This document shows positions 1 through 64,000 of a stretch of 64,000 nucleotides of DNA, one piece after another. The position numbers and the translations under genes were made by a program. The notes beneath the pieces are model-generated. The model searched no databases. It was not told the DNA's origin and saw nothing but the letters and a program-made list of their open reading frames with translations. Each line of letters opens with the position of its first letter. Position 1 is the stretch's first letter. Source of the DNA: Alteromonas macleodii (GTDB lineage Bacteria; Pseudomonadota; Gammaproteobacteria; Enterobacterales; Alteromonadaceae); assembly GCF_903772925.1 (NCBI RefSeq), contig NZ_LR812090.1, positions 2,314,333 through 2,378,332 of the forward strand, in the 5' to 3' direction.

Positions 1-786
1 GAAAAAGGCCCAGTAGTTCAAATTCGCTATGGTCAAAGCAAAGTGAGCGTAAATCGAGATACTGACGGTGAGGTCGCCTACGATGGTCCACTGACGGTAT
101 TAGTTGATCGCTATAGCGCTTCTGCATCAGAAATTTTTGCAGCGGCCATGCAAGACTATAACCGCGCACTCATTGTTGGCGAACAAACTTTTGGTAAAGG
201 TACAGTTCAACAACACCGCGGCTTAGGCAAAATTTATGACCTTTACGATAATCCACTTGGCAGTGTTCAATTCACTATCGCTAAGTTCTATCGTATTGAT
301 GGCGGAAGCACTCAGCATAAGGGCGTTATTCCTGACATCCTTTATCCATCTGCTGTAGAGCCATCAGAGTGGGGCGAAGCTCAAGCTGAAAACGCACTTC
401 CATGGGACAGTATAAATCGTGCTAACTATACGACATTTGCTGACGGCACTGCCGCATTGGACGTATTAACAGCCAAACACAACAAACGCATTCTGCAAAA
501 CCCAGAGTTTTCTTATATTTATGACGATATTGAAGAATACAAAGAAAACAAAGATAAGAACTTTATCTCACTGGTGAAGTCTGTGCGCGAAGCAGACAAG
601 AAAGAGGCGGAAGAGAAATCTCTCGCACGTGCTAACGAACGTTTACAGCGAATGGGAATGGAAACTGTCACATCATTGGACGACTTACCGGAAGATATGG
701 AAGAATTAGATCCATTCTTGGATGAAGCAGCCAACATCACCTTCGATATGATTGAAACAGGCCGTTACGCTATCACAAGAAACTAA
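1..786 (+). CDS. prc: Tail-specific periplasmic protease Prc/Tsp, C-terminal part (5' end outside window)
   Basis: The frame is open from base 1, so this is the 3' part of a longer gene; the GTG at 43 is internal. Prc is a periplasmic PDZ-containing serine protease of the S41 family that trims or degrades proteins from their C-termini. The catalytic Ser-Lys dyad is visible: the middle Ser of SASASEIF (codon 121-123) and the Lys of FGKGTVQ, spaced as in E. coli Prc (Ser430, Asp441, Lys455). The C-terminal half is charged and helical (EEYKENKDKN, EADKKEAEEK), as expected for the Prc C-terminal domain. The PDZ domain and signal peptide lie outside the window. A strong terminator follows. Confidence 0.93.
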   Translation, partial: EKGPVVQIRYGQSKVSVNRDTDGEVAYDGPLTVLVDRYSASASEIFAAAMQDYNRALIVGEQTFGKGTVQQHRGLGKIYDLYDNPLGSVQFTIAKFYRIDGGSTQHKGVIPDILYPSAVEPSEWGEAQAENALPWDSINRANYTTFADGTAALDVLTAKHNKRILQNPEFSYIYDDIEEYKENKDKNFISLVKSVREADKKEAEEKSLARANERLQRMGMETVTSLDDLPEDMEELDPFLDEAANITFDMIETGRYAITRN

Positions 787-796
787 GTGATTAGAG

Positions 797-828
797 AAAA
801 GGGCTGGTCTAGGGCCAGCCCTTTTTTT
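797..828 (+). terminator. Rho-independent terminator after prc
   Basis: Perfect 7-bp GC-rich stem, gggctgg (801-807) with ccagccc (815-821), 7-nt loop, preceded by aaaa and followed by a run of seven T. Confidence 0.9.
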
Positions 829-872
829 GTGTCTATAAATAAACTAATAAAACAATAATAAAGGGAAATAAC

Positions 873-2207
873 ATGGCTATCAGAGGCGAATTTTCCTCTC
901 GAATAGGGTTCGTGCTAGCAGCGGCAGGCTCAGCAGTTGGACTCGGCAATATTTGGGGTTTCCCCACAAAAGTAGCGAGTAACGGAGGGGCTGCGTTTGT
1001 TCTTGTTTACTTACTCCTTGCATTCGTTCTTGCTTACCCAGTTCTCATGGCTGAACTTATTATTGGACGCAGTTCCCGTTCAAATATGGTTGACGCGTTA
1101 GGTAAAATATCAGGTAACTTCGCCGGAAGACTCACCGGAATATGGGGCTGTGTTACCGTTTCGCTCATTCTTGCCTTCTACGCAATTGTTGGTGGATGGA
1201 TGCTAGTTTATTTCGCCGATGCTGCTGTTAGTTTAGTCGGATTAAGCGATGTAAGCGACTGGTTGCTTACTTCATCGGTTACGCGTAACATTATTTTTTG
1301 CTTTTTATTCATGGGGTTAACCGCATTTATCGTTGTTGGTGGTGTAAAGTCAGGTATTGAGAAGTGGTCAGTACGACTTATGCCAACTTTGGTTATATTA
1401 ATCCTCGCGCTTATTGTTTACGTAAGCCTTCAGCCCGGTGCAGTCGAAGGTTGGTCAGCTTATCTAGTGCCTGACTTCTCCCGTGTTCTCGACCCAGAAC
1501 TACTAATCAATGCAATGGGGCAAGCGTTTTTCTCAATGTCATTAGGTGTAGGTACTATGCTGGTCTACGGCTCATACCTCAGCAAAAATGAAAACTTACC
1601 GTCCATTGGTGCTTCTGTTGCTTTAGTTGACATTGGGGTAGCCGTTATTGCTGGTATGCTTATTATTCCAGCTATGTACGTTGCGCTGAATAACGGCGTC
1701 GAAATCTTTACGCCAGAAGGCGCGTTAATTCAAGGCGATACACTAATTTTTAAAGTACTGCCCGCGCTTTTTGACACCATAGGTACTGTAGGGCTTTTTG
1801 TTGCTTTTACTTTCTTCGCATTAATGGCTATCGCAGCGGTAACCTCTTCTATATCGATGTTGGAAGTGCCGGTTGCCTTTATGGTGGAAAGCAAAGGTCT
1901 ACAGCGTAAAAAAGCAGTTGTGCTAATGGCTTCGATTATCTTTTTATTAAGCTGCATCATTATTTTAAATTTCGAAACCTTGTTTGGCCTTGTAATCGCA
2001 CTAACCACAGAGTACAGCCAGCCACTGCTTGGGCTAGCGTTATGTATTTTTGCCGGTTGGGTATGGCGTAGAGACGCAATACTGGAAGAACTCAAGCAAG
2101 GCGATCAGTATGCTGAGCACAGTATATTCTGGAAAATTTGGCCTTGGTACGTGCGCTTTGTATGCCCGGTTATCATCGCGCTAATGTTCTATCGCTCAGT
2201 GTTCTAA
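873..2207 (+). CDS. Sodium-dependent amino-acid-type transporter, NSS/SNF family
   Basis: Inner-membrane Na+ symporter of the neurotransmitter:sodium symporter family (LeuT/MhsT/TnaT relatives). The N-terminus carries the family signature in TM1, AAAGSAVGLGNIWGFP, where the unwound segment binds Na+ and substrate. At 444 aa with about 11 hydrophobic segments it matches the shorter bacterial members. The ATG is preceded by aaaggga. The substrate cannot be read from sequence; amino acids are the usual cargo. It is followed by an NhaC-type antiporter, which fits a sodium-circuit marine bacterium. Confidence 0.9.
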   Translation: MAIRGEFSSRIGFVLAAAGSAVGLGNIWGFPTKVASNGGAAFVLVYLLLAFVLAYPVLMAELIIGRSSRSNMVDALGKISGNFAGRLTGIWGCVTVSLILAFYAIVGGWMLVYFADAAVSLVGLSDVSDWLLTSSVTRNIIFCFLFMGLTAFIVVGGVKSGIEKWSVRLMPTLVILILALIVYVSLQPGAVEGWSAYLVPDFSRVLDPELLINAMGQAFFSMSLGVGTMLVYGSYLSKNENLPSIGASVALVDIGVAVIAGMLIIPAMYVALNNGVEIFTPEGALIQGDTLIFKVLPALFDTIGTVGLFVAFTFFALMAIAAVTSSISMLEVPVAFMVESKGLQRKKAVVLMASIIFLLSCIIILNFETLFGLVIALTTEYSQPLLGLALCIFAGWVWRRDAILEELKQGDQYAEHSIFWKIWPWYVRFVCPVIIALMFYRSVF

Positions 2208-2280
2208 AGCACTAAAAGTTGCAGCAAGCAGCACGTTTAACGCGTTATAAATACAATAAAAAAGGTTTTTAAAAACGACA

Positions 2281-3756
2281 ATGACGAATAAAGAGATAAA
2301 AACGCCGTCACTACTCGATGCAATACTTCCTATTCTTGCGCTAGTGGTCATGATGGGAAGTGCGGTTTACCTGTTTGCGGATAATTCATCATACGGTCCG
2401 AACCAAATTGCGTTACTTTTGGCAATGGGCCTAGCTGCTATTATCGGCATGAAAAATGGGTACAGCTGGAAAACGATAGAGAAGGGTATCGTAGATGGAA
2501 TTTCCATGTCTCTGGGGGCCTGCCTAATATTGTTAGCCGTAGGCTCACTCATTGGTACATGGATGCTTGCCGGCACAGTGCCTACGCTTATTTATTTTGG
2601 TTTAGAGCTACTAAACCCATCGTTTTTCTACGCCGCTGCATGTTTAATCTGTGCGGTAGTTGCTATGAGTATTGGTAGTTCTTGGACTACCGCAGCAACG
2701 GTAGGTGTGGCATTAATGGGTGTATCAGCGGGAATGGAAATGTCAGCTGCTATTACGGCTGGCGCTGTTGTCTCTGGTGCGTATTTTGGCGACAAAATTT
2801 CGCCATTATCTGAGACCACTAACTTAGCTCCCGCTGTTGCAGGCACTGATTTGTTCGAGCATATCCGCTATATGCTGTGGACGACCATTCCAAGCTTTGT
2901 CATTGCCCTTGTATTATTCACTGTCCTTGGCTTTAGCGAAGTAGGTGAAGCTAAAGCAGAGCGTATTGAACAAATGCAACTACTGCTTAATGACTCTTTT
3001 GACTTGGGCTGGCATTTGCTAATTCCTCTTGCCGTTCTACTTACTTTAGCAATTAAGAAAATGCCGGCTTTCCCAGCGGTTTTCATTGGCGCTTTGTTAG
3101 GGGGCGTTTGGGCTGTCGTGTTTCAATGGGATGTAGTTACATCTATGGCAAGTAGCGATGACTCTGCAAACATTGGCGCGTTGAAAGTTGTGTGGACAGC
3201 GCTATTTGATGGGGTGAGCTTTTCTACGCCAGATGAAAATTTAAATAGCTTGCTGTCTCGCGGCGGCATGTCATCTATGCTAAATACAATTTGGCTTATC
3301 ATTTGTGCTATGTCTTTTGGAGCCGTTCTTGAGCGTGTAGGTCTGTTAAAACGTGCCGTGTCTGCCATATTAATTGGCGCTAAGTCAGCCGGTGATATGG
3401 TAAGTCGAACCATTCTTACGTGTTTTGGAACTAACCTTGTAACGGCCGATCAATATATTTCTATCGTTATGCCAGGCCGCATGTACAAAGAAGAATTTAA
3501 AAAGCGAGGGTTAGACCAGCTTAACCTTTCTCGTAGTCTTGAAGACGGTGGTACACTTACATCTCCGCTAATTCCTTGGAACACCTGTGGTGCCTACATG
3601 CACAGTGTTTTATTGGTAAACCCATTTGATTATGTGTTCTATGCATTCTTTAACGTAATCAACCCGATCCTTGCTGTTGTGTATGCGTACTTAGGTATTA
3701 AGATTCTACGTATTACACCACCACACGTTGAAGTTAACAGTAAAGAAACGGTTTAA
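2281..3756 (+). CDS. nhaC: Na+/H+ antiporter, NhaC family
   Basis: Inner-membrane antiporter of 491 aa with about 11-12 hydrophobic segments and the NhaC/ArsB-like organisation. Conserved polar stretches inside membrane segments are visible: GSSWTTAATVGVALMGVS (about residues 131-148), GAYFGDKISPLSETTNLAP and, near the C-terminus, EDGGTLTSPLIPWNTCGAY. Some family members exchange malate/Na+ or lactate/H+, so the exact substrate is open. It follows the NSS transporter after 73 bp with no obvious terminator, so co-transcription is possible. The start is preceded only by a weak aaaaagg. Confidence 0.88.
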   Translation: MTNKEIKTPSLLDAILPILALVVMMGSAVYLFADNSSYGPNQIALLLAMGLAAIIGMKNGYSWKTIEKGIVDGISMSLGACLILLAVGSLIGTWMLAGTVPTLIYFGLELLNPSFFYAAACLICAVVAMSIGSSWTTAATVGVALMGVSAGMEMSAAITAGAVVSGAYFGDKISPLSETTNLAPAVAGTDLFEHIRYMLWTTIPSFVIALVLFTVLGFSEVGEAKAERIEQMQLLLNDSFDLGWHLLIPLAVLLTLAIKKMPAFPAVFIGALLGGVWAVVFQWDVVTSMASSDDSANIGALKVVWTALFDGVSFSTPDENLNSLLSRGGMSSMLNTIWLIICAMSFGAVLERVGLLKRAVSAILIGAKSAGDMVSRTILTCFGTNLVTADQYISIVMPGRMYKEEFKKRGLDQLNLSRSLEDGGTLTSPLIPWNTCGAYMHSVLLVNPFDYVFYAFFNVINPILAVVYAYLGIKILRITPPHVEVNSKETV

Positions 3757-3803
3757 CCAAACGTTCCAAATAAACCCACGTAGGCTTTCTTTTAGGAGGA
3801 TCT

Positions 3804-6413
3804 ATGTCAGTTCAAGCTAAACGCCGGGCGGATTATCAGCCGCCCGCTTTTTCAATAGCGACAGTTGACCTACATATTACGCTACATCCAACGCAAACGC
3901 AGGTTATCAGTACATTATCCGTAACTCGTAATGGAAAACATACCGGCCCTTTAATTCTAGATGGCGATAACTTGTCGCTAAACGCTATTGCTATTAACGG
4001 TGATACTTTATCTGATAAAGAATATACAGTGTCAGATACATCGTTAAGCATTGCTACTCATCTCGATGAATTTACCTTAGAAATTACTAACACCATTGCG
4101 CCTGAACAAAATAAAGCCCTTGAAGGCTTGTACTTATCGGGCGGCGCTTATTGCACGCAATGTGAAGCGGAAGGGTTTCGCCGAATTACCTATTTTATGG
4201 ACCGCCCTGACGTTTTGTCCGTTTACACGGTTACTGTGGTTGCTGACAAATCAGTGCCTATGCTACTTGCCAACGGCAACTCGGTAGATAAAGGGGATAT
4301 CGATGAAAACACCCATTTCGTGAAATGGCACGACCCGCATCCCAAACCTTGCTACCTTTTTGCATTGGTTGCCGGTGATTTCGATTTACTAACCGATAGC
4401 TACACAACGACAAGCGGTAAGGAAGTTGCGCTAGAGTTGTATGTCGACAAAGGCAAAAAGTCCCAAGGCGTATTCGCTTTAGAGTCTCTTAAACGAGCGA
4501 TGAAATGGGACGAAGATGTTTTTGGGCTAGAGTACGATTTAGATATCTACATGATTGTTGCCGTCGACTTCTTTAATATGGGAGCAATGGAAAACAAAGG
4601 TTTAAACGTCTTTAATAGTAAGTTTGTTTTAGCCGACCAAAAAAGTGCGACTGACGATGACTTCTTCAATGTAGAGTCTGTTATTGCACACGAATATTTC
4701 CACAATTGGACTGGAAATCGGGTTACATGTCGCGATTGGTTCCAACTAAGCCTCAAAGAAGGGCTTACCGTTTTCAGAGACCAACAGTTTAGCGCTGACA
4801 TGACCTCGGCACTAAGTAACCGTATTAAGCATGTTCGCGTAATGCGAGAACATCAGTTTGCTGAAGACGCCAGCGCAATGAGTCACCCAATTCGTCCTGA
4901 AGAAGTAATTGAAATGAATAACTTCTACACGGTAACAGTTTATGACAAGGGCGCTGAAGTCATTCGCATGTTCCACACCTTACTTGGTCCTGATGGATTC
5001 AGACGAGGTATGGATGAGTACTTCAGAAGGCACGATGGTCAAGCGGTCACGTGCGATGACTTTATTTCAGCCATGCAGTCAGCGACTGATTTAGATTTAA
5101 CTCAATTTACACGCTGGTATAGTCAATCTGGTACGCCTGTCATCTCTGTTAAGCACAGTACAGAAGCTAGCGACAACGAGACTATCAGACATACCTTTAC
5201 TTTGACGCAACACACGCCCGTTACTTCAGATCAAAGTGAAAAGCTTCCCCTTTATATCCCAGTGAATATTGAGATAATTGATAAAGAGGGCAATACCTAT
5301 ACTGACAACGAATCGTTTATCGATGACGGTATGGTTATTTTGAAAGATGCCTCAATGCGTTTAACCGTAGATGCTAAACATAGTGAATTAACACCGGTAG
5401 TGTTAGGTAACTTTTCAGCGCCAGCCAAAGTTGAAAACCCGCTAGATACAGAATCATTACTTACCATTTTTAAACATGCGAAAGATCCATTCAATCGCTG
5501 GGACGCAATGCAAGCCTTGTATGACCGCTGTATAAAGCAGTTGGAAGAATCTCCGGGCTCTGCCATTAGTAACGATATTTGGAATGGTATCAAGCAGGCT
5601 ATAGCTCAGGAGCAGAATAACCTGGAACTACTTGGCGAATGTTTAGTTATTCCTTCTTTTGAGACCTTGTGTCAAAGTCGTAGCAATATCACTGTGTCCG
5701 CGCTCTCAAAAGCTCGAAAGGCATTTTGTGACCAGTTTTCTCGCGCGCTAGAGCAAGAACTGTTTGCTGTGTTCAACAACATTGAACAAAGCGCATACAG
5801 CTACACGCAAAATGCAATCAATCAGCGCCGTTGCAGAAATGTGGTGCTTGCGCATGTAGCACGCTTACCTCAATACGAAGACCTCGTCGTGTCGCAATTT
5901 GATAATGCAGATAACATGACCGATACACTTGGAGCATTGAGAAGTGCGCAACACTGCAGTTCTGCCACATTCGATAGCTTGATGGCTCAATTTGAACAAA
6001 CGTGGAAACACGACCCACTCGTACTAGATAAATGGTTTGCGCTTCATGCAACGCAAAATCGCGAAAATATCTTTGCCACCATCACAATGCTTTGTGAGCA
6101 CCCGCAATTTGCAATGAGCAATCCAAACCGTGTTCGCTCAGTCATTGGCAGTTTTGCGTTTTATAATAGCGAAAGGTTCCATGCTGCAGATGGGAGCGGT
6201 TATAAGTTTGTAACTGACTATTTGCTTAAGCTGGATGCAGTCAACCCGCAAGTTGCGGCTCGTATAGTTACACCGTTAACCCAGTGGCAGGGTTTCGCTA
6301 GTGAACACCAAGTTCATATGAAGCAGCAACTTGGCCGCTTACTTAACCACAAGGGCCTAAGTAAAGACTTGTTTGAAAAAGTAAGTAAAAGTCTTGCTTA
6401 TGAAAAGCATTAA
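3804..6413 (+). CDS. pepN: Aminopeptidase N (M1 family zinc metallopeptidase)
   Basis: Cytoplasmic broad-specificity aminopeptidase that removes N-terminal residues from peptides. The gluzincin motif HEYFH (His296, His300) is followed 18 residues later by the third zinc ligand Glu319 (KEGLTVFRDQQFS); the exopeptidase motif GAMEN (then KGLNVFNSKFVLA) binds the peptide N-terminus. Length is 869 aa, against 870 for E. coli PepN. There is no signal peptide. A strong Shine-Dalgarno (taggagg, about 3792-3798) precedes the ATG and decides the start. The 3' end overlaps the DUF2835 gene. Confidence 0.97.
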   Translation: MSVQAKRRADYQPPAFSIATVDLHITLHPTQTQVISTLSVTRNGKHTGPLILDGDNLSLNAIAINGDTLSDKEYTVSDTSLSIATHLDEFTLEITNTIAPEQNKALEGLYLSGGAYCTQCEAEGFRRITYFMDRPDVLSVYTVTVVADKSVPMLLANGNSVDKGDIDENTHFVKWHDPHPKPCYLFALVAGDFDLLTDSYTTTSGKEVALELYVDKGKKSQGVFALESLKRAMKWDEDVFGLEYDLDIYMIVAVDFFNMGAMENKGLNVFNSKFVLADQKSATDDDFFNVESVIAHEYFHNWTGNRVTCRDWFQLSLKEGLTVFRDQQFSADMTSALSNRIKHVRVMREHQFAEDASAMSHPIRPEEVIEMNNFYTVTVYDKGAEVIRMFHTLLGPDGFRRGMDEYFRRHDGQAVTCDDFISAMQSATDLDLTQFTRWYSQSGTPVISVKHSTEASDNETIRHTFTLTQHTPVTSDQSEKLPLYIPVNIEIIDKEGNTYTDNESFIDDGMVILKDASMRLTVDAKHSELTPVVLGNFSAPAKVENPLDTESLLTIFKHAKDPFNRWDAMQALYDRCIKQLEESPGSAISNDIWNGIKQAIAQEQNNLELLGECLVIPSFETLCQSRSNITVSALSKARKAFCDQFSRALEQELFAVFNNIEQSAYSYTQNAINQRRCRNVVLAHVARLPQYEDLVVSQFDNADNMTDTLGALRSAQHCSSATFDSLMAQFEQTWKHDPLVLDKWFALHATQNRENIFATITMLCEHPQFAMSNPNRVRSVIGSFAFYNSERFHAADGSGYKFVTDYLLKLDAVNPQVAARIVTPLTQWQGFASEHQVHMKQQLGRLLNHKGLSKDLFEKVSKSLAYEKH

Positions 6414-6642
6414 CGCATCAGACTCCGTCTTTTATTTTTCAATAAACGCACCTTACAAACAATGTGAGGTGCTTTATGCCCCGTCTATGCCAGATGTGGT
6501 CATGTTAAGTGAATCCGGTCTAAGTGTTCAGGTACCTACGAATCGGCTTCGCCAATTTGTCACATCGAACGGTATCAAAGGCCGTTTCAGAATGGTCATT
6601 GACGCTAATAAAAAAATTAAATCTTTTGAAAGGCTCGGATAG
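6400..6642 (+). CDS. DUF2835 family small protein
   Basis: An 80-aa protein. I start it at ATG 6400, which overlaps the pepN 3' end by 14 bp, rather than the upstream TTG at 6394. The C-terminal half carries the pattern I associate with DUF2835: hydrophobic strands, then VPTNRLRQFVTSNGIKGRF and a final K(F/S)FERL-type ending. The function is unknown. Overlap with pepN implies translational coupling, though no functional link is known. Confidence 0.75.
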   Translation: MKSINASDSVFYFSINAPYKQCEVLYAPSMPDVVMLSESGLSVQVPTNRLRQFVTSNGIKGRFRMVIDANKKIKSFERLG

Positions 6643-6654
6643 GGCCTTTTTATT
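6629..6654 (+). terminator. Probable terminator after the DUF2835 gene
   Basis: Six-bp stem aaaggc (6629-6634) with gccttt (6644-6649), 9-nt loop spanning the stop codon, followed by a T-rich tail. Weak but well placed. Confidence 0.5.
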
Positions 6655-6982
6655 TTCTCACAGCTGTAACTTACGCAATACTACAACTGCCTGCACATCT
6701 TAGGTTCAAGGTCTTCACAAATACGCCACACTCTTCAAAAAGCGACTTAACGATAAATCGAATTATCGCTCGTTAAACTTGTACAATTTTCCTGCAAGTT
6801 TATAAATGCCTTTTATACTCACAATAAAGCAATAACTATTTGATACGACTAATGTTGTAAATTTTGTTAACTGGTAGGATTAGTTCTTGCGGTTATGGCA
6901 AAATGATGTAATGATTTTGTTAATCGTTATGGTTGGTCATGATGTCACGTATTAAGTCACATCGACTTGGGAGTATAAAAAT
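6643..6982. promoter_or_regulatory. 340-bp AT-rich intergenic region upstream of the DUF1302 block
   Basis: No coding frame stands out. It holds an imperfect dyad: cgataa (6751-6756), atcgaa, ttatcg (6763-6768), extended by outer ttaacg (6747-6752) and cgttaa (6771-6776) with a small bulge. This could be an operator for the downstream outer-membrane gene. The ATG at 6983 is preceded by ggga in cttgggagtataaaaat. Confidence 0.4.
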
Positions 6983-9049
6983 ATGAAAAACGGGCCTAGC
7001 GCTTTTAAGATATCACCGGTAGCAGCGGGAGTTCTCTCTCTGTTAGGTGCTGCTGCAGTACCAGTACACGCTGCAAATTGGCAAGTAGGTGATGTAAGTA
7101 TTTCTTTAGATTCGACATTTACATTAGCTACAAGTATTCGAACAGAGGCAAGAGATTACGACCTTATTGGTAACAGTAACCATCCTCAGTTTGACTGGAG
7201 CGGTTATCACGCAGCTTTCAATCCTTTATACCCAAGTGGCGATGTGTGGGGGTTAGCAGATGGTGCGTATTCAACGAATGGTGACCTCGGTAACCTAGCG
7301 CACGATCCAGGCGATGCGTTCGCAACGCAGGTTTCAGGCTCACATGAATTAGATATTAACTTCGGCGACTATGGTTTCTTCGCTCGGGGTTTCTGGTTCT
7401 ATGATTTCGAGCAAATGGATGGTGACCGTCCTTACTCTAACCCAATAACGGGCAACCAATACGATCTTTGTCAAGACCCAGAGGCGGAAGACCTTTTATG
7501 TACAGATGTTCGTTTGTATGATGCTTTCTTCTATGGCGACTGGTGGATTGGCGACAAGCCACTAACGCTTCGTGTTGGCCGCCAAGTAATAAGTTGGGGT
7601 GAAAGTACGTTCATCCAGCATGGTATCAACACGACCAACCCTGTGGATGTAACGCGTGCTCGTGCACCAGGTGCCGAACTAAAAGAAGTATTCCTACCGG
7701 TAGGTATGGTTTATGCGTCTTTAGGCCTAACCGATACGGTGAGCATTTCAGGTTACTATCAATATGAGTGGCAGCGCAGCTGGCTTCCTGTGTCAGGCAG
7801 CTACTTCGCCGGTAACGACTTTGCAGGTGAGGGCGGTCAACGCCAGAATATTCAGTTAGGCTTTAGTGGTAACCCTGATATTGACTTAGATCACTTATTA
7901 ACTGCTTTAAATGGTTACGGTGATTTATTACGCTCAGGTGCTGATGCTGCAGATATCTCTCAAGCTTATCTTGCTTACCCGACAAAAGTTGCAATTCGTG
8001 GTTTCTCTGATGAGGCGCATAACGATGCAGACGACCAAGGCCAGTATGGCTTGCGCTTAACGTGGTTTGCTGAGAATTTGAATGAAACAGAATTTAGTTT
8101 CTATCACATTAACTATCACAGCCAGCGTCCGCTTATTTCTGGTAAAACATCAGACTTTACTGCCGAAGGTATAGCTTCAGACCTTGCTATGTTGGCTGAT
8201 CCAAGTATTACAATTACTAGGGACAATATCACAGATTTAGGTGCCTTCACGCAGTCTGAATTCTACTATCCAGAAGACATCAAACTTTACGGTATGAGCT
8301 TCAACACCAATATTGGTACTACAGCTCTTGCGGGTGAATTTGCTTATCGTGTCGATGAGCCACTTCAAATAGACGATGTAGAGTTGCTTTACATGGGTAT
8401 GCCTGAACAGTTAGCTAACGCAGGCTTACGTCCAGATCTTGAAGGAATCTCACAGCTAAATAACATTGGTAGAGCGGTTGGCCCAGGTGAAACCGCAGAA
8501 GGTTTCCTTTTCTCTGATACATGGCAAATGCAATTTACCGCGTCACATGTATTCGGCCCTAAATTTGGATCTGACAACTTCGTACTTCTAGGCGAAGTAG
8601 GTTATGTAAACGTTGTTGACATGCCAGACCCAGATGTTATTCGCTTAAATGCACCGGGTACTGCTCGTACACCGTCGCTTGAACCAATTAACGGTAACGC
8701 TCGTGAAGGTCTACACCAAGGCCTTTCAGACGGACCTGAGACTAACCCGTTTGCAACTGACGATGCGTGGGGCTATCGCTTATTGGCGGTTGCTGACTAC
8801 AACTCAATATTCGCTGGTATGAACCTTCGAGTTCGCGGTACTTTCTCTCATGACGTTGAGGGTACTACGCCAGATCCATTATTCCTTTTCACAGAAGATG
8901 TTAAGTCTGCTGCACTTTCTTTCACGTTCGATTATTTAAGTAAATGGTCTGCAACGGCGTCTTACAGTGCATTCTGGGGCGGCATTGGTACAACTAATGC
9001 GCTATCTGACAGAGACTTCATTTCATTTAACATCAAATACGCAATCTAA
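6983..9049 (+). CDS. DUF1302 family outer-membrane protein
   Basis: A 688-aa secreted protein of unknown function. The Sec signal peptide covers about residues 1-30, with cleavage after PVHA (AAAVPVHAANW). The mature part is rich in aromatic/glycine alternations typical of outer-membrane beta strands (GLRLTWFAENLNETEFSFYH, EFSYRV-type strands) and ends in a hydrophobic strand closing with KYAI, as many beta-barrels do. RVGRQVISWGESTFIQHGIN is a recognisable DUF1302 segment. It leads a block with DUF1329, YCF48-like and RND genes, which often travel together in marine and Pseudomonas genomes. A role in moving hydrophobic compounds across the envelope is inference only. Confidence 0.85.
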   Translation: MKNGPSAFKISPVAAGVLSLLGAAAVPVHAANWQVGDVSISLDSTFTLATSIRTEARDYDLIGNSNHPQFDWSGYHAAFNPLYPSGDVWGLADGAYSTNGDLGNLAHDPGDAFATQVSGSHELDINFGDYGFFARGFWFYDFEQMDGDRPYSNPITGNQYDLCQDPEAEDLLCTDVRLYDAFFYGDWWIGDKPLTLRVGRQVISWGESTFIQHGINTTNPVDVTRARAPGAELKEVFLPVGMVYASLGLTDTVSISGYYQYEWQRSWLPVSGSYFAGNDFAGEGGQRQNIQLGFSGNPDIDLDHLLTALNGYGDLLRSGADAADISQAYLAYPTKVAIRGFSDEAHNDADDQGQYGLRLTWFAENLNETEFSFYHINYHSQRPLISGKTSDFTAEGIASDLAMLADPSITITRDNITDLGAFTQSEFYYPEDIKLYGMSFNTNIGTTALAGEFAYRVDEPLQIDDVELLYMGMPEQLANAGLRPDLEGISQLNNIGRAVGPGETAEGFLFSDTWQMQFTASHVFGPKFGSDNFVLLGEVGYVNVVDMPDPDVIRLNAPGTARTPSLEPINGNAREGLHQGLSDGPETNPFATDDAWGYRLLAVADYNSIFAGMNLRVRGTFSHDVEGTTPDPLFLFTEDVKSAALSFTFDYLSKWSATASYSAFWGGIGTTNALSDRDFISFNIKYAI

Positions 9050-9060
9050 GAGTGGTTTTT

Positions 9061-10428
9061 ATGATTAGAAAAGTAGGAATTATTGCAGCCGCCTTGTCAC
9101 TGGCTTTATCTGGTGCAAGCGTTATGGCTAAAGTGTCTGATGCAGACGCAAACAAATTAGGTAACGAACTAACGCCGCTCGGCGCTGAAAAAGCGGGTAA
9201 TGCTGATGGCAGTATTCCTGCCTGGACTGGCGGTATCACGTCTGCGCCTGCAGGGTACAGTGTGGGTGACCACCACCCAGACCCTTACCCAGAAGACAAG
9301 GTGTTGTTCGAGATAACAGCACAGAACTATAAAGAGTATGCGGAATTCTTATCTGAAGGCCAGAAGAAGCTTTTTGAGGCTTATCCAGAAACGTTCCGTA
9401 TGCCGGTTTACCCAACACGCCGCTCTGCGTCAAACCCTCAGGCTATTTATGATGCGACTAAGGTAAACGCAACTCGAGCTGAGCTTCTCGACGACGGTAA
9501 TGGCCTTAAAGGTGCAGTGTTGGGTATTCCATTTCCAATACCACAAAACGGTCTTGAAGCAATTTGGAACCACATTCTTCGTTATCGCGGAGCAGCGGTT
9601 CAGCGTAATGGTGGACAAGCAGCGGTTACTACCGGTGGTGATTACAACGTAATCGGTTTTGATGAGCAGTTGCTAATTAAATATGCTGAAGAAGGTGCTA
9701 CACCTGAAAAGCTAACAGATGAAAATATTCTGTTTATGTTTAAACAAAAAGTAACTAAGCCAGCCCGTCTAGCAGGTACGGCGTTACTTGTTCACGAGAC
9801 CGTAGACCAGGTTAAAGAGCCGCGTAAAGCTTGGACGTATAACACTGGTCAGCGTCGTGTTCGCTTAGCTCCTAACATCGCTTACGATACGCCGGGAACA
9901 GCGGCTGACGGCCTGCGCACTACTGATGATTTCGACATGTTTAACGGTTCTCCTAATCGTTACAACTGGAAGCTTGTTGGTAAACAGGAAATGTTTGTCG
10001 CTTACAACAACTATGCACTACATTCAGACAGTGCTTCATACGATGAAATCTTGAAGCCAAATCACGTTAATCCAGACCTTACCCGTTGGGAGAAACACCG
10101 TGTTTGGGTAGTTGAAGCTACGTTGAAAGAAGGTTTCCGTCACATTTATCAAAAGCGCGTCTTCTTCATTGATGAAGATAGCTGGCAAATTCAAGTAGCT
10201 GATATGTATGATAATCGTGGCGAACTCTACCGCGTTGGTGTAGCTTATGGTGTTAACTACTATGAAGTTCCTACGCAATGGTCGACGCTTGATGCGTACT
10301 ACGACTTAAACTCTCGTCGTTATTTGGCCATTGGCCTAGACAACGAAGAGCAAATGTACGACTTCACCGTACGCCCTCGAGATGTGGAATTCACGCCTCA
10401 GGCGTTGCGACGAGAAGGTAAGCGCTAA
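9061..10428 (+). CDS. DUF1329 family periplasmic/outer-membrane-associated protein
   Basis: A 455-aa protein. I start at ATG 9061, not the in-frame GTG at 9052, because the signal peptide MIRKVGIIAAALSLALSG... then begins correctly and cleaves after VMA. DUF1329 proteins are described as having a LolB-like fold that shields lipid; their function is unknown. Visible family stretches are LTPLGAEKAGNADGSIPAW near the N-terminus and PGTAADGLRTTDDFDMFNG in the middle. It lies 11 bp downstream of the DUF1302 gene, consistent with one operon and a shared substrate. A terminator follows, but the next two genes of the block continue after it. Confidence 0.85.
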   Translation: MIRKVGIIAAALSLALSGASVMAKVSDADANKLGNELTPLGAEKAGNADGSIPAWTGGITSAPAGYSVGDHHPDPYPEDKVLFEITAQNYKEYAEFLSEGQKKLFEAYPETFRMPVYPTRRSASNPQAIYDATKVNATRAELLDDGNGLKGAVLGIPFPIPQNGLEAIWNHILRYRGAAVQRNGGQAAVTTGGDYNVIGFDEQLLIKYAEEGATPEKLTDENILFMFKQKVTKPARLAGTALLVHETVDQVKEPRKAWTYNTGQRRVRLAPNIAYDTPGTAADGLRTTDDFDMFNGSPNRYNWKLVGKQEMFVAYNNYALHSDSASYDEILKPNHVNPDLTRWEKHRVWVVEATLKEGFRHIYQKRVFFIDEDSWQIQVADMYDNRGELYRVGVAYGVNYYEVPTQWSTLDAYYDLNSRRYLAIGLDNEEQMYDFTVRPRDVEFTPQALRREGKR

Positions 10429-10442
10429 TCACCTTACACAAC

Positions 10443-10470
10443 AAACGGTTGGCAATTGCCAGCCGTTTTT
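10443..10470 (+). terminator. Rho-independent terminator after the DUF1329 gene
   Basis: Stem aaacggttggc (10443-10453) pairs with gccagccgttt (10458-10468) with one G-U pair, followed by T residues. It splits the block or attenuates read-through to the YCF48-like gene. Confidence 0.8.
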
Positions 10471-10507
10471 GTATACAGACAATTATAAATAGGGGGAATG
10501 GTTAATT

Positions 10508-11554
10508 ATGAAAAAAACCATTGCAGCGTGCATTGCCGCCACATTCGCAGCTAATTACTCTACAGCTGCACTTGCCGAAGAAGCATTCATGGCACCTTTG
10601 GTTGAGCAATCAGTTCTTTTGGACATAGACGCTGATTCATTTGTCGTTATTGTCGGTGAACGCGGTCACGTATTAGTCTCGGAAGATGGCAAAACTTTCA
10701 ATCAAAAAGCGGTGCCAACTCAATCAACGCTTACCGCTACCACGGTTGTGGGCGAAAAAATATGGGCAGTAGGTCACGACGCTGTCATTCTTCATTCTTC
10801 AGATAGGGGCGAAACATGGGAGATACAAAATTATCAACCCGAACTTCAACGCCCATTTTTAGATGTATTGTTCTTCAATGACCAACAAGGCATTGCTACA
10901 GGCGCTTACGGCCTGTTTTATCGTACGACAGACGGTGGGAACACGTGGACTGCCGAGCGTCACGCGAGCTTGTTGGATCCTCTTGATCAAGAGTACCTTG
11001 AAGAAGTCCGCAAGGAAGATGAAGCATTCTATCAACAAGAACTAGAATCTATTCTGCCTCACTTAAACCGTGTAACCCTTGATGGTGATACGCTTTATCT
11101 AGCGGGTGAAGCGGGACTTTTGGCCAAGAGTGTTAATAAAGGTGAATCTTGGGAACGTTATTACGTCGACTACACAGGCTCTTTCTTCGATATCAAACCG
11201 CTGGATGAAAACACGGTACTTGCAGTAGGTCTTCGTGGGAATATTTTCGTAAACAGAAATCAAGGGGAATGGGAATATGTGCAAACCTGTTCAACGAGCA
11301 CCCTTAATTCAATCTTAATTGAATCAGAATCACAGGTTTATGCTTTGGGTAACAACGGCATGATGGTAAGTGCACAACGCCCGCTACCTACCAGTACGCG
11401 TGACCCTTATGCCAATCCATCCAATTGCCAAAGTGATGACGGCATTTCCGTGTCTCAAATAAAAGATAAAGCGGCGATTTTAAACGCCACCGAGTTTAAC
11501 GGTACCAGCATTGCTGTTACTGCAAATGGCATTAAAACGTTGAATTTAAAATAG
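10508..11554 (+). CDS. YCF48-like (BNR/beta-propeller) secreted protein
   Basis: A 348-aa protein with a Sec signal peptide (MKKTIAACIAATFAANYSTA, then ALAEE). Repeated sialidase-like Asp-box motifs are visible: SSDRGETWEIQNY, RTTDGGNTWTAE and SVNKGESWERYY, separated by about 45-80 residues. They predict a beta-propeller related to Ycf48/HCF136, which assembles photosystem II in cyanobacteria; no photosynthesis genes are present, so that function cannot apply. The gene sits 15 bp before an RND transporter. I infer a periplasmic accessory protein for that transporter. Confidence 0.82.
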   Translation: MKKTIAACIAATFAANYSTAALAEEAFMAPLVEQSVLLDIDADSFVVIVGERGHVLVSEDGKTFNQKAVPTQSTLTATTVVGEKIWAVGHDAVILHSSDRGETWEIQNYQPELQRPFLDVLFFNDQQGIATGAYGLFYRTTDGGNTWTAERHASLLDPLDQEYLEEVRKEDEAFYQQELESILPHLNRVTLDGDTLYLAGEAGLLAKSVNKGESWERYYVDYTGSFFDIKPLDENTVLAVGLRGNIFVNRNQGEWEYVQTCSTSTLNSILIESESQVYALGNNGMMVSAQRPLPTSTRDPYANPSNCQSDDGISVSQIKDKAAILNATEFNGTSIAVTANGIKTLNLK

Positions 11555-11569
11555 GGCAGTATAAAAACA

Positions 11570-13888
11570 ATGACCCATTTTCTTGAAAAATTAGTGTTTG
11601 GTAACCGCAAAGTTGTGGTGGCACTGTTTGCCATTGCTACGATTTTTCTAGGTTACCAAGCCTCACAGATGCGTCTAGACGCAGGTTTCGAAAAGAATAT
11701 TCCGCTTAATCACGAGTACATGAAAACGTATATTGAGCACCGCCAAGATTTTGGTGGGGCCAACAACATCCTAGTTTCAGTATGTGATAAAAACGATAAT
11801 ATTTATAATCAAAATTTTTTCGATACGTTAAAGAACGTTCACGACCAGCTTTTCTTCATCAATGGCGTAAACCGTTCGTTAGTAATTTCACTTTTCTCTC
11901 CCTCTACACGCTTCACTGAAATTGTAGAAGGTGGTTTCGCGGGCGGCCCTGTCATACCAGCAGACTTCGACTCATCAAGGCCAGAGGCCCTGGAGCTTGT
12001 GGCTGCGAACGTGGAAAAAGCGAACATCGTTGGTAGACAGGTTTCGAGTGACTACAGCTGCGCAATGGTAACTGCACAGTTGCTGGACATTGACCCTCAA
12101 ACTGGCGAGCCCCTTGATACCCTTGCGTTAGCTGCAGAGCTTGAAGAGCAGCTGCGTGGTCAGTACGAAAACGAAAATACCTCAATTCATATTATTGGAT
12201 TTGCGAAAATGATTGGCGACGTAGCCGATGGCGCTAAAGATGTACTACTGTTTTTCGCTATTGCTATCGCGATTACAGCCGTTATGGTGTACTTCTTTTC
12301 ACGAAGCCTCATGCTTACCGTGTTGCCATTGGTATGTTCAATTATCGCCGTTATTTGGCAGCTCGGGCTTTTGACTTCCATTGGTTTTGGCATGGACCCT
12401 ATGTCAATTTTAGTGCCGTTCCTTGTATTCGCTATCGGTGTAAGCCACGGCGTTCAAATGATTAACGCGGTAGAAAAGCAAGCGGTGACGGGCATTGGCG
12501 CGAAACGGGCTTCAATGGCGGCATTTAGAAACCTTCTAGTACCCGGCGGAATTGCCTTGTTATCTGATACTGTAGGCTTCATGACGCTACTGGTTATTGA
12601 TATTGGTATCATTCGCGAGCTAGCCATAACAGCAAGTATGGGTGTTGCGGTAATCATACTTACCAATCTTTTATTACTTCCTGTCCTTATGAGTTTCTTA
12701 AAGCTAGACCAGAAGTATGTAGAGAAATTTGCTGGTAAAGAAAACGCAAATTCTAAATTCTGGGAAGTAATTGCTGCGTGTTCACGTAAAAAGCCAGCTG
12801 CGTTTATTTTAATTGTCACCGCTATTTTATTCGTGCTCGGTCATTTCCAAGCGCAGAATATGAAAATAGGGGACTTACACGCCGGTGCACCAGCGCTACA
12901 TGAAACTTCTCGCTACAATGAAGACACCTTTTTGATTACTGACAAATACGAAGTAACGGTGGATTATATCTCTATACTTGTAGAGACGACCCCGGAAGCT
13001 TGTACCTCGCACAGTGTGATGAAAGCCATGGATGACTTCCAGTGGAAAATGGAAAACGTTCAGGGCGTGCAGTCTGCGGTGTCACTTGCGTCAGTCGCCA
13101 AAATTGTTAATGCCGGTTACAACGAAGGGAACGTAAAATGGCAGGTTCTTCCGCGTAATCAACAAACGCTGGTTCAGGCAATCTCTCGCGTACCTACCTC
13201 ATCTGGACTACTTAACGGCGATTGTTCAGTTATGCCTATCATCCTGTTTATGGAAGATCACAAGGCAGAAACCATCTCTCGCGTTGTTGATGCAGTTAAG
13301 TCGTATCGCGATGCGTACCAAACTGACGATATGAAGTTTAGTCTTGCTTCTGGCCCTGTCGGCGTAATGGCTGCAACTAATGAAGCAGTGAGCGCGGCGC
13401 AAGATCCAATGATGCTTTATGTATTTGGAGCTGTTATCGCGCTCTGCTTAATTAGCTTCCGCTCAATACGTGCTACGTTAGTCGTCGTAATACCGCTATA
13501 TGTAGTGTCTGTGTTGGCTCAAGCACTAATGACATACCTTCAAATTGGCCTCACCGTTTCTACATTACCAGTTATCGCACTTGGCGTGGGAATCGGAGTG
13601 GACTATGGTATTTATATTCTTTCTACCAAAAGCTTAATGCTGAAGAAAGGTGCTACCGTCCAAGAAGCTTATTTCGCTGCTTTGAAAGAGCGCGGAAGTG
13701 CAGTGTTGTTTACTGGCATAACGCTAGCTATAGGCGTAAGTACCTGGGTATTCTCTTCACTTAAGTTCCAAATGGATATGGGTATTTTGCTAACATTTAT
13801 GTTCGTTGTGAACATGCTTGGGGCAATAATTGTACTGCCCGCCTTGGCTAGGTTCCTGTGGTGGAATAAGAACGACCCTGATGCATAA
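11570..13888 (+). CDS. RND superfamily transporter (MMPL/HpnN-like)
   Basis: A 772-aa inner-membrane protein with two repeated halves. Each half has one N-terminal TM, a large periplasmic loop and a group of five TMs (TM clusters about residues 220-375 and 610-765). Conserved RND residues appear in GMDPMSILVPFLVFAIGVSHG and VIALGVGIGVDYGIYI. At about 770 aa it fits the short MMPL/hopanoid-type class rather than the roughly 1030-aa AcrB drug pumps. No membrane-fusion protein is encoded nearby. With the DUF1302, DUF1329 and YCF48-like genes it probably forms a trans-envelope lipid or hydrophobic-compound system; the cargo is unknown. Confidence 0.88.
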   Translation: MTHFLEKLVFGNRKVVVALFAIATIFLGYQASQMRLDAGFEKNIPLNHEYMKTYIEHRQDFGGANNILVSVCDKNDNIYNQNFFDTLKNVHDQLFFINGVNRSLVISLFSPSTRFTEIVEGGFAGGPVIPADFDSSRPEALELVAANVEKANIVGRQVSSDYSCAMVTAQLLDIDPQTGEPLDTLALAAELEEQLRGQYENENTSIHIIGFAKMIGDVADGAKDVLLFFAIAIAITAVMVYFFSRSLMLTVLPLVCSIIAVIWQLGLLTSIGFGMDPMSILVPFLVFAIGVSHGVQMINAVEKQAVTGIGAKRASMAAFRNLLVPGGIALLSDTVGFMTLLVIDIGIIRELAITASMGVAVIILTNLLLLPVLMSFLKLDQKYVEKFAGKENANSKFWEVIAACSRKKPAAFILIVTAILFVLGHFQAQNMKIGDLHAGAPALHETSRYNEDTFLITDKYEVTVDYISILVETTPEACTSHSVMKAMDDFQWKMENVQGVQSAVSLASVAKIVNAGYNEGNVKWQVLPRNQQTLVQAISRVPTSSGLLNGDCSVMPIILFMEDHKAETISRVVDAVKSYRDAYQTDDMKFSLASGPVGVMAATNEAVSAAQDPMMLYVFGAVIALCLISFRSIRATLVVVIPLYVVSVLAQALMTYLQIGLTVSTLPVIALGVGIGVDYGIYILSTKSLMLKKGATVQEAYFAALKERGSAVLFTGITLAIGVSTWVFSSLKFQMDMGILLTFMFVVNMLGAIIVLPALARFLWWNKNDPDA

Positions 13889-13914
13889 ATTATTTTTGCA
13901 TAGCTACGCATAAA

Positions 13915-13939
13915 AAAGGGCCTTTAGGCCCTTTTTTTT
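13915..13939 (+). terminator. Rho-independent terminator after the RND gene
   Basis: Perfect 8-bp stem aaagggcc (13915-13922) / ggcccttt (13927-13934), 4-nt loop, continuing T run. Confidence 0.92.
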
Positions 13940-14039
13940 GGGTGTTTTCTGCATAGTTATCTATGCTGTTAATATAAGGTTAAAAATGGGCTTTCATTAG
14001 CGTCATTTATTAGAGAAAATAGTTAGGTACTCGGCACTT

Positions 14040-14059
14040 ATACCAAGTTCAATTGGTAT
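14040..14059. repeat. Perfect 7-bp inverted repeat upstream of NAD-GDH
   Basis: ataccaa (14040-14046), gttcaa, ttggtat (14053-14059), ending 25 bp before the GDH start codon. It could be an operator or a 5'-UTR hairpin. From memory, similar palindromes recur in intergenic DNA of Vibrio and Alteromonadales; copy number was not checked. Confidence 0.6.
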
Positions 14060-14084
14060 TATGACATTCAAAAAAGGTTAACAA

Positions 14085-17000
14085 ATGACAGTCACCTCAC
14101 AGCGACACTCAGTACTGCTAGACAATGTATTTGCACTTATTGATAAAAAAGTAGATACCAAGCAGAAGTCTCTTGTGCAGCAATTCGGACGTCTGTTGTA
14201 TAAAAACATATCAAGCGACGATTTAGAAAATCGCAACGACAGCGACCTGTATGGTGCAACACTTAGTTTATGGAATGGTTTAGCAAAATTTGAATACGCT
14301 TCGCCTTACGTTCGTGTTTTCAACCCAGAAATAGCTAAACACGGTTGGCACTCAAGTCACACAATAGTAGAGATTATTGTGTCAGACATGCCGTTCTTAG
14401 TTGACTCTGTGCGTATGCTACTGAACCGGTTGAACATTACTGCGCATTTATTTCTTCATAGCCCTATTGGCGTTAAACGCGACAAATCGAACAAAGTCGA
14501 AACCTTTGCAGAACCAGGTCAAACCATAGAAGGTGCTAAAAAAGAGACTGTCATTTTCATTGAAATCGATAGACAGACGTCGAAAAAAGATATTGATGCT
14601 TTAACTAAAGAGCTTTACTCGGTAGTTGATGAAGTCTCTTTAGCTGTTGAAGACTGGCAGGGCATGACCAGCACTTTACAGGACGTTATCAAGAATAACG
14701 CGAAATACAATTGGCCTGTTTCCGCAGATGCAAAAAAACAGACTAAGGCATACCTTGAGTGGTTGGGTGACCATAACTTTACCATGATGGGATATCGCTA
14801 TTATGAAGTTAAAGCAATTGAAGGCGATCATAGATGGATACCGAAAAACGACACCAGCTTAGGTCTTCTTAAAAACTCGATAAATGACCGCGAACGTCTG
14901 TTATCAAGACTGCCTGCATCAGCAAGAGCTGAAGCGTTAAGCAAAAACCCGTTGATACTGACCAAAACAAATTCTCGTGCCCGCGTGCATCGGCCAGCCT
15001 ATATGGACTATGTGGGCGTGAAGGTATTTAACAAAGACGGGCAGGTCGTAGGTGAGCATCGCTTTCTAGGACTTTATTCAGCATCGTTTTATAACAACAG
15101 CGTAACCCAGCTACCCATTTTACGAGAGAAGATTAAGCGAATTTGTGAATTATCCGGCTTTGAGCCAGGCACACACGCATACAAAGCTTTTGCGAACATT
15201 ATAGAAACCTATCCACGTGATGAGTTACTGCAAACACCAGCAGAAGAACTCGCACAAATTGTGATGGGCATTTTTCAGATGCAAGAGCGCGGTATATCTC
15301 GTTTGTTTATTCGCAAAGATACATTTGGCCGCTTCTTCTCTTGCATGGTATTCGTACCAAGAGAGCGCTATAACACTCAGTTGCGTAAAGAGACTCAAGA
15401 GCTACTTAAAGCGTCATTAGGCGCTACTGAAGAAGTCGAATTTACCACCTTCTTTTCAGAGTCTGTATATGCCCGTACGCATTACATTGCTAGAGTCAAC
15501 GACAACAACGCGGAATTCGATGTGAAGGAAATAGAGCAAAACATTATTGAGTTGACCAAAACCTGGAACGACAGACTAGCGTCAGCAATTTCAGCGGCTC
15601 ACGGCGAAGCATCTGGCAAGGCGCTTGAGCGCAAATACAACAATGCGTTTTCTCGTAGCTATATGGAGCATAACCTTCCATCGGCAGCGCTGGTAGATAT
15701 CGGCAAGCTAGAGATGCTTGACGACAATCACACCTTGGATATGTTGTTCTACCGCCCACAAGAAGAAGACGCTGAAAGCCAAGTCGTTAAGCTTAAGCTT
15801 TTCCACCGTGCAGAACCCATTCACTTGTCTGACGTACTCCCCATGCTGGAGAACTTTGGGTTACGCGTAATCGACGAAAGTCCATATAAAATCACGTGTT
15901 CCGAAGGTGAGCGAAATTGGGTAATGGACTTCACCATGCTGCACAAAAGCGGCCAGCACTTTGATATGGAAATGGCGCAAACCCTTTTCCAGGACGCTTT
16001 TGCGAAGGTGTGGTATAAAACGCTTGAAGATGACGCGTTTAATCGCCTGATTTTGGGCGCCAATATGACGGGTCGAAAGGTGACGGTTCTGCGTGCCTAC
16101 GCTAAATATATGCGTCAAACTGGCAGCTCATTTAGCCGTGACTATATTGCAAATACCCTCTCTAACTATCCAGATATTGCCCGTTTATTGGTAGACTTCT
16201 TTGACCAACGCTTTGACCCCAAGAAAAAGCGTAATCAGAAAAAAGAAGACGCAATTCTAGAGACCATCAAGGAACAGCTAGACAATGTAAGTAACCTTGA
16301 TGACGACCGTATTATCCGTCGTTATTTGGATATGATGTCGGCAACTCTACGAACCAACTTCTATCAGCCAGACGATGCAGGCATCGAAAAGTCTTACGTG
16401 TCATTTAAGATGATGCCAGAGCTTATTCCAGAAATGCCGCTTCCGTTGCCTAAGTTTGAAATCTTTGTATACAGCCCACGTGTTGAAGGGGTACACCTTC
16501 GCGGTGGCAAAGTTGCCCGCGGCGGTCTGCGCTGGTCTGATAGACAAGAAGATTTCAGAACCGAAGTACTAGGTCTTGTAAAAGCACAGCAGGTTAAAAA
16601 TACGGTTATTGTTCCTGTGGGGGCGAAAGGCGGGTTTGTTTGTAAAAATTTGCCAGTAGGCGAAGGCCGTGCAGCTATTCAGGCTGAAGGCCAAGCCTGC
16701 TACCGGTCTTTCATCACGAGCTTATTAGATATTACTGATAACATCGTTAATGGCGAAATAGTACCGCCAAAAGACGTCGTTCGCCTTGATGATGACGACC
16801 CGTATCTAGTTGTAGCCGCAGATAAAGGAACTGCAACTTTCTCTGATATCGCAAACGGTATTGCGGAAGAGTTTGGTTTCTGGCTAGGTGATGCATTTGC
16901 CTCCGGCGGAAGCATTGGTTACGACCATAAGAAAATGGGCATCACTGCACGGGGCGGCTGGGAGTCTGTGAAGCGTCATTTCAGAGAAATTGGCATTGAC

Positions 17001-18923
17001 TGTCAGACTACCGATTTCACCGCTGTAGGCGTGGGCGATATGGCTGGTGATGTATTTGGTAACGGTATGTTGCTGTCAAAGCACACGCGCTTAATCGCGG
17101 CGTTTAACCACTTACATATTTTCTTTGACCCAAGCCCTGATGCGGCAGCAAGTTACAAAGAGCGCCAACGTTTATTTGAAAACCCAAGCCTTAGCTGGGA
17201 AGACTACGATAGCAAACTTATCTCGAAAGGCGGTGGTGTATTCAGCCGTGCCTCTAAGTCAATCAAGCTGACACCTGAGATGAAAAAGTGGTTAGGAACG
17301 CGTCAATTAACAATGACGCCTAACGAGCTTATTCACAACATTCTTAAAATGCCGGTTGATTTACTATGGAATGGCGGCATAGGTACTTACATCAAGAGTA
17401 AGAAAGAATCTCACTCTGAAGTGGGCGATCGTGCGAATGATGATTTACGGGTTAATGGCCGCGACGTTCAGGCTAAAATCGTGGGCGAAGGTGGTAACTT
17501 AGGTTTAACCCAATTAGGCCGTATCGAGTACGCCTCTAATGGCGGTCGCGTTAACACTGACTTTATCGATAACGTTGGTGGTGTGGATTGTTCTGATAAC
17601 GAAGTTAACATTAAAATTTTACTTAATAGTCTGGTCAACGACGGCGAGCTAACGCTCAAACAGCGCAATAAGCTGTTGTATGATATGACCGATGATGTAA
17701 GCCGAATCGTACTTAAAGATTGTTACCGTCAAACCCAGTCAATCTCTATTACCGAGTTAGCTGGTGTTAAGCAACTTAAAGAACAGCTTCGCTTTATTCA
17801 CGGCCTAGAACGAGAAGGGCAACTAAATCGTGAGTTAGAATTTATACCGAGCGATGACGAGATTTCCGATCGCGTGGCAACCGACCAAGGCCTAACTCGC
17901 CCTGAACTTAGCGTGTTAATCGCCTACGGTAAAATGGTGCTTAAAGATGCGCTTAATATCCCAGAAATTACTGACAATCCTTACCATGGTAAGCTATTAG
18001 TTGAAGCTTTCCCGAAGGTACTTCGCGAAAAGTTTGCATCACACATGCAGCAGCACCCGCTTAGAAGCGAAATTATCGCCACTAAATTAACCAATAATAT
18101 GGTTAACGATATGGGCCTTAACTTCGTGTTTAGAATGCAGGAAGAAACTGGTGCAAGCGTAGACGAAATTGCAGATGCTTACGCAATTGTGCACGGCATT
18201 TTCAATATGGATACACTATGGGAGCGTATTGAAGAATTAGACAACGTTATCCCAGCAAAGCTTCAACTAAAAATGCTTGATGAAGCGCGCAGAATTATGC
18301 GTCGTGCCGCCCGCTGGTATATACGTCACGGCAACAAAGCGCAGTCAATTGAAGAGGCGATTGCGAGCTATCGCGGCACATTCGATATTTTATCGAAAAA
18401 CTTACAGCATTATCTTGTTGAAAGTGAATACGCGCAGCTAGAAGCCGCAACGCAGAAATATATCGATAAGGGTGTACCTCAAGATATTGCGTATCAAGTA
18501 GCGAGTTTCTCAAACATGTTCTCAAGCTTTGATTTGGCACAAATTGTAGAAGCCGATAAGCATGATACTGATGTTGTCGCCAAGCTTTACTACCAATTGG
18601 GATCACGTCTAGAGCTTCACTGGTTCTTAGATCAAATCAACAATCAGGCGGTAAGCAACCACTGGCAGGCATTGGCTCGTGCTTCATATCGTGAAGAACT
18701 TGATTGGCAGCAGCGCTCAATCGCAGCAAACCTGCTAGCCTCTCGCGAAGATGTGAGCAACGCTGACCAAATTCTAGATGAGTGGATTGAAAGTAATCAG
18801 GCGCTTCTTAAACGTTGGTATCACATGATGTCAGAGTTTAAGACCAGCACAACGCACGAATTTGCGAAATTTTCTGTCGCTTTACGCGAATTGATGCTTT
18901 TAAGCGTGAAGTCTAACCATTAG
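14085..18923 (+). CDS. gdhB: NAD-specific glutamate dehydrogenase, large (about 180 kDa) class
   Basis: Oxidatively deaminates L-glutamate to 2-oxoglutarate with NAD+, a catabolic entry of amino acids into the TCA cycle. Its 1612 aa match the 180-kDa L-GDH class of Pseudomonas and Shewanella. The N-terminal 700 or so residues are the regulatory region with ACT-like segments. The dehydrogenase core begins near residue 800: VARGGLRWSDRQEDFRTEV followed by the substrate-binding PVGAKGGFVCK (lysine near residue 848) and the Rossmann region around AVGVGDMAGDVFGNGML. The long C-terminal helical region is also family-typical. It is single-gene and bounded by terminators. Confidence 0.96.
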   Translation: MTVTSQRHSVLLDNVFALIDKKVDTKQKSLVQQFGRLLYKNISSDDLENRNDSDLYGATLSLWNGLAKFEYASPYVRVFNPEIAKHGWHSSHTIVEIIVSDMPFLVDSVRMLLNRLNITAHLFLHSPIGVKRDKSNKVETFAEPGQTIEGAKKETVIFIEIDRQTSKKDIDALTKELYSVVDEVSLAVEDWQGMTSTLQDVIKNNAKYNWPVSADAKKQTKAYLEWLGDHNFTMMGYRYYEVKAIEGDHRWIPKNDTSLGLLKNSINDRERLLSRLPASARAEALSKNPLILTKTNSRARVHRPAYMDYVGVKVFNKDGQVVGEHRFLGLYSASFYNNSVTQLPILREKIKRICELSGFEPGTHAYKAFANIIETYPRDELLQTPAEELAQIVMGIFQMQERGISRLFIRKDTFGRFFSCMVFVPRERYNTQLRKETQELLKASLGATEEVEFTTFFSESVYARTHYIARVNDNNAEFDVKEIEQNIIELTKTWNDRLASAISAAHGEASGKALERKYNNAFSRSYMEHNLPSAALVDIGKLEMLDDNHTLDMLFYRPQEEDAESQVVKLKLFHRAEPIHLSDVLPMLENFGLRVIDESPYKITCSEGERNWVMDFTMLHKSGQHFDMEMAQTLFQDAFAKVWYKTLEDDAFNRLILGANMTGRKVTVLRAYAKYMRQTGSSFSRDYIANTLSNYPDIARLLVDFFDQRFDPKKKRNQKKEDAILETIKEQLDNVSNLDDDRIIRRYLDMMSATLRTNFYQPDDAGIEKSYVSFKMMPELIPEMPLPLPKFEIFVYSPRVEGVHLRGGKVARGGLRWSDRQEDFRTEVLGLVKAQQVKNTVIVPVGAKGGFVCKNLPVGEGRAAIQAEGQACYRSFITSLLDITDNIVNGEIVPPKDVVRLDDDDPYLVVAADKGTATFSDIANGIAEEFGFWLGDAFASGGSIGYDHKKMGITARGGWESVKRHFREIGIDCQTTDFTAVGVGDMAGDVFGNGMLLSKHTRLIAAFNHLHIFFDPSPDAAASYKERQRLFENPSLSWEDYDSKLISKGGGVFSRASKSIKLTPEMKKWLGTRQLTMTPNELIHNILKMPVDLLWNGGIGTYIKSKKESHSEVGDRANDDLRVNGRDVQAKIVGEGGNLGLTQLGRIEYASNGGRVNTDFIDNVGGVDCSDNEVNIKILLNSLVNDGELTLKQRNKLLYDMTDDVSRIVLKDCYRQTQSISITELAGVKQLKEQLRFIHGLEREGQLNRELEFIPSDDEISDRVATDQGLTRPELSVLIAYGKMVLKDALNIPEITDNPYHGKLLVEAFPKVLREKFASHMQQHPLRSEIIATKLTNNMVNDMGLNFVFRMQEETGASVDEIADAYAIVHGIFNMDTLWERIEELDNVIPAKLQLKMLDEARRIMRRAARWYIRHGNKAQSIEEAIASYRGTFDILSKNLQHYLVESEYAQLEAATQKYIDKGVPQDIAYQVASFSNMFSSFDLAQIVEADKHDTDVVAKLYYQLGSRLELHWFLDQINNQAVSNHWQALARASYREELDWQQRSIAANLLASREDVSNADQILDEWIESNQALLKRWYHMMSEFKTSTTHEFAKFSVALRELMLLSVKSNH

Positions 18924-18945
18924 AATACACGCACCTTAATGATTT

Positions 18946-18970
18946 AAGCCCTGTTTATCAGGGCTTTTTA
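18946..18970 (+). terminator. Rho-independent terminator after NAD-GDH
   Basis: Perfect 8-bp stem aagccctg (18946-18953) / cagggctt (18959-18966), followed by T residues. Confidence 0.9.
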
Positions 18971-19087
18971 TTGGCCGATTGGTTATTATTGACTAGCTTT
19001 ACAGCGTTTTTTGTCAGCAGATGATCTGTGAACGCAAGGCATAGCAACGACCAACAGACCCTTAATAAGCGAGCGTTAAACACAACC

Positions 19088-20095
19088 ATGCAATCTCTAG
19101 TGCAAAAATTCTTACTTCAGTGTGAACCTGAAAAAAGTCACGATTTCACCATTAACTGGTTAAACAAGACACAACATACACCGCTGAAATGGATGTACAG
19201 CACACCAACGCTTAAAAAGCCCGTCACTGTTGCCGGCATGACGTTTGATAATCCGGTAGGGTTAGCCGCAGGTCTTGATAAGAACGGTGATTGTATTGAT
19301 GCGTTTTCAAGCATGGGCTTTGGCTTTGTAGAAATTGGTACGGTAACGCCGCGTCCGCAACCGGGGAACCCTAAACCTCGCTTATTTAGAATTCCTGAAA
19401 AACACGCCATTATTAATCGCATGGGATTCAACAATAAAGGTGTTGATCATCTTGTTGAGCAAGTAAAAAAGGCGCAGTTTAAAGGTCCAATTGGCATTAA
19501 CATTGGCAAAAACAAAGACACCGAAGAAGCAAATGCACTCGACGATTATCTGATTTGTTTAAATAAGGTTTATCCTTACGCTAGCTATGTCACAATCAAT
19601 ATTTCATCGCCTAACACACCAGGGCTTAGGAACCTGCAGTACGGTGAAGCACTTGATAAGCTGTTAGTAGGCTTAAAAGCTGCGCAAGAAACGCTCACGC
19701 AAACCCACGGAAAGTACGTACCGTTATTTATTAAGATAGCGCCAGATTTAAGTGATGTTGAAATCGAAAGTATTGCAGCATCGCTAATCAATAGCAAAAT
19801 GGACGGCGTCATTGCAACAAATACAACGCTGTCACGGGACTCAGTTGCTGGCCTAAAGCACGCTGATGAAATGGGTGGCCTAAGCGGCTCTGTTATGACC
19901 GATATGAGTTTAGAAGTAACCCGTAAACTAAATAAGGCACTTGACCGCGCTATACCTATTATCGGCGTAGGGGGCATCGACTCTCCTGAAGCGGCGCAAG
20001 CGCGCTTAGATGCTGGCGCATCATTAGTGCAAGTCTACTCGGCCTTTATTTATCAAGGCCCATCTCTCGTTAAACGCATCGTAAACGCGTTATAA
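19088..20095 (+). CDS. pyrD: Dihydroorotate dehydrogenase (quinone), class 2
   Basis: Membrane-associated FMN enzyme oxidising dihydroorotate to orotate with quinone, the fourth step of pyrimidine synthesis. I choose ATG 19088 (335 aa, E. coli 336) because [20 protein letters not shown] aligns with the start of E. coli PyrD; the longer GTG start at 19028 would add 20 unrelated residues. Visible motifs are [16 protein letters not shown] (FMN/substrate), [12 protein letters not shown] with the class-2 catalytic Ser, and the C-terminal [13 protein letters not shown] phosphate-binding loop. The Shine-Dalgarno at either start is weak. Confidence 0.95.
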
Positions 20096-20179
20096 TACAG
20101 TCGATATAAAGTACACCCGAAACCAATCTCTCGTGTGCGTGCTTTGCGTTAAGCGCGTACACCAAATACAGGTACATGA

Positions 20180-22276
20180 ATGAATACTATTCTGGTTACG
20201 ACCAGTCGCGGTCTTGACGAACTATTGAAACAAGAGGTGCTAAGCCTTTGCCCTGATGCACAAATTAAACAGGGGCCTGGTACTATTCAGTTTGAAGGGT
20301 CAAAAGAAGACGCTTATAAACTTTGCCTTTGGTCACGCCTAGCTAATCGCGTAATTTGGGTGCTAGCCTCCGGTAAAGCAGGCGACGCAGATGCGCTATA
20401 TAACACGGCGATGGGCATTGACTGGCAAATGCAGATGGATTCACGTCATACATTATCTGTACAGTTTATCGGAACTAACTTTGCTATCAAAAACACCCAG
20501 TTTGGCGCTGTTCGTGTTAAGGACGCCATCGTAGACTCATTCGTAGAGCAAGGTTTACCTCGCCCGTCAGTCGAGCGCAAAAGCCCTGATATCTCTGTGT
20601 ATGCCAGGCTGCACCGTGACAATGTAATTTTGGGTATAGACCTAGCTGGCGCAAGTTTACACCAACGCGCATATCGGCAAGAAACCGGTGACGCCCCACT
20701 AAAAGAGCATATCGCCAGCGCAATGCTTATGCGCAGTGGTTGGGCAGAGAATACCGAAGCGCCTTTGGTAGATTTAATGTGTGGCTCAGGCACTATTGCA
20801 ATAGAAGCTGCCTACATTGCCCGAAATATCGCACCGGGTATAAAGCGTTCATACTGGGGCTTTACTAAATGGCTTGGCCATGAAGCTAAGGTTTGGGATG
20901 ATTTGGTTGAATATGCCATTTCTGTTCAAAAGCCAAGCTGCGGCGGTATTTATGCGGGCGACTTCAGTCGTAAAATGGTGGCGATTGCAAAATCTAACGC
21001 TGACTTTGCTGGCGTGTTTAACGATATTTCGTTTTCTCAGCAGGATGCTACCAAGTCATCGCCGCCAGTTAGTACTCCTGGCTACGTTGTGTCTAATCCG
21101 CCATATGGAGAGCGTTTAGGTGAACTTACTTCGTTAATCCCGCTATTTAGCGATTGGGGTAAGCGCTTTAAAGAAGCATGGAAAGGCTGGCACGTGTCGC
21201 TTTTAAGTAGTAACCGTGACTTGCTACGTGTATTAAAGCTTCGCGCCACTAAAGACTACGCCATGAACAATGGTAAATTAGAGTGCCGTTTAGCTAACTA
21301 TGTGCTTGATGAACAAAACACTGTTCAGTTTAGTGAAGACGCCGGCAATCATGAGTTTGCTAATCGTTTGAAGAAAAACCTCAAGCGTATGAAAGGCTGG
21401 ATCAAAAGTGCAAACACAAACTGCTACCGTATTTACGACGCTGATCTACCCGATTACAACGTAGCGGTAGATAGGTATGGCGATTGGCTGGTCGTTCAAG
21501 AGTACGCGCCACCAAAAACTGTATCAGAAGATAAAGCCCGTAAACGCCTGCAAGAGGTGTTGTTGCATTTACCTGCTGTTACCGGGGTCTCACCCAAGCA
21601 CATTGCGCTTAAAGTGCGTAGCCAGCAGAAAGGGACTAAGCAATACGAAAAAATTAACCAGTCAGGCGAAATGATGGAAGTGTTCGAAAATAACGCACGC
21701 TTTTTGGTAAACCTGACTGATTACTTGGACACCGGACTTTTCTTAGACCACCGAAATACGCGTCAAAAAGTAAAAACCTTGTCTAAAGACAAAGACGTGT
21801 TGAATATGTTTTCTTACACGGGCAGCGTATCTGTATTTGCAGCTATGGGCGGCGCCAAGTCTGTTACCACAGTAGATATGTCGAATACCTATTTGGAATG
21901 GGCAAAGAAAAATATAGCGCTTAATAAATTAAGTGGCCCTCATGCTTTTATTCAAGCAGATTGCACCACATGGCTAGGTACGCACAAAGGTAAATATGAC
22001 CTAATATTTATCGACCCACCGTCGTTTTCTAACTCAAAGCGGATGCAAAGCACGTGGGATGTGCAGCGCGACCACGTAAAAATGCTTACCGACGCTAAAG
22101 CGTGTTTAAAAGAGCAGGGGATCATCATCTTCTCTAACAACAAGCGTGGTTTTAAGTTAGACGAGCCAGCTATCAGCGACCTTGGCTTGGACATTGAAAA
22201 TATCACCCACGAAACCATACCCGAAGATTTTGCCCGTAAAGGGAAAATACACCAGTGCTGGATTCTACGTTCATGA
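20180..22276 (+). CDS. rlmKL: Bifunctional 23S rRNA methyltransferase RlmKL (m2G2445 and m7G2069)
   Basis: Fusion of two SAM-dependent methyltransferases acting on 23S rRNA; 698 aa against 702 in E. coli. The N-terminal THUMP region (about 45-155) precedes the RlmL domain with LVDLMCGSGTIAIEAA (SAM loop) and the N2-guanine motif SNPPYGERL. The C-terminal RlmK domain has VLNMFSYTGSVSVFAAMGGA and FIDPPSFSNSKRM. The gene overlaps the next one by 4 bp (ATGA), and that gene in turn overlaps uup by 4 bp, so the three are translationally coupled. Confidence 0.96.
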   Translation: MNTILVTTSRGLDELLKQEVLSLCPDAQIKQGPGTIQFEGSKEDAYKLCLWSRLANRVIWVLASGKAGDADALYNTAMGIDWQMQMDSRHTLSVQFIGTNFAIKNTQFGAVRVKDAIVDSFVEQGLPRPSVERKSPDISVYARLHRDNVILGIDLAGASLHQRAYRQETGDAPLKEHIASAMLMRSGWAENTEAPLVDLMCGSGTIAIEAAYIARNIAPGIKRSYWGFTKWLGHEAKVWDDLVEYAISVQKPSCGGIYAGDFSRKMVAIAKSNADFAGVFNDISFSQQDATKSSPPVSTPGYVVSNPPYGERLGELTSLIPLFSDWGKRFKEAWKGWHVSLLSSNRDLLRVLKLRATKDYAMNNGKLECRLANYVLDEQNTVQFSEDAGNHEFANRLKKNLKRMKGWIKSANTNCYRIYDADLPDYNVAVDRYGDWLVVQEYAPPKTVSEDKARKRLQEVLLHLPAVTGVSPKHIALKVRSQQKGTKQYEKINQSGEMMEVFENNARFLVNLTDYLDTGLFLDHRNTRQKVKTLSKDKDVLNMFSYTGSVSVFAAMGGAKSVTTVDMSNTYLEWAKKNIALNKLSGPHAFIQADCTTWLGTHKGKYDLIFIDPPSFSNSKRMQSTWDVQRDHVKMLTDAKACLKEQGIIIFSNNKRGFKLDEPAISDLGLDIENITHETIPEDFARKGKIHQCWILRS

Positions 22277-22506
22277 AAATAATTTTCTACACGGGCCCTC
22301 AATGTGGTCTTTGTGATTTAGCCGATGTTGAACTGCAGCAAACGTCTATGTTTTCATCGCTTGTTATTGAGAAAGTCAATATTCGTACAAGTACCGAGCT
22401 TTATCACTTGTATGGCGCTCGTATTCCAGTTTTGAAGCGGGCCGATAATGAAAAAGAAATTGGATGGCCTTTTAGTGCCGCCGATTTAGAGGAGTTTCTT
22501 CAGTGA
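22273..22506 (+). CDS. Glutaredoxin/thioredoxin-fold family protein
   Basis: A 77-aa protein starting at ATG 22273, which overlaps the rlmKL stop (ATGA). The beginning, MKIIFYTGPQCGLCDLADVE, has a CxxC (CGLC) after the first beta strand, and LYGARIPVLKR supplies the cis-Pro loop. This pattern belongs to the small glutaredoxin-like DUF836 group. It probably acts in cytoplasmic thiol redox; the partner is unknown. It is coupled on both sides (rlmKL and uup). Confidence 0.82.
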   Translation: MKIIFYTGPQCGLCDLADVELQQTSMFSSLVIEKVNIRTSTELYHLYGARIPVLKRADNEKEIGWPFSAADLEEFLQ

Positions 22507-24443
22507 GCATTTTGCAGTTAAAAAACATCACTGTTATTTACGGAAATCCGCCGCTTTTAGACGGCGTTGAGCTGGTTGTTCAACCTAAAGAACGCGTATG
22601 TTTAGTTGGGCGCAACGGAAGCGGTAAATCCACCCTTATGAAAGTTATCGCAGGCGATATTATTGCCGACGATGGCCAGCGCATTATCGAAAATAATACC
22701 GTAATTGCACGTTTAGAACAGGACCCACCGCAGACGACAGACGTAACTTTGTTCGATTATGTTGCCGAAGGCTTATCTGATGTGGGCGAAACGCTGAAAG
22801 CGTATTTTCATCAAACCCGCATCGTGGGTGAAGACCCAAGTGAAGCTAACTTAAATAAGCTGCAGCGTTTACAAGAGCAATTAGAAGCCAGAGACGCGTG
22901 GCAGTTCGAGCAGCAGATTGAGCAAACGCTTACCATGCTTAAGCTTGACCCTGAGATATCGTTATCAACGTTATCTGGAGGCTGGCGAAGAAAAGCCGCT
23001 TTAGCCCGTGCGTTAGTGCGCCAACCAGATTTATTACTGTTAGACGAACCCACTAACCACCTTGATATTGAGATGATCCGCTGGCTTGAATCGAGCTTGA
23101 GCAATTATCAGGGTGCTATTGTGTTTGTAAGCCACGACCGTGCATTTATACGTGCCATGGCTACGCGAATTATTGACCTTGACCGTGGCTCGGTTACGAG
23201 CTATCCGGGTAACTACGAAACTTATTTAGAAAAGAAACAGCACGATTTAGAAGTTGAAGCGTCACAAAACGCTGAGTTTGATAAAAAGCTAGCGCAAGAA
23301 GAGGTGTGGATTCGTCAGGGCATTAAAGCTCGCCGTACCCGCAACGAAGGTCGAGTTAGAGCGCTGAAAAAGCTCCGTGAAGAGCGCAAAGCGCGCCGAG
23401 CAGTTCAAGGCAATGCGGTAGTCAATCAACATCAGGGCGCACGCTCTGGAAAAATGGTGTTTGAAGTAAAAGATTTGAGCTACAGCATTGAAGGAAAACC
23501 CATTGTTAAAGGGTTAAACCTGAATGTTTTACGTGGCGACAAGCTTGCTCTCATTGGTCCTAATGGAAGCGGTAAAAGTACGCTTATCAAGCTATTATTG
23601 GGCGAGTTGCAACCCGACAACGGCAACTGCAAACAAGGCACAAACCTTGAAGTGGCATACTTTGACCAACATCGCCACGGCTTGGATTTAGAGAAGTCTG
23701 TGATAGACGCAGTAGGCGACGGTAAACGCGACCTGATGGTAAATGGTCATCCGCGCCACGTTATTAGCTACCTACAAGACTATCTATTCACACCTGAGCG
23801 CGTTAATGCGCCAGTTAAATCGCTATCTGGTGGTGAGAAGAATCGCTTAATGTTGGCCAAACTCATGCTTAAGCCAAGTAATGTTTTGGTACTGGATGAG
23901 CCAACTAACGATCTTGATGTCGAAACCTTAGAGATGCTCGAAACATTACTCAACGAATATACCGGCACCGTGCTTTTAGTCAGTCACGATAGGGAATTTG
24001 TTGATAACGTAGCGAATAGTAGCGTGGTGTTCGAGGGTAATGGAATGCTTCGTGAATTTATTGGGGGTTTCACTGACGTAGAAAACTGGTATAAAGAGCA
24101 ACAGGAAAAACGTCAGCAAATCGAAAAGGAAGAGAAAGCCAAGGTAAAGAATGAAACTAATTCAGCTTCAGACAGTCCTAGTGCTAAGTCTTCTCCCCGT
24201 AAGACGAAAAAGCTATCATACAAAGACCAGCGTGAACTTGAGTCCTTACCGAAAGAACTAGAAACACTTGAGGAAGAACTTGAGGCTATGCAAGAAAAAG
24301 TCAACGATCCAGACTTTTTCAAACAAGACAGTGACGTTACTGCCAAGGCGTTAGCCGAACTGGCAGATAAAGAAGAATTACTTTCCCAGAAATATGCGCG
24401 CTGGGATGAACTAGAAAGTATGCTGGAAGATAATCAGCAGTAA
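22503..24443 (+). CDS. uup: ABC-F family ATPase Uup
   Basis: Soluble ABC-F ATPase with two nucleotide-binding domains and no membrane segments; acts on ribosomes and affects transposon excision in E. coli. Domain 1: Walker A GRNGSGKST, signature LSGGWRRKAAL, Walker B LLLDEPTNHLD. Domain 2: GPNGSGKST, LSGGEKNRLML, VLDEPTNDLD. After about residue 545 comes the charged linker and coiled coil (ELESLPKELETLEEELEAMQ) that distinguishes Uup from EttA and YbiT. The start is GTG at 22503, overlapping the previous stop (GTGA). Length is 646 aa, family about 635. Confidence 0.94.
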   Translation: MSILQLKNITVIYGNPPLLDGVELVVQPKERVCLVGRNGSGKSTLMKVIAGDIIADDGQRIIENNTVIARLEQDPPQTTDVTLFDYVAEGLSDVGETLKAYFHQTRIVGEDPSEANLNKLQRLQEQLEARDAWQFEQQIEQTLTMLKLDPEISLSTLSGGWRRKAALARALVRQPDLLLLDEPTNHLDIEMIRWLESSLSNYQGAIVFVSHDRAFIRAMATRIIDLDRGSVTSYPGNYETYLEKKQHDLEVEASQNAEFDKKLAQEEVWIRQGIKARRTRNEGRVRALKKLREERKARRAVQGNAVVNQHQGARSGKMVFEVKDLSYSIEGKPIVKGLNLNVLRGDKLALIGPNGSGKSTLIKLLLGELQPDNGNCKQGTNLEVAYFDQHRHGLDLEKSVIDAVGDGKRDLMVNGHPRHVISYLQDYLFTPERVNAPVKSLSGGEKNRLMLAKLMLKPSNVLVLDEPTNDLDVETLEMLETLLNEYTGTVLLVSHDREFVDNVANSSVVFEGNGMLREFIGGFTDVENWYKEQQEKRQQIEKEEKAKVKNETNSASDSPSAKSSPRKTKKLSYKDQRELESLPKELETLEEELEAMQEKVNDPDFFKQDSDVTAKALAELADKEELLSQKYARWDELESMLEDNQQ

Positions 24444-24455
24444 ATAGGATTTTAA

Positions 24456-26222
24456 ATGAAACGAACTCAGCTTGCCGCCGCCGTTCTGTTGGCAACAGGA
24501 AGTGTTTCGGCATTTGCCGCGACCTATTCAGTGACGCCTCTTCCTTTACAGGATACCGCTAGAAACAATTTTGCTCGTTCAATCGACAACTCAGGCAAAA
24601 TGCTGTCTGTTGTTCAGCTTGAATACAACCCACCAGTAGATGTGGAGCAGTTAGAAGAAGATACCACTTTCTTCGATGTTAACGGCTCTGCTTTAGAAAA
24701 TGAAGACGATGCGCGCCAAGGTGTGTTCACTAATTCAGATTATACGACAATCGTTAACTATCTACTCTCGTCTAGTACTGCGACCACAGGTCAGAAACTT
24801 GCGCCTTTCAGAACCTTCTTAACTGACACCCAAGATACTTCTTTGGTACCGGGTTTGGACGAAGTGACTGAAAAATTTGATGATTACACCCGCTCGGTAG
24901 AAGCGATAGGTAGAGACAGCTTAAACGGCAACTTTGTAGTAGGTGATTCATCTGGTTTAGTTGTTTTAGACCCATACGAAGATGAAGATGGTGATACCAT
25001 AAACTACACTTATGCAGAATCGGCGCAGCAAGGTTTTATTCAAGCATCTGGTGTGTCTAAAGCACTACCAGCTGTAGACACAACAGCAGGCGGCTTTTCT
25101 TCGGCCCGTGCAATAAATGCAAACTTACAAGTAGCAGGCTTCAGTACGGTCAGTTTTCAAGACCAGGTAGATGAAGCTATTGAAACTTGTGCTGACGATG
25201 AGTTACGTGGCGATCAGTCTGAAGGGCGTTGTCTTTTCACCATTTACAATGGTGACTTTGCAGTACCACGTATCTCAAGCTATTTCGTCAATGCGAATTC
25301 AAGTCTACGAACGTTTTTTCCTGGCTTTGTTCAACTCTCAGAAGTAAACGCAACAATCTGGCAAGTTGACGTTAATGGAGACGTGATTAGCACTGATACC
25401 TATCCATTACTGTTCGAGCCGGATGAAGACGACTCAGCACACTACTTTACCTACGCTTATGATATTAATGACCAAGGTATTGCGGTGGGTGAAGGGCTAA
25501 CTGGCGATAGCGTTACGATCAACCGACCTAACCAATCGGGCTTAACTGAAAGTGAGCGCGTTGCAACTGTATTCAGAGACGGCGAGACTATTGAACTTCT
25601 TCCTCGCGAAGAAAACCTTATCAGCCAAGCAATTGCTATAAACGATGAGAACTGGGTAACTGGCGCCGTACTTCGTTCGCAAAGCAGTACCGCTCGTTCA
25701 CGCCTTTTTGTTTATAACTTAGATACTCAAGAACAAAAATACCCTGATGGCTTTTTCGTGAGTGCCGGTGTTACTGCGAACGCAATTAACAATAACAATA
25801 TCGTGGTGGGTAAGGCAGATGTCGATGCGACAAGCGACACGCTACGTGAAACCGCTGCATTTATGTATAACATTGATACTGAAGAGTTTTTGGATCTTAA
25901 TGATTTAGTCTCGTGCGACAACACTTACGAATTAATCGAAGCGGTTGATATCAACGACGACAACGAAATTATTGCTAATGCGCGTATTAAGATAAACAGT
26001 AAATACGTAACCGGCGTCGACATCATAAACTCAAGCGGTGAAACAGAACTGGTTGACTCTGTCGTTGCAGTTAAGCTATCTCCGATAGCTAATGGCTCTA
26101 TCGAAGACTGTGAAGTACCTGAGGACGAACAGCCGTTTGAGCGCAGTGGCGCATCCACTGGCTGGCTTACGTTCTTTGGTTTGTTTGCCGCTGCTTTTGT
26201 GCGCAGACGTTTTAAAAAATAA
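24456..26222 (+). CDS. DUF3466 family secreted protein with GlyGly-CTERM-like tail
   Basis: A 588-aa protein with a Sec signal peptide (MKRTQLAAAVLLATGSVSAFA, then ATYS). The body is acidic, with repeated INDQGIAVGEG / INANLQVAGFS / INNNNIVVGKA type units, as in DUF3466 and autotransporter-like repeat families. The C-terminus has the tripartite sorting signal shape: SGASTGWLTFFGLFAAAF followed by VRRRFKK. This resembles GlyGly-CTERM, cut by rhombosortase before type II secretion, although here it reads Gly-Ala rather than Gly-Gly. It lies 12 bp after uup. Surface location is inferred; function is unknown. Confidence 0.8.
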   Translation: MKRTQLAAAVLLATGSVSAFAATYSVTPLPLQDTARNNFARSIDNSGKMLSVVQLEYNPPVDVEQLEEDTTFFDVNGSALENEDDARQGVFTNSDYTTIVNYLLSSSTATTGQKLAPFRTFLTDTQDTSLVPGLDEVTEKFDDYTRSVEAIGRDSLNGNFVVGDSSGLVVLDPYEDEDGDTINYTYAESAQQGFIQASGVSKALPAVDTTAGGFSSARAINANLQVAGFSTVSFQDQVDEAIETCADDELRGDQSEGRCLFTIYNGDFAVPRISSYFVNANSSLRTFFPGFVQLSEVNATIWQVDVNGDVISTDTYPLLFEPDEDDSAHYFTYAYDINDQGIAVGEGLTGDSVTINRPNQSGLTESERVATVFRDGETIELLPREENLISQAIAINDENWVTGAVLRSQSSTARSRLFVYNLDTQEQKYPDGFFVSAGVTANAINNNNIVVGKADVDATSDTLRETAAFMYNIDTEEFLDLNDLVSCDNTYELIEAVDINDDNEIIANARIKINSKYVTGVDIINSSGETELVDSVVAVKLSPIANGSIEDCEVPEDEQPFERSGASTGWLTFFGLFAAAFVRRRFKK

Positions 26223-26257
26223 ATAACCTCCTCATGTAAATTCATGATGAGTTTAAT

Positions 26258-26283
26258 AAAGCCACATTCGTGTGGCTTTTTTT
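26258..26283 (+). terminator. Rho-independent terminator after the DUF3466 gene
   Basis: Perfect 9-bp stem aaagccaca (26258-26266) / tgtggcttt (26271-26279) with a TTCG tetraloop and T tail. Confidence 0.93.
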
Positions 26284-26525
26284 ATGCCTAAAAAATGCAA
26301 ATACAGACATATTTATGCATAAAAAATGTAATATAAATTTCATCGAAACTTCATTTATTTAACGATTGTCAAGCGTTTTAATTTTATATTTTTCTTGAAC
26401 CATTTTGTTAATTGCACTATCAAAGTAGTGTACGCAATCACTTTTCCGGCACTATCAACCGATATGATGTAGAGCGCTCGAGAAAATGATTTGTTGTACG
26501 TCCAACAAACAAAAGAGGCTAATCA
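26284..26525. promoter_or_regulatory. AT-rich region upstream of rmf
   Basis: No gene is visible. The stretch is very AT-rich with several T/A tracts, consistent with the promoter and 5' UTR of rmf, which is growth-phase controlled in other gammaproteobacteria. The gene is preceded by agaggctaatca. Confidence 0.4.
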
Positions 26526-26702
26526 ATGAAAAGACAAAAAAGAGATAAAATGACTCGCGCTCATTCTAAAGGCTATCAAGCTGGTATTAGCGGTCGTTCA
26601 AAGGAAAATTGTCCATTTCAGCAAAACGATGCACGTTCACAGTGGTTAGGTGGGTGGCGTGAGGCAGTAGAGGATAGACACTTAGGTTTAAGCGTTAAAT
26701 AA
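26526..26702 (+). CDS. rmf: Ribosome modulation factor
   Basis: A 58-aa basic protein starting MKRQKRDKMTRAHSKGYQAG, then ISGRSKENCPF and QWLGGWREA, the typical RMF pattern (E. coli 55 aa). RMF dimerises 70S ribosomes into inactive 100S particles in stationary phase. The upstream agaggctaatca supplies a ribosome binding site, and a terminator follows. fabA is encoded convergently beyond it; this rmf-fabA neighbourhood is also seen in E. coli and Vibrio. Confidence 0.95.
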   Translation: MKRQKRDKMTRAHSKGYQAGISGRSKENCPFQQNDARSQWLGGWREAVEDRHLGLSVK

Positions 26703-26737
26703 CACTTCTCTTTTATGAACTGATTATGCAAAAAGGA

Positions 26738-26761
26738 AAGCCCCTGAAAAGGGGCTTTTTT
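26738..26761 (+). terminator. Terminator between rmf and fabA
   Basis: Perfect 7-bp stem aagcccc (26738-26744) / ggggctt (26751-26757), 6-nt loop, T tail. Lies between convergent genes. Confidence 0.9.
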
Positions 26762-26804
26762 GTGCGGCAGCGTTTTTATATGCAATGTCGACTAAAAACA
26801 GCGT

Positions 26805-27323
26805 TTAAAAATTTGATGTATCTTGGAACAGACCTACTTTCAAATCTTTCGCGACATAAATTTCACGCCCGTCGACCTCAACCGAACCATCAGCCATACC
26901 CATGAAAAGTTTACGCTTAATTACGCGCTTCATCGTAATTTTATACGTAACTTTTTTGGCTGTTGGTAGAATCTGACCGGTAAACTTCACTTCACCAACA
27001 CCTAGCGCACGCCCTTTGCCAGGCCCGCCGCTCCAACCAAGGAAAAAGCCAACTAGTTGCCACATCGCGTCTAGACCAAGACAGCCTGGCATGACAGGGT
27101 CGCCTGGAAAGTGGCAATCAAAAAACCATAAATCCGGGTTAATATCTAACTCAGCAATAATCTCGCCTTTGCCATGTTCACCGCCGTCTTCAGTAATTGA
27201 AACAACACGGTCCATCATTAGCATATTTGGTGCAGGTAGCTGGCTGTTACCCGGACCAAACATTTCACCACGGCTACACGCCAATAAATCTTCTTTATTA
27301 AAACTACTTTTCTTCTCGGACAT
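26805..27323 (-). CDS. fabA: 3-hydroxydecanoyl-ACP dehydratase/isomerase
   Basis: Dehydrates 3-hydroxydecanoyl-ACP and isomerises trans-2- to cis-3-decenoyl-ACP, the branch point of unsaturated fatty acid synthesis. Cytoplasmic homodimer with a hot-dog fold. Catalytic His71 lies in [14 protein letters not shown] and Asp85 in LGLDAMWQL (E. coli His70, Asp84). I start at ATG 27323 (172 aa, E. coli 172) instead of the TTG two codons upstream. The fabB partner is not in the window. Confidence 0.97.
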
Positions 27324-27530
27324 TCCCAACTCATTGTTGTTATTTAAGTGACGGTGTTAATTTAGCGAACACTTGTACGCCAAACAACTCTGAACAGTCA
27401 TTTTTCTGAAGAAAAACGCGTGCTACTATACTAACTATAAATTTAATCCGTACAAATATCGCCCCATGCGTGTAATTTATAAACAGCGATTAAACTACGC
27501 TCCACAATATAGTATTTGTGTGTGAAAACT

Positions 27531-27818
27531 ATGACAGAACAAACAACAAAAAAAACCAGTAGAAAAAGCCCTGCAGATAGAGCAAAAGCAAACGCTGATA
27601 AACAACGTCGTTTTAGAGAAAGACAAAAAGATGCCGGCAAAAAGCTAGTGAGAGGCTATGTCAGCCCAGAAGCGAAGGCATGCTATGACGAAATACGCGA
27701 AAAAACAGATTGGACCGACAGTGAAGCTATGTCGAACGCTATGCGGCTAATGTATGCGGCCTACAAGTGTGGTCAGATTAAGCTATTAAATGAGTGGCTA
27801 AGAAAGAATAACCGTTAG
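27531..27818 (+). CDS. Small basic protein, possible ribbon-helix-helix type
   Basis: A 95-aa protein from ATG 27531 (an in-frame GTG at 27516 would add 5 residues). The first 40 residues are Lys/Arg-rich ([20 protein letters not shown]), then [35 protein letters not shown] suggests one strand and two helices, as in ribbon-helix-helix DNA-binding proteins. I do not recognise a named family. Its stop codon overlaps the converging photolyase gene by 4 bp, so the two 3' ends interlock and no terminator fits between them. Confidence 0.6.
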
Positions 27819-29479
27819 GCTGTTTTTTCAATTTGTGATTTGAGCCATATTCTGCTTGGACTATTTTGCATGGTATGGCGCCTGACAATACGCTGCGCTT
27901 CTTTTACCACATCATCGCGCTCGCGATAGTCCCATAAACGTTTTGCTGTTATACGGTTATTCTCTGCAATATCAATAATGGGCAGCACATAATCTTGTTT
28001 AACGTCAAAACCAAGCATTTGCGCTTCTAATGGCGGTAGATCGTAGGGCGCATGAACGGCTTCATTAGGTAGTTTAGCTAGCTCTGGCACCCACTTCTTA
28101 ATAAATACGCCATCAGGGTCTAATTTTTGTGACTGTGTTGCCGGGTTGTACAGCCTTACGGTATGGATACCAGTGACACTTGCCTGCATTTGTATTTGGG
28201 GGTAGTGGATCCCCGGTTCAAAGTCTAAAAACTGTGTTGCAAGGTAATGTGCGGCTTTCAGCCAGTGCACGTTTAAATGGTGGCATAAAAAACTCGTTAC
28301 CATTGCCCGCATCCGAAAGTTTATATATCCGGTCTGTCGTAGCGCTCGCATGCAGGCGTCTACCAAAGGGTAGCCTGTACGTCCAATGCTCCAGAAATAG
28401 AAACGTCGCTCAGCTTCCGGCCCGTCTATAAAAGGGAAGTGCTCATAAGCACGGTTCATTGGGCGCCACTCTATACTAGCCTCACTCTCAAATTTTTGAA
28501 TAAAGTGGCAGTGCCAGTGCAGCCTAGATGTTAAAGCGGATAGGGCGCGACTCCACTGTTTGCGCGGTGATGTTTGCAAAGCTTTCTTAGCTTGTTTTTC
28601 CAACTGAACGCTTTGATAGACCTGCTTGATAGAAATGTTGCCCCATGCGAGATAAGGGCTTAATCGTGAGCATGCGCGTCGTGCATACTCAGGTTTTGAA
28701 ATATGTTGGTGATAATACTGTCCACGAGAACTGAAAAAATCCTTCAAAACCTGCCAAGCACGCTTTTCGCCACCAGGCTGCATCAACGCGATATTAGGTG
28801 TTACTTCAACTTCAGTCATTTCGCTCTTGAGTGCGCTACCGTCTATATTACCGCTACAGTGGTTGGGTAGGTCAGGCGATGACCGTTTAAGTTCAGCTAT
28901 CTCGTTAATAGATTTCGACGCGTTTAAAATGTCTTTATATTCACGCCAGTTAGCCCAATTAGCCGTTTCTATATCAAAATCATAGGTGGGGGTTTCGAAA
29001 TGGAGCTCCCAGTTTTGCTGCCATTGTGCTCTATGGGGCAGACCACGTATTACTGCACCATACTGACATTCAGCGAATACAATTGATCTATTTATCAGGT
29101 ATTTAGCAACGTCAATATCACGGTTATGCGTAACTGAAAGACCAGTTTCTTGGTAACTCCTAACCGCACCAATGTTGTAATTTTGAGCAATAAGTTCAAG
29201 TGCCTCTATTACTTCACAGTGCAAGGACAAAACACGTGCATGAGCAGGCAATTGACTGTTAATGTCATCTATACTTTGTTGCATAAATTGCCAATGGCGA
29301 AGGTCCATATGCGGGTCTGCGATAAGCGAGGGCTCCCAACAAAATAGTGGGAGTATCTTTTCTCCTGCCTCAACAGCGCGATAAAAAGGCTCGTGATCAC
29401 GTAAGCGAAGGTCTCGCTTTAACCATATAACCGTGACTGTCTCTTTTGAGTTAGCCTTTTTTAAGTTATCTGACGCCAT
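27815..29479 (-). CDS. Photolyase/cryptochrome superfamily protein, divergent class
   Basis: A 554-aa flavoprotein homologue. The N-terminal antenna domain begins [18 protein letters not shown]; the FAD domain contains [32 protein letters not shown] and [11 protein letters not shown]. In the segment that normally carries the FAD-proximal Asn and first Trp of the electron-transfer triad (N378 and W382 in E. coli), it reads [15 protein letters not shown], with no Trp by eye. W359 is kept ([10 protein letters not shown]). There is a C-terminal extension after about residue 470 ([20 protein letters not shown]). It follows the DASH gene by 12 bp. It may be a sensor or a specialised repair enzyme; the class is uncertain. 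Confidence 0.85.
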
Positions 29480-29491
29480 ACAGTTTAAAAA

Positions 29492-30799
29492 CTACAGCCA
29501 TTTATTACGAAATGCGCCTGCCGGATCGTAAATTTCAGTCTGTTTTTGAAGGTTGAATTGCCTATGTCCGCGAGGGTCGCTTCCCACGCCGGCAAGGTAG
29601 AGCCAATTTCCCCAATTGCTTCCCACATCATGATCAACTAACTGATGCTCAAACCATGCAGCACCGTAACGCCAGTCTTGCCGAAGTTCGTGTACAAAGC
29701 AGCTAGCAACAAGCTGCCTACCGCGGTTCGACATATAACCTGTTTCTGCTAGTTGTCGCATACACGCGTCTACAATAGGGTATCCAGTATTGCCTTCACA
29801 CCATTGCGCAAAGGTCTCAGGGCAATGTGAAGTGGAAGGAGTTTTACCTTGAATGCCGCTAAAGCGAAACCATTTAGCGCCATACTTACACTGCAGCCAG
29901 TGAAAAAATTCTCGCCACAACAGCTCGAAATAAATCCAATAAGTGGAATCATTTTTTTCAACGGTCTCTTCAAAGTTATGTACTTGCCTCATCACTTCGC
30001 GCGCAGAAAGTGAACCATTTGCTAACCAGGCAGACAACTTTGTGCTGTCTTTCCATGTATCAAGTGCATTACGTGTTTCCTTGTAGGATGACGCAGCATG
30101 CCAGTCAAATAAATACGTGTTTAGGTGAGAAAGCGCTGCGGTTTCACCACCAACGAACGAAGATTCAGACGGTTTCGGTAAATCGAGGTCAAGACTGAAC
30201 AGAAAAGACGCGTCTAATGTTGGTGTGAAGGAGGTAGGTAGGGACTCTGGTGTAGGATGAACCGCTAACGGTTTGCAATGTTTCTCTACTTTGCGTCGAA
30301 ACGGACTGAAAACATCGGGCATCTCTTCAATACTAAACGGAAATGTTTGTGCGTCAAAAAGACCAAACGTCGAGCGCTCGACAATAGTTAGTGAGTCAAA
30401 GAAACGTTTTACTGTGTTTAATTCTGCGGTTTCATCATAACCACAATATTGACTGACTCCAAGGTGGGTGTACTGCCCTGACTTCAACAGCTCAACTAGA
30501 CACTGAGCGGCACTACCTTTCGCAACAAGTAAGTCGTGGCCAAACTTTGCTAATTGGCGTTTTAAATCTAACAATGTCTCAAGCAAAAATGTGCGTCTAT
30601 GCTCGCCCATTGGATTAAGCCCGAACGCGTTAGGCGTAAAGTTTTTGTCATCTAAAATATAGACGAATGTGATTTGACTGACCTGTTCACACAACGCTGT
30701 AATGGCCGCATTATCGTGCAGTCTCAGATCATGCCTGAACCAAAATAGGCCTCGTTTGTCATTAAATTTAGTTTTATCGTTAGAATGTTGATTTATCAT
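29492..30799 (-). CDS. DASH-family cryptochrome
   Basis: A 435-aa FAD/MTHF flavoprotein. Cry-DASH proteins repair cyclobutane dimers in single-stranded or looped DNA and can act in blue-light sensing. The N-terminal motif KRGLFWFRHDLRLHDNAAI and the C-terminal pattern VDHDVGSNWGNWLYLAGVGSDP, then HRQFNLQKQTEIYDPAGAF, are diagnostic; FNLQKQ separates DASH from class I photolyases. FAD-binding Asn and triad Trp residues are present (SNWGNW). It is divergently transcribed from the CPD photolyase gene across a 112-bp region. Confidence 0.93.
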   Translation of the reverse strand: MINQHSNDKTKFNDKRGLFWFRHDLRLHDNAAITALCEQVSQITFVYILDDKNFTPNAFGLNPMGEHRRTFLLETLLDLKRQLAKFGHDLLVAKGSAAQCLVELLKSGQYTHLGVSQYCGYDETAELNTVKRFFDSLTIVERSTFGLFDAQTFPFSIEEMPDVFSPFRRKVEKHCKPLAVHPTPESLPTSFTPTLDASFLFSLDLDLPKPSESSFVGGETAALSHLNTYLFDWHAASSYKETRNALDTWKDSTKLSAWLANGSLSAREVMRQVHNFEETVEKNDSTYWIYFELLWREFFHWLQCKYGAKWFRFSGIQGKTPSTSHCPETFAQWCEGNTGYPIVDACMRQLAETGYMSNRGRQLVASCFVHELRQDWRYGAAWFEHQLVDHDVGSNWGNWLYLAGVGSDPRGHRQFNLQKQTEIYDPAGAFRNKWL

Positions 30800-30911
30800 A
30801 CTAATTTTAAGCGTTATTTTTAATATCTAGACGGATCTTGAATCCGCTTTTCTTCGTAAGACATAAGATACGAATAATATTTAAATTTGGCGCAACGCCT
30901 GAGGAAAAAAA
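30800..30911. promoter_or_regulatory. Bidirectional promoter region of the photolyase cluster
   Basis: This 112-bp region separates divergent repair genes. It contains two short dyads: cggat cttga atccg (30832-30846) and ttcgta N10 tacgaa (30853-30858 and 30869-30874), the latter just upstream of the AT-rich aataatat. Either could be an operator for coordinated, perhaps light-dependent, control. No regulator gene is adjacent. The rightward GTG start at 30912 is preceded by gaggaaa. Confidence 0.5.
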
Positions 30912-32336
30912 GTGACCGTTCCTGTTAGTATCATGTGGTTCAGACAAGACCTACGCGTAAAAGACAATCCGGCATTAAATGCAGCTTGTGATATGGGGAA
31001 AATAGTACCCATCTATATTTATGATGATACAACCCCTGACGGAAGAGTACCTGGAGGAGCCAGTAAATGGTGGCTTCATCATTCTTTAGCTTCTCTGAAT
31101 CAGCGCCTTAATGGCCACCTACAAATTTTTAAAGGCAACCCAAAGGATATCATTTCAACATTAATGAAATCTTTTGACGCAAAAGCTATCTTTTGGAACC
31201 GGTGCTATGAACCATGGCAGATAAACCGCGACAAAGAGATTAAGCAATTTCTCATTGACAGTGATTACGAAGCGCACAGCTGTAATGGAAGTCTTTTATG
31301 GGAGCCAATGAAAGTGCTCAAAAAGGACGGCACGCCTTATCGCGTATTTACTCCTTATTACAAGAAAGGTTGTTTGCAAGTAGAAGAGCCGCGTTATCCT
31401 AAAGCGCCACCAGCACGCATAACTTATGCAGATGTAGAAAATGAAGGTATTGAATTAGCATCGCTAAACTTACTGCCCACTATCAATTGGGACGAGACCA
31501 TTTCGAAAGAATGGTCGCCAGGCGAAGACGGAGCTGCGGATAATCTAGCAGATTTTATCGAAAACTCTGCACGCAAATATAAAAACGGACGAGATATCCC
31601 TTCGGCTCGCGGCACATCGCGCTTATCACCCCATTTGCACTTTGGTGAGGTTTCGCCAAACCAAGTGTGGTACGCAATAAAAGACAAATTTGGCAATAGT
31701 GAAGACAAAAGTATTGAAACCTATTTGAGTGAATTAGGTTGGCGAGAGTTTAGCTACTACTTGCTGTTTCATTTTCCAACTCTGCCAAATAAAAACTTCA
31801 ACGAAAAATTTAATAAGTTCCCTTGGCGTTCAGATGCTAAAGCGCTTAAGGCTTGGCAAACAGGAAAAACCGGAATACCAATTGTCGATGCGGGTATGAG
31901 AGAACTATGGCAAACCGGATACATGCACAACCGTGTACGCATGATTGTGGGGTCATTTTTGGTGAAAAACTTACTGCTTAGCTGGCATGAAGGTGAGCGG
32001 TGGTTTTGGGATACACTGTTAGATGCTGACCTTGCCAGTAACAGTGCCGGTTGGCAATGGGTAGCAGGTTCTGGTGCCGACGCTTCGCCATACTTTCGCA
32101 TTTTTAACCCTATATTGCAGGGCGAAAAGTTCGATAAAAAAGGCAGCTATGTTCGCAAGTTTTGTCCAGAATTGAATAAGCTATCTGATAAGTACATACA
32201 CAAGCCTTGGGAAGCACCTAGTGCAATACTAAAAGATGCAGGGATTGAACTTGGTAAACAATATCCCAAGCCACTCGTTGATTTAAAAGCATCACGGCAG
32301 CGTGCTTTAGACGCATTTCAGCAAATAAAAGAGTAG
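30912..32336 (+). CDS. phrB: Class I CPD photolyase
   Basis: Light-driven repair of cyclobutane pyrimidine dimers using FADH-. Length is 474 aa (E. coli PhrB 472). It starts with GTG at 30912 (VSIMWFRQDLRVKDNPAL). FAD and substrate motifs are canonical: SRLSPHLHFGEVS, ELGWREFSYYLLFH, KTGIPIVDAGMRELWQTGYMHNR and LASNSAGWQWVAGSGADA, then PYFRIFNP. The latter contains the FAD-proximal Asn and triad Trp, and LLSWHEGERWF the middle triad Trp. It is separated from the (6-4) photolyase gene by 3 bp, so the two are co-transcribed. Confidence 0.96.
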   Translation: MTVPVSIMWFRQDLRVKDNPALNAACDMGKIVPIYIYDDTTPDGRVPGGASKWWLHHSLASLNQRLNGHLQIFKGNPKDIISTLMKSFDAKAIFWNRCYEPWQINRDKEIKQFLIDSDYEAHSCNGSLLWEPMKVLKKDGTPYRVFTPYYKKGCLQVEEPRYPKAPPARITYADVENEGIELASLNLLPTINWDETISKEWSPGEDGAADNLADFIENSARKYKNGRDIPSARGTSRLSPHLHFGEVSPNQVWYAIKDKFGNSEDKSIETYLSELGWREFSYYLLFHFPTLPNKNFNEKFNKFPWRSDAKALKAWQTGKTGIPIVDAGMRELWQTGYMHNRVRMIVGSFLVKNLLLSWHEGERWFWDTLLDADLASNSAGWQWVAGSGADASPYFRIFNPILQGEKFDKKGSYVRKFCPELNKLSDKYIHKPWEAPSAILKDAGIELGKQYPKPLVDLKASRQRALDAFQQIKE

Positions 32337-32339
32337 GGT

Positions 32340-33878
32340 ATGGCAGCACTTATTTTAGTTTTAGGCGACCAGCTTACCGAAACCTTACCGGCTATTACCG
32401 ATGCTGTAAAAAGCAAAGATACCATTTTAATGGCGGAGGTTCGTGAAGAAGCGACGTACGTAAAGCACCATAAAAAGAAAATAGCGTTTTTATTTAGCGC
32501 TATGCGCCACTTTGCTAAACGTTTGCGTGATGAAAACTATAACGTTAACTATGTTCAGTACAACGATAGCGCTAACAAAGGCGACTTACTCGCCCAAGTT
32601 AAGCACGCATTAAGCGAAAAGGATTTTGATGAAGTAAAAGTAACCATGCCGGGAGAGTACCGTTTACTAAAAAGCATGGAGCAATGGGAAAACGCGCTTG
32701 GCATTCCCGTAACAATCTGCGATGACAACCGGTTCCTATCTACGCCAAAGGAATTCACAGATTGGGCCGAAGGTAAAAAGCAGCTCCGAATGGAGTTTTT
32801 CTACCGTGAAATGCGCCGTAAGCATAACGTACTTATGGAGGGGAAAAACCCCATTGGTGGTAAGTGGAATTACGATGCCCAAAATCGTGAATCTATGCCT
32901 GAAACTCACAAAGTGCCTAAGCACACCACATTCGACGTTGACGACATCACTTCGAATGTAATTGAACTAGTAAAAGACGAATTCAGCGATCATTTTGGCG
33001 ATATTGATAACTTTCACTTTGCGGTCACGCGGGAAGACGCCCTTACCGTTTTAAACACCTTTATAGAACAAAGGCTACCGAATTTCGGTCAGTATCAGGA
33101 CGCCATGGTCGAGGGGAAGCCTTGGCTTTATCATTCCCATATCGCGTTCTATCTAAACTGCGGGTTATTAACCCCCAAAGAAACCATTCAAGCCGCCGAG
33201 CAAGCGTACCATGCTGGCCAAGTACCTCTTAATTCTGCCGAAGGGTTCATTCGACAGATACTGGGCTGGCGTGAATATGTGAGAGGTTTTTACTGGCACT
33301 TTATGCCGAATTTGAAAACGGACAATTATTTCAATAACGCTCGCTCGTTGCCTTCGTTCTTTTGGAATGCGCAAACCAATATGAACTGTATGCGCCAATG
33401 TATAAAAGAGACTCAACAAAACGCGTATGCGCACCACATACAGCGGCTGATGGTGATTGGTAACTTCAGCCTGTTAACCGAACTGAGCCCTGAAGAGGTA
33501 CAAGCATGGTATTTGCTTGTTTATGCCGATGCTTATGAATGGGTTGAACTGCCCAATGTCGCGGGAATGATCTTGTACAGCGACGGTGGAAACTTAGCAA
33601 GCAAACCCTACGTCGCTAGCGGTAGCTATATCAACAAAATGAGTAACTATTGCAAAAACTGTGGCTATCAGGTCTCAAAAAAAACGGGACCAAAAGCTTG
33701 CCCCTTTAACTACCTCTACTGGCATTTCATTGATAAGCACAAAGAGAAGTTAAGTAACAATCACCGTATGGCTATGATTTATAAAACCTATGGGCGGATG
33801 AAAGAAGAAAATATTGAAACCATGAAACAGGACGCCACGATATTTTTATCAAAGCTAACCAAAAATGAAGAAGTCTGA
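32340..33878 (+). CDS. Iron-sulfur bacterial (6-4) photolyase/cryptochrome (FeS-BCP)
   Basis: A 512-aa member of the prokaryotic (6-4) photolyase group that carries a [4Fe-4S] cluster (Agrobacterium PhrB, Rhodobacter CryB). It starts [18 protein letters not shown], the group-specific N-terminus. The four cluster cysteines are at 350 (NMNCMRQC), 438 and 441 (NYCKNCGYQ) and 454 (KACPFN), exactly the numbering of Agrobacterium PhrB. His365-His366 ([15 protein letters not shown]) matches the active-site His of that group. The function predicted is repair of (6-4) photoproducts with DMRL antenna. The 3' end overlaps the DUF2256 gene by 14 bp. Confidence 0.95.
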
Positions 33879-34011
33879 TTTACCTACAAAAATGTGCCCG
33901 GTCTGTGAAAGGCCGTTTACATGGCGCAAAAAGTGGGAGAAAAACTGGGAAAACGTGCGCTACTGCTCAAAGCGCTGTTCTTCGACAAAAAAGAAAGTTA
34001 GAAAACTTTAG
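33865..34011 (+). CDS. DUF2256 family short zinc-ribbon-like protein
   Basis: A 48-aa basic peptide: [20 protein letters not shown], then [20 protein letters not shown]. Two CxxC-type pairs (CPVC and CSKRC) suggest one zinc site. I recognise DUF2256, which commonly sits beside FeS-type photolyases. It starts inside the 3' end of the photolyase gene (14-bp overlap), so expression is coupled. A role as partner or DNA-binding accessory in photorepair is inference. Confidence 0.85.
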
Positions 34012-34301
34012 TTAGTGAAGGCAACTAAACTGGCAGATTATGGCTAATGCAGATAATAGCGCTTCTTAATTTGCCGTTGTTATATCGAAGCACGAGTTTT
34101 CCGCTACCACCCACAGTATAAGATCAGCACCATTGCTTTCTCGGAAATTAGGCTTTTAAGAGCTCTCGTTGTTCTCTACTTGCGTATGCCCGTAACAGTG
34201 TTTATGCAACATACTATTAACATATGTTTCAAATGTAACCTTCATTGAATGGGCCGCTGAACGAACTTAGGATTACGACAAACCAAGTTCGAGAAGTAGT
34301 A
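34012..34301. other. 290-bp intergenic region between photolyase cluster and MATE gene
   Basis: No gene or clear terminator is seen. A TTG at 34245 opens a frame into the MATE gene but is less likely than ATG 34302. No good Fur box was found here. Confidence 0.35.
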
Positions 34302-35669
34302 ATGGCACTGTCTACAAAAGCTGCAATTTTAAACAACCCTTTATTAAGCACTTTTTTCAAACAATCGTTTTTATCACTAATTGGCCTTACTGCTTTAACA
34401 ACCGCTAGTTTAGTTGATGGTATCTTTGTAGGCCAATACGTCGGCCCTCTAGGATTAGCAGCAGTAGCGTTACTTTTACCCTACATTACGTTTCTCGTAG
34501 CGCTCTCCTTAATGCTCGCAATAGGCGGAAGCGTTACTATCGGCACTTTTATGGGGAAGGGGGATACCCGTTCCGGCAGCGCTTTGTTTACGCAAATATT
34601 AATAGTTACCGTAACACTTAATGTAATATTGGCAGTATTAAGCTACGTCGCCGAACCAGCTTTGTTTTGGCTACTTCATGTTCATTCTGACATCGCGCCA
34701 CTGACAAAACAATATTTTTCCGTGCTTAGATGGGTATTCATTCTTCAGTTCTCAGGTATGGTGCTCTACTACCTTGTCCGGGCAGATGGGTACACGAAAC
34801 TTGCTACCACTGCATTACTTATAGGTGCACTGACTAATATAGCATTAGATGCACTATTTGTAGGGCATTGGGGTTATGGGATTGAGGGAGCAGCTTATGC
34901 GACAGGCGTAGCACAAACTCTTCAGCTCTTTGTATTAGCCGCTTTTTTCGCAGATAAAAGCCGAGGCGTAACACTTGCAACGTTTAATAAACCCTGGCGC
35001 AGGTTATTCAGCGTATTGAGAAACGGTATTTCAGAATTTACTAACGAAATTTCAGTGGGTGTACTTTTCTTAGTCATCAATGCACTACTGGTTATTAAAA
35101 CTGGCAGCGATGGGGTAGCGGCCTACAGTGCGGTTAATTACTTTATATTCCTTAGCATCATGCTTAGTTTTGGTATCGCAGACGCACTTCATCTACTTGT
35201 TAGCTACAACCGGGGTGCCTCACAACCAACAAGAGTCGATGCTTTCCTGTTAATAGCATTAGCGACAGTATTTACTGTCGGGCTAATAATGACAGCGTGT
35301 TTGCTGTGGTTTAAACCTTTCTTCGTTGGCCTTTTTCTTGCCCCAACACAACATGAAGTTTCTACCTACGCGTATAGCATCATTCTATATATTTGGCCGC
35401 TTTTCCTTGTTAACGGCTGTAACGTACTGCTTAGTGTCTTTTTAACTGCCATTGAGAAGCCATTTCAATCTGCTGTTATTGCGTTAAGCAGAAGTATACT
35501 GTTTCCAGTTGGCCTTCTATTCTTATTATCCTACTTCACGTCTTCAATATCTGAAAACAAGAACCCTGACTTTTCGTTTCTCATAGCACTCCCCATTGCA
35601 GAGTGGGTGACACTTTGCTGCGCAGTCTTCTTTGTTTGCAAGCCCTATTGCCTAAAAAGAGAAACCTAA
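34302..35669 (+). CDS. MATE family efflux transporter, possible siderophore exporter
   Basis: A 455-aa inner-membrane protein with about 12 TMs in two MATE halves. The start NNPLLSTFFKQSFLSLIGLT then LVDGIFVGQYVGPLGLAAV is typical of MATE transporters (Asp in the first TM, cation-coupled). I use ATG 34302; the in-frame TTG at 34245 would add 19 polar residues. It lies immediately before the Fur-boxed petrobactin operon in the same direction, so export of the siderophore is a reasonable inference. It is separated from the operon by the 35.7-kb promoter and could be independent. Confidence 0.85.
   Translation: MALSTKAAILNNPLLSTFFKQSFLSLIGLTALTTASLVDGIFVGQYVGPLGLAAVALLLPYITFLVALSLMLAIGGSVTIGTFMGKGDTRSGSALFTQILIVTVTLNVILAVLSYVAEPALFWLLHVHSDIAPLTKQYFSVLRWVFILQFSGMVLYYLVRADGYTKLATTALLIGALTNIALDALFVGHWGYGIEGAAYATGVAQTLQLFVLAAFFADKSRGVTLATFNKPWRRLFSVLRNGISEFTNEISVGVLFLVINALLVIKTGSDGVAAYSAVNYFIFLSIMLSFGIADALHLLVSYNRGASQPTRVDAFLLIALATVFTVGLIMTACLLWFKPFFVGLFLAPTQHEVSTYAYSIILYIWPLFLVNGCNVLLSVFLTAIEKPFQSAVIALSRSILFPVGLLFLLSYFTSSISENKNPDFSFLIALPIAEWVTLCCAVFFVCKPYCLKRET
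34554..34561 (+). other. KOPS-like octamer (FtsK orienting), left of dif
   Basis: gggaaggg matches GGGNAGGG on the + strand and points rightward to dif at 48411. It lies inside the MATE gene. A single match is weak evidence by itself. Confidence 0.5.
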
Positions 35670-35720
35670 GAAATAACACCCAAAAAATAACCACATGTAA
35701 CAAATGTAAAAGTCTTTGCT

Positions 35721-35739
35721 AATGAGAACCATTCTCACT
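35721..35739 (+). promoter_or_regulatory. Fur box upstream of asbA
   Basis: aatgagaaccattctcact is a near-palindrome matching the 19-bp Fur consensus shape (GATAATGATAATCATTATC). It lies 42 bp before the asbA start, where a Fur-Fe2+ dimer would block transcription in iron-replete cells. Confidence 0.85.
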
Positions 35740-35780
35740 AAATTGTCGCGGTAATTTGCTCATCTTAAAAGGGTCTAACC

Positions 35781-37676
35781 ATGACTTCAGTAGCTAAGAA
35801 ACAAGCTAATAACGCGTCATTTCAAGCATTCATGAATGCTTACATCAAAGAAATTGATACGGGGGTTTGGCACACTAAAACAGATTGGGCCATTCGAACA
35901 GGCATTCAGCTACATCAAAATGATAAATATGCTGTTGAGCTTTATCTAACCGCAAACAATACTCGGCTTTCAGTATCCGCATCTTATCGCTCTACGGTAG
36001 GGCGACATGTATTCAATTCAGTTTACAAACAACTTCCCAATAGTCTTCAGTGGGAAGAAATTTCCTTCATGAGCGCTATTCTATTGCTTATCGACGAAAT
36101 CTACAGTGAAGGCGAATCTGGTAAGCAATCTACAGACACAATAGCAGAGCAAAGCTTAGAACTTTATGCCAGGACGATAGAAAGCCATCAAATTATGGCG
36201 ATGTATTTAGAAAATCGCGCTGGTGATCCCGCCCTTGAAAGTAACCAATTTATAGATTCTGAACAAGCCATTCTTTTTGGCCATTGGTTACATCCAACGC
36301 CAAAATCAAGGCAAGGTATGCATCGTTGGCAACATGAACTTTTCACGCCAGAACTAAAAGGGAATTTCAAACTGCATTATTTTGCAGCCAAGCAATCCAT
36401 CACCTTTTCCAATAGTGCAGAGACAGCGTCTGCTTTTGAAATACTAGAAAATATAGCGTTATGCGATGATGATCCTTCGACCAAGGCGCTTATTGAGGAA
36501 CTACATAGTAAGAATTTAAAATTGTTGGCGGTACATCCGCTCCAAGCTGATTGGCTGTGTGCTCAAGCTCCTATACAAAAAATGCTTATTGAAGGTGAGT
36601 TGCTCCAACTAGGAGAGTTAGGGCCTTTATTTACGCCCACGTCTTCAGTGAGAACTCTGTATAACGCAGAGTTAGATTATATGGTGAAGGTATCTATACC
36701 TGTTAAGGTAACCAATTCTTTAAGAAAAAATATGCACCATGAATTAGAGGCTGGCGTCACCCTTTGCCGCTTACTAAAACGGTGTGGTTTTTCTATACTC
36801 TACCCTGAATTTAAATTTATCGATGACCCTGCATACATTTCCCTCAACGCGGGCAATGCGAAAGAAAGCGGGTTTGAATTGATATTAAGAAAGAACCCTT
36901 TTAATAAAGCAAATCAAATCGATAGCCTTGGCGGAACGCAGTCTATAGCTGCCCTTGTTCAAGACCCTCTCGTTCCCGGTGGGCAATCTCGACTTGCTAA
37001 TATCATTCACTCGCAGGCCCAAAAAGAGGGTATTGATAGTAGTGTGGTGGCCACAAAGTGGTTTGATCGTTATTTGAATTGTGCAATCGAGCCGGCCATA
37101 CGGCTCTTTGACCAGTGCGGTATTGCCTTAGAAGCGCATCAACAAAACTCACTATTGGAAATATCTGACGGTTACCCGACAGCTTATTATTATCGTGATA
37201 ATCAAGGTTTTTATCTGTCTAAAGAAAGACAACAAATTCTTGAAACCATGGAGCCTCATCTCATTCACTGCAAAGACCTGTTTTACAGTGAACAGATGAT
37301 AATTAATCGATTCACATACTATCTTTTTTTCAATCAATTATTTGCCGTTATTAATCGCCTCGGTAGCGACCAACTTGCGCTAGAGCCTACGTTACTACAC
37401 AAAATTCACTGTAAATTAAAATCTATGCTTCCTAGCTTAGGTTCATTGGGCTCGGCATTCGTCTCCTCTGTGTTAGAGCGAGAAAAGCTTCCTTTTAAAG
37501 CCAACCTTCTTACGCGGGTAGAGGATGTTGATGAGCTAGAAGCACAAGATGAACTTGCTGTGTATGTATGGGTTAATAACCCATTTAAAAGTATTGAGAA
37601 GCTCAGTGAAACTTCGTTACAAGTTAACGAACCTCAAGAGAAAAGTGCAGATAAGGTAGTGGCCGATGCTTGCTAA
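35781..37676 (+). CDS. asbA: Petrobactin biosynthesis NIS synthetase AsbA
   Basis: IucA/IucC-type synthetase (631 aa; B. anthracis AsbA about 600) that condenses citrate with spermidine in petrobactin assembly. Visible NIS motifs are FGHWLHPTPKSRQGM (ATP/substrate), VHPLQADW, PTSSVRTLYN and EAHQQNSLLEI. It is the first gene of an overlapping series (11 bp into asbB, then asbC, asbDE, asbF), behind a Fur box. Assignment to A rather than B is by gene order and lower similarity to the HP-H motif of type B, so the two synthetases could be swapped. Confidence 0.85.
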   Translation: MTSVAKKQANNASFQAFMNAYIKEIDTGVWHTKTDWAIRTGIQLHQNDKYAVELYLTANNTRLSVSASYRSTVGRHVFNSVYKQLPNSLQWEEISFMSAILLLIDEIYSEGESGKQSTDTIAEQSLELYARTIESHQIMAMYLENRAGDPALESNQFIDSEQAILFGHWLHPTPKSRQGMHRWQHELFTPELKGNFKLHYFAAKQSITFSNSAETASAFEILENIALCDDDPSTKALIEELHSKNLKLLAVHPLQADWLCAQAPIQKMLIEGELLQLGELGPLFTPTSSVRTLYNAELDYMVKVSIPVKVTNSLRKNMHHELEAGVTLCRLLKRCGFSILYPEFKFIDDPAYISLNAGNAKESGFELILRKNPFNKANQIDSLGGTQSIAALVQDPLVPGGQSRLANIIHSQAQKEGIDSSVVATKWFDRYLNCAIEPAIRLFDQCGIALEAHQQNSLLEISDGYPTAYYYRDNQGFYLSKERQQILETMEPHLIHCKDLFYSEQMIINRFTYYLFFNQLFAVINRLGSDQLALEPTLLHKIHCKLKSMLPSLGSLGSAFVSSVLEREKLPFKANLLTRVEDVDELEAQDELAVYVWVNNPFKSIEKLSETSLQVNEPQEKSADKVVADAC

Positions 37677-39480
37677 CCTCATTTTTGAAAAAACCGAAGC
37701 ACCAGAGGTTGCATTTCAAGAGTCAAGTGCTCTGGCGATGTGTGAAAACGAGAAGCGCGTTGTTCGCCAGTTGTTTGAAGCTTTGCTTTACGAAAACTTA
37801 ATCGAATACTGTTTTGAAGGCGGAAAATTTACGTTAAATATTGGCAAGACACTGATAACAGCCCAGGGCCAAATAACATATTTCAGTAGAATTCGTTTAG
37901 ATCCTAACTCAATTAAACGAGATGGTGTGCCCTTAACACTGTCCTGCGCTATCAAGTTGATTCATTCGTTACCTTGCGCTGAAGAAAAGCGGAATAAACT
38001 CGCCGATGAGTTAAAACACACGCTATTACTTTGTCGCTGGAATCAAAAGAACCTGGTTCAAATGCCGAGCAGACGCGCGCTTAGTTATAACCGCTTAGAA
38101 TCTGCACTTATAGAAGGGCACCCGTACCACCCATGTTTTAAATCAAGAAGCGGTTTTAGTGTTGCCGACCACGAGCAATACGGCCCTGAAACCGGCGGAA
38201 CGTTTAAGCTTCAGTGGCTTGCTATAAAGCGTGAATTTTTAAGTGCAAATTTTAACGGCGAGACCGAACAGAGCTTTTGGAAAAGAGAGCTGGGCCACTC
38301 TACCTACAATTATTTGACTGACATCTTGCGCCGGCAGGGTGGAAATCACCAAGATTATGATCTAGTGCCCGTACATCCCTGGCAGTACAAAACAATTAGG
38401 CTTCTTCTGGAGCAACCTTTAGCAGATAGTGACGTTTACTCCCTTGGGCTAGCTGGAGATGACTATCAAGCCAGCACGTCTTTAAGAACCCTGCTTAATA
38501 CAAGCAATGTAAATAAAGCCAGTGTAAAGCTACCGCTTAATGTGGTGAACACATCGTCTTTGCGCACTATCGAGCCTCACTCAGTGTGTACAGCACCCCA
38601 TATATCTAATTGGTTAGCCAAGGTAATTTCTAATGATGAGTGGCTACAAAGCCAAAACGTTCTATCTATCCAAAAAGAATACGCCGGCATTGCTTTAAAA
38701 AATCCCGAAGGTGATAGCGAACATGGTTGTTGGATTAACGCATTGTCACCGAGTCTCTGCGCTATTTTTCGTGACGCTAGCGTGTTAAACGAGCCCAACG
38801 CTAAAACCGTACCGTTTGCCATCCTTGCAAGTACTGAACAAGACGGCAAACCATTTGTTGCCCATTGGATTGAAAAACACGGCGTAGAAAAATGGTTAGA
38901 CGCACTTATCAATACTGCAGTGCTTCCCGTGTGGCATCTATTGGTTAATCACGGTATTGCAGTAGAAGCACATGCGCAAAACATGTCTTTAATATTGAAC
39001 GACGGTTTACCGAAGAAAGTCGTGTTACGTGATTTTCACGAGAGTTTAGAGTACGTACCCGAATTTATTGCGAACGCATGCATTGTGCCTGAGTTCGAAA
39101 AGATAAACCCTGAGTACGTGAACTCCCCATTAAACCACTATTACTGGATGGACGATATCGGCGCATTGCGAGAGCTATTCGTAGATACGGTGTTTGTCTA
39201 TAACTTGACGGAATTGTCGTTTCTTTTTTCTAAACACGGATATTGTAGCGAGGGTTTCTTTTGGTCGAAAGTAGCTAGCGCTTTACGCGCGTACAACGAT
39301 AGCGGAGTTACAGACTACTCCCGTATTAATCGTATGAGCCTATTTGAACCTCGCATTATTACTGAATCCCTTTTAAAGAAAAAACTCTATGCAAGCAGTG
39401 CACATGAAGAGTTTCATCACACCATTGAAAACCCATTAGCTAAATTTTTCAAAGATACTTGTGGAGAGTCACATGCTTAG
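37666..39480 (+). CDS. asbB: Petrobactin biosynthesis NIS synthetase AsbB
   Basis: Second IucA/IucC-type synthetase (604 aa, close to B. anthracis AsbB 608), which attaches the second spermidine arm to the citrate intermediate. NIS motifs are EGHPYHPCFKSRSGFSVADH, VHPWQYKTIRLL, ASTSLRTLLN and VEAHAQNMSLIL. It overlaps asbA by 11 bp and asbC by 8 bp. The pair of NIS synthetases alone could also mean another citrate siderophore, but the following three genes are specific to petrobactin. Confidence 0.87.
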   Translation: MLANLIFEKTEAPEVAFQESSALAMCENEKRVVRQLFEALLYENLIEYCFEGGKFTLNIGKTLITAQGQITYFSRIRLDPNSIKRDGVPLTLSCAIKLIHSLPCAEEKRNKLADELKHTLLLCRWNQKNLVQMPSRRALSYNRLESALIEGHPYHPCFKSRSGFSVADHEQYGPETGGTFKLQWLAIKREFLSANFNGETEQSFWKRELGHSTYNYLTDILRRQGGNHQDYDLVPVHPWQYKTIRLLLEQPLADSDVYSLGLAGDDYQASTSLRTLLNTSNVNKASVKLPLNVVNTSSLRTIEPHSVCTAPHISNWLAKVISNDEWLQSQNVLSIQKEYAGIALKNPEGDSEHGCWINALSPSLCAIFRDASVLNEPNAKTVPFAILASTEQDGKPFVAHWIEKHGVEKWLDALINTAVLPVWHLLVNHGIAVEAHAQNMSLILNDGLPKKVVLRDFHESLEYVPEFIANACIVPEFEKINPEYVNSPLNHYYWMDDIGALRELFVDTVFVYNLTELSFLFSKHGYCSEGFFWSKVASALRAYNDSGVTDYSRINRMSLFEPRIITESLLKKKLYASSAHEEFHHTIENPLAKFFKDTCGESHA

Positions 39481-40777
39481 TATCGACGATAAAGTCATCT
39501 CAGCCCAAGATATAAGCTCAAAATTTAAGGTATTTTCGAATACCCCTTATCTAAAAGCACAGAAAGGCAGTGTTGCTGTGTGCATTGAAAGCGTAACTGA
39601 TTGGCTTTCACTGTGTTTTTACGCAAAAGAAACCGGGCTTACTGTTATGCCTATTCATGCTAGTACTCCAGAATCGCTGGCCAAAAAATACGCCGATAGA
39701 GCCGGGTGCTATGCACTTATTTACCAAACACTCGACAATGTGATTTTATTTCCGCATAACGCAATGCCTGACACAGCGCCGGGTTTAATCCAAATGAGTT
39801 CGGGGACCACCGGCGAACCTAAAAGCATCAAGCGCTCTTGGCGGAGCATTGATCAGGAAGTATCTGCTTACGTTTCTCATTTCAGTGCTCCAAACTCTAT
39901 GACTCCAGTTATTGCTTGCCCAGTTACTCACTCATACGGGCTTATATGCGGGATATTAGTTGGATTAGCGCGAGGGAAACACCCTAGAGTCTTTACGAGT
40001 ATTAACCCTAAGCATTTGCTTAAAGCACTGCTTAAACTTGAGCAACCGCTATTGTATTCGTCACCATTAATGATAGATACAATATGCATGCTTTGGCCCA
40101 ACAACAGTAAGCTTCATGCTGTTATGACCTCTGGCACCTTGATGTCAGGCCCCGTGTTTGAGCGAACCAGATCCAAAATTAAACATTTTTATCAGCAATA
40201 CGGATGTTCTGAAGCTGGATGTGTTGCAATAAGCAAAACCTTTGACCGCGCTAATGTAATAGGTGAAGTACTTCCTCATGTTACCGTTAAAGCTGGTGAT
40301 AACTTGAATGCACCGAGTGAAATTGTAATAAAGGTAAAGCAACCACTTGATGGTCAAGTTCCAGAGATCCATACCAGCGACCTTGGTTATTTCGAAACGA
40401 TTGATGGCAAGAGCCAGCTATGCTTTGTTGCGCGCCAAGATGACACCATCATTGTTTCGGGTCTTAACGTTTACCCCAAAGATGTTGAAGACATTGTATT
40501 AACTCATCCCCACATTAAAGATGCGGTTTTATTTAAAGTAAAAGACCACAGCACAGGCTATCGGGCGTACCTACAATTTTGTGCGCCTCGTCGTTATACC
40601 AATGAAGATAAAGCCGCGTTAAAACGCTGGTGCCATCAGCATTTAGCAACCTACCAAGTCCCTTTTGATTTCGTTCAAGTTGACGCTATTAACCGTTTGC
40701 CTAATGGCAAGGTAAATAGAAAAGCGATAGCACAAAGCTACCAATTAGAAGCAGAAACACAAGCGGTTACAGCCTAG
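39473..40777 (+). CDS. asbC: 3,4-dihydroxybenzoate-activating AMP ligase AsbC
   Basis: Adenylating enzyme of the ANL family (434 aa; B. anthracis about 412) that activates 3,4-dihydroxybenzoate and loads it onto the aryl carrier AsbD. The core A3 loop is MSSGTTGEPKSIKRS; the hinge and C-terminal lysine region read LNVYPKDVEDIVLTH and RLPNGKVNRKAI. I start at ATG 39473 with ggagag at 39463-39468 as the ribosome binding site; the GTG at 39461 would add 4 residues. The gene overlaps asbB by 8 bp. Confidence 0.88.
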   Translation: MLSIDDKVISAQDISSKFKVFSNTPYLKAQKGSVAVCIESVTDWLSLCFYAKETGLTVMPIHASTPESLAKKYADRAGCYALIYQTLDNVILFPHNAMPDTAPGLIQMSSGTTGEPKSIKRSWRSIDQEVSAYVSHFSAPNSMTPVIACPVTHSYGLICGILVGLARGKHPRVFTSINPKHLLKALLKLEQPLLYSSPLMIDTICMLWPNNSKLHAVMTSGTLMSGPVFERTRSKIKHFYQQYGCSEAGCVAISKTFDRANVIGEVLPHVTVKAGDNLNAPSEIVIKVKQPLDGQVPEIHTSDLGYFETIDGKSQLCFVARQDDTIIVSGLNVYPKDVEDIVLTHPHIKDAVLFKVKDHSTGYRAYLQFCAPRRYTNEDKAALKRWCHQHLATYQVPFDFVQVDAINRLPNGKVNRKAIAQSYQLEAETQAVTA

Positions 40778-40785
40778 AGCACGTT

Positions 40786-42108
40786 ATGAATTTAGACTCT
40801 TTAATAAATACAATTAAGCATGTGCTTACGCACGACATGAAATCACAACACGCTGAAAAGTTTTCTCCTTCGGCACGCCTGAATGAAGATCTTTACATTG
40901 ATTCAGTGGTGCTAATGCAGATGCTGATTCAACTAGAATTGTCTTACGACATTGAAGTGCCTGAAAGTGCAATATCTCAAGATGACGTTAAAACGGTAGA
41001 GAGTCTTGCGCGTTTTATTTTATCTCATCAAGGTGCAAATCAAGACGAAGACAGTACCCACGTTCAAGAAGTGCCCTTTGAAGATATAAAAGTTCACTGT
41101 TTTGTAAGTTGCTTGTGTGAAAGTATCAAAGCTTCGCCAAAAGTCGACCACCGACCTTTTTACTTCGGAGTGTGGGATGCCGATGTTGTCGTAACGAAGG
41201 AATATACGCTTGCTTATCATGACGAGTCTGTCAGCCACGACTTCTTTATTCAGTGGTATAAACGTATTTATGGTGTAGAGGTTACGCCTTGGTATGACAA
41301 CACGAAAACTAAGGCACAGAATATAGCCGAATTAGAAAGCTTACTCGACAATGCCACTGCTTCGCAAAACATCATGGTAATGCTAGACATGTACTTGCTA
41401 CCAGAACGGGAGAACAAGTTTAACCAGAACCCATTTCCTCACTATGTGATGTTAAAGAAAACAGACAGCCAGCAACGTTGGTTTATGTATGATCCAGACT
41501 TTAGGTGGGAAGGAGAGGTTGAACGCACAGATGTTATCAATGCCATCACATCACCACATGTTGCAGGTGGGTATCTATTCGACAGCAATGATATCGTGCC
41601 TTCGTCACTTGAAACTATTACCGAATACTTTAAAGCTACTTTTTTACCCGAGCATAACGTTCTTACAGATGCCATAAGGAAAATAGTCGTTGCCCATCGT
41701 GACAATCCTAACGGCAAGGGGGCTCACCTAGGCGAAGCCTTAAAGCAAATACCCGTTCTTGCCATTAGAAAGTATGCATATGAACACGGGTTCGCTTATT
41801 TCTGGCGAGACATTGGCTTTCCAGAAGTCACGTTTGAACTGTGGTGCGATGAAATAGAGAAGCTTGTATCGACGTTTAAAGCAATACAATTTCGTGCTAT
41901 CAAACTTTCAGAATTGGCGAAGGAAAGCAAAGAAACGGCACCGCTTTTTGAAGAAATTCTTAGGTTACTCGATGAACAAGATATTACTGAAAAACAAATA
42001 AAGTCAAAGCTTAATGATGTGTACTTTGAATGGTTGGCGTTTCACCAACTTCATACTAAAGCAGAGCCCAGTATAACGAGTGCTTGTGACCTGGAGGCTG
42101 CCCTATGA
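40786..42108 (+). CDS. asbDE: AsbD-AsbE fusion: aryl carrier plus 3,4-DHB-spermidine condensing protein
   Basis: A 440-aa protein in which two petrobactin proteins appear fused. Residues 1 to about 85 are an acyl/aryl-carrier domain: LNEDLYIDSVVLMQMLIQLE places the phosphopantetheine Ser at residue 40. Residues about 100-440 correspond in size and position to AsbE (327 aa in B. anthracis), which transfers 3,4-DHB from the carrier to spermidine. A Glu/Asp-rich linker (ANQDEDSTHVQEVPFED) joins them. In Bacillus the two are separate genes (AsbD about 91 aa). It overlaps asbF by 4 bp. Confidence 0.8.
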   Translation: MNLDSLINTIKHVLTHDMKSQHAEKFSPSARLNEDLYIDSVVLMQMLIQLELSYDIEVPESAISQDDVKTVESLARFILSHQGANQDEDSTHVQEVPFEDIKVHCFVSCLCESIKASPKVDHRPFYFGVWDADVVVTKEYTLAYHDESVSHDFFIQWYKRIYGVEVTPWYDNTKTKAQNIAELESLLDNATASQNIMVMLDMYLLPERENKFNQNPFPHYVMLKKTDSQQRWFMYDPDFRWEGEVERTDVINAITSPHVAGGYLFDSNDIVPSSLETITEYFKATFLPEHNVLTDAIRKIVVAHRDNPNGKGAHLGEALKQIPVLAIRKYAYEHGFAYFWRDIGFPEVTFELWCDEIEKLVSTFKAIQFRAIKLSELAKESKETAPLFEEILRLLDEQDITEKQIKSKLNDVYFEWLAFHQLHTKAEPSITSACDLEAAL

Positions 42109-42950
42109 ACCTTTCAGTATGCACCATATCGTTCAGACACCAGCTTATATCAATAGCTGAAATCGCAAAGTGGTCTGTGGCAAATAGCTTCCAAGGTATT
42201 GAACTGTGGGGAGCGCATGCAACCAATTTAGAAGATCAGCCTTTATACGGTAAAGAGTGGCTTTCAAGTTACTCATTGAGAGCCACAATGCTAAGTGACT
42301 ACTTGCCTCTTTTTGAGGAGAGGGACACATTATATTTCAAAGTTCACCGTCTCTGCCGCTTAGCTAAGCATTGGGGAGCCACTAAGATTCGTACGTTTGC
42401 CAGTAATGAAGCGAGTAGCGTTATACCCGACGACAAGAAGCATTTACTTTTTGAACGCCTGAAGCTCGTTTGTGATTGGCTGAGTGACTATAACCTTAAC
42501 TTAGTGATAGAGACACATCCCAATACCTATGCCGACTCTGTCGCGTCTACTATCGAGCTTTTTGAGGAAGTTAACAAAACGAATCTGCAACTAAACTACG
42601 ACGTGTTACATGTATGGGAGTCTGGCGCAGATGTTATCGCATCTTGTGAACTACTGGCTCCATATATCAACCACTTTCATTTCAAAAATATTAGTAGCAG
42701 TAAGCATTTAAGCGTGTTTGCACCCGATAATGTTTACGCTGCTGCAGGTTCACGAGAAGGAATGGTACCCATTTTTGACGGTGCGGTAGATTATCAAGGG
42801 TTCATTGAATACCTGTATTCAAAGCCACAACTATGCAACATAGATTCGTCGTTAGAGTGGTTTGGCAACAACTGTAAAAATGTTCTTAGTCACGACAGAT
42901 ATAAACTTCAAAAGATGAGTCAGGCGGCCAATACAACTGTAGCCATTTAA
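42105..42950 (+). CDS. asbF: 3-dehydroshikimate dehydratase AsbF
   Basis: Metal-dependent TIM-barrel enzyme converting 3-dehydroshikimate to 3,4-dihydroxybenzoate, the catechol precursor unique to petrobactin-type siderophores. Length is 281 aa, against 280 in B. anthracis. Barrel and metal motifs are visible: FQGIELWGAHA at the N-terminus, NLVIETHPNTYADS, LQLNYDVLHVWESGAD and NHFHFKNIS. Its presence rules out aerobactin and vibrioferrin pathways, which lack a catechol precursor. It overlaps asbDE by 4 bp (ATGA). Confidence 0.9.
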   Translation: MNLSVCTISFRHQLISIAEIAKWSVANSFQGIELWGAHATNLEDQPLYGKEWLSSYSLRATMLSDYLPLFEERDTLYFKVHRLCRLAKHWGATKIRTFASNEASSVIPDDKKHLLFERLKLVCDWLSDYNLNLVIETHPNTYADSVASTIELFEEVNKTNLQLNYDVLHVWESGADVIASCELLAPYINHFHFKNISSSKHLSVFAPDNVYAAAGSREGMVPIFDGAVDYQGFIEYLYSKPQLCNIDSSLEWFGNNCKNVLSHDRYKLQKMSQAANTTVAI

Positions 42951-42987
42951 ACAACATGGTGAAGTAAGCAAAAGGATTTGAATCTAT

Positions 42988-43323
42988 ATGTTTTTAATTA
43001 CAAATATACTCGCATTACAAACATTATGGGGTGGGTGCGCAGCACTTTACTTTTCTTCTACGCATCAAAGAACTGGCGCACCAACGATATCGAAGGTTTT
43101 AGGCAGTATCCTGTTCGTCACTGCATTGATAGTGGCAGCTTTTCTCTTAAAAGAGCAATACAACATTTGGGCGGTTGTGTTTTCCATCATCACTATGATC
43201 ATGATGAACTTTATTTTAATAACCCTTATCGGCGCTCACGAAAATCGCGCATTAAGACTTATTGCGTACGGCACCTTGATTAACTTCGCACTGTCTTTAA
43301 TCGGAGGGGTTTATGTGGCGTAA
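42988..43323 (+). CDS. Small three-to-four-TM protein of the PepSY reductase module
   Basis: A 111-aa hydrophobic protein. It resembles the small membrane proteins (DUF3325/DUF3649-like) encoded beside PepSY siderophore reductases such as FpvG-FpvH-FpvJ in Pseudomonas; the family assignment is by shape and context. It overlaps the next gene by 11 bp. The start is 37 bp after asbF, so the module may be read from the asb promoter. Confidence 0.65.
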   Translation: MFLITNILALQTLWGGCAALYFSSTHQRTGAPTISKVLGSILFVTALIVAAFLLKEQYNIWAVVFSIITMIMMNFILITLIGAHENRALRLIAYGTLINFALSLIGGVYVA

Positions 43324-43573
43324 AACACTGCTTTCATTTTTTATTGGTCTAGTGCTCAGCGTAAGCATTACTTTAAATATTAACCACTTTTTACCCATTG
43401 ATGTGGACATCAAATTACTTGCGGGTTACATACTCGGCTTTTTGCTTTGGGCTGGATTAATCACCTATTTTTTCTGTTTTGAAACCATAAGAAAGCCGTT
43501 ACTTCGATGCTTGAGCGCGTTGTTTATTTCACTTGTACTAAATGTGCTGATTAAGATGGGAGTTGTTGCATGA
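43313..43573 (+). CDS. Small three-TM protein of the PepSY reductase module
   Basis: An 86-aa protein with about three hydrophobic segments (LLSFFIGLVLSVSITL, LLAGYILGFLLWAGLITYF, CLSALFISLVLNVLIK). It resembles DUF3649-type partners of PepSY membrane reductases. It overlaps the previous gene by 11 bp and the following PepSY gene by 4 bp (ATGA), so the three are coupled. Confidence 0.65.
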   Translation: MWRKTLLSFFIGLVLSVSITLNINHFLPIDVDIKLLAGYILGFLLWAGLITYFFCFETIRKPLLRCLSALFISLVLNVLIKMGVVA

Positions 43574-45138
43574 AAGCCAGTACTATTCGTTCTGCGTTAG
43601 AAGGTCACGGTTGGATAGGGCTCTTCATTTCAATTCCTCTATTTATCGTTTTTTGGGCTGGCTCTCTTACTTTGTTCTATCCAGAGTTAAAGGCGTGGTC
43701 GGTCTTACCCCATACTTTACCACACACAGAATTCCGTTCAGTGTCAGACACTTTACCGTTAAGTGAAGTAGTAGATACGGCACTTTCAGAATATGACGTG
43801 GACACGCAAGAAAGAATGTTCGTGGTACTTCCCACTGACACGCTGCCACTGTATGAACTCTATCTTCCAGTGAAGCAAAATGAAGCAGACCACACCGAGC
43901 TAACTTCTCTATATGTAGACCCAGCAAATGGCAAAACTGTAGCGCCTATCGACAGTTTCCACTTAGCCGATTTTCTTTATGGTTTACATATTGATTTAAA
44001 TTTGCCATTAGGCGACCACATTGTTGGAATAATTACCTTATTCTTCACTGTGGTCATTTTCACCGGATTAATTGTTCAATTTAAAAAGCTGATCACACAC
44101 TTTTTTTTCTATAGAGGTTCAAAAGCTACACAACGCTATCAACTTACAGACATGCACAACGTAGTAGGGGTAATGAGCTTACCCTATACATTTATGTATG
44201 CGCTTACCGGCTTAATGTTTAATCTGGGCTTAATATCACAAATCGTCACGCTTTTATTTGTCTATGATGGCGATAGAACTGCGCTACTCAATGACTCAGG
44301 GTTCCCAAAAATAACAGAGTCGTACGCTGGTATTGAACGAGAAATGCCTGACTTAGACGCACTGGTCGCATCGTGGGAAGAAGAGCAACACGCAAAGGCT
44401 CATTCGTTAAGGCTGACAAATTATGGTGACGATAACGCGTTAATTCGCATCATAGGTCAACATGAAACAAGCTTCTCACAGCGTATAGATATGACTTACC
44501 GCGTACGTGAAAATGCATTTACTACAGAACTAAACCCCAGTGAAAGGAACGCTTTTGCCGATGGAACACGCTTTCTTTATGCGCTACATTTTGGCCACTT
44601 TGCGGGCCTTGATGTTAGGGTTGTTTTTTTCATTCTGGGTCTTGCCGTGTGCGGTCTAATAATTGTTGGCAACATGTTGTGGCTTAACAAATTTCAAAAT
44701 AATCGCAGTATCTCACAACGGTTTAAACGTAATATCTCCGCGCTTACATTAGGAGGTTGTGCGGGTATCATTCCAGCCACCGCGACAGCATTCCTGCTCG
44801 AAAGAACGTTAGCTGCCAGTTTGGATGAAAGGGCATTAATCGTTGAAGCTGCTTTCTTCTTAGTTTACGGCCTTTCGGTAGTCGCCGCATTTTTTACTAA
44901 AAATAGACTTAAAATGATAAGTGTTACGGTTTTAGTTAGCGGGCTCATTCTTGCACTTTTGACGTTCGTTGATGTGATTTTCCATAGCCAAGCCATAATG
45001 CAATATTTTAACGCTGGTTATAAAAACCTCTTTTCTGTGTCTTTCACTTGTTTAAGTTTCTCCTGCCTGCTTCTCTGGTTAGGTTTGAGCTTATTAAAGA
45101 AGGGTGAACTGACGCGCAATACTGTTACTAACCACTAA
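43570..45138 (+). CDS. PepSY-associated membrane protein, probable ferric-siderophore reductase
   Basis: A 522-aa inner-membrane protein of the PepSY-TM family (FoxB/FpvG relatives), which reduce ferric siderophores in the periplasm and release Fe2+. It starts GHGWIGLFISIPLFIVFWAG, the usual first TM with its His; other TM-proximal His residues are in ADFLYGLHIDLNLPLGDHIVG and FLYALHFGHFAGLD. A large periplasmic loop covers about residues 35-130 and a second one 220-330. It sits directly downstream of the petrobactin genes, which suggests petrobactin-Fe reduction. No TonB receptor is present in the window. Confidence 0.85.
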   Translation: MKASTIRSALEGHGWIGLFISIPLFIVFWAGSLTLFYPELKAWSVLPHTLPHTEFRSVSDTLPLSEVVDTALSEYDVDTQERMFVVLPTDTLPLYELYLPVKQNEADHTELTSLYVDPANGKTVAPIDSFHLADFLYGLHIDLNLPLGDHIVGIITLFFTVVIFTGLIVQFKKLITHFFFYRGSKATQRYQLTDMHNVVGVMSLPYTFMYALTGLMFNLGLISQIVTLLFVYDGDRTALLNDSGFPKITESYAGIEREMPDLDALVASWEEEQHAKAHSLRLTNYGDDNALIRIIGQHETSFSQRIDMTYRVRENAFTTELNPSERNAFADGTRFLYALHFGHFAGLDVRVVFFILGLAVCGLIIVGNMLWLNKFQNNRSISQRFKRNISALTLGGCAGIIPATATAFLLERTLAASLDERALIVEAAFFLVYGLSVVAAFFTKNRLKMISVTVLVSGLILALLTFVDVIFHSQAIMQYFNAGYKNLFSVSFTCLSFSCLLLWLGLSLLKKGELTRNTVTNH

Positions 45139-45156
45139 CAATAAAAAGCGAAACGC

Positions 45157-46287
45157 ATGAAACTATTCTATTTACCCCATAACTTAGCCACGCCCAGCGT
45201 TAATAGACAACTGACTTTTGACGTAGCGAAAGGTCTAGCAGTGTTGCTAATGATAATGATTCATGTGCTAGATTTTTACGGTTTGGACGAGGTCAGGTTC
45301 AGCACATTTGGTAATACCATCAAGTTTGCTTTGGGTTGGCCTGCAGCATCAATGTTTGTTTTTATTATGGGGGTTTTTGTAGGCTTCTCGACGTCGTCAA
45401 CACCCCGCGAGGAAATCAAACGCGCATTGTCGCTATTTGCACTTGGCTACATACTCAACCTTTTACGCGGAACAATACCCATGTGGCTGTCGATTGAGAT
45501 AGGGCTAGTGACATATCAGGACGTTGCCCCTCACACGCCTTTAAGTGAACTGCTAATAGGAGATGTATTCCAGTTCGCTGGCATTTCTCTATTAATATGT
45601 TCCGCGTTGAAACATGCGACCAATAAAATCTATATTTGGATATGCGCGGCTACCGCTATCGCTTTTTTATCGCACACGGTTTGGGATAAATATACGTCTC
45701 TATCTATTTTTGATGAGTTGCTGAAACTATTTGTTGGGAACGAAGAAGTAGGGGCTATATTTCCTATTTTTCCATGGGCTGCTTATCCCATTGCAGGAAT
45801 GGCATTCGGGCGCTTTTTGAAACGAAAAAATGATTGCGACGCTATAAACTTCACTTACTGTCTTAAGCTAGGCGCAGTATGCACAACGTTAGGCGTCTTG
45901 CTCACCTTAAGTAACCCTGACTATCACATCGTTACAAACCTTCGAAGTGGCCCCGGTGTAGTACTACTCATGACTGGCATTGTTATGCTATTTATCTTTG
46001 CAATTCATTTATTTGTAGTGAGGTTCAAAGCAACCTATGTCGTTTCGCTATTTGCTTTTTGGGGTAAAAATGTTACCGCACTATATGTCTTACAATGGAT
46101 ATGTATAGGTTGGGGACTTATGCTAGTTGGACTACAGCAGCTATCGATGTTGAGCACCTTAGCAGCCATGCTTATTGTTTTATTCGCCTGTCACTACTTG
46201 GTATTACCTTGGTACAACTATAAAAGCAGTACAAAAAGCGCCCCGCCTAAACCTCGCGCTTCAATTAAGGTCAAGGCACCAGCTTAG
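45157..46287 (+). CDS. Membrane acyltransferase-like protein (DUF1624/HGSNAT-type)
   Basis: A 376-aa protein with about 10 TMs. The N-terminus, RQLTFDVAKGLAVLLMIMIHVLDFYG, has the Asp and the His in TM1 used for catalysis in heparan-alpha-glucosaminide N-acetyltransferase/acyltransferase-3 relatives. It follows the PepSY gene by 18 bp, so it is likely in the same transcript. It could acylate the siderophore or an envelope sugar; the substrate is unknown. The C-terminus is Lys/Pro-rich (KSAPPKPRASIKVKAPA). Confidence 0.7.
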   Translation: MKLFYLPHNLATPSVNRQLTFDVAKGLAVLLMIMIHVLDFYGLDEVRFSTFGNTIKFALGWPAASMFVFIMGVFVGFSTSSTPREEIKRALSLFALGYILNLLRGTIPMWLSIEIGLVTYQDVAPHTPLSELLIGDVFQFAGISLLICSALKHATNKIYIWICAATAIAFLSHTVWDKYTSLSIFDELLKLFVGNEEVGAIFPIFPWAAYPIAGMAFGRFLKRKNDCDAINFTYCLKLGAVCTTLGVLLTLSNPDYHIVTNLRSGPGVVLLMTGIVMLFIFAIHLFVVRFKATYVVSLFAFWGKNVTALYVLQWICIGWGLMLVGLQQLSMLSTLAAMLIVLFACHYLVLPWYNYKSSTKSAPPKPRASIKVKAPA

Positions 46288-46478
46288 CGCCTGAACCGGA
46301 GATGGTTTCTACATGCTTTATCTAATGTACAGGTCTATATCGTTAGAAATAAACGCGCAATAGGCCTCCCTTTTAACGTATAGTTTTACGTAATGCTCTC
46401 ATCTTATAAAAGTAAGATAAATCAAAAACCTAATAACTTTCGTACTTACTGAGGAAAGTAAATTCAGAAGAGAGCAAC
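46288..46478. other. Intergenic region before the DUF2254 gene
   Basis: 191 bp with no gene. It holds the promoter of the DUF2254 gene, whose GTG start at 46479 is preceded by agagagcaac. No confident terminator for the long siderophore transcript was found here. Confidence 0.35.
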
Positions 46479-47828
46479 GTGGAAGCACCAATAACTGTAG
46501 ATAGACTTAGGTTTCTTGTTTATAGCCTGAAAGAAAAGCTTTGGGTAAAACCTCTTGGGTTTTGCCTTCTATCTATTCTTGCCGTATTTCTAGCTAAAGT
46601 GGCTGACGGTACTTCACTAGCCGAGCATATCCCTGAAATCAAACCGGAATCGGTTGAGGCACTGCTCTCCATTATGGCATCGAGTATGATGGTAATTGCC
46701 ACATTCTCAGCAGGAACTATGGTTAACGCCTATGCATCAGCGAGTCAATCATCTACGCCTCGCTCCCTAAGCCTTATCATTTCTGACGATGTATCACAAA
46801 ATGCATTGTCGGTATTCATTGGCGCGTTTATTTATAGCGCGGTAGCGCTTACTGCAATGACCCAAGCTATTTTTAATAAGGCTGGGCTTTTCATATTATT
46901 TTGCTTAACGTGCTTAGCCTTTGTGGCGGTAATTTTAACCTTTATCCGATGGGTAGATAGCGTAGCTCGTTTAGGCCGTGTGGGGTCAACGCTATTAAAA
47001 GTAGAAAACGCCACGACACGGGCGATAAAAAACAGAATTAAAAGCCCCTGTCTGGGAGCTGTACCGCAAGAAGAAATAAAAGAGCAGGGGAGTTACGCTA
47101 TTTTCACTGACAAAGTAGGGTATATCCAGCTTATCGATATCGCGAAGCTACAAACTCTAGCAAAAAGCAAAGACTGCTTTATTAATGTTGCTTTACTACC
47201 CGGTGAATTTGTCACCCCAGAACGAGCATTAGCGTACTCAAATACAGAATTAAAAAACGATGAAGTTATCAGCGCCTTTACTATAGGCGAAGCTCGATCA
47301 TTTGAAGCAGACCCCAGGTTTGGATTTATTGTACTGGCTGAAATTGCATCTCGAGCATTGTCTCCATCTGTTAATGACCATGGTACAGCGATAAATGCTA
47401 TCAGTAGCATCACCAGATTGATGTTGCTGTGGCACAAACCTGTCTCCCAAGATAATAGTGTAAAGCATAAAGGTAGCGAGACGAGTGCTAATCGTCATTC
47501 AGAAAATGAAAACGACAAGGAACAAAGGCAAAATCAAAACGACAGTAAGTATGACCTCGTTTCATTACCCAAGTTGAGTGTCGACGATTTATTTGATGAC
47601 GCTTATACAAGTATTGCCAGAGATGGTGCGGCTAACATAGAAGTGGCCATACGAATTCAAAAGTCTCTCAACACTATTAAAGCCTGTTTCGAAAACAGCG
47701 ACACAGAGATAGATAAAGACTTCACCAATGCAGCGAACAAATTAGCTAAGCAGAGTTATGAGCGTGCAAAATTAGCATTAGACTATGCTGAAGATATAAA
47801 GCGAATTGAGCGTATTTATCAAAGCTAG
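46479..47828 (+). CDS. DUF2254 family inner-membrane protein
   Basis: A 449-aa protein with an N-terminal membrane region of about four TMs (residues about 25-155) and a soluble C-terminal part. Family features are SIMASSMMVIATFSAGTMVN, then QSSTPRSLSLIISDD, and later FGFIVLAEIASRALSPSVND. The soluble part carries a polar low-complexity insert of about 35 residues (ENENDKEQRQNQNDS, near 345-380). The function is unknown. It is the last gene before the gene-poor dif region. Confidence 0.85.
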   Translation: MEAPITVDRLRFLVYSLKEKLWVKPLGFCLLSILAVFLAKVADGTSLAEHIPEIKPESVEALLSIMASSMMVIATFSAGTMVNAYASASQSSTPRSLSLIISDDVSQNALSVFIGAFIYSAVALTAMTQAIFNKAGLFILFCLTCLAFVAVILTFIRWVDSVARLGRVGSTLLKVENATTRAIKNRIKSPCLGAVPQEEIKEQGSYAIFTDKVGYIQLIDIAKLQTLAKSKDCFINVALLPGEFVTPERALAYSNTELKNDEVISAFTIGEARSFEADPRFGFIVLAEIASRALSPSVNDHGTAINAISSITRLMLLWHKPVSQDNSVKHKGSETSANRHSENENDKEQRQNQNDSKYDLVSLPKLSVDDLFDDAYTSIARDGAANIEVAIRIQKSLNTIKACFENSDTEIDKDFTNAANKLAKQSYERAKLALDYAEDIKRIERIYQS

Positions 47829-48140
47829 ACCTTAACTAGATGCAGCATAAAACTAGATAGTTACAACCATTTCGGGTTTCTTTTAGATTATTGTTTTCAC
47901 ATTGTCTCAATAGTTACGATAGCTTAGTTATTTAAAATCACTTAGTTATTCGAGCAATTATTACTGTGAATTTGCTTGGTGTTATTGGAAAGCTTTATGT
48001 GTGCGAATTGAATCCATCAAAACAATGGTTCGTTGGTAGCTAATACTCAAACAATAAAAATACAAATCTACAAACATAATTATAGAAGTAGCACCTTATA
48101 GGTAAATACTTTGACAGCATATTCTAAAAAACCAACGTAA

Positions 48141-48204
48141 CGCTACGTGAATAAAAATATAAATTGTGAGGTGTAGTACACCAGATTTCACGTAGCGCAC
48201 GATT
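48141..48204. repeat. Imperfect palindrome, copy 1 (left of dif)
   Basis: Arms cgctacgtga (48141-48150) and tcacgtagcg (48188-48197), a perfect 10-bp inverted repeat around a 37-nt AT-rich loop. Its right half (48182-48204, cagatttcacgtagcg then cacgatt) recurs exactly at 49312-49334. Confidence 0.85.
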
Positions 48205-48410
48205 TAATTTCACGACTCAATTCATCGTTCCAAATCAAAACATCTCAGTAGTTTAAAATTAAAAGTACTCGCGTAAGTGAGATGTTGACGCACGAGCTTA
48301 AAGCTAAGCACTGGACCAACACAGCAGCCACGCATAAAAGTGTGTGAGTAATCACAGCCAACAAACCAACCAAATAGAGCGACATCAAGCCCTAATCTTC
48401 CATATATTTA

Positions 48411-48438
48411 ATTACGCATAATGTATATTATGTTAAAT
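48411..48438 (+). other. dif: dif, chromosome dimer resolution site (XerC/XerD)
   Basis: 28-bp site with left arm attacgcataa, central tgtata and right arm ttatgttaaat. Positions 5-28 are identical to E. coli dif; only three of the first four bases differ. XerC binds the left arm and XerD the right, resolving chromosome dimers under FtsK control. It defines the terminus region of this chromosome. It lies in a gene-poor stretch, as usual. The match is long enough that chance is very unlikely. Confidence 0.96.
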
Positions 48439-48717
48439 AGAGTATTAAAACAGAATAAAGAAAGGCGCTCGAAGATTAACGCTGTCCCAATGAACTAACC
48501 TTCTACATGTGATTCATTTGTGCCGTGTTTAAAGAGAATTATTACTAGGAATTTAAGCCTCAATAACCATAGCGATATTCACATATGCCAGCGATATAAC
48601 TGCGAGCCTTTTATAAGCTTTAATAGACTGTGTATTTAATTTGAGTTCTCTTTTATCTTCATTATTTAGGGCTGTTTAAATCTATTCGTTTAAAAGAACT
48701 CTCTATGGAGGAATAAT

Positions 48718-48735
48718 ATGCTTTATGCGTTTTGA
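48718..48735 (+). other. Five-codon ORF with strong Shine-Dalgarno
   Basis: ggagg at 48708-48712 is ideally spaced from an ATG at 48718 (MLYAF, then TGA). The same frame continues after the TGA as ALWVKTNAGNRCLWFLIN before TAA, so this may be the start of a decayed gene or a leader peptide. Confidence 0.35.
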
Positions 48736-49100
48736 GCTCTTTGGGTAAAAACTAACGCTGGTAATAGATGTCTATGGTTTTTAATTAACTAATAAATGCT
48801 AGGCCGCTGGAATGCTTTTCCAAATATTCGCGTTTTCATCGATATAGTTATTCAAGGATTAAGAAACTTATGAAGGTCGTTTCGAATAATATAATTAAAC
48901 TAAGCAAAGCGTATCTATTTAGGAATAGCGCTAGTGTTAGGTGCTTGAAAGTTTTCAATTAGTGACTGGCGATGTTCGCGACTAAAAATAACGTTCGTAG
49001 AAGTTAGGCCCAATTAGCACTACGAATATAAAGCATTTAGTTTAGCTGCCACGTTAATTTTAAGCGCAAAGGCAAAAGTATGACTTATAAAAACTATCAC

Positions 49101-49247
49101 CTATTCCTTTTTGAAAGAGTGAAAAATCTGACTCCCTAGGTCAAACCAGTTGCTACCATCGTCTAGTACCAACACTTCATCAGGCATAATTTCCCCAGGT
49201 AAAATATAGACTGGGAATACAGATTTCCAAGCTATATATTCATGCAT
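49101..49247 (-). CDS. Small ORF (48 aa), gene remnant or small protein
   Basis: ATG at 49247 and TAG at 49101-49103 on the minus strand give MHEYIAWKSVFPVYILPGEI, then MPDEVLVLDDGSNWFDLGSQ and IFHSFKKE. The composition is protein-like (Trp, Pro, acidic turns, an amphipathic end) and unlike random AT-rich translation. I do not recognise it. It lies between dif and the right-hand palindrome, so it could be the cargo or remnant of an integrated element. Confidence 0.45.
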   Translation of the reverse strand: MHEYIAWKSVFPVYILPGEIMPDEVLVLDDGSNWFDLGSQIFHSFKKE

Positions 49248-49270
49248 TTTGGCGCTCAATATTTAGGCGC

Positions 49271-49334
49271 CGCTACGTAAAATCTGAAGCAACATTAGGG
49301 GCATTGCCTTACAGATTTCACGTAGCGCACGATT
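49271..49334. repeat. Imperfect palindrome, copy 2 (right of dif)
   Basis: Arms cgctacgtaaaatctg (49271-49286) and cagatttcacgtagcg (49312-49327) match at 15 of 16 positions around a 25-nt loop. The right half with its cacgatt extension is identical over 23 bp to copy 1. The pair lies in the same orientation 1130 bp apart and brackets dif. Confidence 0.85.
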
Positions 49335-49541
49335 GATAAATGGGGGTAAATTGAACAATATCGGCCTACAAACGCCGTTAAAGCCAATATAGCGACAGAG
49401 TTTTTTAGTTTTTGTGTTGCTTGCTTGTACATATTGCGGTTATAACTGTTCGTATATACAGCGTTATGGTAGGGTGTCACACTGTGATCGGCAAAGGTAG
49501 GGTTAAGCAAATTATGCGTTTCAGTGAAATAGGCCCTTATG

Positions 49542-49575
49542 TTCACGCATGATAATTACAGTTATCATGCGTGAA
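49542..49575. repeat. Perfect 14-bp inverted repeat with 6-bp spacer before the recombinase
   Basis: ttcacgcatgataa (49542-49555), ttacag, ttatcatgcgtgaa (49562-49575). Two symmetric arms around a 6-bp spacer is the layout of a tyrosine-recombinase core site, such as dif, but it could equally be an operator for the recombinase gene that starts 80 bp downstream. Confidence 0.85.
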
Positions 49576-49654
49576 TTATCAAAAATATCAGTACTTTACA
49601 GTATTTCCAACAATCTAGCATAATACACACATATCGTGGCTACCGGGTTATTTA

Positions 49655-50911
49655 ATGTCTTCAAAACCAAACAATTTGCACTTATCTGGGCGCAGAATGA
49701 CTAAAGGCGTTACTAATAATTCTTCGATGAAAATTAAAAAGAGCACTGATAAAGCAAGTTATCCCTCAAACTCAACTGTAGTTGCTAATACTGCCGATAG
49801 TTATTTTACCAAGTCCGAACCTAAGGTACAGTTTTCAAGTAGTGCTACTGAGACTCAAGAAACATCATCCCTCCAGGTAACGTCTAATGACAAGAGTTTC
49901 GAAAATTACTACCAGCAATACTATCAGGACATTTTTACTAAACTTCCTTATAACACACAGCGTGCCTATATAAGTGACTATAACGAATTTGCAATTTTTT
50001 GCAGACAGCACGGCTTTGATGGTTTCAAAAACGATTTTGAACACAATGAAATCTGCATAAAAAATTATGTAGAAGAGTTGTGTCGTTCTCCCCTAGCCTA
50101 TAGAACCATAAAGCGTCGCCTATCCGCACTTAGTAAATTTCTTGGCGTTGCCAAGTTACCTAATCCCATTATTAGGTCAGCGTACTTAAGAGACTTTATT
50201 CGACTGTCACTAATTGAAAATAGAAAGTATAGGCTCTCACATAAACAAGCGGTTCCTCTTACTATCGATATGGTCGAACAGATTAACAATGCAATAATTC
50301 CAGATTCATTGCTGGAACTACGCGACCTCGCTATTATTAATTTGATGTTCGATGCCTTGCTACGCGCCGATGAGCTAGTGAGAGTTTGTGTTGAGGATAT
50401 ATCTGCTCGAAATAACACACTGCTCGTTGTTTCATCTAAAAGCGATCAAACTGGCCAGGGCCAATATCGTTACGTTTCGTCTAGTACCATTTCTATGGTT
50501 CAAGAATATATCAACGAAGCAAATATAGACCCAAAGTCCAAAACTCAAAGACTACCTTCTGATTTACGCGGCTTGCACAAAGGCATTTTGTTCAGGCGAC
50601 TTACGAATCATAAAACTGCACTTTTACCTTTTGACGAAAACATACCAAGCCATAAGGCTAACGTACTTAACTACTCGAGCGTATACAGAATTTGGCAACG
50701 CATTGCTCATCGTGCTGGTATTAGTGAAAACATTACACCACATAGTGGTCGTGTCGGAGGTGCGGTTTCTCTTGCAGAAGATGGGGCATCTCTGCCTGAG
50801 CTTCAACTAGCTGGGGGCTGGCAATCACCTGAAATGCCCGGTCATTATACAAAACAAGCCAACGTAAAACGTGGTGGAATGGCAAAATTATCGGCGAAAC
50901 GAAAAAGATAA
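49655..50911 (+). CDS. Tyrosine recombinase/site-specific integrase
   Basis: A 418-aa DNA-cutting recombinase. The catalytic set is complete by eye: Arg237 (LLRADELVRV), Lys262 (SSKSDQTGQ), His363-x-x-Arg366 (PHSGRVGG), Trp389 (LAGGWQSPE) and the nucleophile Tyr398 (GHYTKQ). The SAM-like core-binding domain covers about 85-165 (LPYNTQRAYISDYNEFAIF). The first 80 residues are Ser/Thr/Asn-rich and probably disordered. It sits 1.2 kb from dif in gene-poor DNA with palindromes, so it may belong to a small integrative element. The start is uncertain: ATG 49655 has no clear ribosome binding site; 49697 and 49727 are alternatives. Confidence 0.9.
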   Translation: MSSKPNNLHLSGRRMTKGVTNNSSMKIKKSTDKASYPSNSTVVANTADSYFTKSEPKVQFSSSATETQETSSLQVTSNDKSFENYYQQYYQDIFTKLPYNTQRAYISDYNEFAIFCRQHGFDGFKNDFEHNEICIKNYVEELCRSPLAYRTIKRRLSALSKFLGVAKLPNPIIRSAYLRDFIRLSLIENRKYRLSHKQAVPLTIDMVEQINNAIIPDSLLELRDLAIINLMFDALLRADELVRVCVEDISARNNTLLVVSSKSDQTGQGQYRYVSSSTISMVQEYINEANIDPKSKTQRLPSDLRGLHKGILFRRLTNHKTALLPFDENIPSHKANVLNYSSVYRIWQRIAHRAGISENITPHSGRVGGAVSLAEDGASLPELQLAGGWQSPEMPGHYTKQANVKRGGMAKLSAKRKR

Positions 50912-51132
50912 ATATCGGTAAAACAACAAGATACAACCACAAAATGTTACGCGTAACCAAAATTAGTATTTATATTCTCACTCACCTACTCTCTTTATCA
51001 ACATACCAATCTGAATTGCCATAACGCGCGTATTTATATTGCATGGTTAAATTGTTTTCTACAGTTTTTGGCACTAACTCAACAACTAGTTAGTTAAAAA
51101 ATAGTAGAACGCACAAAATAAAGGAGTTATAT
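50912..51132. promoter_or_regulatory. Region between recombinase and hypothetical gene
   Basis: Contains a degenerate dif-like string at 51026-51052 (gcgcgtatttatatt then gcatggttaaat) with small indels relative to dif, and a 7-bp inverted repeat actaact (51073-51079) / agttagt (51088-51094) followed by an AT-rich stretch and the ribosome binding site aaggag (51121-51126) of the next gene. Confidence 0.4.
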
Positions 51133-51483
51133 ATGAGTAGTGGTATTGATACTAAGCATGGAAAATTACTCGCGGAGTTGGTTGTCCCTTCTTCCTCATG
51201 GAAAGTCCAGCCAGAGAAACAAGACCCCTTTAAATCGCAAGAAGCTGCAATTGATTATTTAAAATCTAACAACGAGCCGTTATATCTTCATGTTCCCCTT
51301 GCGCAGTCTGACGATTTTGTTCGTATTTGTGTTACATCTCGCGGTGATGATGCCGTATTCACAATCAAAGACATCAATAAAGGCGGTGAGACGTCTGTGC
51401 ATTATTCACATATAAAAAATCTAGAAAGTACCATTAGAAGTCTAGTCTTAGAATGTTGCGATCAAAAAATCAAAGCCCTTTAA
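51133..51483 (+). CDS. Hypothetical protein, small soluble
   Basis: A 116-aa protein with no signal peptide or TM. A strong ribosome binding site (aaggagttatat) supports the ATG at 51133. The middle part has alternating strands (PLYLHVPLAQSDDFVRICVT, DDAVFTIKDINKGGETSVHY). I do not recognise the family. It ends in a terminator that overlaps the last codons and is shared with the convergent stress gene. Confidence 0.7.
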   Translation: MSSGIDTKHGKLLAELVVPSSSWKVQPEKQDPFKSQEAAIDYLKSNNEPLYLHVPLAQSDDFVRICVTSRGDDAVFTIKDINKGGETSVHYSHIKNLESTIRSLVLECCDQKIKAL

Positions 51484-51496
51484 ACAGGGCTTTTTT
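51472..51496 (+). terminator. Terminator overlapping the 3' end of the hypothetical gene
   Basis: Perfect 8-bp stem aaagccct (51472-51479) / agggcttt (51486-51493), T run on the + strand. The stop codon lies in the loop. It probably serves both convergent genes. Confidence 0.88.
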
Positions 51497-51518
51497 ATCT
51501 CTCAATCGTAGTATTAAG

Positions 51519-51941
51519 TTATACTTTCACAGCTAGCACGTCGGTTTTAACGCCATGTAAAACCGCATTAGCTGTGGAGCCTAGCAGTAACCTTAGCCCG
51601 CTTTGGCCATGGGTTCCTACAACAATCAGGTCTGCACTAATTTTCTCAGCCATGTGATGAATTTCATCCGCTGGCGAACCAATCTCGACGTTTATATGGC
51701 TGTAAGGAATATCGTGTTTTGCGGCGACATCCTTTAACTGCCTTTGTGCCTGCTCCCTTACCTCTTCGGAAAAGTCTCTTTCTAAGAATAATCCATAAGG
51801 CTCAACATTAGTTTGTGGATAAGCAACATATAACAAATGAATCTTATGGCTGTTACCGGCTATAGCAATCGCTTTTTCCACTACAAGTTCGTAATCAGAA
51901 TATATATCAATGGGTACTAGTATGGTTTCATAGCTTTGCAC
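51519..51941 (-). CDS. Universal stress protein, UspA family
   Basis: A 140-aa cytoplasmic protein with a Rossmann-like USP fold. The start MQSYETILVPIDIYSDYE has the family beta1-Asp, and the C-terminal segment LIVVGTHGQSGLRLLLGST, then ANAVLHGVKTDVLAVKV, is typical of UspA-type proteins. The motif spacing is one residue shorter than the ATP-binding G2xG9xG(S/T), so ATP binding is uncertain. It is monocistronic. Confidence 0.9.
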   Translation of the reverse strand: MQSYETILVPIDIYSDYELVVEKAIAIAGNSHKIHLLYVAYPQTNVEPYGLFLERDFSEEVREQAQRQLKDVAAKHDIPYSHINVEIGSPADEIHHMAEKISADLIVVGTHGQSGLRLLLGSTANAVLHGVKTDVLAVKV

Positions 51942-52125
51942 TTTTACTCTCCTCAGCCTTGTATTGTTAAGATTTTCGAGGCAACTGTTTTTTAGTACTT
52001 CACATAGTAAAGCCTTACAAATATATATTCATTGCGCTAGGTCAATGTTTAGACTGCAAACTCGTTCATACTTAATTCTACGCACATAGCTTTTTACAAA
52101 CGTTAAACGTGTGAGGGGGAACGAT

Positions 52126-52599
52126 ATGAAAACAACAATAATAGTTTTAGCAACACTTTTTCTTTTTGCCTGCGACCAGGGACCGAAGTCGCCTCGCGGT
52201 TTTAGCTTACCGGAAGGTAACATGAAGCAAGGTTATCAGGTATTTAAGAAATATCAGTGCCAAGACTGCCATAGAATAGCTGGGGATAAAGAGCCGGAGG
52301 ACGCTCAGTATTTAGTGGCAAAGCCCATTCCACTAGGTGGAAGTAGCGGTCGAATTAAGACATATGCAGAGTTAGTAACGAGTATTATTAACCCTTCACA
52401 CAAGCTTACGCCTCGTCAGCCTGCCAGCTTTACGAGTGAAGATGGAGTTTCATTAATGCGGGTAGTGAATGACGAATTGACGGTTTCTGAACTTATTGAT
52501 TTAGTTGCATACCTTCAGCCTAAATATAAAGTAGCGCCTTATAGAACCAGTGACTATCGCTTGTATCAATTGCGTATACCCGAAAAGTCCAATGAGTAG
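52126..52599 (+). CDS. c-type cytochrome lipoprotein
   Basis: A 157-aa protein. I start at ATG 52126, with gagggg (52113-52118) as a strong ribosome binding site; the GTG at 52111 would place residues before the signal peptide. MKTTIIVLATLFLFACDQG is a lipoprotein signal with lipobox LFAC, so the protein should be anchored in the outer or inner membrane facing the periplasm. One heme site CQDCH (YQCQDCHRIAGDKE) follows. A likely axial Met is in SLMRVVND or at the start of the domain; not certain. An electron-transfer partner is not evident. Confidence 0.85.
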   Translation: MKTTIIVLATLFLFACDQGPKSPRGFSLPEGNMKQGYQVFKKYQCQDCHRIAGDKEPEDAQYLVAKPIPLGGSSGRIKTYAELVTSIINPSHKLTPRQPASFTSEDGVSLMRVVNDELTVSELIDLVAYLQPKYKVAPYRTSDYRLYQLRIPEKSNE

Positions 52600-52623
52600 C
52601 GGCACCATATCTAGTTGCTAATA

Positions 52624-52684
52624 ACCACTAAGCCAAGCCTTCGAATTTCTATGTAATTGAAAAGCTGGCTTAGTGGTGTTTTGT
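52624..52684. terminator. Long stem-loop between convergent genes
   Basis: Perfect 11-bp arms accactaagcc (52624-52634) and ggcttagtggt (52667-52677) with a 32-nt loop, followed by gttttgtatt. Position between convergent cytochrome and glutamate-synthase-like genes suggests a bidirectional terminator. Confidence 0.5.
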
Positions 52685-52820
52685 ATTGCGCGTTTTGTCT
52701 TGCCCGTTATAGGTTGCGCTGTCATTTTGGTTAACTAACAAGGTTACCGGCTTAGCAAAACAATTCCGTGCACAGACTTTTATCCTGCAAACCAGTCATT
52801 TGCTTACTCATAAGCAAACA

Positions 52821-54452
52821 CTATGATACGTCCTTCGTTTCTGTTTCTATTTCAGCTAACAAACTACAGGGCATAAAACTTTGGGCGTTTGCTTCTTTTA
52901 AATGAAGTTTAAACCTGTCGGGTACATCGTCAGTTAGAAAGCTGCCCGTTTTAACCAGTGGGAAAATTTCGTCATAACGGGCAACATTGCATTGATCAAC
53001 CCGTCTAAAAATATGGGTACGATTCAGTTCACTGGTTTTAACATGGCCGGTTGACGACAAGATATCCATCAATGCATGAATAGTCTTTTTATGAAAGCGG
53101 TACACACGTTCATACTTATCTTCAACGTTTAAACCTTTTGCTAACTTAGGGTCTTGAGTAGCAACACCGGTCGGGCATTTATTTGTATTGCAGGATAACG
53201 ACTGTACACAACCAAGTGCCAGCATCATCCCCCTGGCGCTGTTACAAATATCCGCTCCCAAGCTCAGATTTTTGGCTAACTGAAAGGCGGTAATAATCTT
53301 GCCCGATGCTATTACTTTAATTTTGTCACGCAGTCCAAAACCTGTAAGGCAGTCATCCACAAAAGCGAGTGCTTCACGTAGCGGAAAGCCAATAGAATTA
53401 GTATATTCAAGTGGCGCAGCTCCTGTACCGCCTTCGCCGCCATCAACCGTAATAAAGTCCGGTGTAACACCTTTTTCTACCATCGCTTTGCACATAGCAA
53501 TAAATTCGCTTTTTCTGCCAAGGGCGAGTTTAATTCCCACCGGTTTATAACCACTTAACTCTCTAAGCTGGCTAATGAAATCAACCATTTCTAACGGTGT
53601 CGAAAAAGCTTTGTGTCTAGGTGGAGAATCGACTTGGGTACCAGGCTCAACGCCTCTTATTTCAGCTATTTCTGGGGTGTTTTTATATGCAGGAAGAATT
53701 CCGCCGTGCCCGGGCTTAGCCCCTTGGCTCAGCTTTATTTCTATCATTTTAACATTTTCGAGATTGGCTTTTTCTTCGAACAAATCAGGGTCGAAACCGC
53801 CATCCTTGGTTCGACATCCAAAGTAGCCCGTACCGATTTGCCACACAATATCGCCGCCGTTTTCAAGGTGATACGGGGTCAAGCCGCCCTCGCCTGTGTT
53901 GTGGTAAAACTTACCCTTCGCTGCACCTTTATTGAGCGCTAAAATAGCATTTCTCGATAAACTACCAAAACTCATGGCACTGATATTAAGCACACTAGCG
54001 CGATACGGTTTTTTACAATGGGGACCTCCAACCAAAACGCGAGGGTCCTCATCCATATCCTCTACTTCTCTGGCGGATAGAGAGTGACCAATCCATTCAT
54101 AACCATCTTTATAAGTATCTAGTTGGGTGCCGAAAGGTACCGTTTCTCTACTATTTTTTGCTCGTTGATAGACAATAGAGCGAAACATGCGGGAAATAGG
54201 CGTACCGCCAGTGTCTGTTTCTATAATGTATTGCTGGATGTAGGGTCTTAAACCTTCTACCGTCCAGCGCACTCTGCCTATTAGTGGGAAGTTTTTCAAG
54301 ATGGCGTGTTTAGTTTGGAAGGCGTCGTAAAGACCAAAAATCAATAGCGTGACAGATAAAAGCAAAAACCACCACACCGGCGCCCAGAGTAAGCCAATTA
54401 CTACATTAAAGGCGACCAGCAAGATGAGTATGGTTAAAATAGTTAAACGCAT
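52821..54452 (-). CDS. FMN-binding glutamate synthase family protein, membrane-anchored
   Basis: A 543-aa protein equivalent to the FMN/Fe-S synthase domain of glutamate synthase without the amidotransferase or GltD parts. Residues 1 to about 40 form one or two TM segments (LTILTILILLVAFNVVIGLL). The catalytic domain has SAMSFGSLSRNAILALNKGA, KLSQGAKPGHGGILP, TVDGGEGGTGAAPLEY and the 3Fe-4S-type cluster cysteines CVQSLSCNTNKCPTGVATQD. The substrate is unknown; ammonia-dependent glutamate synthesis or another FMN reaction is possible. It is monocistronic. Confidence 0.9.
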   Translation of the reverse strand: MRLTILTILILLVAFNVVIGLLWAPVWWFLLLSVTLLIFGLYDAFQTKHAILKNFPLIGRVRWTVEGLRPYIQQYIIETDTGGTPISRMFRSIVYQRAKNSRETVPFGTQLDTYKDGYEWIGHSLSAREVEDMDEDPRVLVGGPHCKKPYRASVLNISAMSFGSLSRNAILALNKGAAKGKFYHNTGEGGLTPYHLENGGDIVWQIGTGYFGCRTKDGGFDPDLFEEKANLENVKMIEIKLSQGAKPGHGGILPAYKNTPEIAEIRGVEPGTQVDSPPRHKAFSTPLEMVDFISQLRELSGYKPVGIKLALGRKSEFIAMCKAMVEKGVTPDFITVDGGEGGTGAAPLEYTNSIGFPLREALAFVDDCLTGFGLRDKIKVIASGKIITAFQLAKNLSLGADICNSARGMMLALGCVQSLSCNTNKCPTGVATQDPKLAKGLNVEDKYERVYRFHKKTIHALMDILSSTGHVKTSELNRTHIFRRVDQCNVARYDEIFPLVKTGSFLTDDVPDRFKLHLKEANAQSFMPCSLLAEIETETKDVS

Positions 54453-54783
54453 TAAGAATCCTTCTTTAATTCGGCCATATTTAAACTAGATAATATGCCT
54501 ATAACCCTGTTCAATACACCTCAAACCTAAAACTAGATTCACTTTAAAGCTAAATGATTGATTTAAAGTTTTAATTTATACAATCAGCTCTAAAAAAACA
54601 CAGGTTACGCGTTACCTTTTTTTTACTATACGATAGTTTTTTAGCTGCGAAAACAAGTCATTACATGCTAGTCTACTAGCATTAAATTAGTGTGTTTACC
54701 TACTATCTGTAAATAGTAGGTTATAGATAATGTGACCTGTTAGGGGTAACGGATTTTACGTTCAACATTTTGAAAGGTAATTC
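54453..54783. promoter_or_regulatory. 331-bp divergent promoter region with two palindromes
   Basis: AT-rich with no gene. Two perfect dyads are visible: tgctag tcta ctagca (54666-54681) and acctactat ctgtaa atagtaggt (54698-54721). They sit 63-118 bp before the antiporter start and could be operators or a 5'-UTR hairpin. The antiporter ATG at 54784 is preceded by gaaaggtaattc. Confidence 0.5.
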
Positions 54784-56355
54784 ATGGAGTATGCATTTCT
54801 TCTTTTCGCATTTATATGTGGCTTATCAGTAAAACTAATTGGCATTCCTCCTCTTGTCGGCTATTTGGTTGCAGGTTTTTTATTAAACTTTGCAGGTTAC
54901 ACACTCACTGAAGATTTAACACAAATAGCCAATTTGGGTATTACCATTATGCTATTCACCATCGGCTTGAAACTCAACATCCGTGATTTAAGTCGTCGGG
55001 AAGTTTGGGCGGGAAGTGTTTCACATACCTTAATATGGGTGGGCGTTATTACCTGTTGTGTTTATGCAATAGGTGCGGTTGCCGCCAATTTCGTTGACGG
55101 ACTTACTTGGAAAAGTGCTGCGCTTATCGCTTTTGCACTCAGCTTCAGTAGTACCGTGTGTGTAGTTAAAGTGTTAGAAGAAAGTGGCGAAAGTAAAACA
55201 CGCCACGGCCGCCTTGCCATAGGCATTTTAGTTATGCAGGACGTTTTTGCTGTTATCTTTCTTGTTGCAGCAACCGGAAAGCTCCCTTCAGTGTGGGCGC
55301 TCGCCTTGTTAGCCTTATTCCCAGCAATGCCAATCATCAATAAAATGATTAATAAATCTGGGCACGGTGAATTGCTACCGCTTACAGGGTTTATTCTCGC
55401 GCTCGGTGGCTATCACTTGTTTGAGTTAGTTAACATCAAAGGCGATTTGGGCGCACTTATCTTCGGTATCATGCTGGCGCAACACGAAAAAGCGTCAGAA
55501 CTTGCTAAGTCACTTCTTAGTTTCAAAGACCTATTCCTCATTGGTTTTTTCCTTACCATAGGCCTTACCGCCCTACCCGATCTGAGCATGGTTCTTCTCG
55601 CTATTGTGTTCTGCGTGTTTATACCGTTAAAAGCTGCACTGTTTTTTGGCTTATTTACTTCTCTGCGCCTTCGGGGGCGAACTGCGTATTTAAGCAGTTT
55701 AGTGCTTTCAAACTACAGCGAGTTTGGGCTTATTGTCGGTGCACTGGCAGTTTCCCTAGGGCTGTTAGAAAACACCTGGCTAGTGGTTATTGCTTTGGCC
55801 GTTTCCATCTCATTTGTGATTACCAGCGTGCTTTATCGTAATTCACATTCTCGATATCACAAGCATAAGCACACCATTAAGCGTTTCGAGAAAGAAGAAC
55901 GTTTAAAAGAAGATATTTATCCGACACTTCATAATGCAGAATTCTTAGTGTTAGGCATGGGACGTGTTGGACGCGGTGCTTTTAATGCACTATCCAAATT
56001 AACTGGTGTTAACGTGTGGGGAATGGATGCCGATCGCGTAAAAGTAAAAGAAATGGCAGATGAAGGCTTTAATGTAATTTGCGGCGACGGTGAAGACGTA
56101 GATTTATGGGATAATCTAGATATCAAGCAAGTAGAGCTTGTCCTTCTTGCTTTACCTTCTATTCAAGATTCAATCAACATTACGCGACAACTCAAAAACG
56201 CAGGTTACACTGGCAAAGTTGCTGCAATTGCGCGCTATGAAGATGAAGTATCTCATCTTTTAGAGAACGGCGTTGATAAAGTGTTTAACTTCTTTACTGA
56301 AGCAGGGCTAGGTTTCGCAGAAGAAAGTCTTGCTTACGCCCACACGCAACGGTAA
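54784..56355 (+). CDS. Kef-type K+/H+ antiporter with TrkA-N domain
   Basis: A 523-aa protein of the CPA2 family. Twelve or so TMs cover residues 1-345 (start FLLFAFICGLSVKLIGIPPLVGYLVAGF). The conserved acidic membrane segment appears in IKGDLGALIFGIMLAQHEKA. The C-terminal nucleotide-binding TrkA-N domain begins about residue 383: LVLGMGRVGRGAFNAL (Rossmann glycines), then VWGMDADRVKV and VICGDGEDVDLWDNL. It resembles KefB/KefC/YbaL but is shorter, and no KefF/KefG partner lies nearby. Likely potassium efflux under stress; substrate not certain. Confidence 0.9.
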   Translation: MEYAFLLFAFICGLSVKLIGIPPLVGYLVAGFLLNFAGYTLTEDLTQIANLGITIMLFTIGLKLNIRDLSRREVWAGSVSHTLIWVGVITCCVYAIGAVAANFVDGLTWKSAALIAFALSFSSTVCVVKVLEESGESKTRHGRLAIGILVMQDVFAVIFLVAATGKLPSVWALALLALFPAMPIINKMINKSGHGELLPLTGFILALGGYHLFELVNIKGDLGALIFGIMLAQHEKASELAKSLLSFKDLFLIGFFLTIGLTALPDLSMVLLAIVFCVFIPLKAALFFGLFTSLRLRGRTAYLSSLVLSNYSEFGLIVGALAVSLGLLENTWLVVIALAVSISFVITSVLYRNSHSRYHKHKHTIKRFEKEERLKEDIYPTLHNAEFLVLGMGRVGRGAFNALSKLTGVNVWGMDADRVKVKEMADEGFNVICGDGEDVDLWDNLDIKQVELVLLALPSIQDSINITRQLKNAGYTGKVAAIARYEDEVSHLLENGVDKVFNFFTEAGLGFAEESLAYAHTQR

Positions 56356-56489
56356 TGCTGTTCTAAATGCGAACAATGGATGAATTGAGAAACGTTATCG
56401 TTTGTAAGCAACTGTTTTAAAAAGACTTTTTTGACAACCTCACTCATCTAGACTAAACTTCACGCAAATACGTTAATAGGGTTTACACA

Positions 56490-56966
56490 ATGCAAGGTGA
56501 TAAACAAGTTGTTGCGAAATTGAACGAAGTACTGACAAGTGAACTTACTTCGATAAATCAATACTTTCTGCACGCTCGTATGTTCAAAAACTGGGGTTTT
56601 TCTGAACTTAACGAAAAGAATTATAAGAAGTCTATCAAAGACATGAAACAAGCGGACGATCTCATCGAGCGCATTTTATTTCTTGAAGGCCTTCCTAACC
56701 TCCAAGCATTAGGCAAGCTATATATCGGTGAAGATACCGTTGAAATGCTGTCATGTGATGCGCGTTTTCAAAAAGAGCAGCTTCCACTACTTCGCGAAGC
56801 CATCGCGTTGTGCGAAGAGAAACAAGATTACGTTTCTCGTGATCTTCTTGAAGACCTTCTTGAATACGAAGAAGAGCACCTGGACTGGATTGAAACGCAA
56901 GAATACCAAATTGATGCAATGGGTATTGAAAATTACCTACAAGCGCAAGTAATGGGAGATGACTAA
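56490..56966 (+). CDS. bfr: Bacterioferritin, heme-binding subunit with degenerate ferroxidase site
   Basis: A 158-aa four-helix iron-storage subunit. Against E. coli Bfr numbering, Met52 (heme ligand) is kept in IKDMKQAD, but the ferroxidase ligands Glu51, His54 and Glu94 are Asp, Gln and Gln; Glu18, Glu127 and His130 remain. This is the heme-subunit pattern known from paired bacterioferritins such as Neisseria BfrA. It overlaps the second bfr gene by 1 bp (TAATG), so the two are coupled and probably form a hetero-24-mer. Confidence 0.93.
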
Positions 56967-57433
56967 TGAAAGGTAACCAGGCAATTATCAATGGCTTAAA
57001 TGAACTACTCTCTTACGAGCTAGCCGCCATGGATCAGTATTTCATTCACTCTCAGATGTACCTAGATTGGGGTTTGAATAAACTTTATGAACGCATTGAT
57101 CATGAATTTGACGATGAACGCGGTCACGCCACTAAGCTAATTGAACGCATGCTGTTTTTAGAAGGCACGCCTGATATGACAAAGCGTACAGGCTTTAAAG
57201 TAGGTAAAGACGTACCTGAAATGCTTGAGAGCGATTTGCGTGTAGAATATGAAGTTGACGCAAAGCTGCGTGAAGTCATCGCACTTTGCGAAACTGAGAA
57301 AGACTATGTTACCCGGGACATGCTTATTGTTTTATTAGACGATACAGAGATGGACCATGCACACTGGCTAGAACAGCAGCTGGGTCTTATCAAGCGTCTA
57401 GGGCTTCAAAACTATTTGCAGTCGCAAATGTAA
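56966..57433 (+). CDS. bfr: Bacterioferritin, ferroxidase subunit without heme Met
   Basis: A 155-aa subunit. Glu18, Glu51, His54 and Glu94 (E. coli numbering) are present (FDDERGHATKLIE, LRVEYEV), and the E-x-x-H pair is at 128/131 because of one extra residue. Position 52 is Arg, so the heme ligand is missing. It complements the preceding gene: one subunit binds heme, the other oxidises Fe2+. It is followed by a strong terminator. Confidence 0.93.
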   Translation: MKGNQAIINGLNELLSYELAAMDQYFIHSQMYLDWGLNKLYERIDHEFDDERGHATKLIERMLFLEGTPDMTKRTGFKVGKDVPEMLESDLRVEYEVDAKLREVIALCETEKDYVTRDMLIVLLDDTEMDHAHWLEQQLGLIKRLGLQNYLQSQM

Positions 57434-57477
57434 GGTATATGCCTAACGCTTCGGCGATCAGTTGACATTTAATAAAT

Positions 57478-57512
57478 AGGCCGCCTAATCTTCGAATTAG
57501 GCGGCCTTTTTT
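57478..57512 (+). terminator. Rho-independent terminator after the bfr pair
   Basis: Perfect 12-bp GC-rich stem aggccgcctaat (57478-57489) / attaggcggcct (57496-57507), 6-nt loop, T run. Confidence 0.95.
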
Positions 57513-57590
57513 ATATTAGTCTAATAACACGCTATTAGCTTCACAGCTTTGGTTGCGGACTTTCAGTTTATATAAATGACAATTTTTTAA

Positions 57591-58070
57591 TTACTGTTGG
57601 GTGACAAAATACAGATAGCTGGGACTGTCCATACCTTCTACATTCAGTCGCAACTGCCATTTCATCACGGGTTCACTACAGCTACCCAACATAAACCAGC
57701 CAGACCACTTTCCTTTACCGTCACTATCTAACAGCACTGGAATTTTGCCCATATACATATTTACGCCTTCAATCCACGCGCTTTCAATATTCTTCCCTTC
57801 GGGAATTATAAGTTTAACTGTTACTGATTCTTCGGGTTCTGGCATGGTTGAAAAGGATGCTATCGCAAGCTTTTCATCAATTAAGAATTCGCAAGTTTCA
57901 TTGACAAAGTTGCAGCTATTTCCTATTCCATTAACGACGCTCGTGTCTTTTAATGCCGATGACTGGAATTTATGTGCAAGGTATACACACACAGCTACGA
58001 TAATAATAGCCACTAGCGGCAGCTGCGAATGTAAAATTTTTGATCGTTTATTGTTATCGTTATTTAGCAT
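57591..58070 (-). CDS. Hypothetical single-TM protein, divergent from ccoN
   Basis: A 159-aa protein with one TM (residues about 17-33, LPLVAIIIVAVCVYLAH) and a periplasmic domain containing a CNFVNETCEF pair and a third Cys in LGSCSEP. The domain looks beta-rich (VKLIIPEGKNIESAWIEGVN, MKWQLRLNVEG). I do not recognise it. It is divergent from the oxidase operon across 229 bp. The Cys-containing periplasmic domain and location suggest, weakly, a link to oxidase assembly. Confidence 0.7.
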   Translation of the reverse strand: MLNNDNNKRSKILHSQLPLVAIIIVAVCVYLAHKFQSSALKDTSVVNGIGNSCNFVNETCEFLIDEKLAIASFSTMPEPEESVTVKLIIPEGKNIESAWIEGVNMYMGKIPVLLDSDGKGKWSGWFMLGSCSEPVMKWQLRLNVEGMDSPSYLYFVTQQ

Positions 58071-58095
58071 TTCTTAAATTTTGTGTATTTCTTCA

Positions 58096-58109
58096 TTGAT
58101 GGAGATCAA
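58096..58109 (+). promoter_or_regulatory. FNR box upstream of ccoN
   Basis: ttgat ggag atcaa is a perfect TTGAT-N4-ATCAA FNR site. A tgtaat -10-like hexamer at 58135-58140 would put the start site near 58145, so the box is near -41.5, a class II activator position. Anaerobic or microaerobic activation of the cbb3 operon is the expected effect. The hypothetical gene read leftward could be affected as well. Confidence 0.88.
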
Positions 58110-58171
58110 GCTTACGTAGTTTATGGTATCTTTTTGTAATTAAAAACCTTATCATCCGCGTACCAACTGGC

Positions 58172-58303
58172 TTGGAGACAATAATTATTACTCTTTCCGA
58201 GCTCGGTGTGAAGCGTTATTCCTTAGCTGATACACGTCTCGACCGTACTATTCCGGCAGTTGGAGACCATAGTTCATTTGAAGTGGAAGATTCATTAAAA
58301 TGA
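58172..58303 (+). CDS. Possible 43-codon upstream ORF ending on the ccoN start codon
   Basis: Frame from TTG 58172 reads [20 protein letters not shown], then [20 protein letters not shown] and SLK; its TGA overlaps the ccoN ATG (ATGA). There is no ATG and no good Shine-Dalgarno, so translation is uncertain, but the frame is open for longer than 43 codons upstream and reads as plausible protein. It could be a leader that couples to ccoN. I do not recognise it. Confidence 0.25.
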
Positions 58304-59733
58304 GTGAAATAAGCCAAGCACAACCTGACTACAATTATAAAGTAGTTAGGCAATTTACCATCATGACCATAGTCTGGGGTATCATTGGTATGGGCCTAGG
58401 GGTATTCATTGCCGCGCAATTATTTGCACCTATGCTTAACTTTGACACACCATGGCTAACATTCTCACGTTTGCGTCCGTTGCACACTAATGCCGTTATT
58501 TTTGCCTTCGGCGGCTGTGCGCTATTTGCAACGTCGTACTACATCGTTCAGCGTACCTGCCAGGTAAGACTGTTCAGTGACAAACTTGCCGCATTTACCT
58601 TTTGGGGTTGGCAAGCCGTAATCGTTTTAGCAGTTATCACCCTGCCTATGGGTTTAACTAGCTCGAAAGAATACGCTGAACTAGAATGGCCAATTGATAT
58701 CCTTTTGGCACTGGTTTGGGTCGCTTATATCATCAACTTCTTCGGAACCCTAGTAATCCGTAAAGTTTCGCACATCTATGTTGCAAACTGGTTCTTAGGC
58801 GCGTTCATGTTAACTGTTGCAATTCTTCATATTGGTAACAGCATGGCTATTCCGGTATCTTTCACTAAATCGTATTCACTGTATGCAGGCGCAGTAGACG
58901 CTATGATGCAGTGGTGGTACGGCCATAACGCGGTAGGCTTTTTCCTAACTGCGGGCTTCCTTGGTATGATGTACTACTTCGTACCTAAGCAAGCTGGTCG
59001 CCCGGTTTATTCATACAGACTTTCAATTGTTCACTTCTGGGCACTGATCTCTCTGTATATCTGGGCTGGTCCTCACCACCTTCACTACACTGCCCTACCA
59101 GACTGGACTCAGTCACTAGGTATGGTGATGTCTATTATCCTATTCGTTCCATCTTGGGGTGGTATGATTAACGGTATTATGACGCTATCTGGCGCGTGGC
59201 ATAAACTTCGCACCGACCCAGTATTGCGTTTCCTTATTGTTTCGTTGTCTTTCTACGGTATGTCTACCTTCGAAGGCCCAATGATGGCAATTAAGACCGT
59301 TAACGCACTATCACACTACACTGACTGGACAATTGGTCACGTACACTCTGGTGCACTAGGTTGGGTTGCAATGGTTTCAATTGGTTCAATTTACCACTTA
59401 ATTCCTGTGCTATTCGGTCAGCGTGCAATGTACAGCACCAAGCTTGTTAATGTGCACTTCTGGTTCGCAACTATCGGTGTTGTTTTATACATCGTAGCAA
59501 TGTGGATGTCTGGTGTACTACAAGGTCTAATGTGGCGCGCAGTAAACGCTGACGGTACTTTGACCTACAGCTTTGTTGAGTCATTGGAAGCGTCTAAACC
59601 TTTCTATGTGGTTCGTTTCATTGGTGGTTGTTTCGTGGTAGCGGGTATGCTTGTTATGGCATACAACACATGGAAAACCGTTCGTGCACCTAAAGGCAGT
59701 ATCGCTGCAGACCCAGCGACTCAGCCGGCGTAG
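58300..59733 (+). CDS. ccoN: cbb3-type cytochrome c oxidase subunit I, CcoN
   Basis: Catalytic heme-copper subunit of the high-affinity oxidase, 477 aa with about 12 TMs. Expected metal ligands: His62 ([10 protein letters not shown]) and His349 for the low-spin heme b, His347 for heme b3 ([12 protein letters not shown]), and His209 (WYGHNAVG), His259 and His260 (GPHHLHYT) for CuB. The cross-linked Tyr lies in [11 protein letters not shown]. It is the first gene of ccoNOQP, behind an FNR box. Confidence 0.97.
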
Positions 59734-59748
59734 TAAAGGAGACGAATA

Positions 59749-60354
59749 ATGAAAAACGCACATGAGTTAATTGAAAAGAACGTCGGTCTGTTAACGGTAT
59801 TAATCCTTATCGCTATCAGTTTCGGTGCCATGGTTCAAATTACGCCGTTGATGTTTCAACAGCAAACCATGGAACCGGTAACAGGCTTACGTCCATATAC
59901 CGCGCTTGAGCTTGAAGGCCGTGATATCTACATCCGTGAAGGTTGTGTAGGTTGTCACAGCCAGATGATCCGTCCATTCCGCGCTGAAACAGAGCGTTAT
60001 GGTCACTACAGCGTTGCTGGCGAATCAGTATGGGAGCACCCTTTCCTATGGGGTTCTAAGCGTACTGGTCCTGACCTAGCACGTGTTGGTGGTCGTTACA
60101 GCGACGAATGGCACCGAGTTCACCTGCTTAATCCTCGCAACGTGGTACCAGAGTCGAACATGCCAGGTTTCCCTTGGCTTGCGGAAAACACGCTTAATGG
60201 CGAGTTAACAGCTGAAAAAATGGAAGTATTCCGTGGATTTGGCGTTCCGTATACCGACGAAGATATTGCGGGTGCGAAAGCGGCAGTACAGGGTAAAACG
60301 GAAATGCAAGCCCTTATTGCTTATCTACAATCTCTTGGCACACATTTGAAATAA
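59749..60354 (+). CDS. ccoO: cbb3 oxidase subunit II, CcoO
   Basis: Membrane-anchored mono-heme cytochrome c subunit, 201 aa. One N-terminal TM (about 13-35) anchors it; heme site CVGCHSQ at Cys66-Cys69-His70. The likely axial Met is in [15 protein letters not shown] Shine-Dalgarno aaaggag precedes the ATG. It passes electrons from CcoP to CcoN. Confidence 0.97.
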
Positions 60355-60355
60355 T

Positions 60356-60517
60356 ATGGACCAGGGAATTGTAGGCAGCATTTTTACTGTCATCGTCTTT
60401 GTAAGCTTCATCGGTGTTGTATGGTGGGCGTTTAGCAGCCGCAACAAGAAAAAATTCGATGAAGCTGCGAACCTAGTGTTTGCAGACGAAGAAAAAGAAA
60501 AATCAAAAGAAGATTAG
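60356..60517 (+). CDS. ccoQ: cbb3 oxidase small subunit, CcoQ
   Basis: A 53-aa protein with one TM (IVGSIFTVIVFVSFIGVVWW) and a charged cytoplasmic tail rich in Lys/Glu (FADEEKEKSKED). It starts one base after the ccoO stop and is followed by ccoP. CcoQ stabilises the oxidase complex. It is too short for most ORF filters. Confidence 0.93.
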   Translation: MDQGIVGSIFTVIVFVSFIGVVWWAFSSRNKKKFDEAANLVFADEEKEKSKED

Positions 60518-60533
60518 CAGGAGTCTCGAACTC

Positions 60534-61487
60534 ATGAGTATGTTTTGGACAATTTGGATTTCAGTGATAACCCTAGGGTTGATCATTGGTTGCTACTTCC
60601 TTCTTCGCTGGTGCCTGTCTAACAAGACTGGCGTAGCTGAAGGTGAGTCAATGGGCCACGAATTTGATGGTATTGAGGAGTTGAACAATCAACTTCCTCG
60701 CTGGTGGACAATTATGTTCTACATGACCATCGTTTGGGGCTTTTTATACCTAGCGCTTTATCCTGGCCTAGGTGCGTATGAAGGTATTTTAGGTTGGAAG
60801 AGCTCTAACCAAAATATTCAATCGCTAGAAGAGTCAGCTCAAGCGCGTATTGACGCTAAAGAGCAAGGCTACCTGGTAGAATATGACCGTGAACTAGACT
60901 TTGCAGCTGAAAAGTTCGACCCGATCTTTGAAGCGTATGCACAAGTTCCTGTTGAAGAACTGGCTAAAGACCCAGAAGCAAACAAAGTAGGTCAGCGTTT
61001 GTTCCTACAAAATTGCTCTCAGTGTCACGGTTCTGATGCACGTGGTCAAAATGGCGGCTTCCCTAACCTAACAGACAACGACTGGTTGTACGGTGGTTCA
61101 GGTGCGAAAATCGTAGAAACTCTTACGCTTGGTCGTAAAGCAGCTATGCCAGCATGGCTAGATGCTATGGGTGAAGACGGTATCGAAGAAGTGGTTAACT
61201 ACGTACTTAGTTTAAGCGGTCGCGATGTGGACCCACAGCTTGCAGAAGCAGGTAAAGCACGTTTCGCAGCGTGTGCGGCTTGTCACGGTATGGACGGTAA
61301 AGGTAATCAAGCACTTGGTGCACCAAACCTTACTGACAATATCTGGCTATACGGCGGCAGCCACAGAGCGGTAACAGAAACGCTTACTTACGGTCGTAAC
61401 GGTGTAATGCCTTCATTCAAGAAAACCTTGGGTGATGACAAAATTCACGTTGTTGCAGCGTATGTTTACAGCCTTTCAAATGATTAA
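60534..61487 (+). CDS. ccoP: cbb3 oxidase di-heme subunit III, CcoP
   Basis: A 317-aa membrane-anchored cytochrome c. I start at ATG 60534, with gcaggag upstream; a longer in-frame start at 60480 lies inside ccoQ and would add unrelated lysines. Two TMs occur near residues 5-25 and 57-75. Two heme sites are visible: CSQCHGSDARG (about residue 163) and CAACHGMDGKG (about 247), in duplicated cytochrome domains each ending in a Met-containing loop (AAMPAWLDAM, GVMPSFKK). It accepts electrons from cytochrome bc1 via soluble cytochrome c. Confidence 0.96.
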   Translation: MSMFWTIWISVITLGLIIGCYFLLRWCLSNKTGVAEGESMGHEFDGIEELNNQLPRWWTIMFYMTIVWGFLYLALYPGLGAYEGILGWKSSNQNIQSLEESAQARIDAKEQGYLVEYDRELDFAAEKFDPIFEAYAQVPVEELAKDPEANKVGQRLFLQNCSQCHGSDARGQNGGFPNLTDNDWLYGGSGAKIVETLTLGRKAAMPAWLDAMGEDGIEEVVNYVLSLSGRDVDPQLAEAGKARFAACAACHGMDGKGNQALGAPNLTDNIWLYGGSHRAVTETLTYGRNGVMPSFKKTLGDDKIHVVAAYVYSLSND

Positions 61488-61512
61488 TGATTTAAATCAT
61501 TAAATATCTTAA

Positions 61513-61540
61513 AAAGCCTCGTTACTACGGGGCTTTTTTT
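61513..61540 (+). terminator. Rho-independent terminator after ccoNOQP
   Basis: Ten-bp stem aaagcctcgt (61513-61522) / acggggcttt (61527-61536) with one G-U pair, tight 4-nt loop and T run. Confidence 0.88.
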
Positions 61541-61717
61541 ATGAGAATATACAGCCATATAGACAGTGCCATTACGTACAAATTTAGTGCGCTGTAGGTG
61601 AGAATTACCAACACCATATTTATCGTTATTATGCAGTTCGAATACGGCTGTCCACTAGTAATAATAGATATGTTGTTAGCGACCTTGCTAGTGAAGTAAA
61701 GACGAGTAAATAATTAA
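61541..61717. promoter_or_regulatory. Upstream region of ccoH-ccoI
   Basis: 177 bp without a gene, lying after the ccoP terminator and before the ccoH start. It probably holds a separate promoter for the assembly genes; no clear FNR box was seen here. Confidence 0.35.
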
Positions 61718-62197
61718 ATGAATAGACCCTGGTATAAAGAATTCTGGCCCTGGTTTTTAATTGCCGTACCTATCATTACCCTGATCATGGGCGGCGTGTT
61801 GTTAAACCTTGCTATTTCTACTGAAGATAGCCTTGTTGTAGACGATTACTACAAAGAAGGTAAAGCAATTAATGCACGCTTGGACAAAGAGGCAATCGCC
61901 CGCCGTTTAAATATTACTACCGATTTAACCATCGAAGACGGTAGCATCGCGCTGCAGTTCCATTCAGGCATTCCTCAAGAAGGTAATGCGGTTAAGCTAA
62001 GCTTTTATCACGTCACGCTTGAAGAGCGTGATGTCAGCGTTTTACTAAGTCGCGACGCTAACGGTATTTATCGCGGTTTTATTGAAGAAAACCTAGACGG
62101 TAAATGGCGCATATCGCTCACACCTATTGATGATAGCTGGAAAATTCAAAACACGGTCTATCTACCCCATACTGGTATAATGAAGTTCAATCCATAA
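61718..62197 (+). CDS. ccoH: FixH/CcoH family oxidase assembly protein
   Basis: A 159-aa protein with one N-terminal TM (FWPWFLIAVPIITLIMGGVL) and a periplasmic beta domain (VDDYYKEGKAINARLDKEAI is typical). CcoH/FixH is needed for cbb3 assembly and stability. The start is preceded by an AT-rich leader without a strong ribosome binding site. The stop shares a base with the ccoI ATG (TAATG). Confidence 0.88.
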   Translation: MNRPWYKEFWPWFLIAVPIITLIMGGVLLNLAISTEDSLVVDDYYKEGKAINARLDKEAIARRLNITTDLTIEDGSIALQFHSGIPQEGNAVKLSFYHVTLEERDVSVLLSRDANGIYRGFIEENLDGKWRISLTPIDDSWKIQNTVYLPHTGIMKFNP

Positions 62198-64000
62198 TGA
62201 CAAAGCACGATTGTTACCATTGTGGGCTGCCTGTAGCAGCCGCAGACGATGGGAAATTCACTACTGTCATATTGGGGCAACATCGGGATATGTGCTGCCC
62301 AGGTTGTTTAGCGGTAGCTGAAGCTATTGTTAACAATGGTTTAGAAGACTATTACCAGTTTAGGACCGAACCTGCACAAAAATCTGATGACGGTATTTTA
62401 GAAACACTAGATAAACTCAAAGTCTATGACGACCCTTCCCTTCAGGAAGAGTTTGTGTTTGAAGAAGGGCAAGATAAGCAAATTCAGCTGACACTTGAGG
62501 GTATTACATGTGCTGCCTGTGGCTGGCTTATTGAAAAGCAATTATCGAAAGTTGAAGGCATTAAGCAAGTAGCTGTAAATGTTCAAGAGCGTCGGGCTTT
62601 AGTTACTTGGTCACCGTTTCAAATTAAGCTTAGCCAAATTCTCTCTACGCTGAAACGTATCGGCTATATTGGCTCTCCATTTCACCCTGATGAGCACGAA
62701 GCCAGCTATAAACGCGAACAAAAGACCTTTCTTAAGAAGTTAGGGCTAGCAGGTATCATGACCATGCAGGTGATGATGCTAATGACGGGGCTGTATTTTG
62801 ATTGGTTTGGCGCCATCGAATTAGAAACACGACAGTATTTTTACTGGGTTGCCCTTACACTCACCACCCCGGTTGTACTGTATTCTGGTAGCACCTTCTA
62901 TGTCGGTGCAGCTAAAGCGCTAAGCGCACGAACAGTTAATATGGATGTACCTGTTACGCTTGCCATATTTGGTACCTATATTGCCGGTATTCGCTCTACC
63001 ATGCTAGAACAAGGCGAAGTGTATTTCGAATCCATTTGTATGTTCATTTTTCTGCTGTTGCTTAGCCGATTCTTAGAACATCGCAGTCGACACAGAGCGG
63101 CGCAGATTTCTGCCAATATGATGCAGTATGTTCCTGTGTCAGCGACTAAATTAATGCCAGATGGCAGCGTTACTGAATGCTTAGCAAAGCAACTAAAAGT
63201 GAACGATGTAGTGCTAGTTAAGCCCGGTGAGACAATTCCCATTGATGGGCTGGTAACAGAAGGTAACGCTGCGGTTGATGAGTCTATGCTAACGGGTGAA
63301 TTTAACCCTGTGCGCAAGACAAACAACAGCGTTGTATATGGTGGTACCGTATGTCAGGACGGCAGCCTTACCATTACTGTTACGCAAACACTTAAAAATG
63401 CGCTGGTAAATCAAATTGTGAGGCTTCAAGCAAGTGCGATGGCCAGCAAACCCAAGGCCGCGCAAATAGCCGATAATTTTTCTCGATATTTTGTGACTGC
63501 GGTACTGCTGATTTCAGCGTTAACCTACACCTTTTGGGCCTATAACGGCAGTGTTGATGCATTTTGGATCACCATTTCGGTGCTAGTAGCAACCTGCCCT
63601 TGCGCCTTAGGGTTAGCCACACCATCAGCGCTCACTTGCGCTATGGCGAAATTAAACAGACAAGGCATTTTGCTAAAGCGAGCCGATGCTCTTGAGCAAA
63701 TAACTGGCATTGACACTATCGCGCTCGACAAAACCGGTACGCTTACACAAGGTAAGTTCACTATATCAAACGCCTGGTATGCTGACGGCGTAGACAGCGA
63801 CAGCGCGTTTTCCATTGCACGCGCACTTGAATCTCGCTCTGAGCACCCTATTGCTAAAGCCTTTAGCGGGGATAAAGCCTTTAGCGATAATAAGGCCGTT
63901 AGCGGTGATAAAACGTCAAACGGCAACACCATACACAAAGTGTCCAATTTTACAGTCACGCCAGGTGGTGGAATTAGCGGTGAAATTAATGACACACTAT
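62197..64000 (+). CDS. ccoI: Copper-transporting P1B-type ATPase CcoI (3' end outside window)
   Basis: Partial gene, at least 601 codons, open to the window edge. N-terminal Cys motifs (CYHCGLP, CCPGC) and a heavy-metal domain (GITCAACGWLI) precede the TMs. Signature motifs: VDESMLTGE (A domain), TCPCALGLATP (CPC membrane site), DKTGTLTQG (phosphorylated Asp) and SEHPIAKAF (HP motif). The CPC plus cbb3 context identify the copper pump that loads CcoN CuB. It starts at ATG 62197, overlapping ccoH by 1 bp. Confidence 0.95.
   Translation, partial: MTKHDCYHCGLPVAAADDGKFTTVILGQHRDMCCPGCLAVAEAIVNNGLEDYYQFRTEPAQKSDDGILETLDKLKVYDDPSLQEEFVFEEGQDKQIQLTLEGITCAACGWLIEKQLSKVEGIKQVAVNVQERRALVTWSPFQIKLSQILSTLKRIGYIGSPFHPDEHEASYKREQKTFLKKLGLAGIMTMQVMMLMTGLYFDWFGAIELETRQYFYWVALTLTTPVVLYSGSTFYVGAAKALSARTVNMDVPVTLAIFGTYIAGIRSTMLEQGEVYFESICMFIFLLLLSRFLEHRSRHRAAQISANMMQYVPVSATKLMPDGSVTECLAKQLKVNDVVLVKPGETIPIDGLVTEGNAAVDESMLTGEFNPVRKTNNSVVYGGTVCQDGSLTITVTQTLKNALVNQIVRLQASAMASKPKAAQIADNFSRYFVTAVLLISALTYTFWAYNGSVDAFWITISVLVATCPCALGLATPSALTCAMAKLNRQGILLKRADALEQITGIDTIALDKTGTLTQGKFTISNAWYADGVDSDSAFSIARALESRSEHPIAKAFSGDKAFSDNKAVSGDKTSNGNTIHKVSNFTVTPGGGISGEINDTL
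62433..62440 (-). other. KOPS-like octamer (FtsK orienting), right of dif
   Basis: cccttccc is the complement of GGGAAGGG, so the site reads leftward toward dif, opposite in strand to the one on the left. Polarity agrees with dif at 48411, though one octamer per side is weak statistically. Confidence 0.5.

Follow-up and report, generated by a model that had tools for sequence, protein, structure and literature searches.

The stretch of DNA examined in this study, 64,000 nt of the Alteromonas macleodii chromosome at positions 2314333-2378332 (hereafter the window), contains a gene for a tyrosine recombinase, a palindromic site directly upstream of it and, further upstream again, a dif site of the XerCD system (Table 1).

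Table 1. Features of the recombinase locus, with positions counted from the first nucleotide of the window
Feature	Position	Strand	Basis or remarks
dif site (XerCD), ATTACGCATAATGTATATTATGTTAAAT	48411..48438	+	3 mismatches to the E. coli dif sequence
Lox-like site (predicted)	49542..49575	+	14-bp arms and 6-bp asymmetric core TTACAG; conserved island in 35 loci; 37/59 genomes
Left arm, inferred recombinase half-site	49542..49555	+	98% mean column identity in arms vs 28-30% in flanks
6-bp core	49556..49561	+	either orientation among species; other sequences on plasmids
Right arm, inferred recombinase half-site	49562..49575	-	inverted-repeat search, locus alignment
Cre-type tyrosine recombinase, 418 aa	49655..50911	+	PF00589, relatives alignment, predicted fold, dN/dS

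The palindrome, TTCACGCATGATAA-ttacag-TTATCATGCGTGAA, has two perfect 14-bp arms around a 6-bp spacer and lies 79 bp before the ATG of the recombinase gene, much as a sequence-only reading of this locus had described it (perfect inverted arms of 14 bp, separated by 6 bp and some 80 bp upstream of a recombinase). With its inverted arms around an asymmetric centre, the 34-bp site has the form of a Cre-type (lox) site, and it can also be read as 13 + 8 + 13, which is the loxP layout. Among the perfect inverted repeats of the window whose spacer is at most 12 nt, it is the longest and the only one to reach 14 bp; arms of at least 14 bp occurred in none of 20 Markov-1 simulated windows, a sample of 20 only. 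The palindrome and the recombinase are thus features above chance. A single copy of the palindrome was found, at up to 3 mismatches, in the 4.67-Mb single-contig A. macleodii genome, which also encodes, outside the window, XerD (385 bits, over the cut-off) and a XerC-like protein (287 bits). A 21-nt inverted repeat of 90% complementarity pairs positions 48952-48972, in the interval between dif and the site, with 50200-50220, within the recombinase gene, and is probably due to chance.

The ORF matches PF00589 at 9.9e-20, which identifies it as a tyrosine recombinase. The suggestion that its catalytic residues are complete was upheld, in that R237, H363, R366 and Y398 are invariant among 24 aligned relatives and alignment with Cre brings K, W and Y into register; the R, K, H-x-x-R, W, Y set of Cre-type recombinases is present in full. 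In the predicted structure a variable, low-confidence N-terminal region of ~78 aa is followed by a conserved two-domain recombinase fold. The protein is closer to Cre than to the Xer proteins and falls below the cut-offs of the NCBIfam models for XerD (66.8 bits vs 329.6) and XerC (55.5 bits vs 335.15), and by sequence and predicted fold the enzyme is of the Cre type. The gene, as judged by dN/dS values of 0.007-0.066 in 8 of 12 pairs tested, the remaining 4 being saturated, is under strong purifying selection.

Distribution of gene and site and their position relative to dif

Orthologues of the recombinase (at least 65% identity across the conserved part) are present in 38 of 59 Alteromonas genomes and the site in 37, while 21 of the 59 species are without the Cre-type system. 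The two go together: the site occurs in 37 of 38 gene carriers and in 0 of 21 non-carriers (Fisher p 4e-15, indicative only, as the species are related). The sole carrier in which the site is missing (G017) has a contig that starts 187 bp upstream of the gene match, and a site match is present in all gene-bearing genomes with sufficient flank; among the 59 genus genomes no site was found without the gene. Across a sample of the order, 7 of 394 genomes match the recombinase at E<=1e-25, and all 7 belong to this genus, one of the 114 sampled. When 35 of the 37 loci were aligned, anchored on the site and with G062 and G072 omitted, mean column identity was 0.98 in the arms as against 0.28-0.30 in the ungapped flanks, the former figure being conditional on how sites were found, i.e. 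by a pattern with up to 3 mismatches and, in the scripts, by a stricter expression.

Where dif was detected (52/59 genomes) the site is generally close to it, at 0.63-1.30 kb in 35 of 37 genomes; the others are G013, with 31 kb between the two, and G069, in which the site is present and dif was not found (up to 3 of 24 mismatches). The site is therefore placed at the terminus, where GC skew switches, as would be expected of a dimer-resolution site, in the 35 of 37 genomes in which it adjoins dif. According to PMC2680272, dif of E. coli is functional within about 10 kb either side of its place, and the spacing in these 35 of 37 genomes falls inside a zone of that size. Of the 7 genomes in which dif was not matched, the 6 besides G069 are assemblies of at least 90 contigs, each with both Xer matches. 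XerD over the cut-off was found in 57 of 59 genomes and a XerC-like protein in 58 (E<=1e-60), XerC being recognised in the genus by its score with the XerD model together with its locus. Both XerC and XerD were found in 36 of the 38 carriers, so that the Cre-type system is redundant there; site, gene and both Xer proteins coincide in 35 genomes.

Two side observations concern the Xer system itself. In the single-contig genome G066, which has the Cre-type system, xerD is split into two ORFs of 189 and 118 codons (L223:265-1190), perhaps by a frameshift or a sequencing error. Additional dif-like sequences in which the XerD arm is altered were seen at G032:C7:5-28, G032:C18:43094-43117 and G078:C11:110355-110378; one lies at a contig start and one 10.7 kb from dif, and they are perhaps elements integrated by XerCD.

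It had also been proposed that the palindrome might be an autoregulatory operator. Such a role, if it were the only one, would suit the place of the palindrome in the window, 79 bp ahead of the start codon, as does the fact that it is 5' of the gene in all 37 tabulated loci. However, in G062 and G072, where site and gene are on the opposite side of dif, 2.8-3.3 kb separate the gene from the site (in G072 with a 935-codon ORF between them), yet the site is still 0.9-1.0 kb from dif. Proximity to dif, rather than to the gene, is what these genomes have kept, and an operator is insufficient to explain it; taken with the core orientations and plasmid copies described below, this makes the operator most improbable. 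A separate idea, that the gene flips relative to dif, was rejected, since 10.5 kb are collinear with the closest relative.

Core sequences, plasmid copies and distant relatives

Of the 37 cores, each read in its better orientation, 23 are TTACAG and 10 TTCCAG, and four are single variants. The orientation of the core has changed at least 7 times on the gene tree, 5 of these changes being forced by well-supported branches (G065 contributed half its gene to the tree, in which 5 forks are open). Free orientation of this kind is as expected for dimer resolution, because orientation should not matter to a site whose sole partner is the identical copy on the sister, and at least 5 reversals are difficult to reconcile with an operator.

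An exact pattern scan of genome contigs returned 27 records, 20 from Alteromonas or Salinimonas and 7 from elsewhere (three Acidobacteria, three Alphaproteobacteria and one Thalassotalea MAG). In 5 of the 7 a recombinase match, 21-27% identical, lies less than 1 kb from the site, that in L122 being partial (a 190-codon ORF); no recombinase match was found in the other two records, a 3.9-kb contig and a contig that breaks off at the site and extends 6.9 kb in the other direction. The sites in Acidobacteria and Alphaproteobacteria have the same arms around other 6-bp cores. That distant relatives of the enzyme elsewhere have this kind of site beside them, along with gene/site co-occurrence, linkage to dif and the Cre-type homology and fold, supports the proposal of the sequence-only reading that this is a self-contained terminus system distinct from XerCD.

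In PLSDB the site is carried by 19 Alteromonas/Salinimonas records (site sequences were read in 12, the remainder being BLAST matches) and a related recombinase (E<=1e-50) by 19, with 15 common to both; BLAST also returned 4 partial site matches in other genera. Plasmid sites lie ~1-18 kb from the related recombinase gene, and on 4 of the 19 plasmids with the site no related recombinase was found at E<=1e-50, both of which again argue against an operator; 3 of these 4 have another annotated integrase near the site. The arms are the same on chromosome and plasmids. The cores on plasmids and plasmid-like contigs are TTACAC, TTAAAC, TTCCGT, ATCCGA, ATCCTG and CAAGCA, and no plasmid core, in either orientation, equals the core of any of the 37 sites lying with a chromosomal recombinase. 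A search for a second copy of the palindrome, as had been advised, yielded none in the genome of the window and a copy on a plasmid or plasmid-like contig in six genus genomes (G004, G022, G024, G030, G034 and G082), where chromosomal and plasmid cores differ in 6 of 6; in A. macleodii KD01 two plasmids have mutually different cores.

One observation speaks against the idea of private cores. The A. stellipolaris genome (G082) has a third, imperfect site on the chromosome (L096:9153; G082:C1:4277152) whose core, TTACAC, is that of its own plasmid pASTE61-200 (L130), and which is possibly a docking place or scar of plasmid integration. A further imperfect site, with core TTATAC, occurs in G035 on a 748-kb contig of uncertain nature. 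Elsewhere, 6 of 12 plasmid loci examined (L131, L142, L143, L146, L090 and L093) have a gene for a Tus-like replication-terminus-binding protein no more than 6 kb from the site, as if plasmids too kept the site at their terminus; within the window no Tus-like gene was found near the chromosomal site. A half-related site, GCATGATAA core CTACAC TTATCAAGC, is present on Cupriavidus metallidurans plasmid p1 (L232:3001-3024), ~1.4 kb away from a gene whose annotation is phage integrase family.

The plasmid-borne relatives of gene and site, and the imperfect A. stellipolaris site with its plasmid core, could mean that the palindrome is an attachment site at which a plasmid or phage integrates, or part of a leftover plasmid resolution module of no use to the cell. 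We regard this as unlikely, given the strong purifying selection, the fixed position near dif, the single copy of the site in 30 of 37 site-bearing genomes and the difference between dif-side and plasmid cores in all six genomes with both. An attachment site for phage in particular was rejected, as viral contigs contained neither the exact site nor a close relative of the recombinase and phage records gave no match (E<=1e-10). It is also conceivable that the chromosomal recombinase resolves multimers, in trans, of plasmids that have the site and lack a recombinase, the chromosomal site being secondary. The four plasmids without a related enzyme and the identical arms on both kinds of replicon would fit, though three of the four have the other integrase nearby; we consider this very unlikely, since the one copy in those 30 genomes is that with the chromosomal recombinase and the chromosomal site has been kept beside dif in 35 of 37. 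A plasmid origin of the system is likely; its disuse by the cell is not.

The Cre-type system of A. pelagimontana

A. pelagimontana (G069), represented by one complete genome, has kept the Cre-type system, and in this genome neither XerD over the cut-off nor a XerC-like protein (E<=1e-60) was found. At E<=1e-3 the best match scores 96 bits, alongside a second piece with stops, and other tyrosine-recombinase matches might serve in place of Xer. We take the neighbours of the xer genes in the genus to be djlA-like, dsbC, DUF484, HAD, recJ and dapF genes. In A. pelagimontana the djlA-like gene directly neighbours dsbC, and the DUF484 gene the HAD gene, each pair being separated by a 152-bp gap at the place that in relatives is occupied by xerD and xerC, respectively; tblastn detected no xer remnants in the two gaps. 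A shared scar at the two loci was rejected, as the gaps, of equal length, are unrelated in sequence.

No dif was found in this genome at up to 3 of 24 mismatches, and two weak matches to a dif 20-mer are separated from the skew maximum by 0.51 and 0.60 Mb. The lox-like site (position 4249168) and the maximum of cumulative skew over a 444-kb stretch are 3.6 kb apart. The peak is a plateau, with 2641 more than 10 kb away as against 2656 at the top and 2234 only beyond 20 kb, and because it is flat over ~20 kb the terminus is located only to ~20 kb. Skew sampled elsewhere, in the first 0.5 Mb, was of mixed sign. In two relatives dif is 3.4 and 21 kb from the skew maximum. On the sequence of this one genome, A. 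pelagimontana appears to have lost XerCD/dif and to retain only the Cre-type system. As reported in PMC2731167 (citing Leslie and Sherratt 1995), Cre/loxP suppresses filamentation of dif-deficient E. coli only when loxP is at the terminus, and A. pelagimontana is apparently a natural counterpart of that replacement.

Proposed role and comparison with known systems

Sequence could hardly make the parts of the system and their pairing more certain. We think it probable that they make up a chromosomal Cre/lox-type single-recombinase dimer-resolution system at the Alteromonas terminus, beside XerCD/dif. Each sister within a dimeric chromosome would contribute one copy of the 34-bp site; four recombinase monomers would bind the inverted arms of these two identical copies, and strand exchange across the core would convert the dimer into monomers. 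In most carrier species this would take place alongside XerCD/dif, while in A. pelagimontana it would be the only recognisable dimer-resolution system left. Dimer resolution is the best account because of the terminus position, the single chromosomal copy, the constant arms, the free core orientation and the case of A. pelagimontana. Against it count the redundancy with XerCD in most carriers, the 21 of 59 species that lack the system, the 31 kb between site and dif in G013, and the single genome behind the A. pelagimontana case, with its other tyrosine-recombinase matches. Differences in the core may, by analogy with Cre/lox, keep chromosome and plasmids apart. A fuller proposal, for and against which we find the case evenly balanced, is that a plasmid-recruited Cre/lox-type system became a complete second dimer-resolution system, with shared arms and private 6-bp cores acting as replicon barcodes against fusion, and has wholly replaced XerC, XerD and dif in A. 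pelagimontana.

In 2009 Carnoy and Roten (PMC2731167) had no evidence of a Cre/lox-like system in proteobacteria without dif/Xer; A. pelagimontana is a candidate for such a case. The 35 genomes in which both systems are whole would make the takeover of one dimer-resolution system by another testable, and the genus is a source of natural lox-like sites whose arms match while their cores vary widely. The open-licence literature that we searched contained no description of Cre-type recombinases in Alteromonas, nor of a lox-like chromosome-dimer system beside XerC.

The sequence-only reading had likened the site to a Xer site. The arm-6-arm geometry was borne out; the lox family fits better, however, and the arms resemble dif half-sites only weakly. 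Compared in the better orientation of each, the site is alike at 15/34 positions to loxP and, more closely, at 23/34 to SloxP, which was found exactly on NC_008573.1, a plasmid of Shewanella sp. ANA-3. The central 16 bp, GATAACTGTAATTATC, are identical to SloxP, whereas the outer arms are unlike. A recombinase of 371 aa whose gene lies 4 kb from SloxP, and which we take to be SCre although no annotation names it so, is 23% identical to the Alteromonas enzyme. Cre/loxP of P1 is borne by a phage-plasmid and SCre/SloxP by a plasmid, whereas the Alteromonas system is chromosomal, beside dif, in much of the genus. It differs from XerCD/dif, XerS/difSL and XerH/difH in its Cre-type enzyme, far below the XerC and XerD cut-offs, in the perfect arms of the site in the window and in being a second system beside dif. 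By published description rather than by sequence, it resembles XerL/dif of the Legionellales, for which PMC9765430 describes a single recombinase, long uninterrupted inverted repeats and a site near the GC-skew inflection, with one member whose gene is on a plasmid and whose sites are on both replicons. According to the same paper XerL/dif is the only known dimer-resolution system in that order, in contrast to the Alteromonas system, which coexists with XerCD/dif in nearly all carriers. Taken as a whole, the Alteromonas system would be a variant and not a new kind, since single-recombinase dimer-resolution systems are already known in XerS, XerH and XerL.
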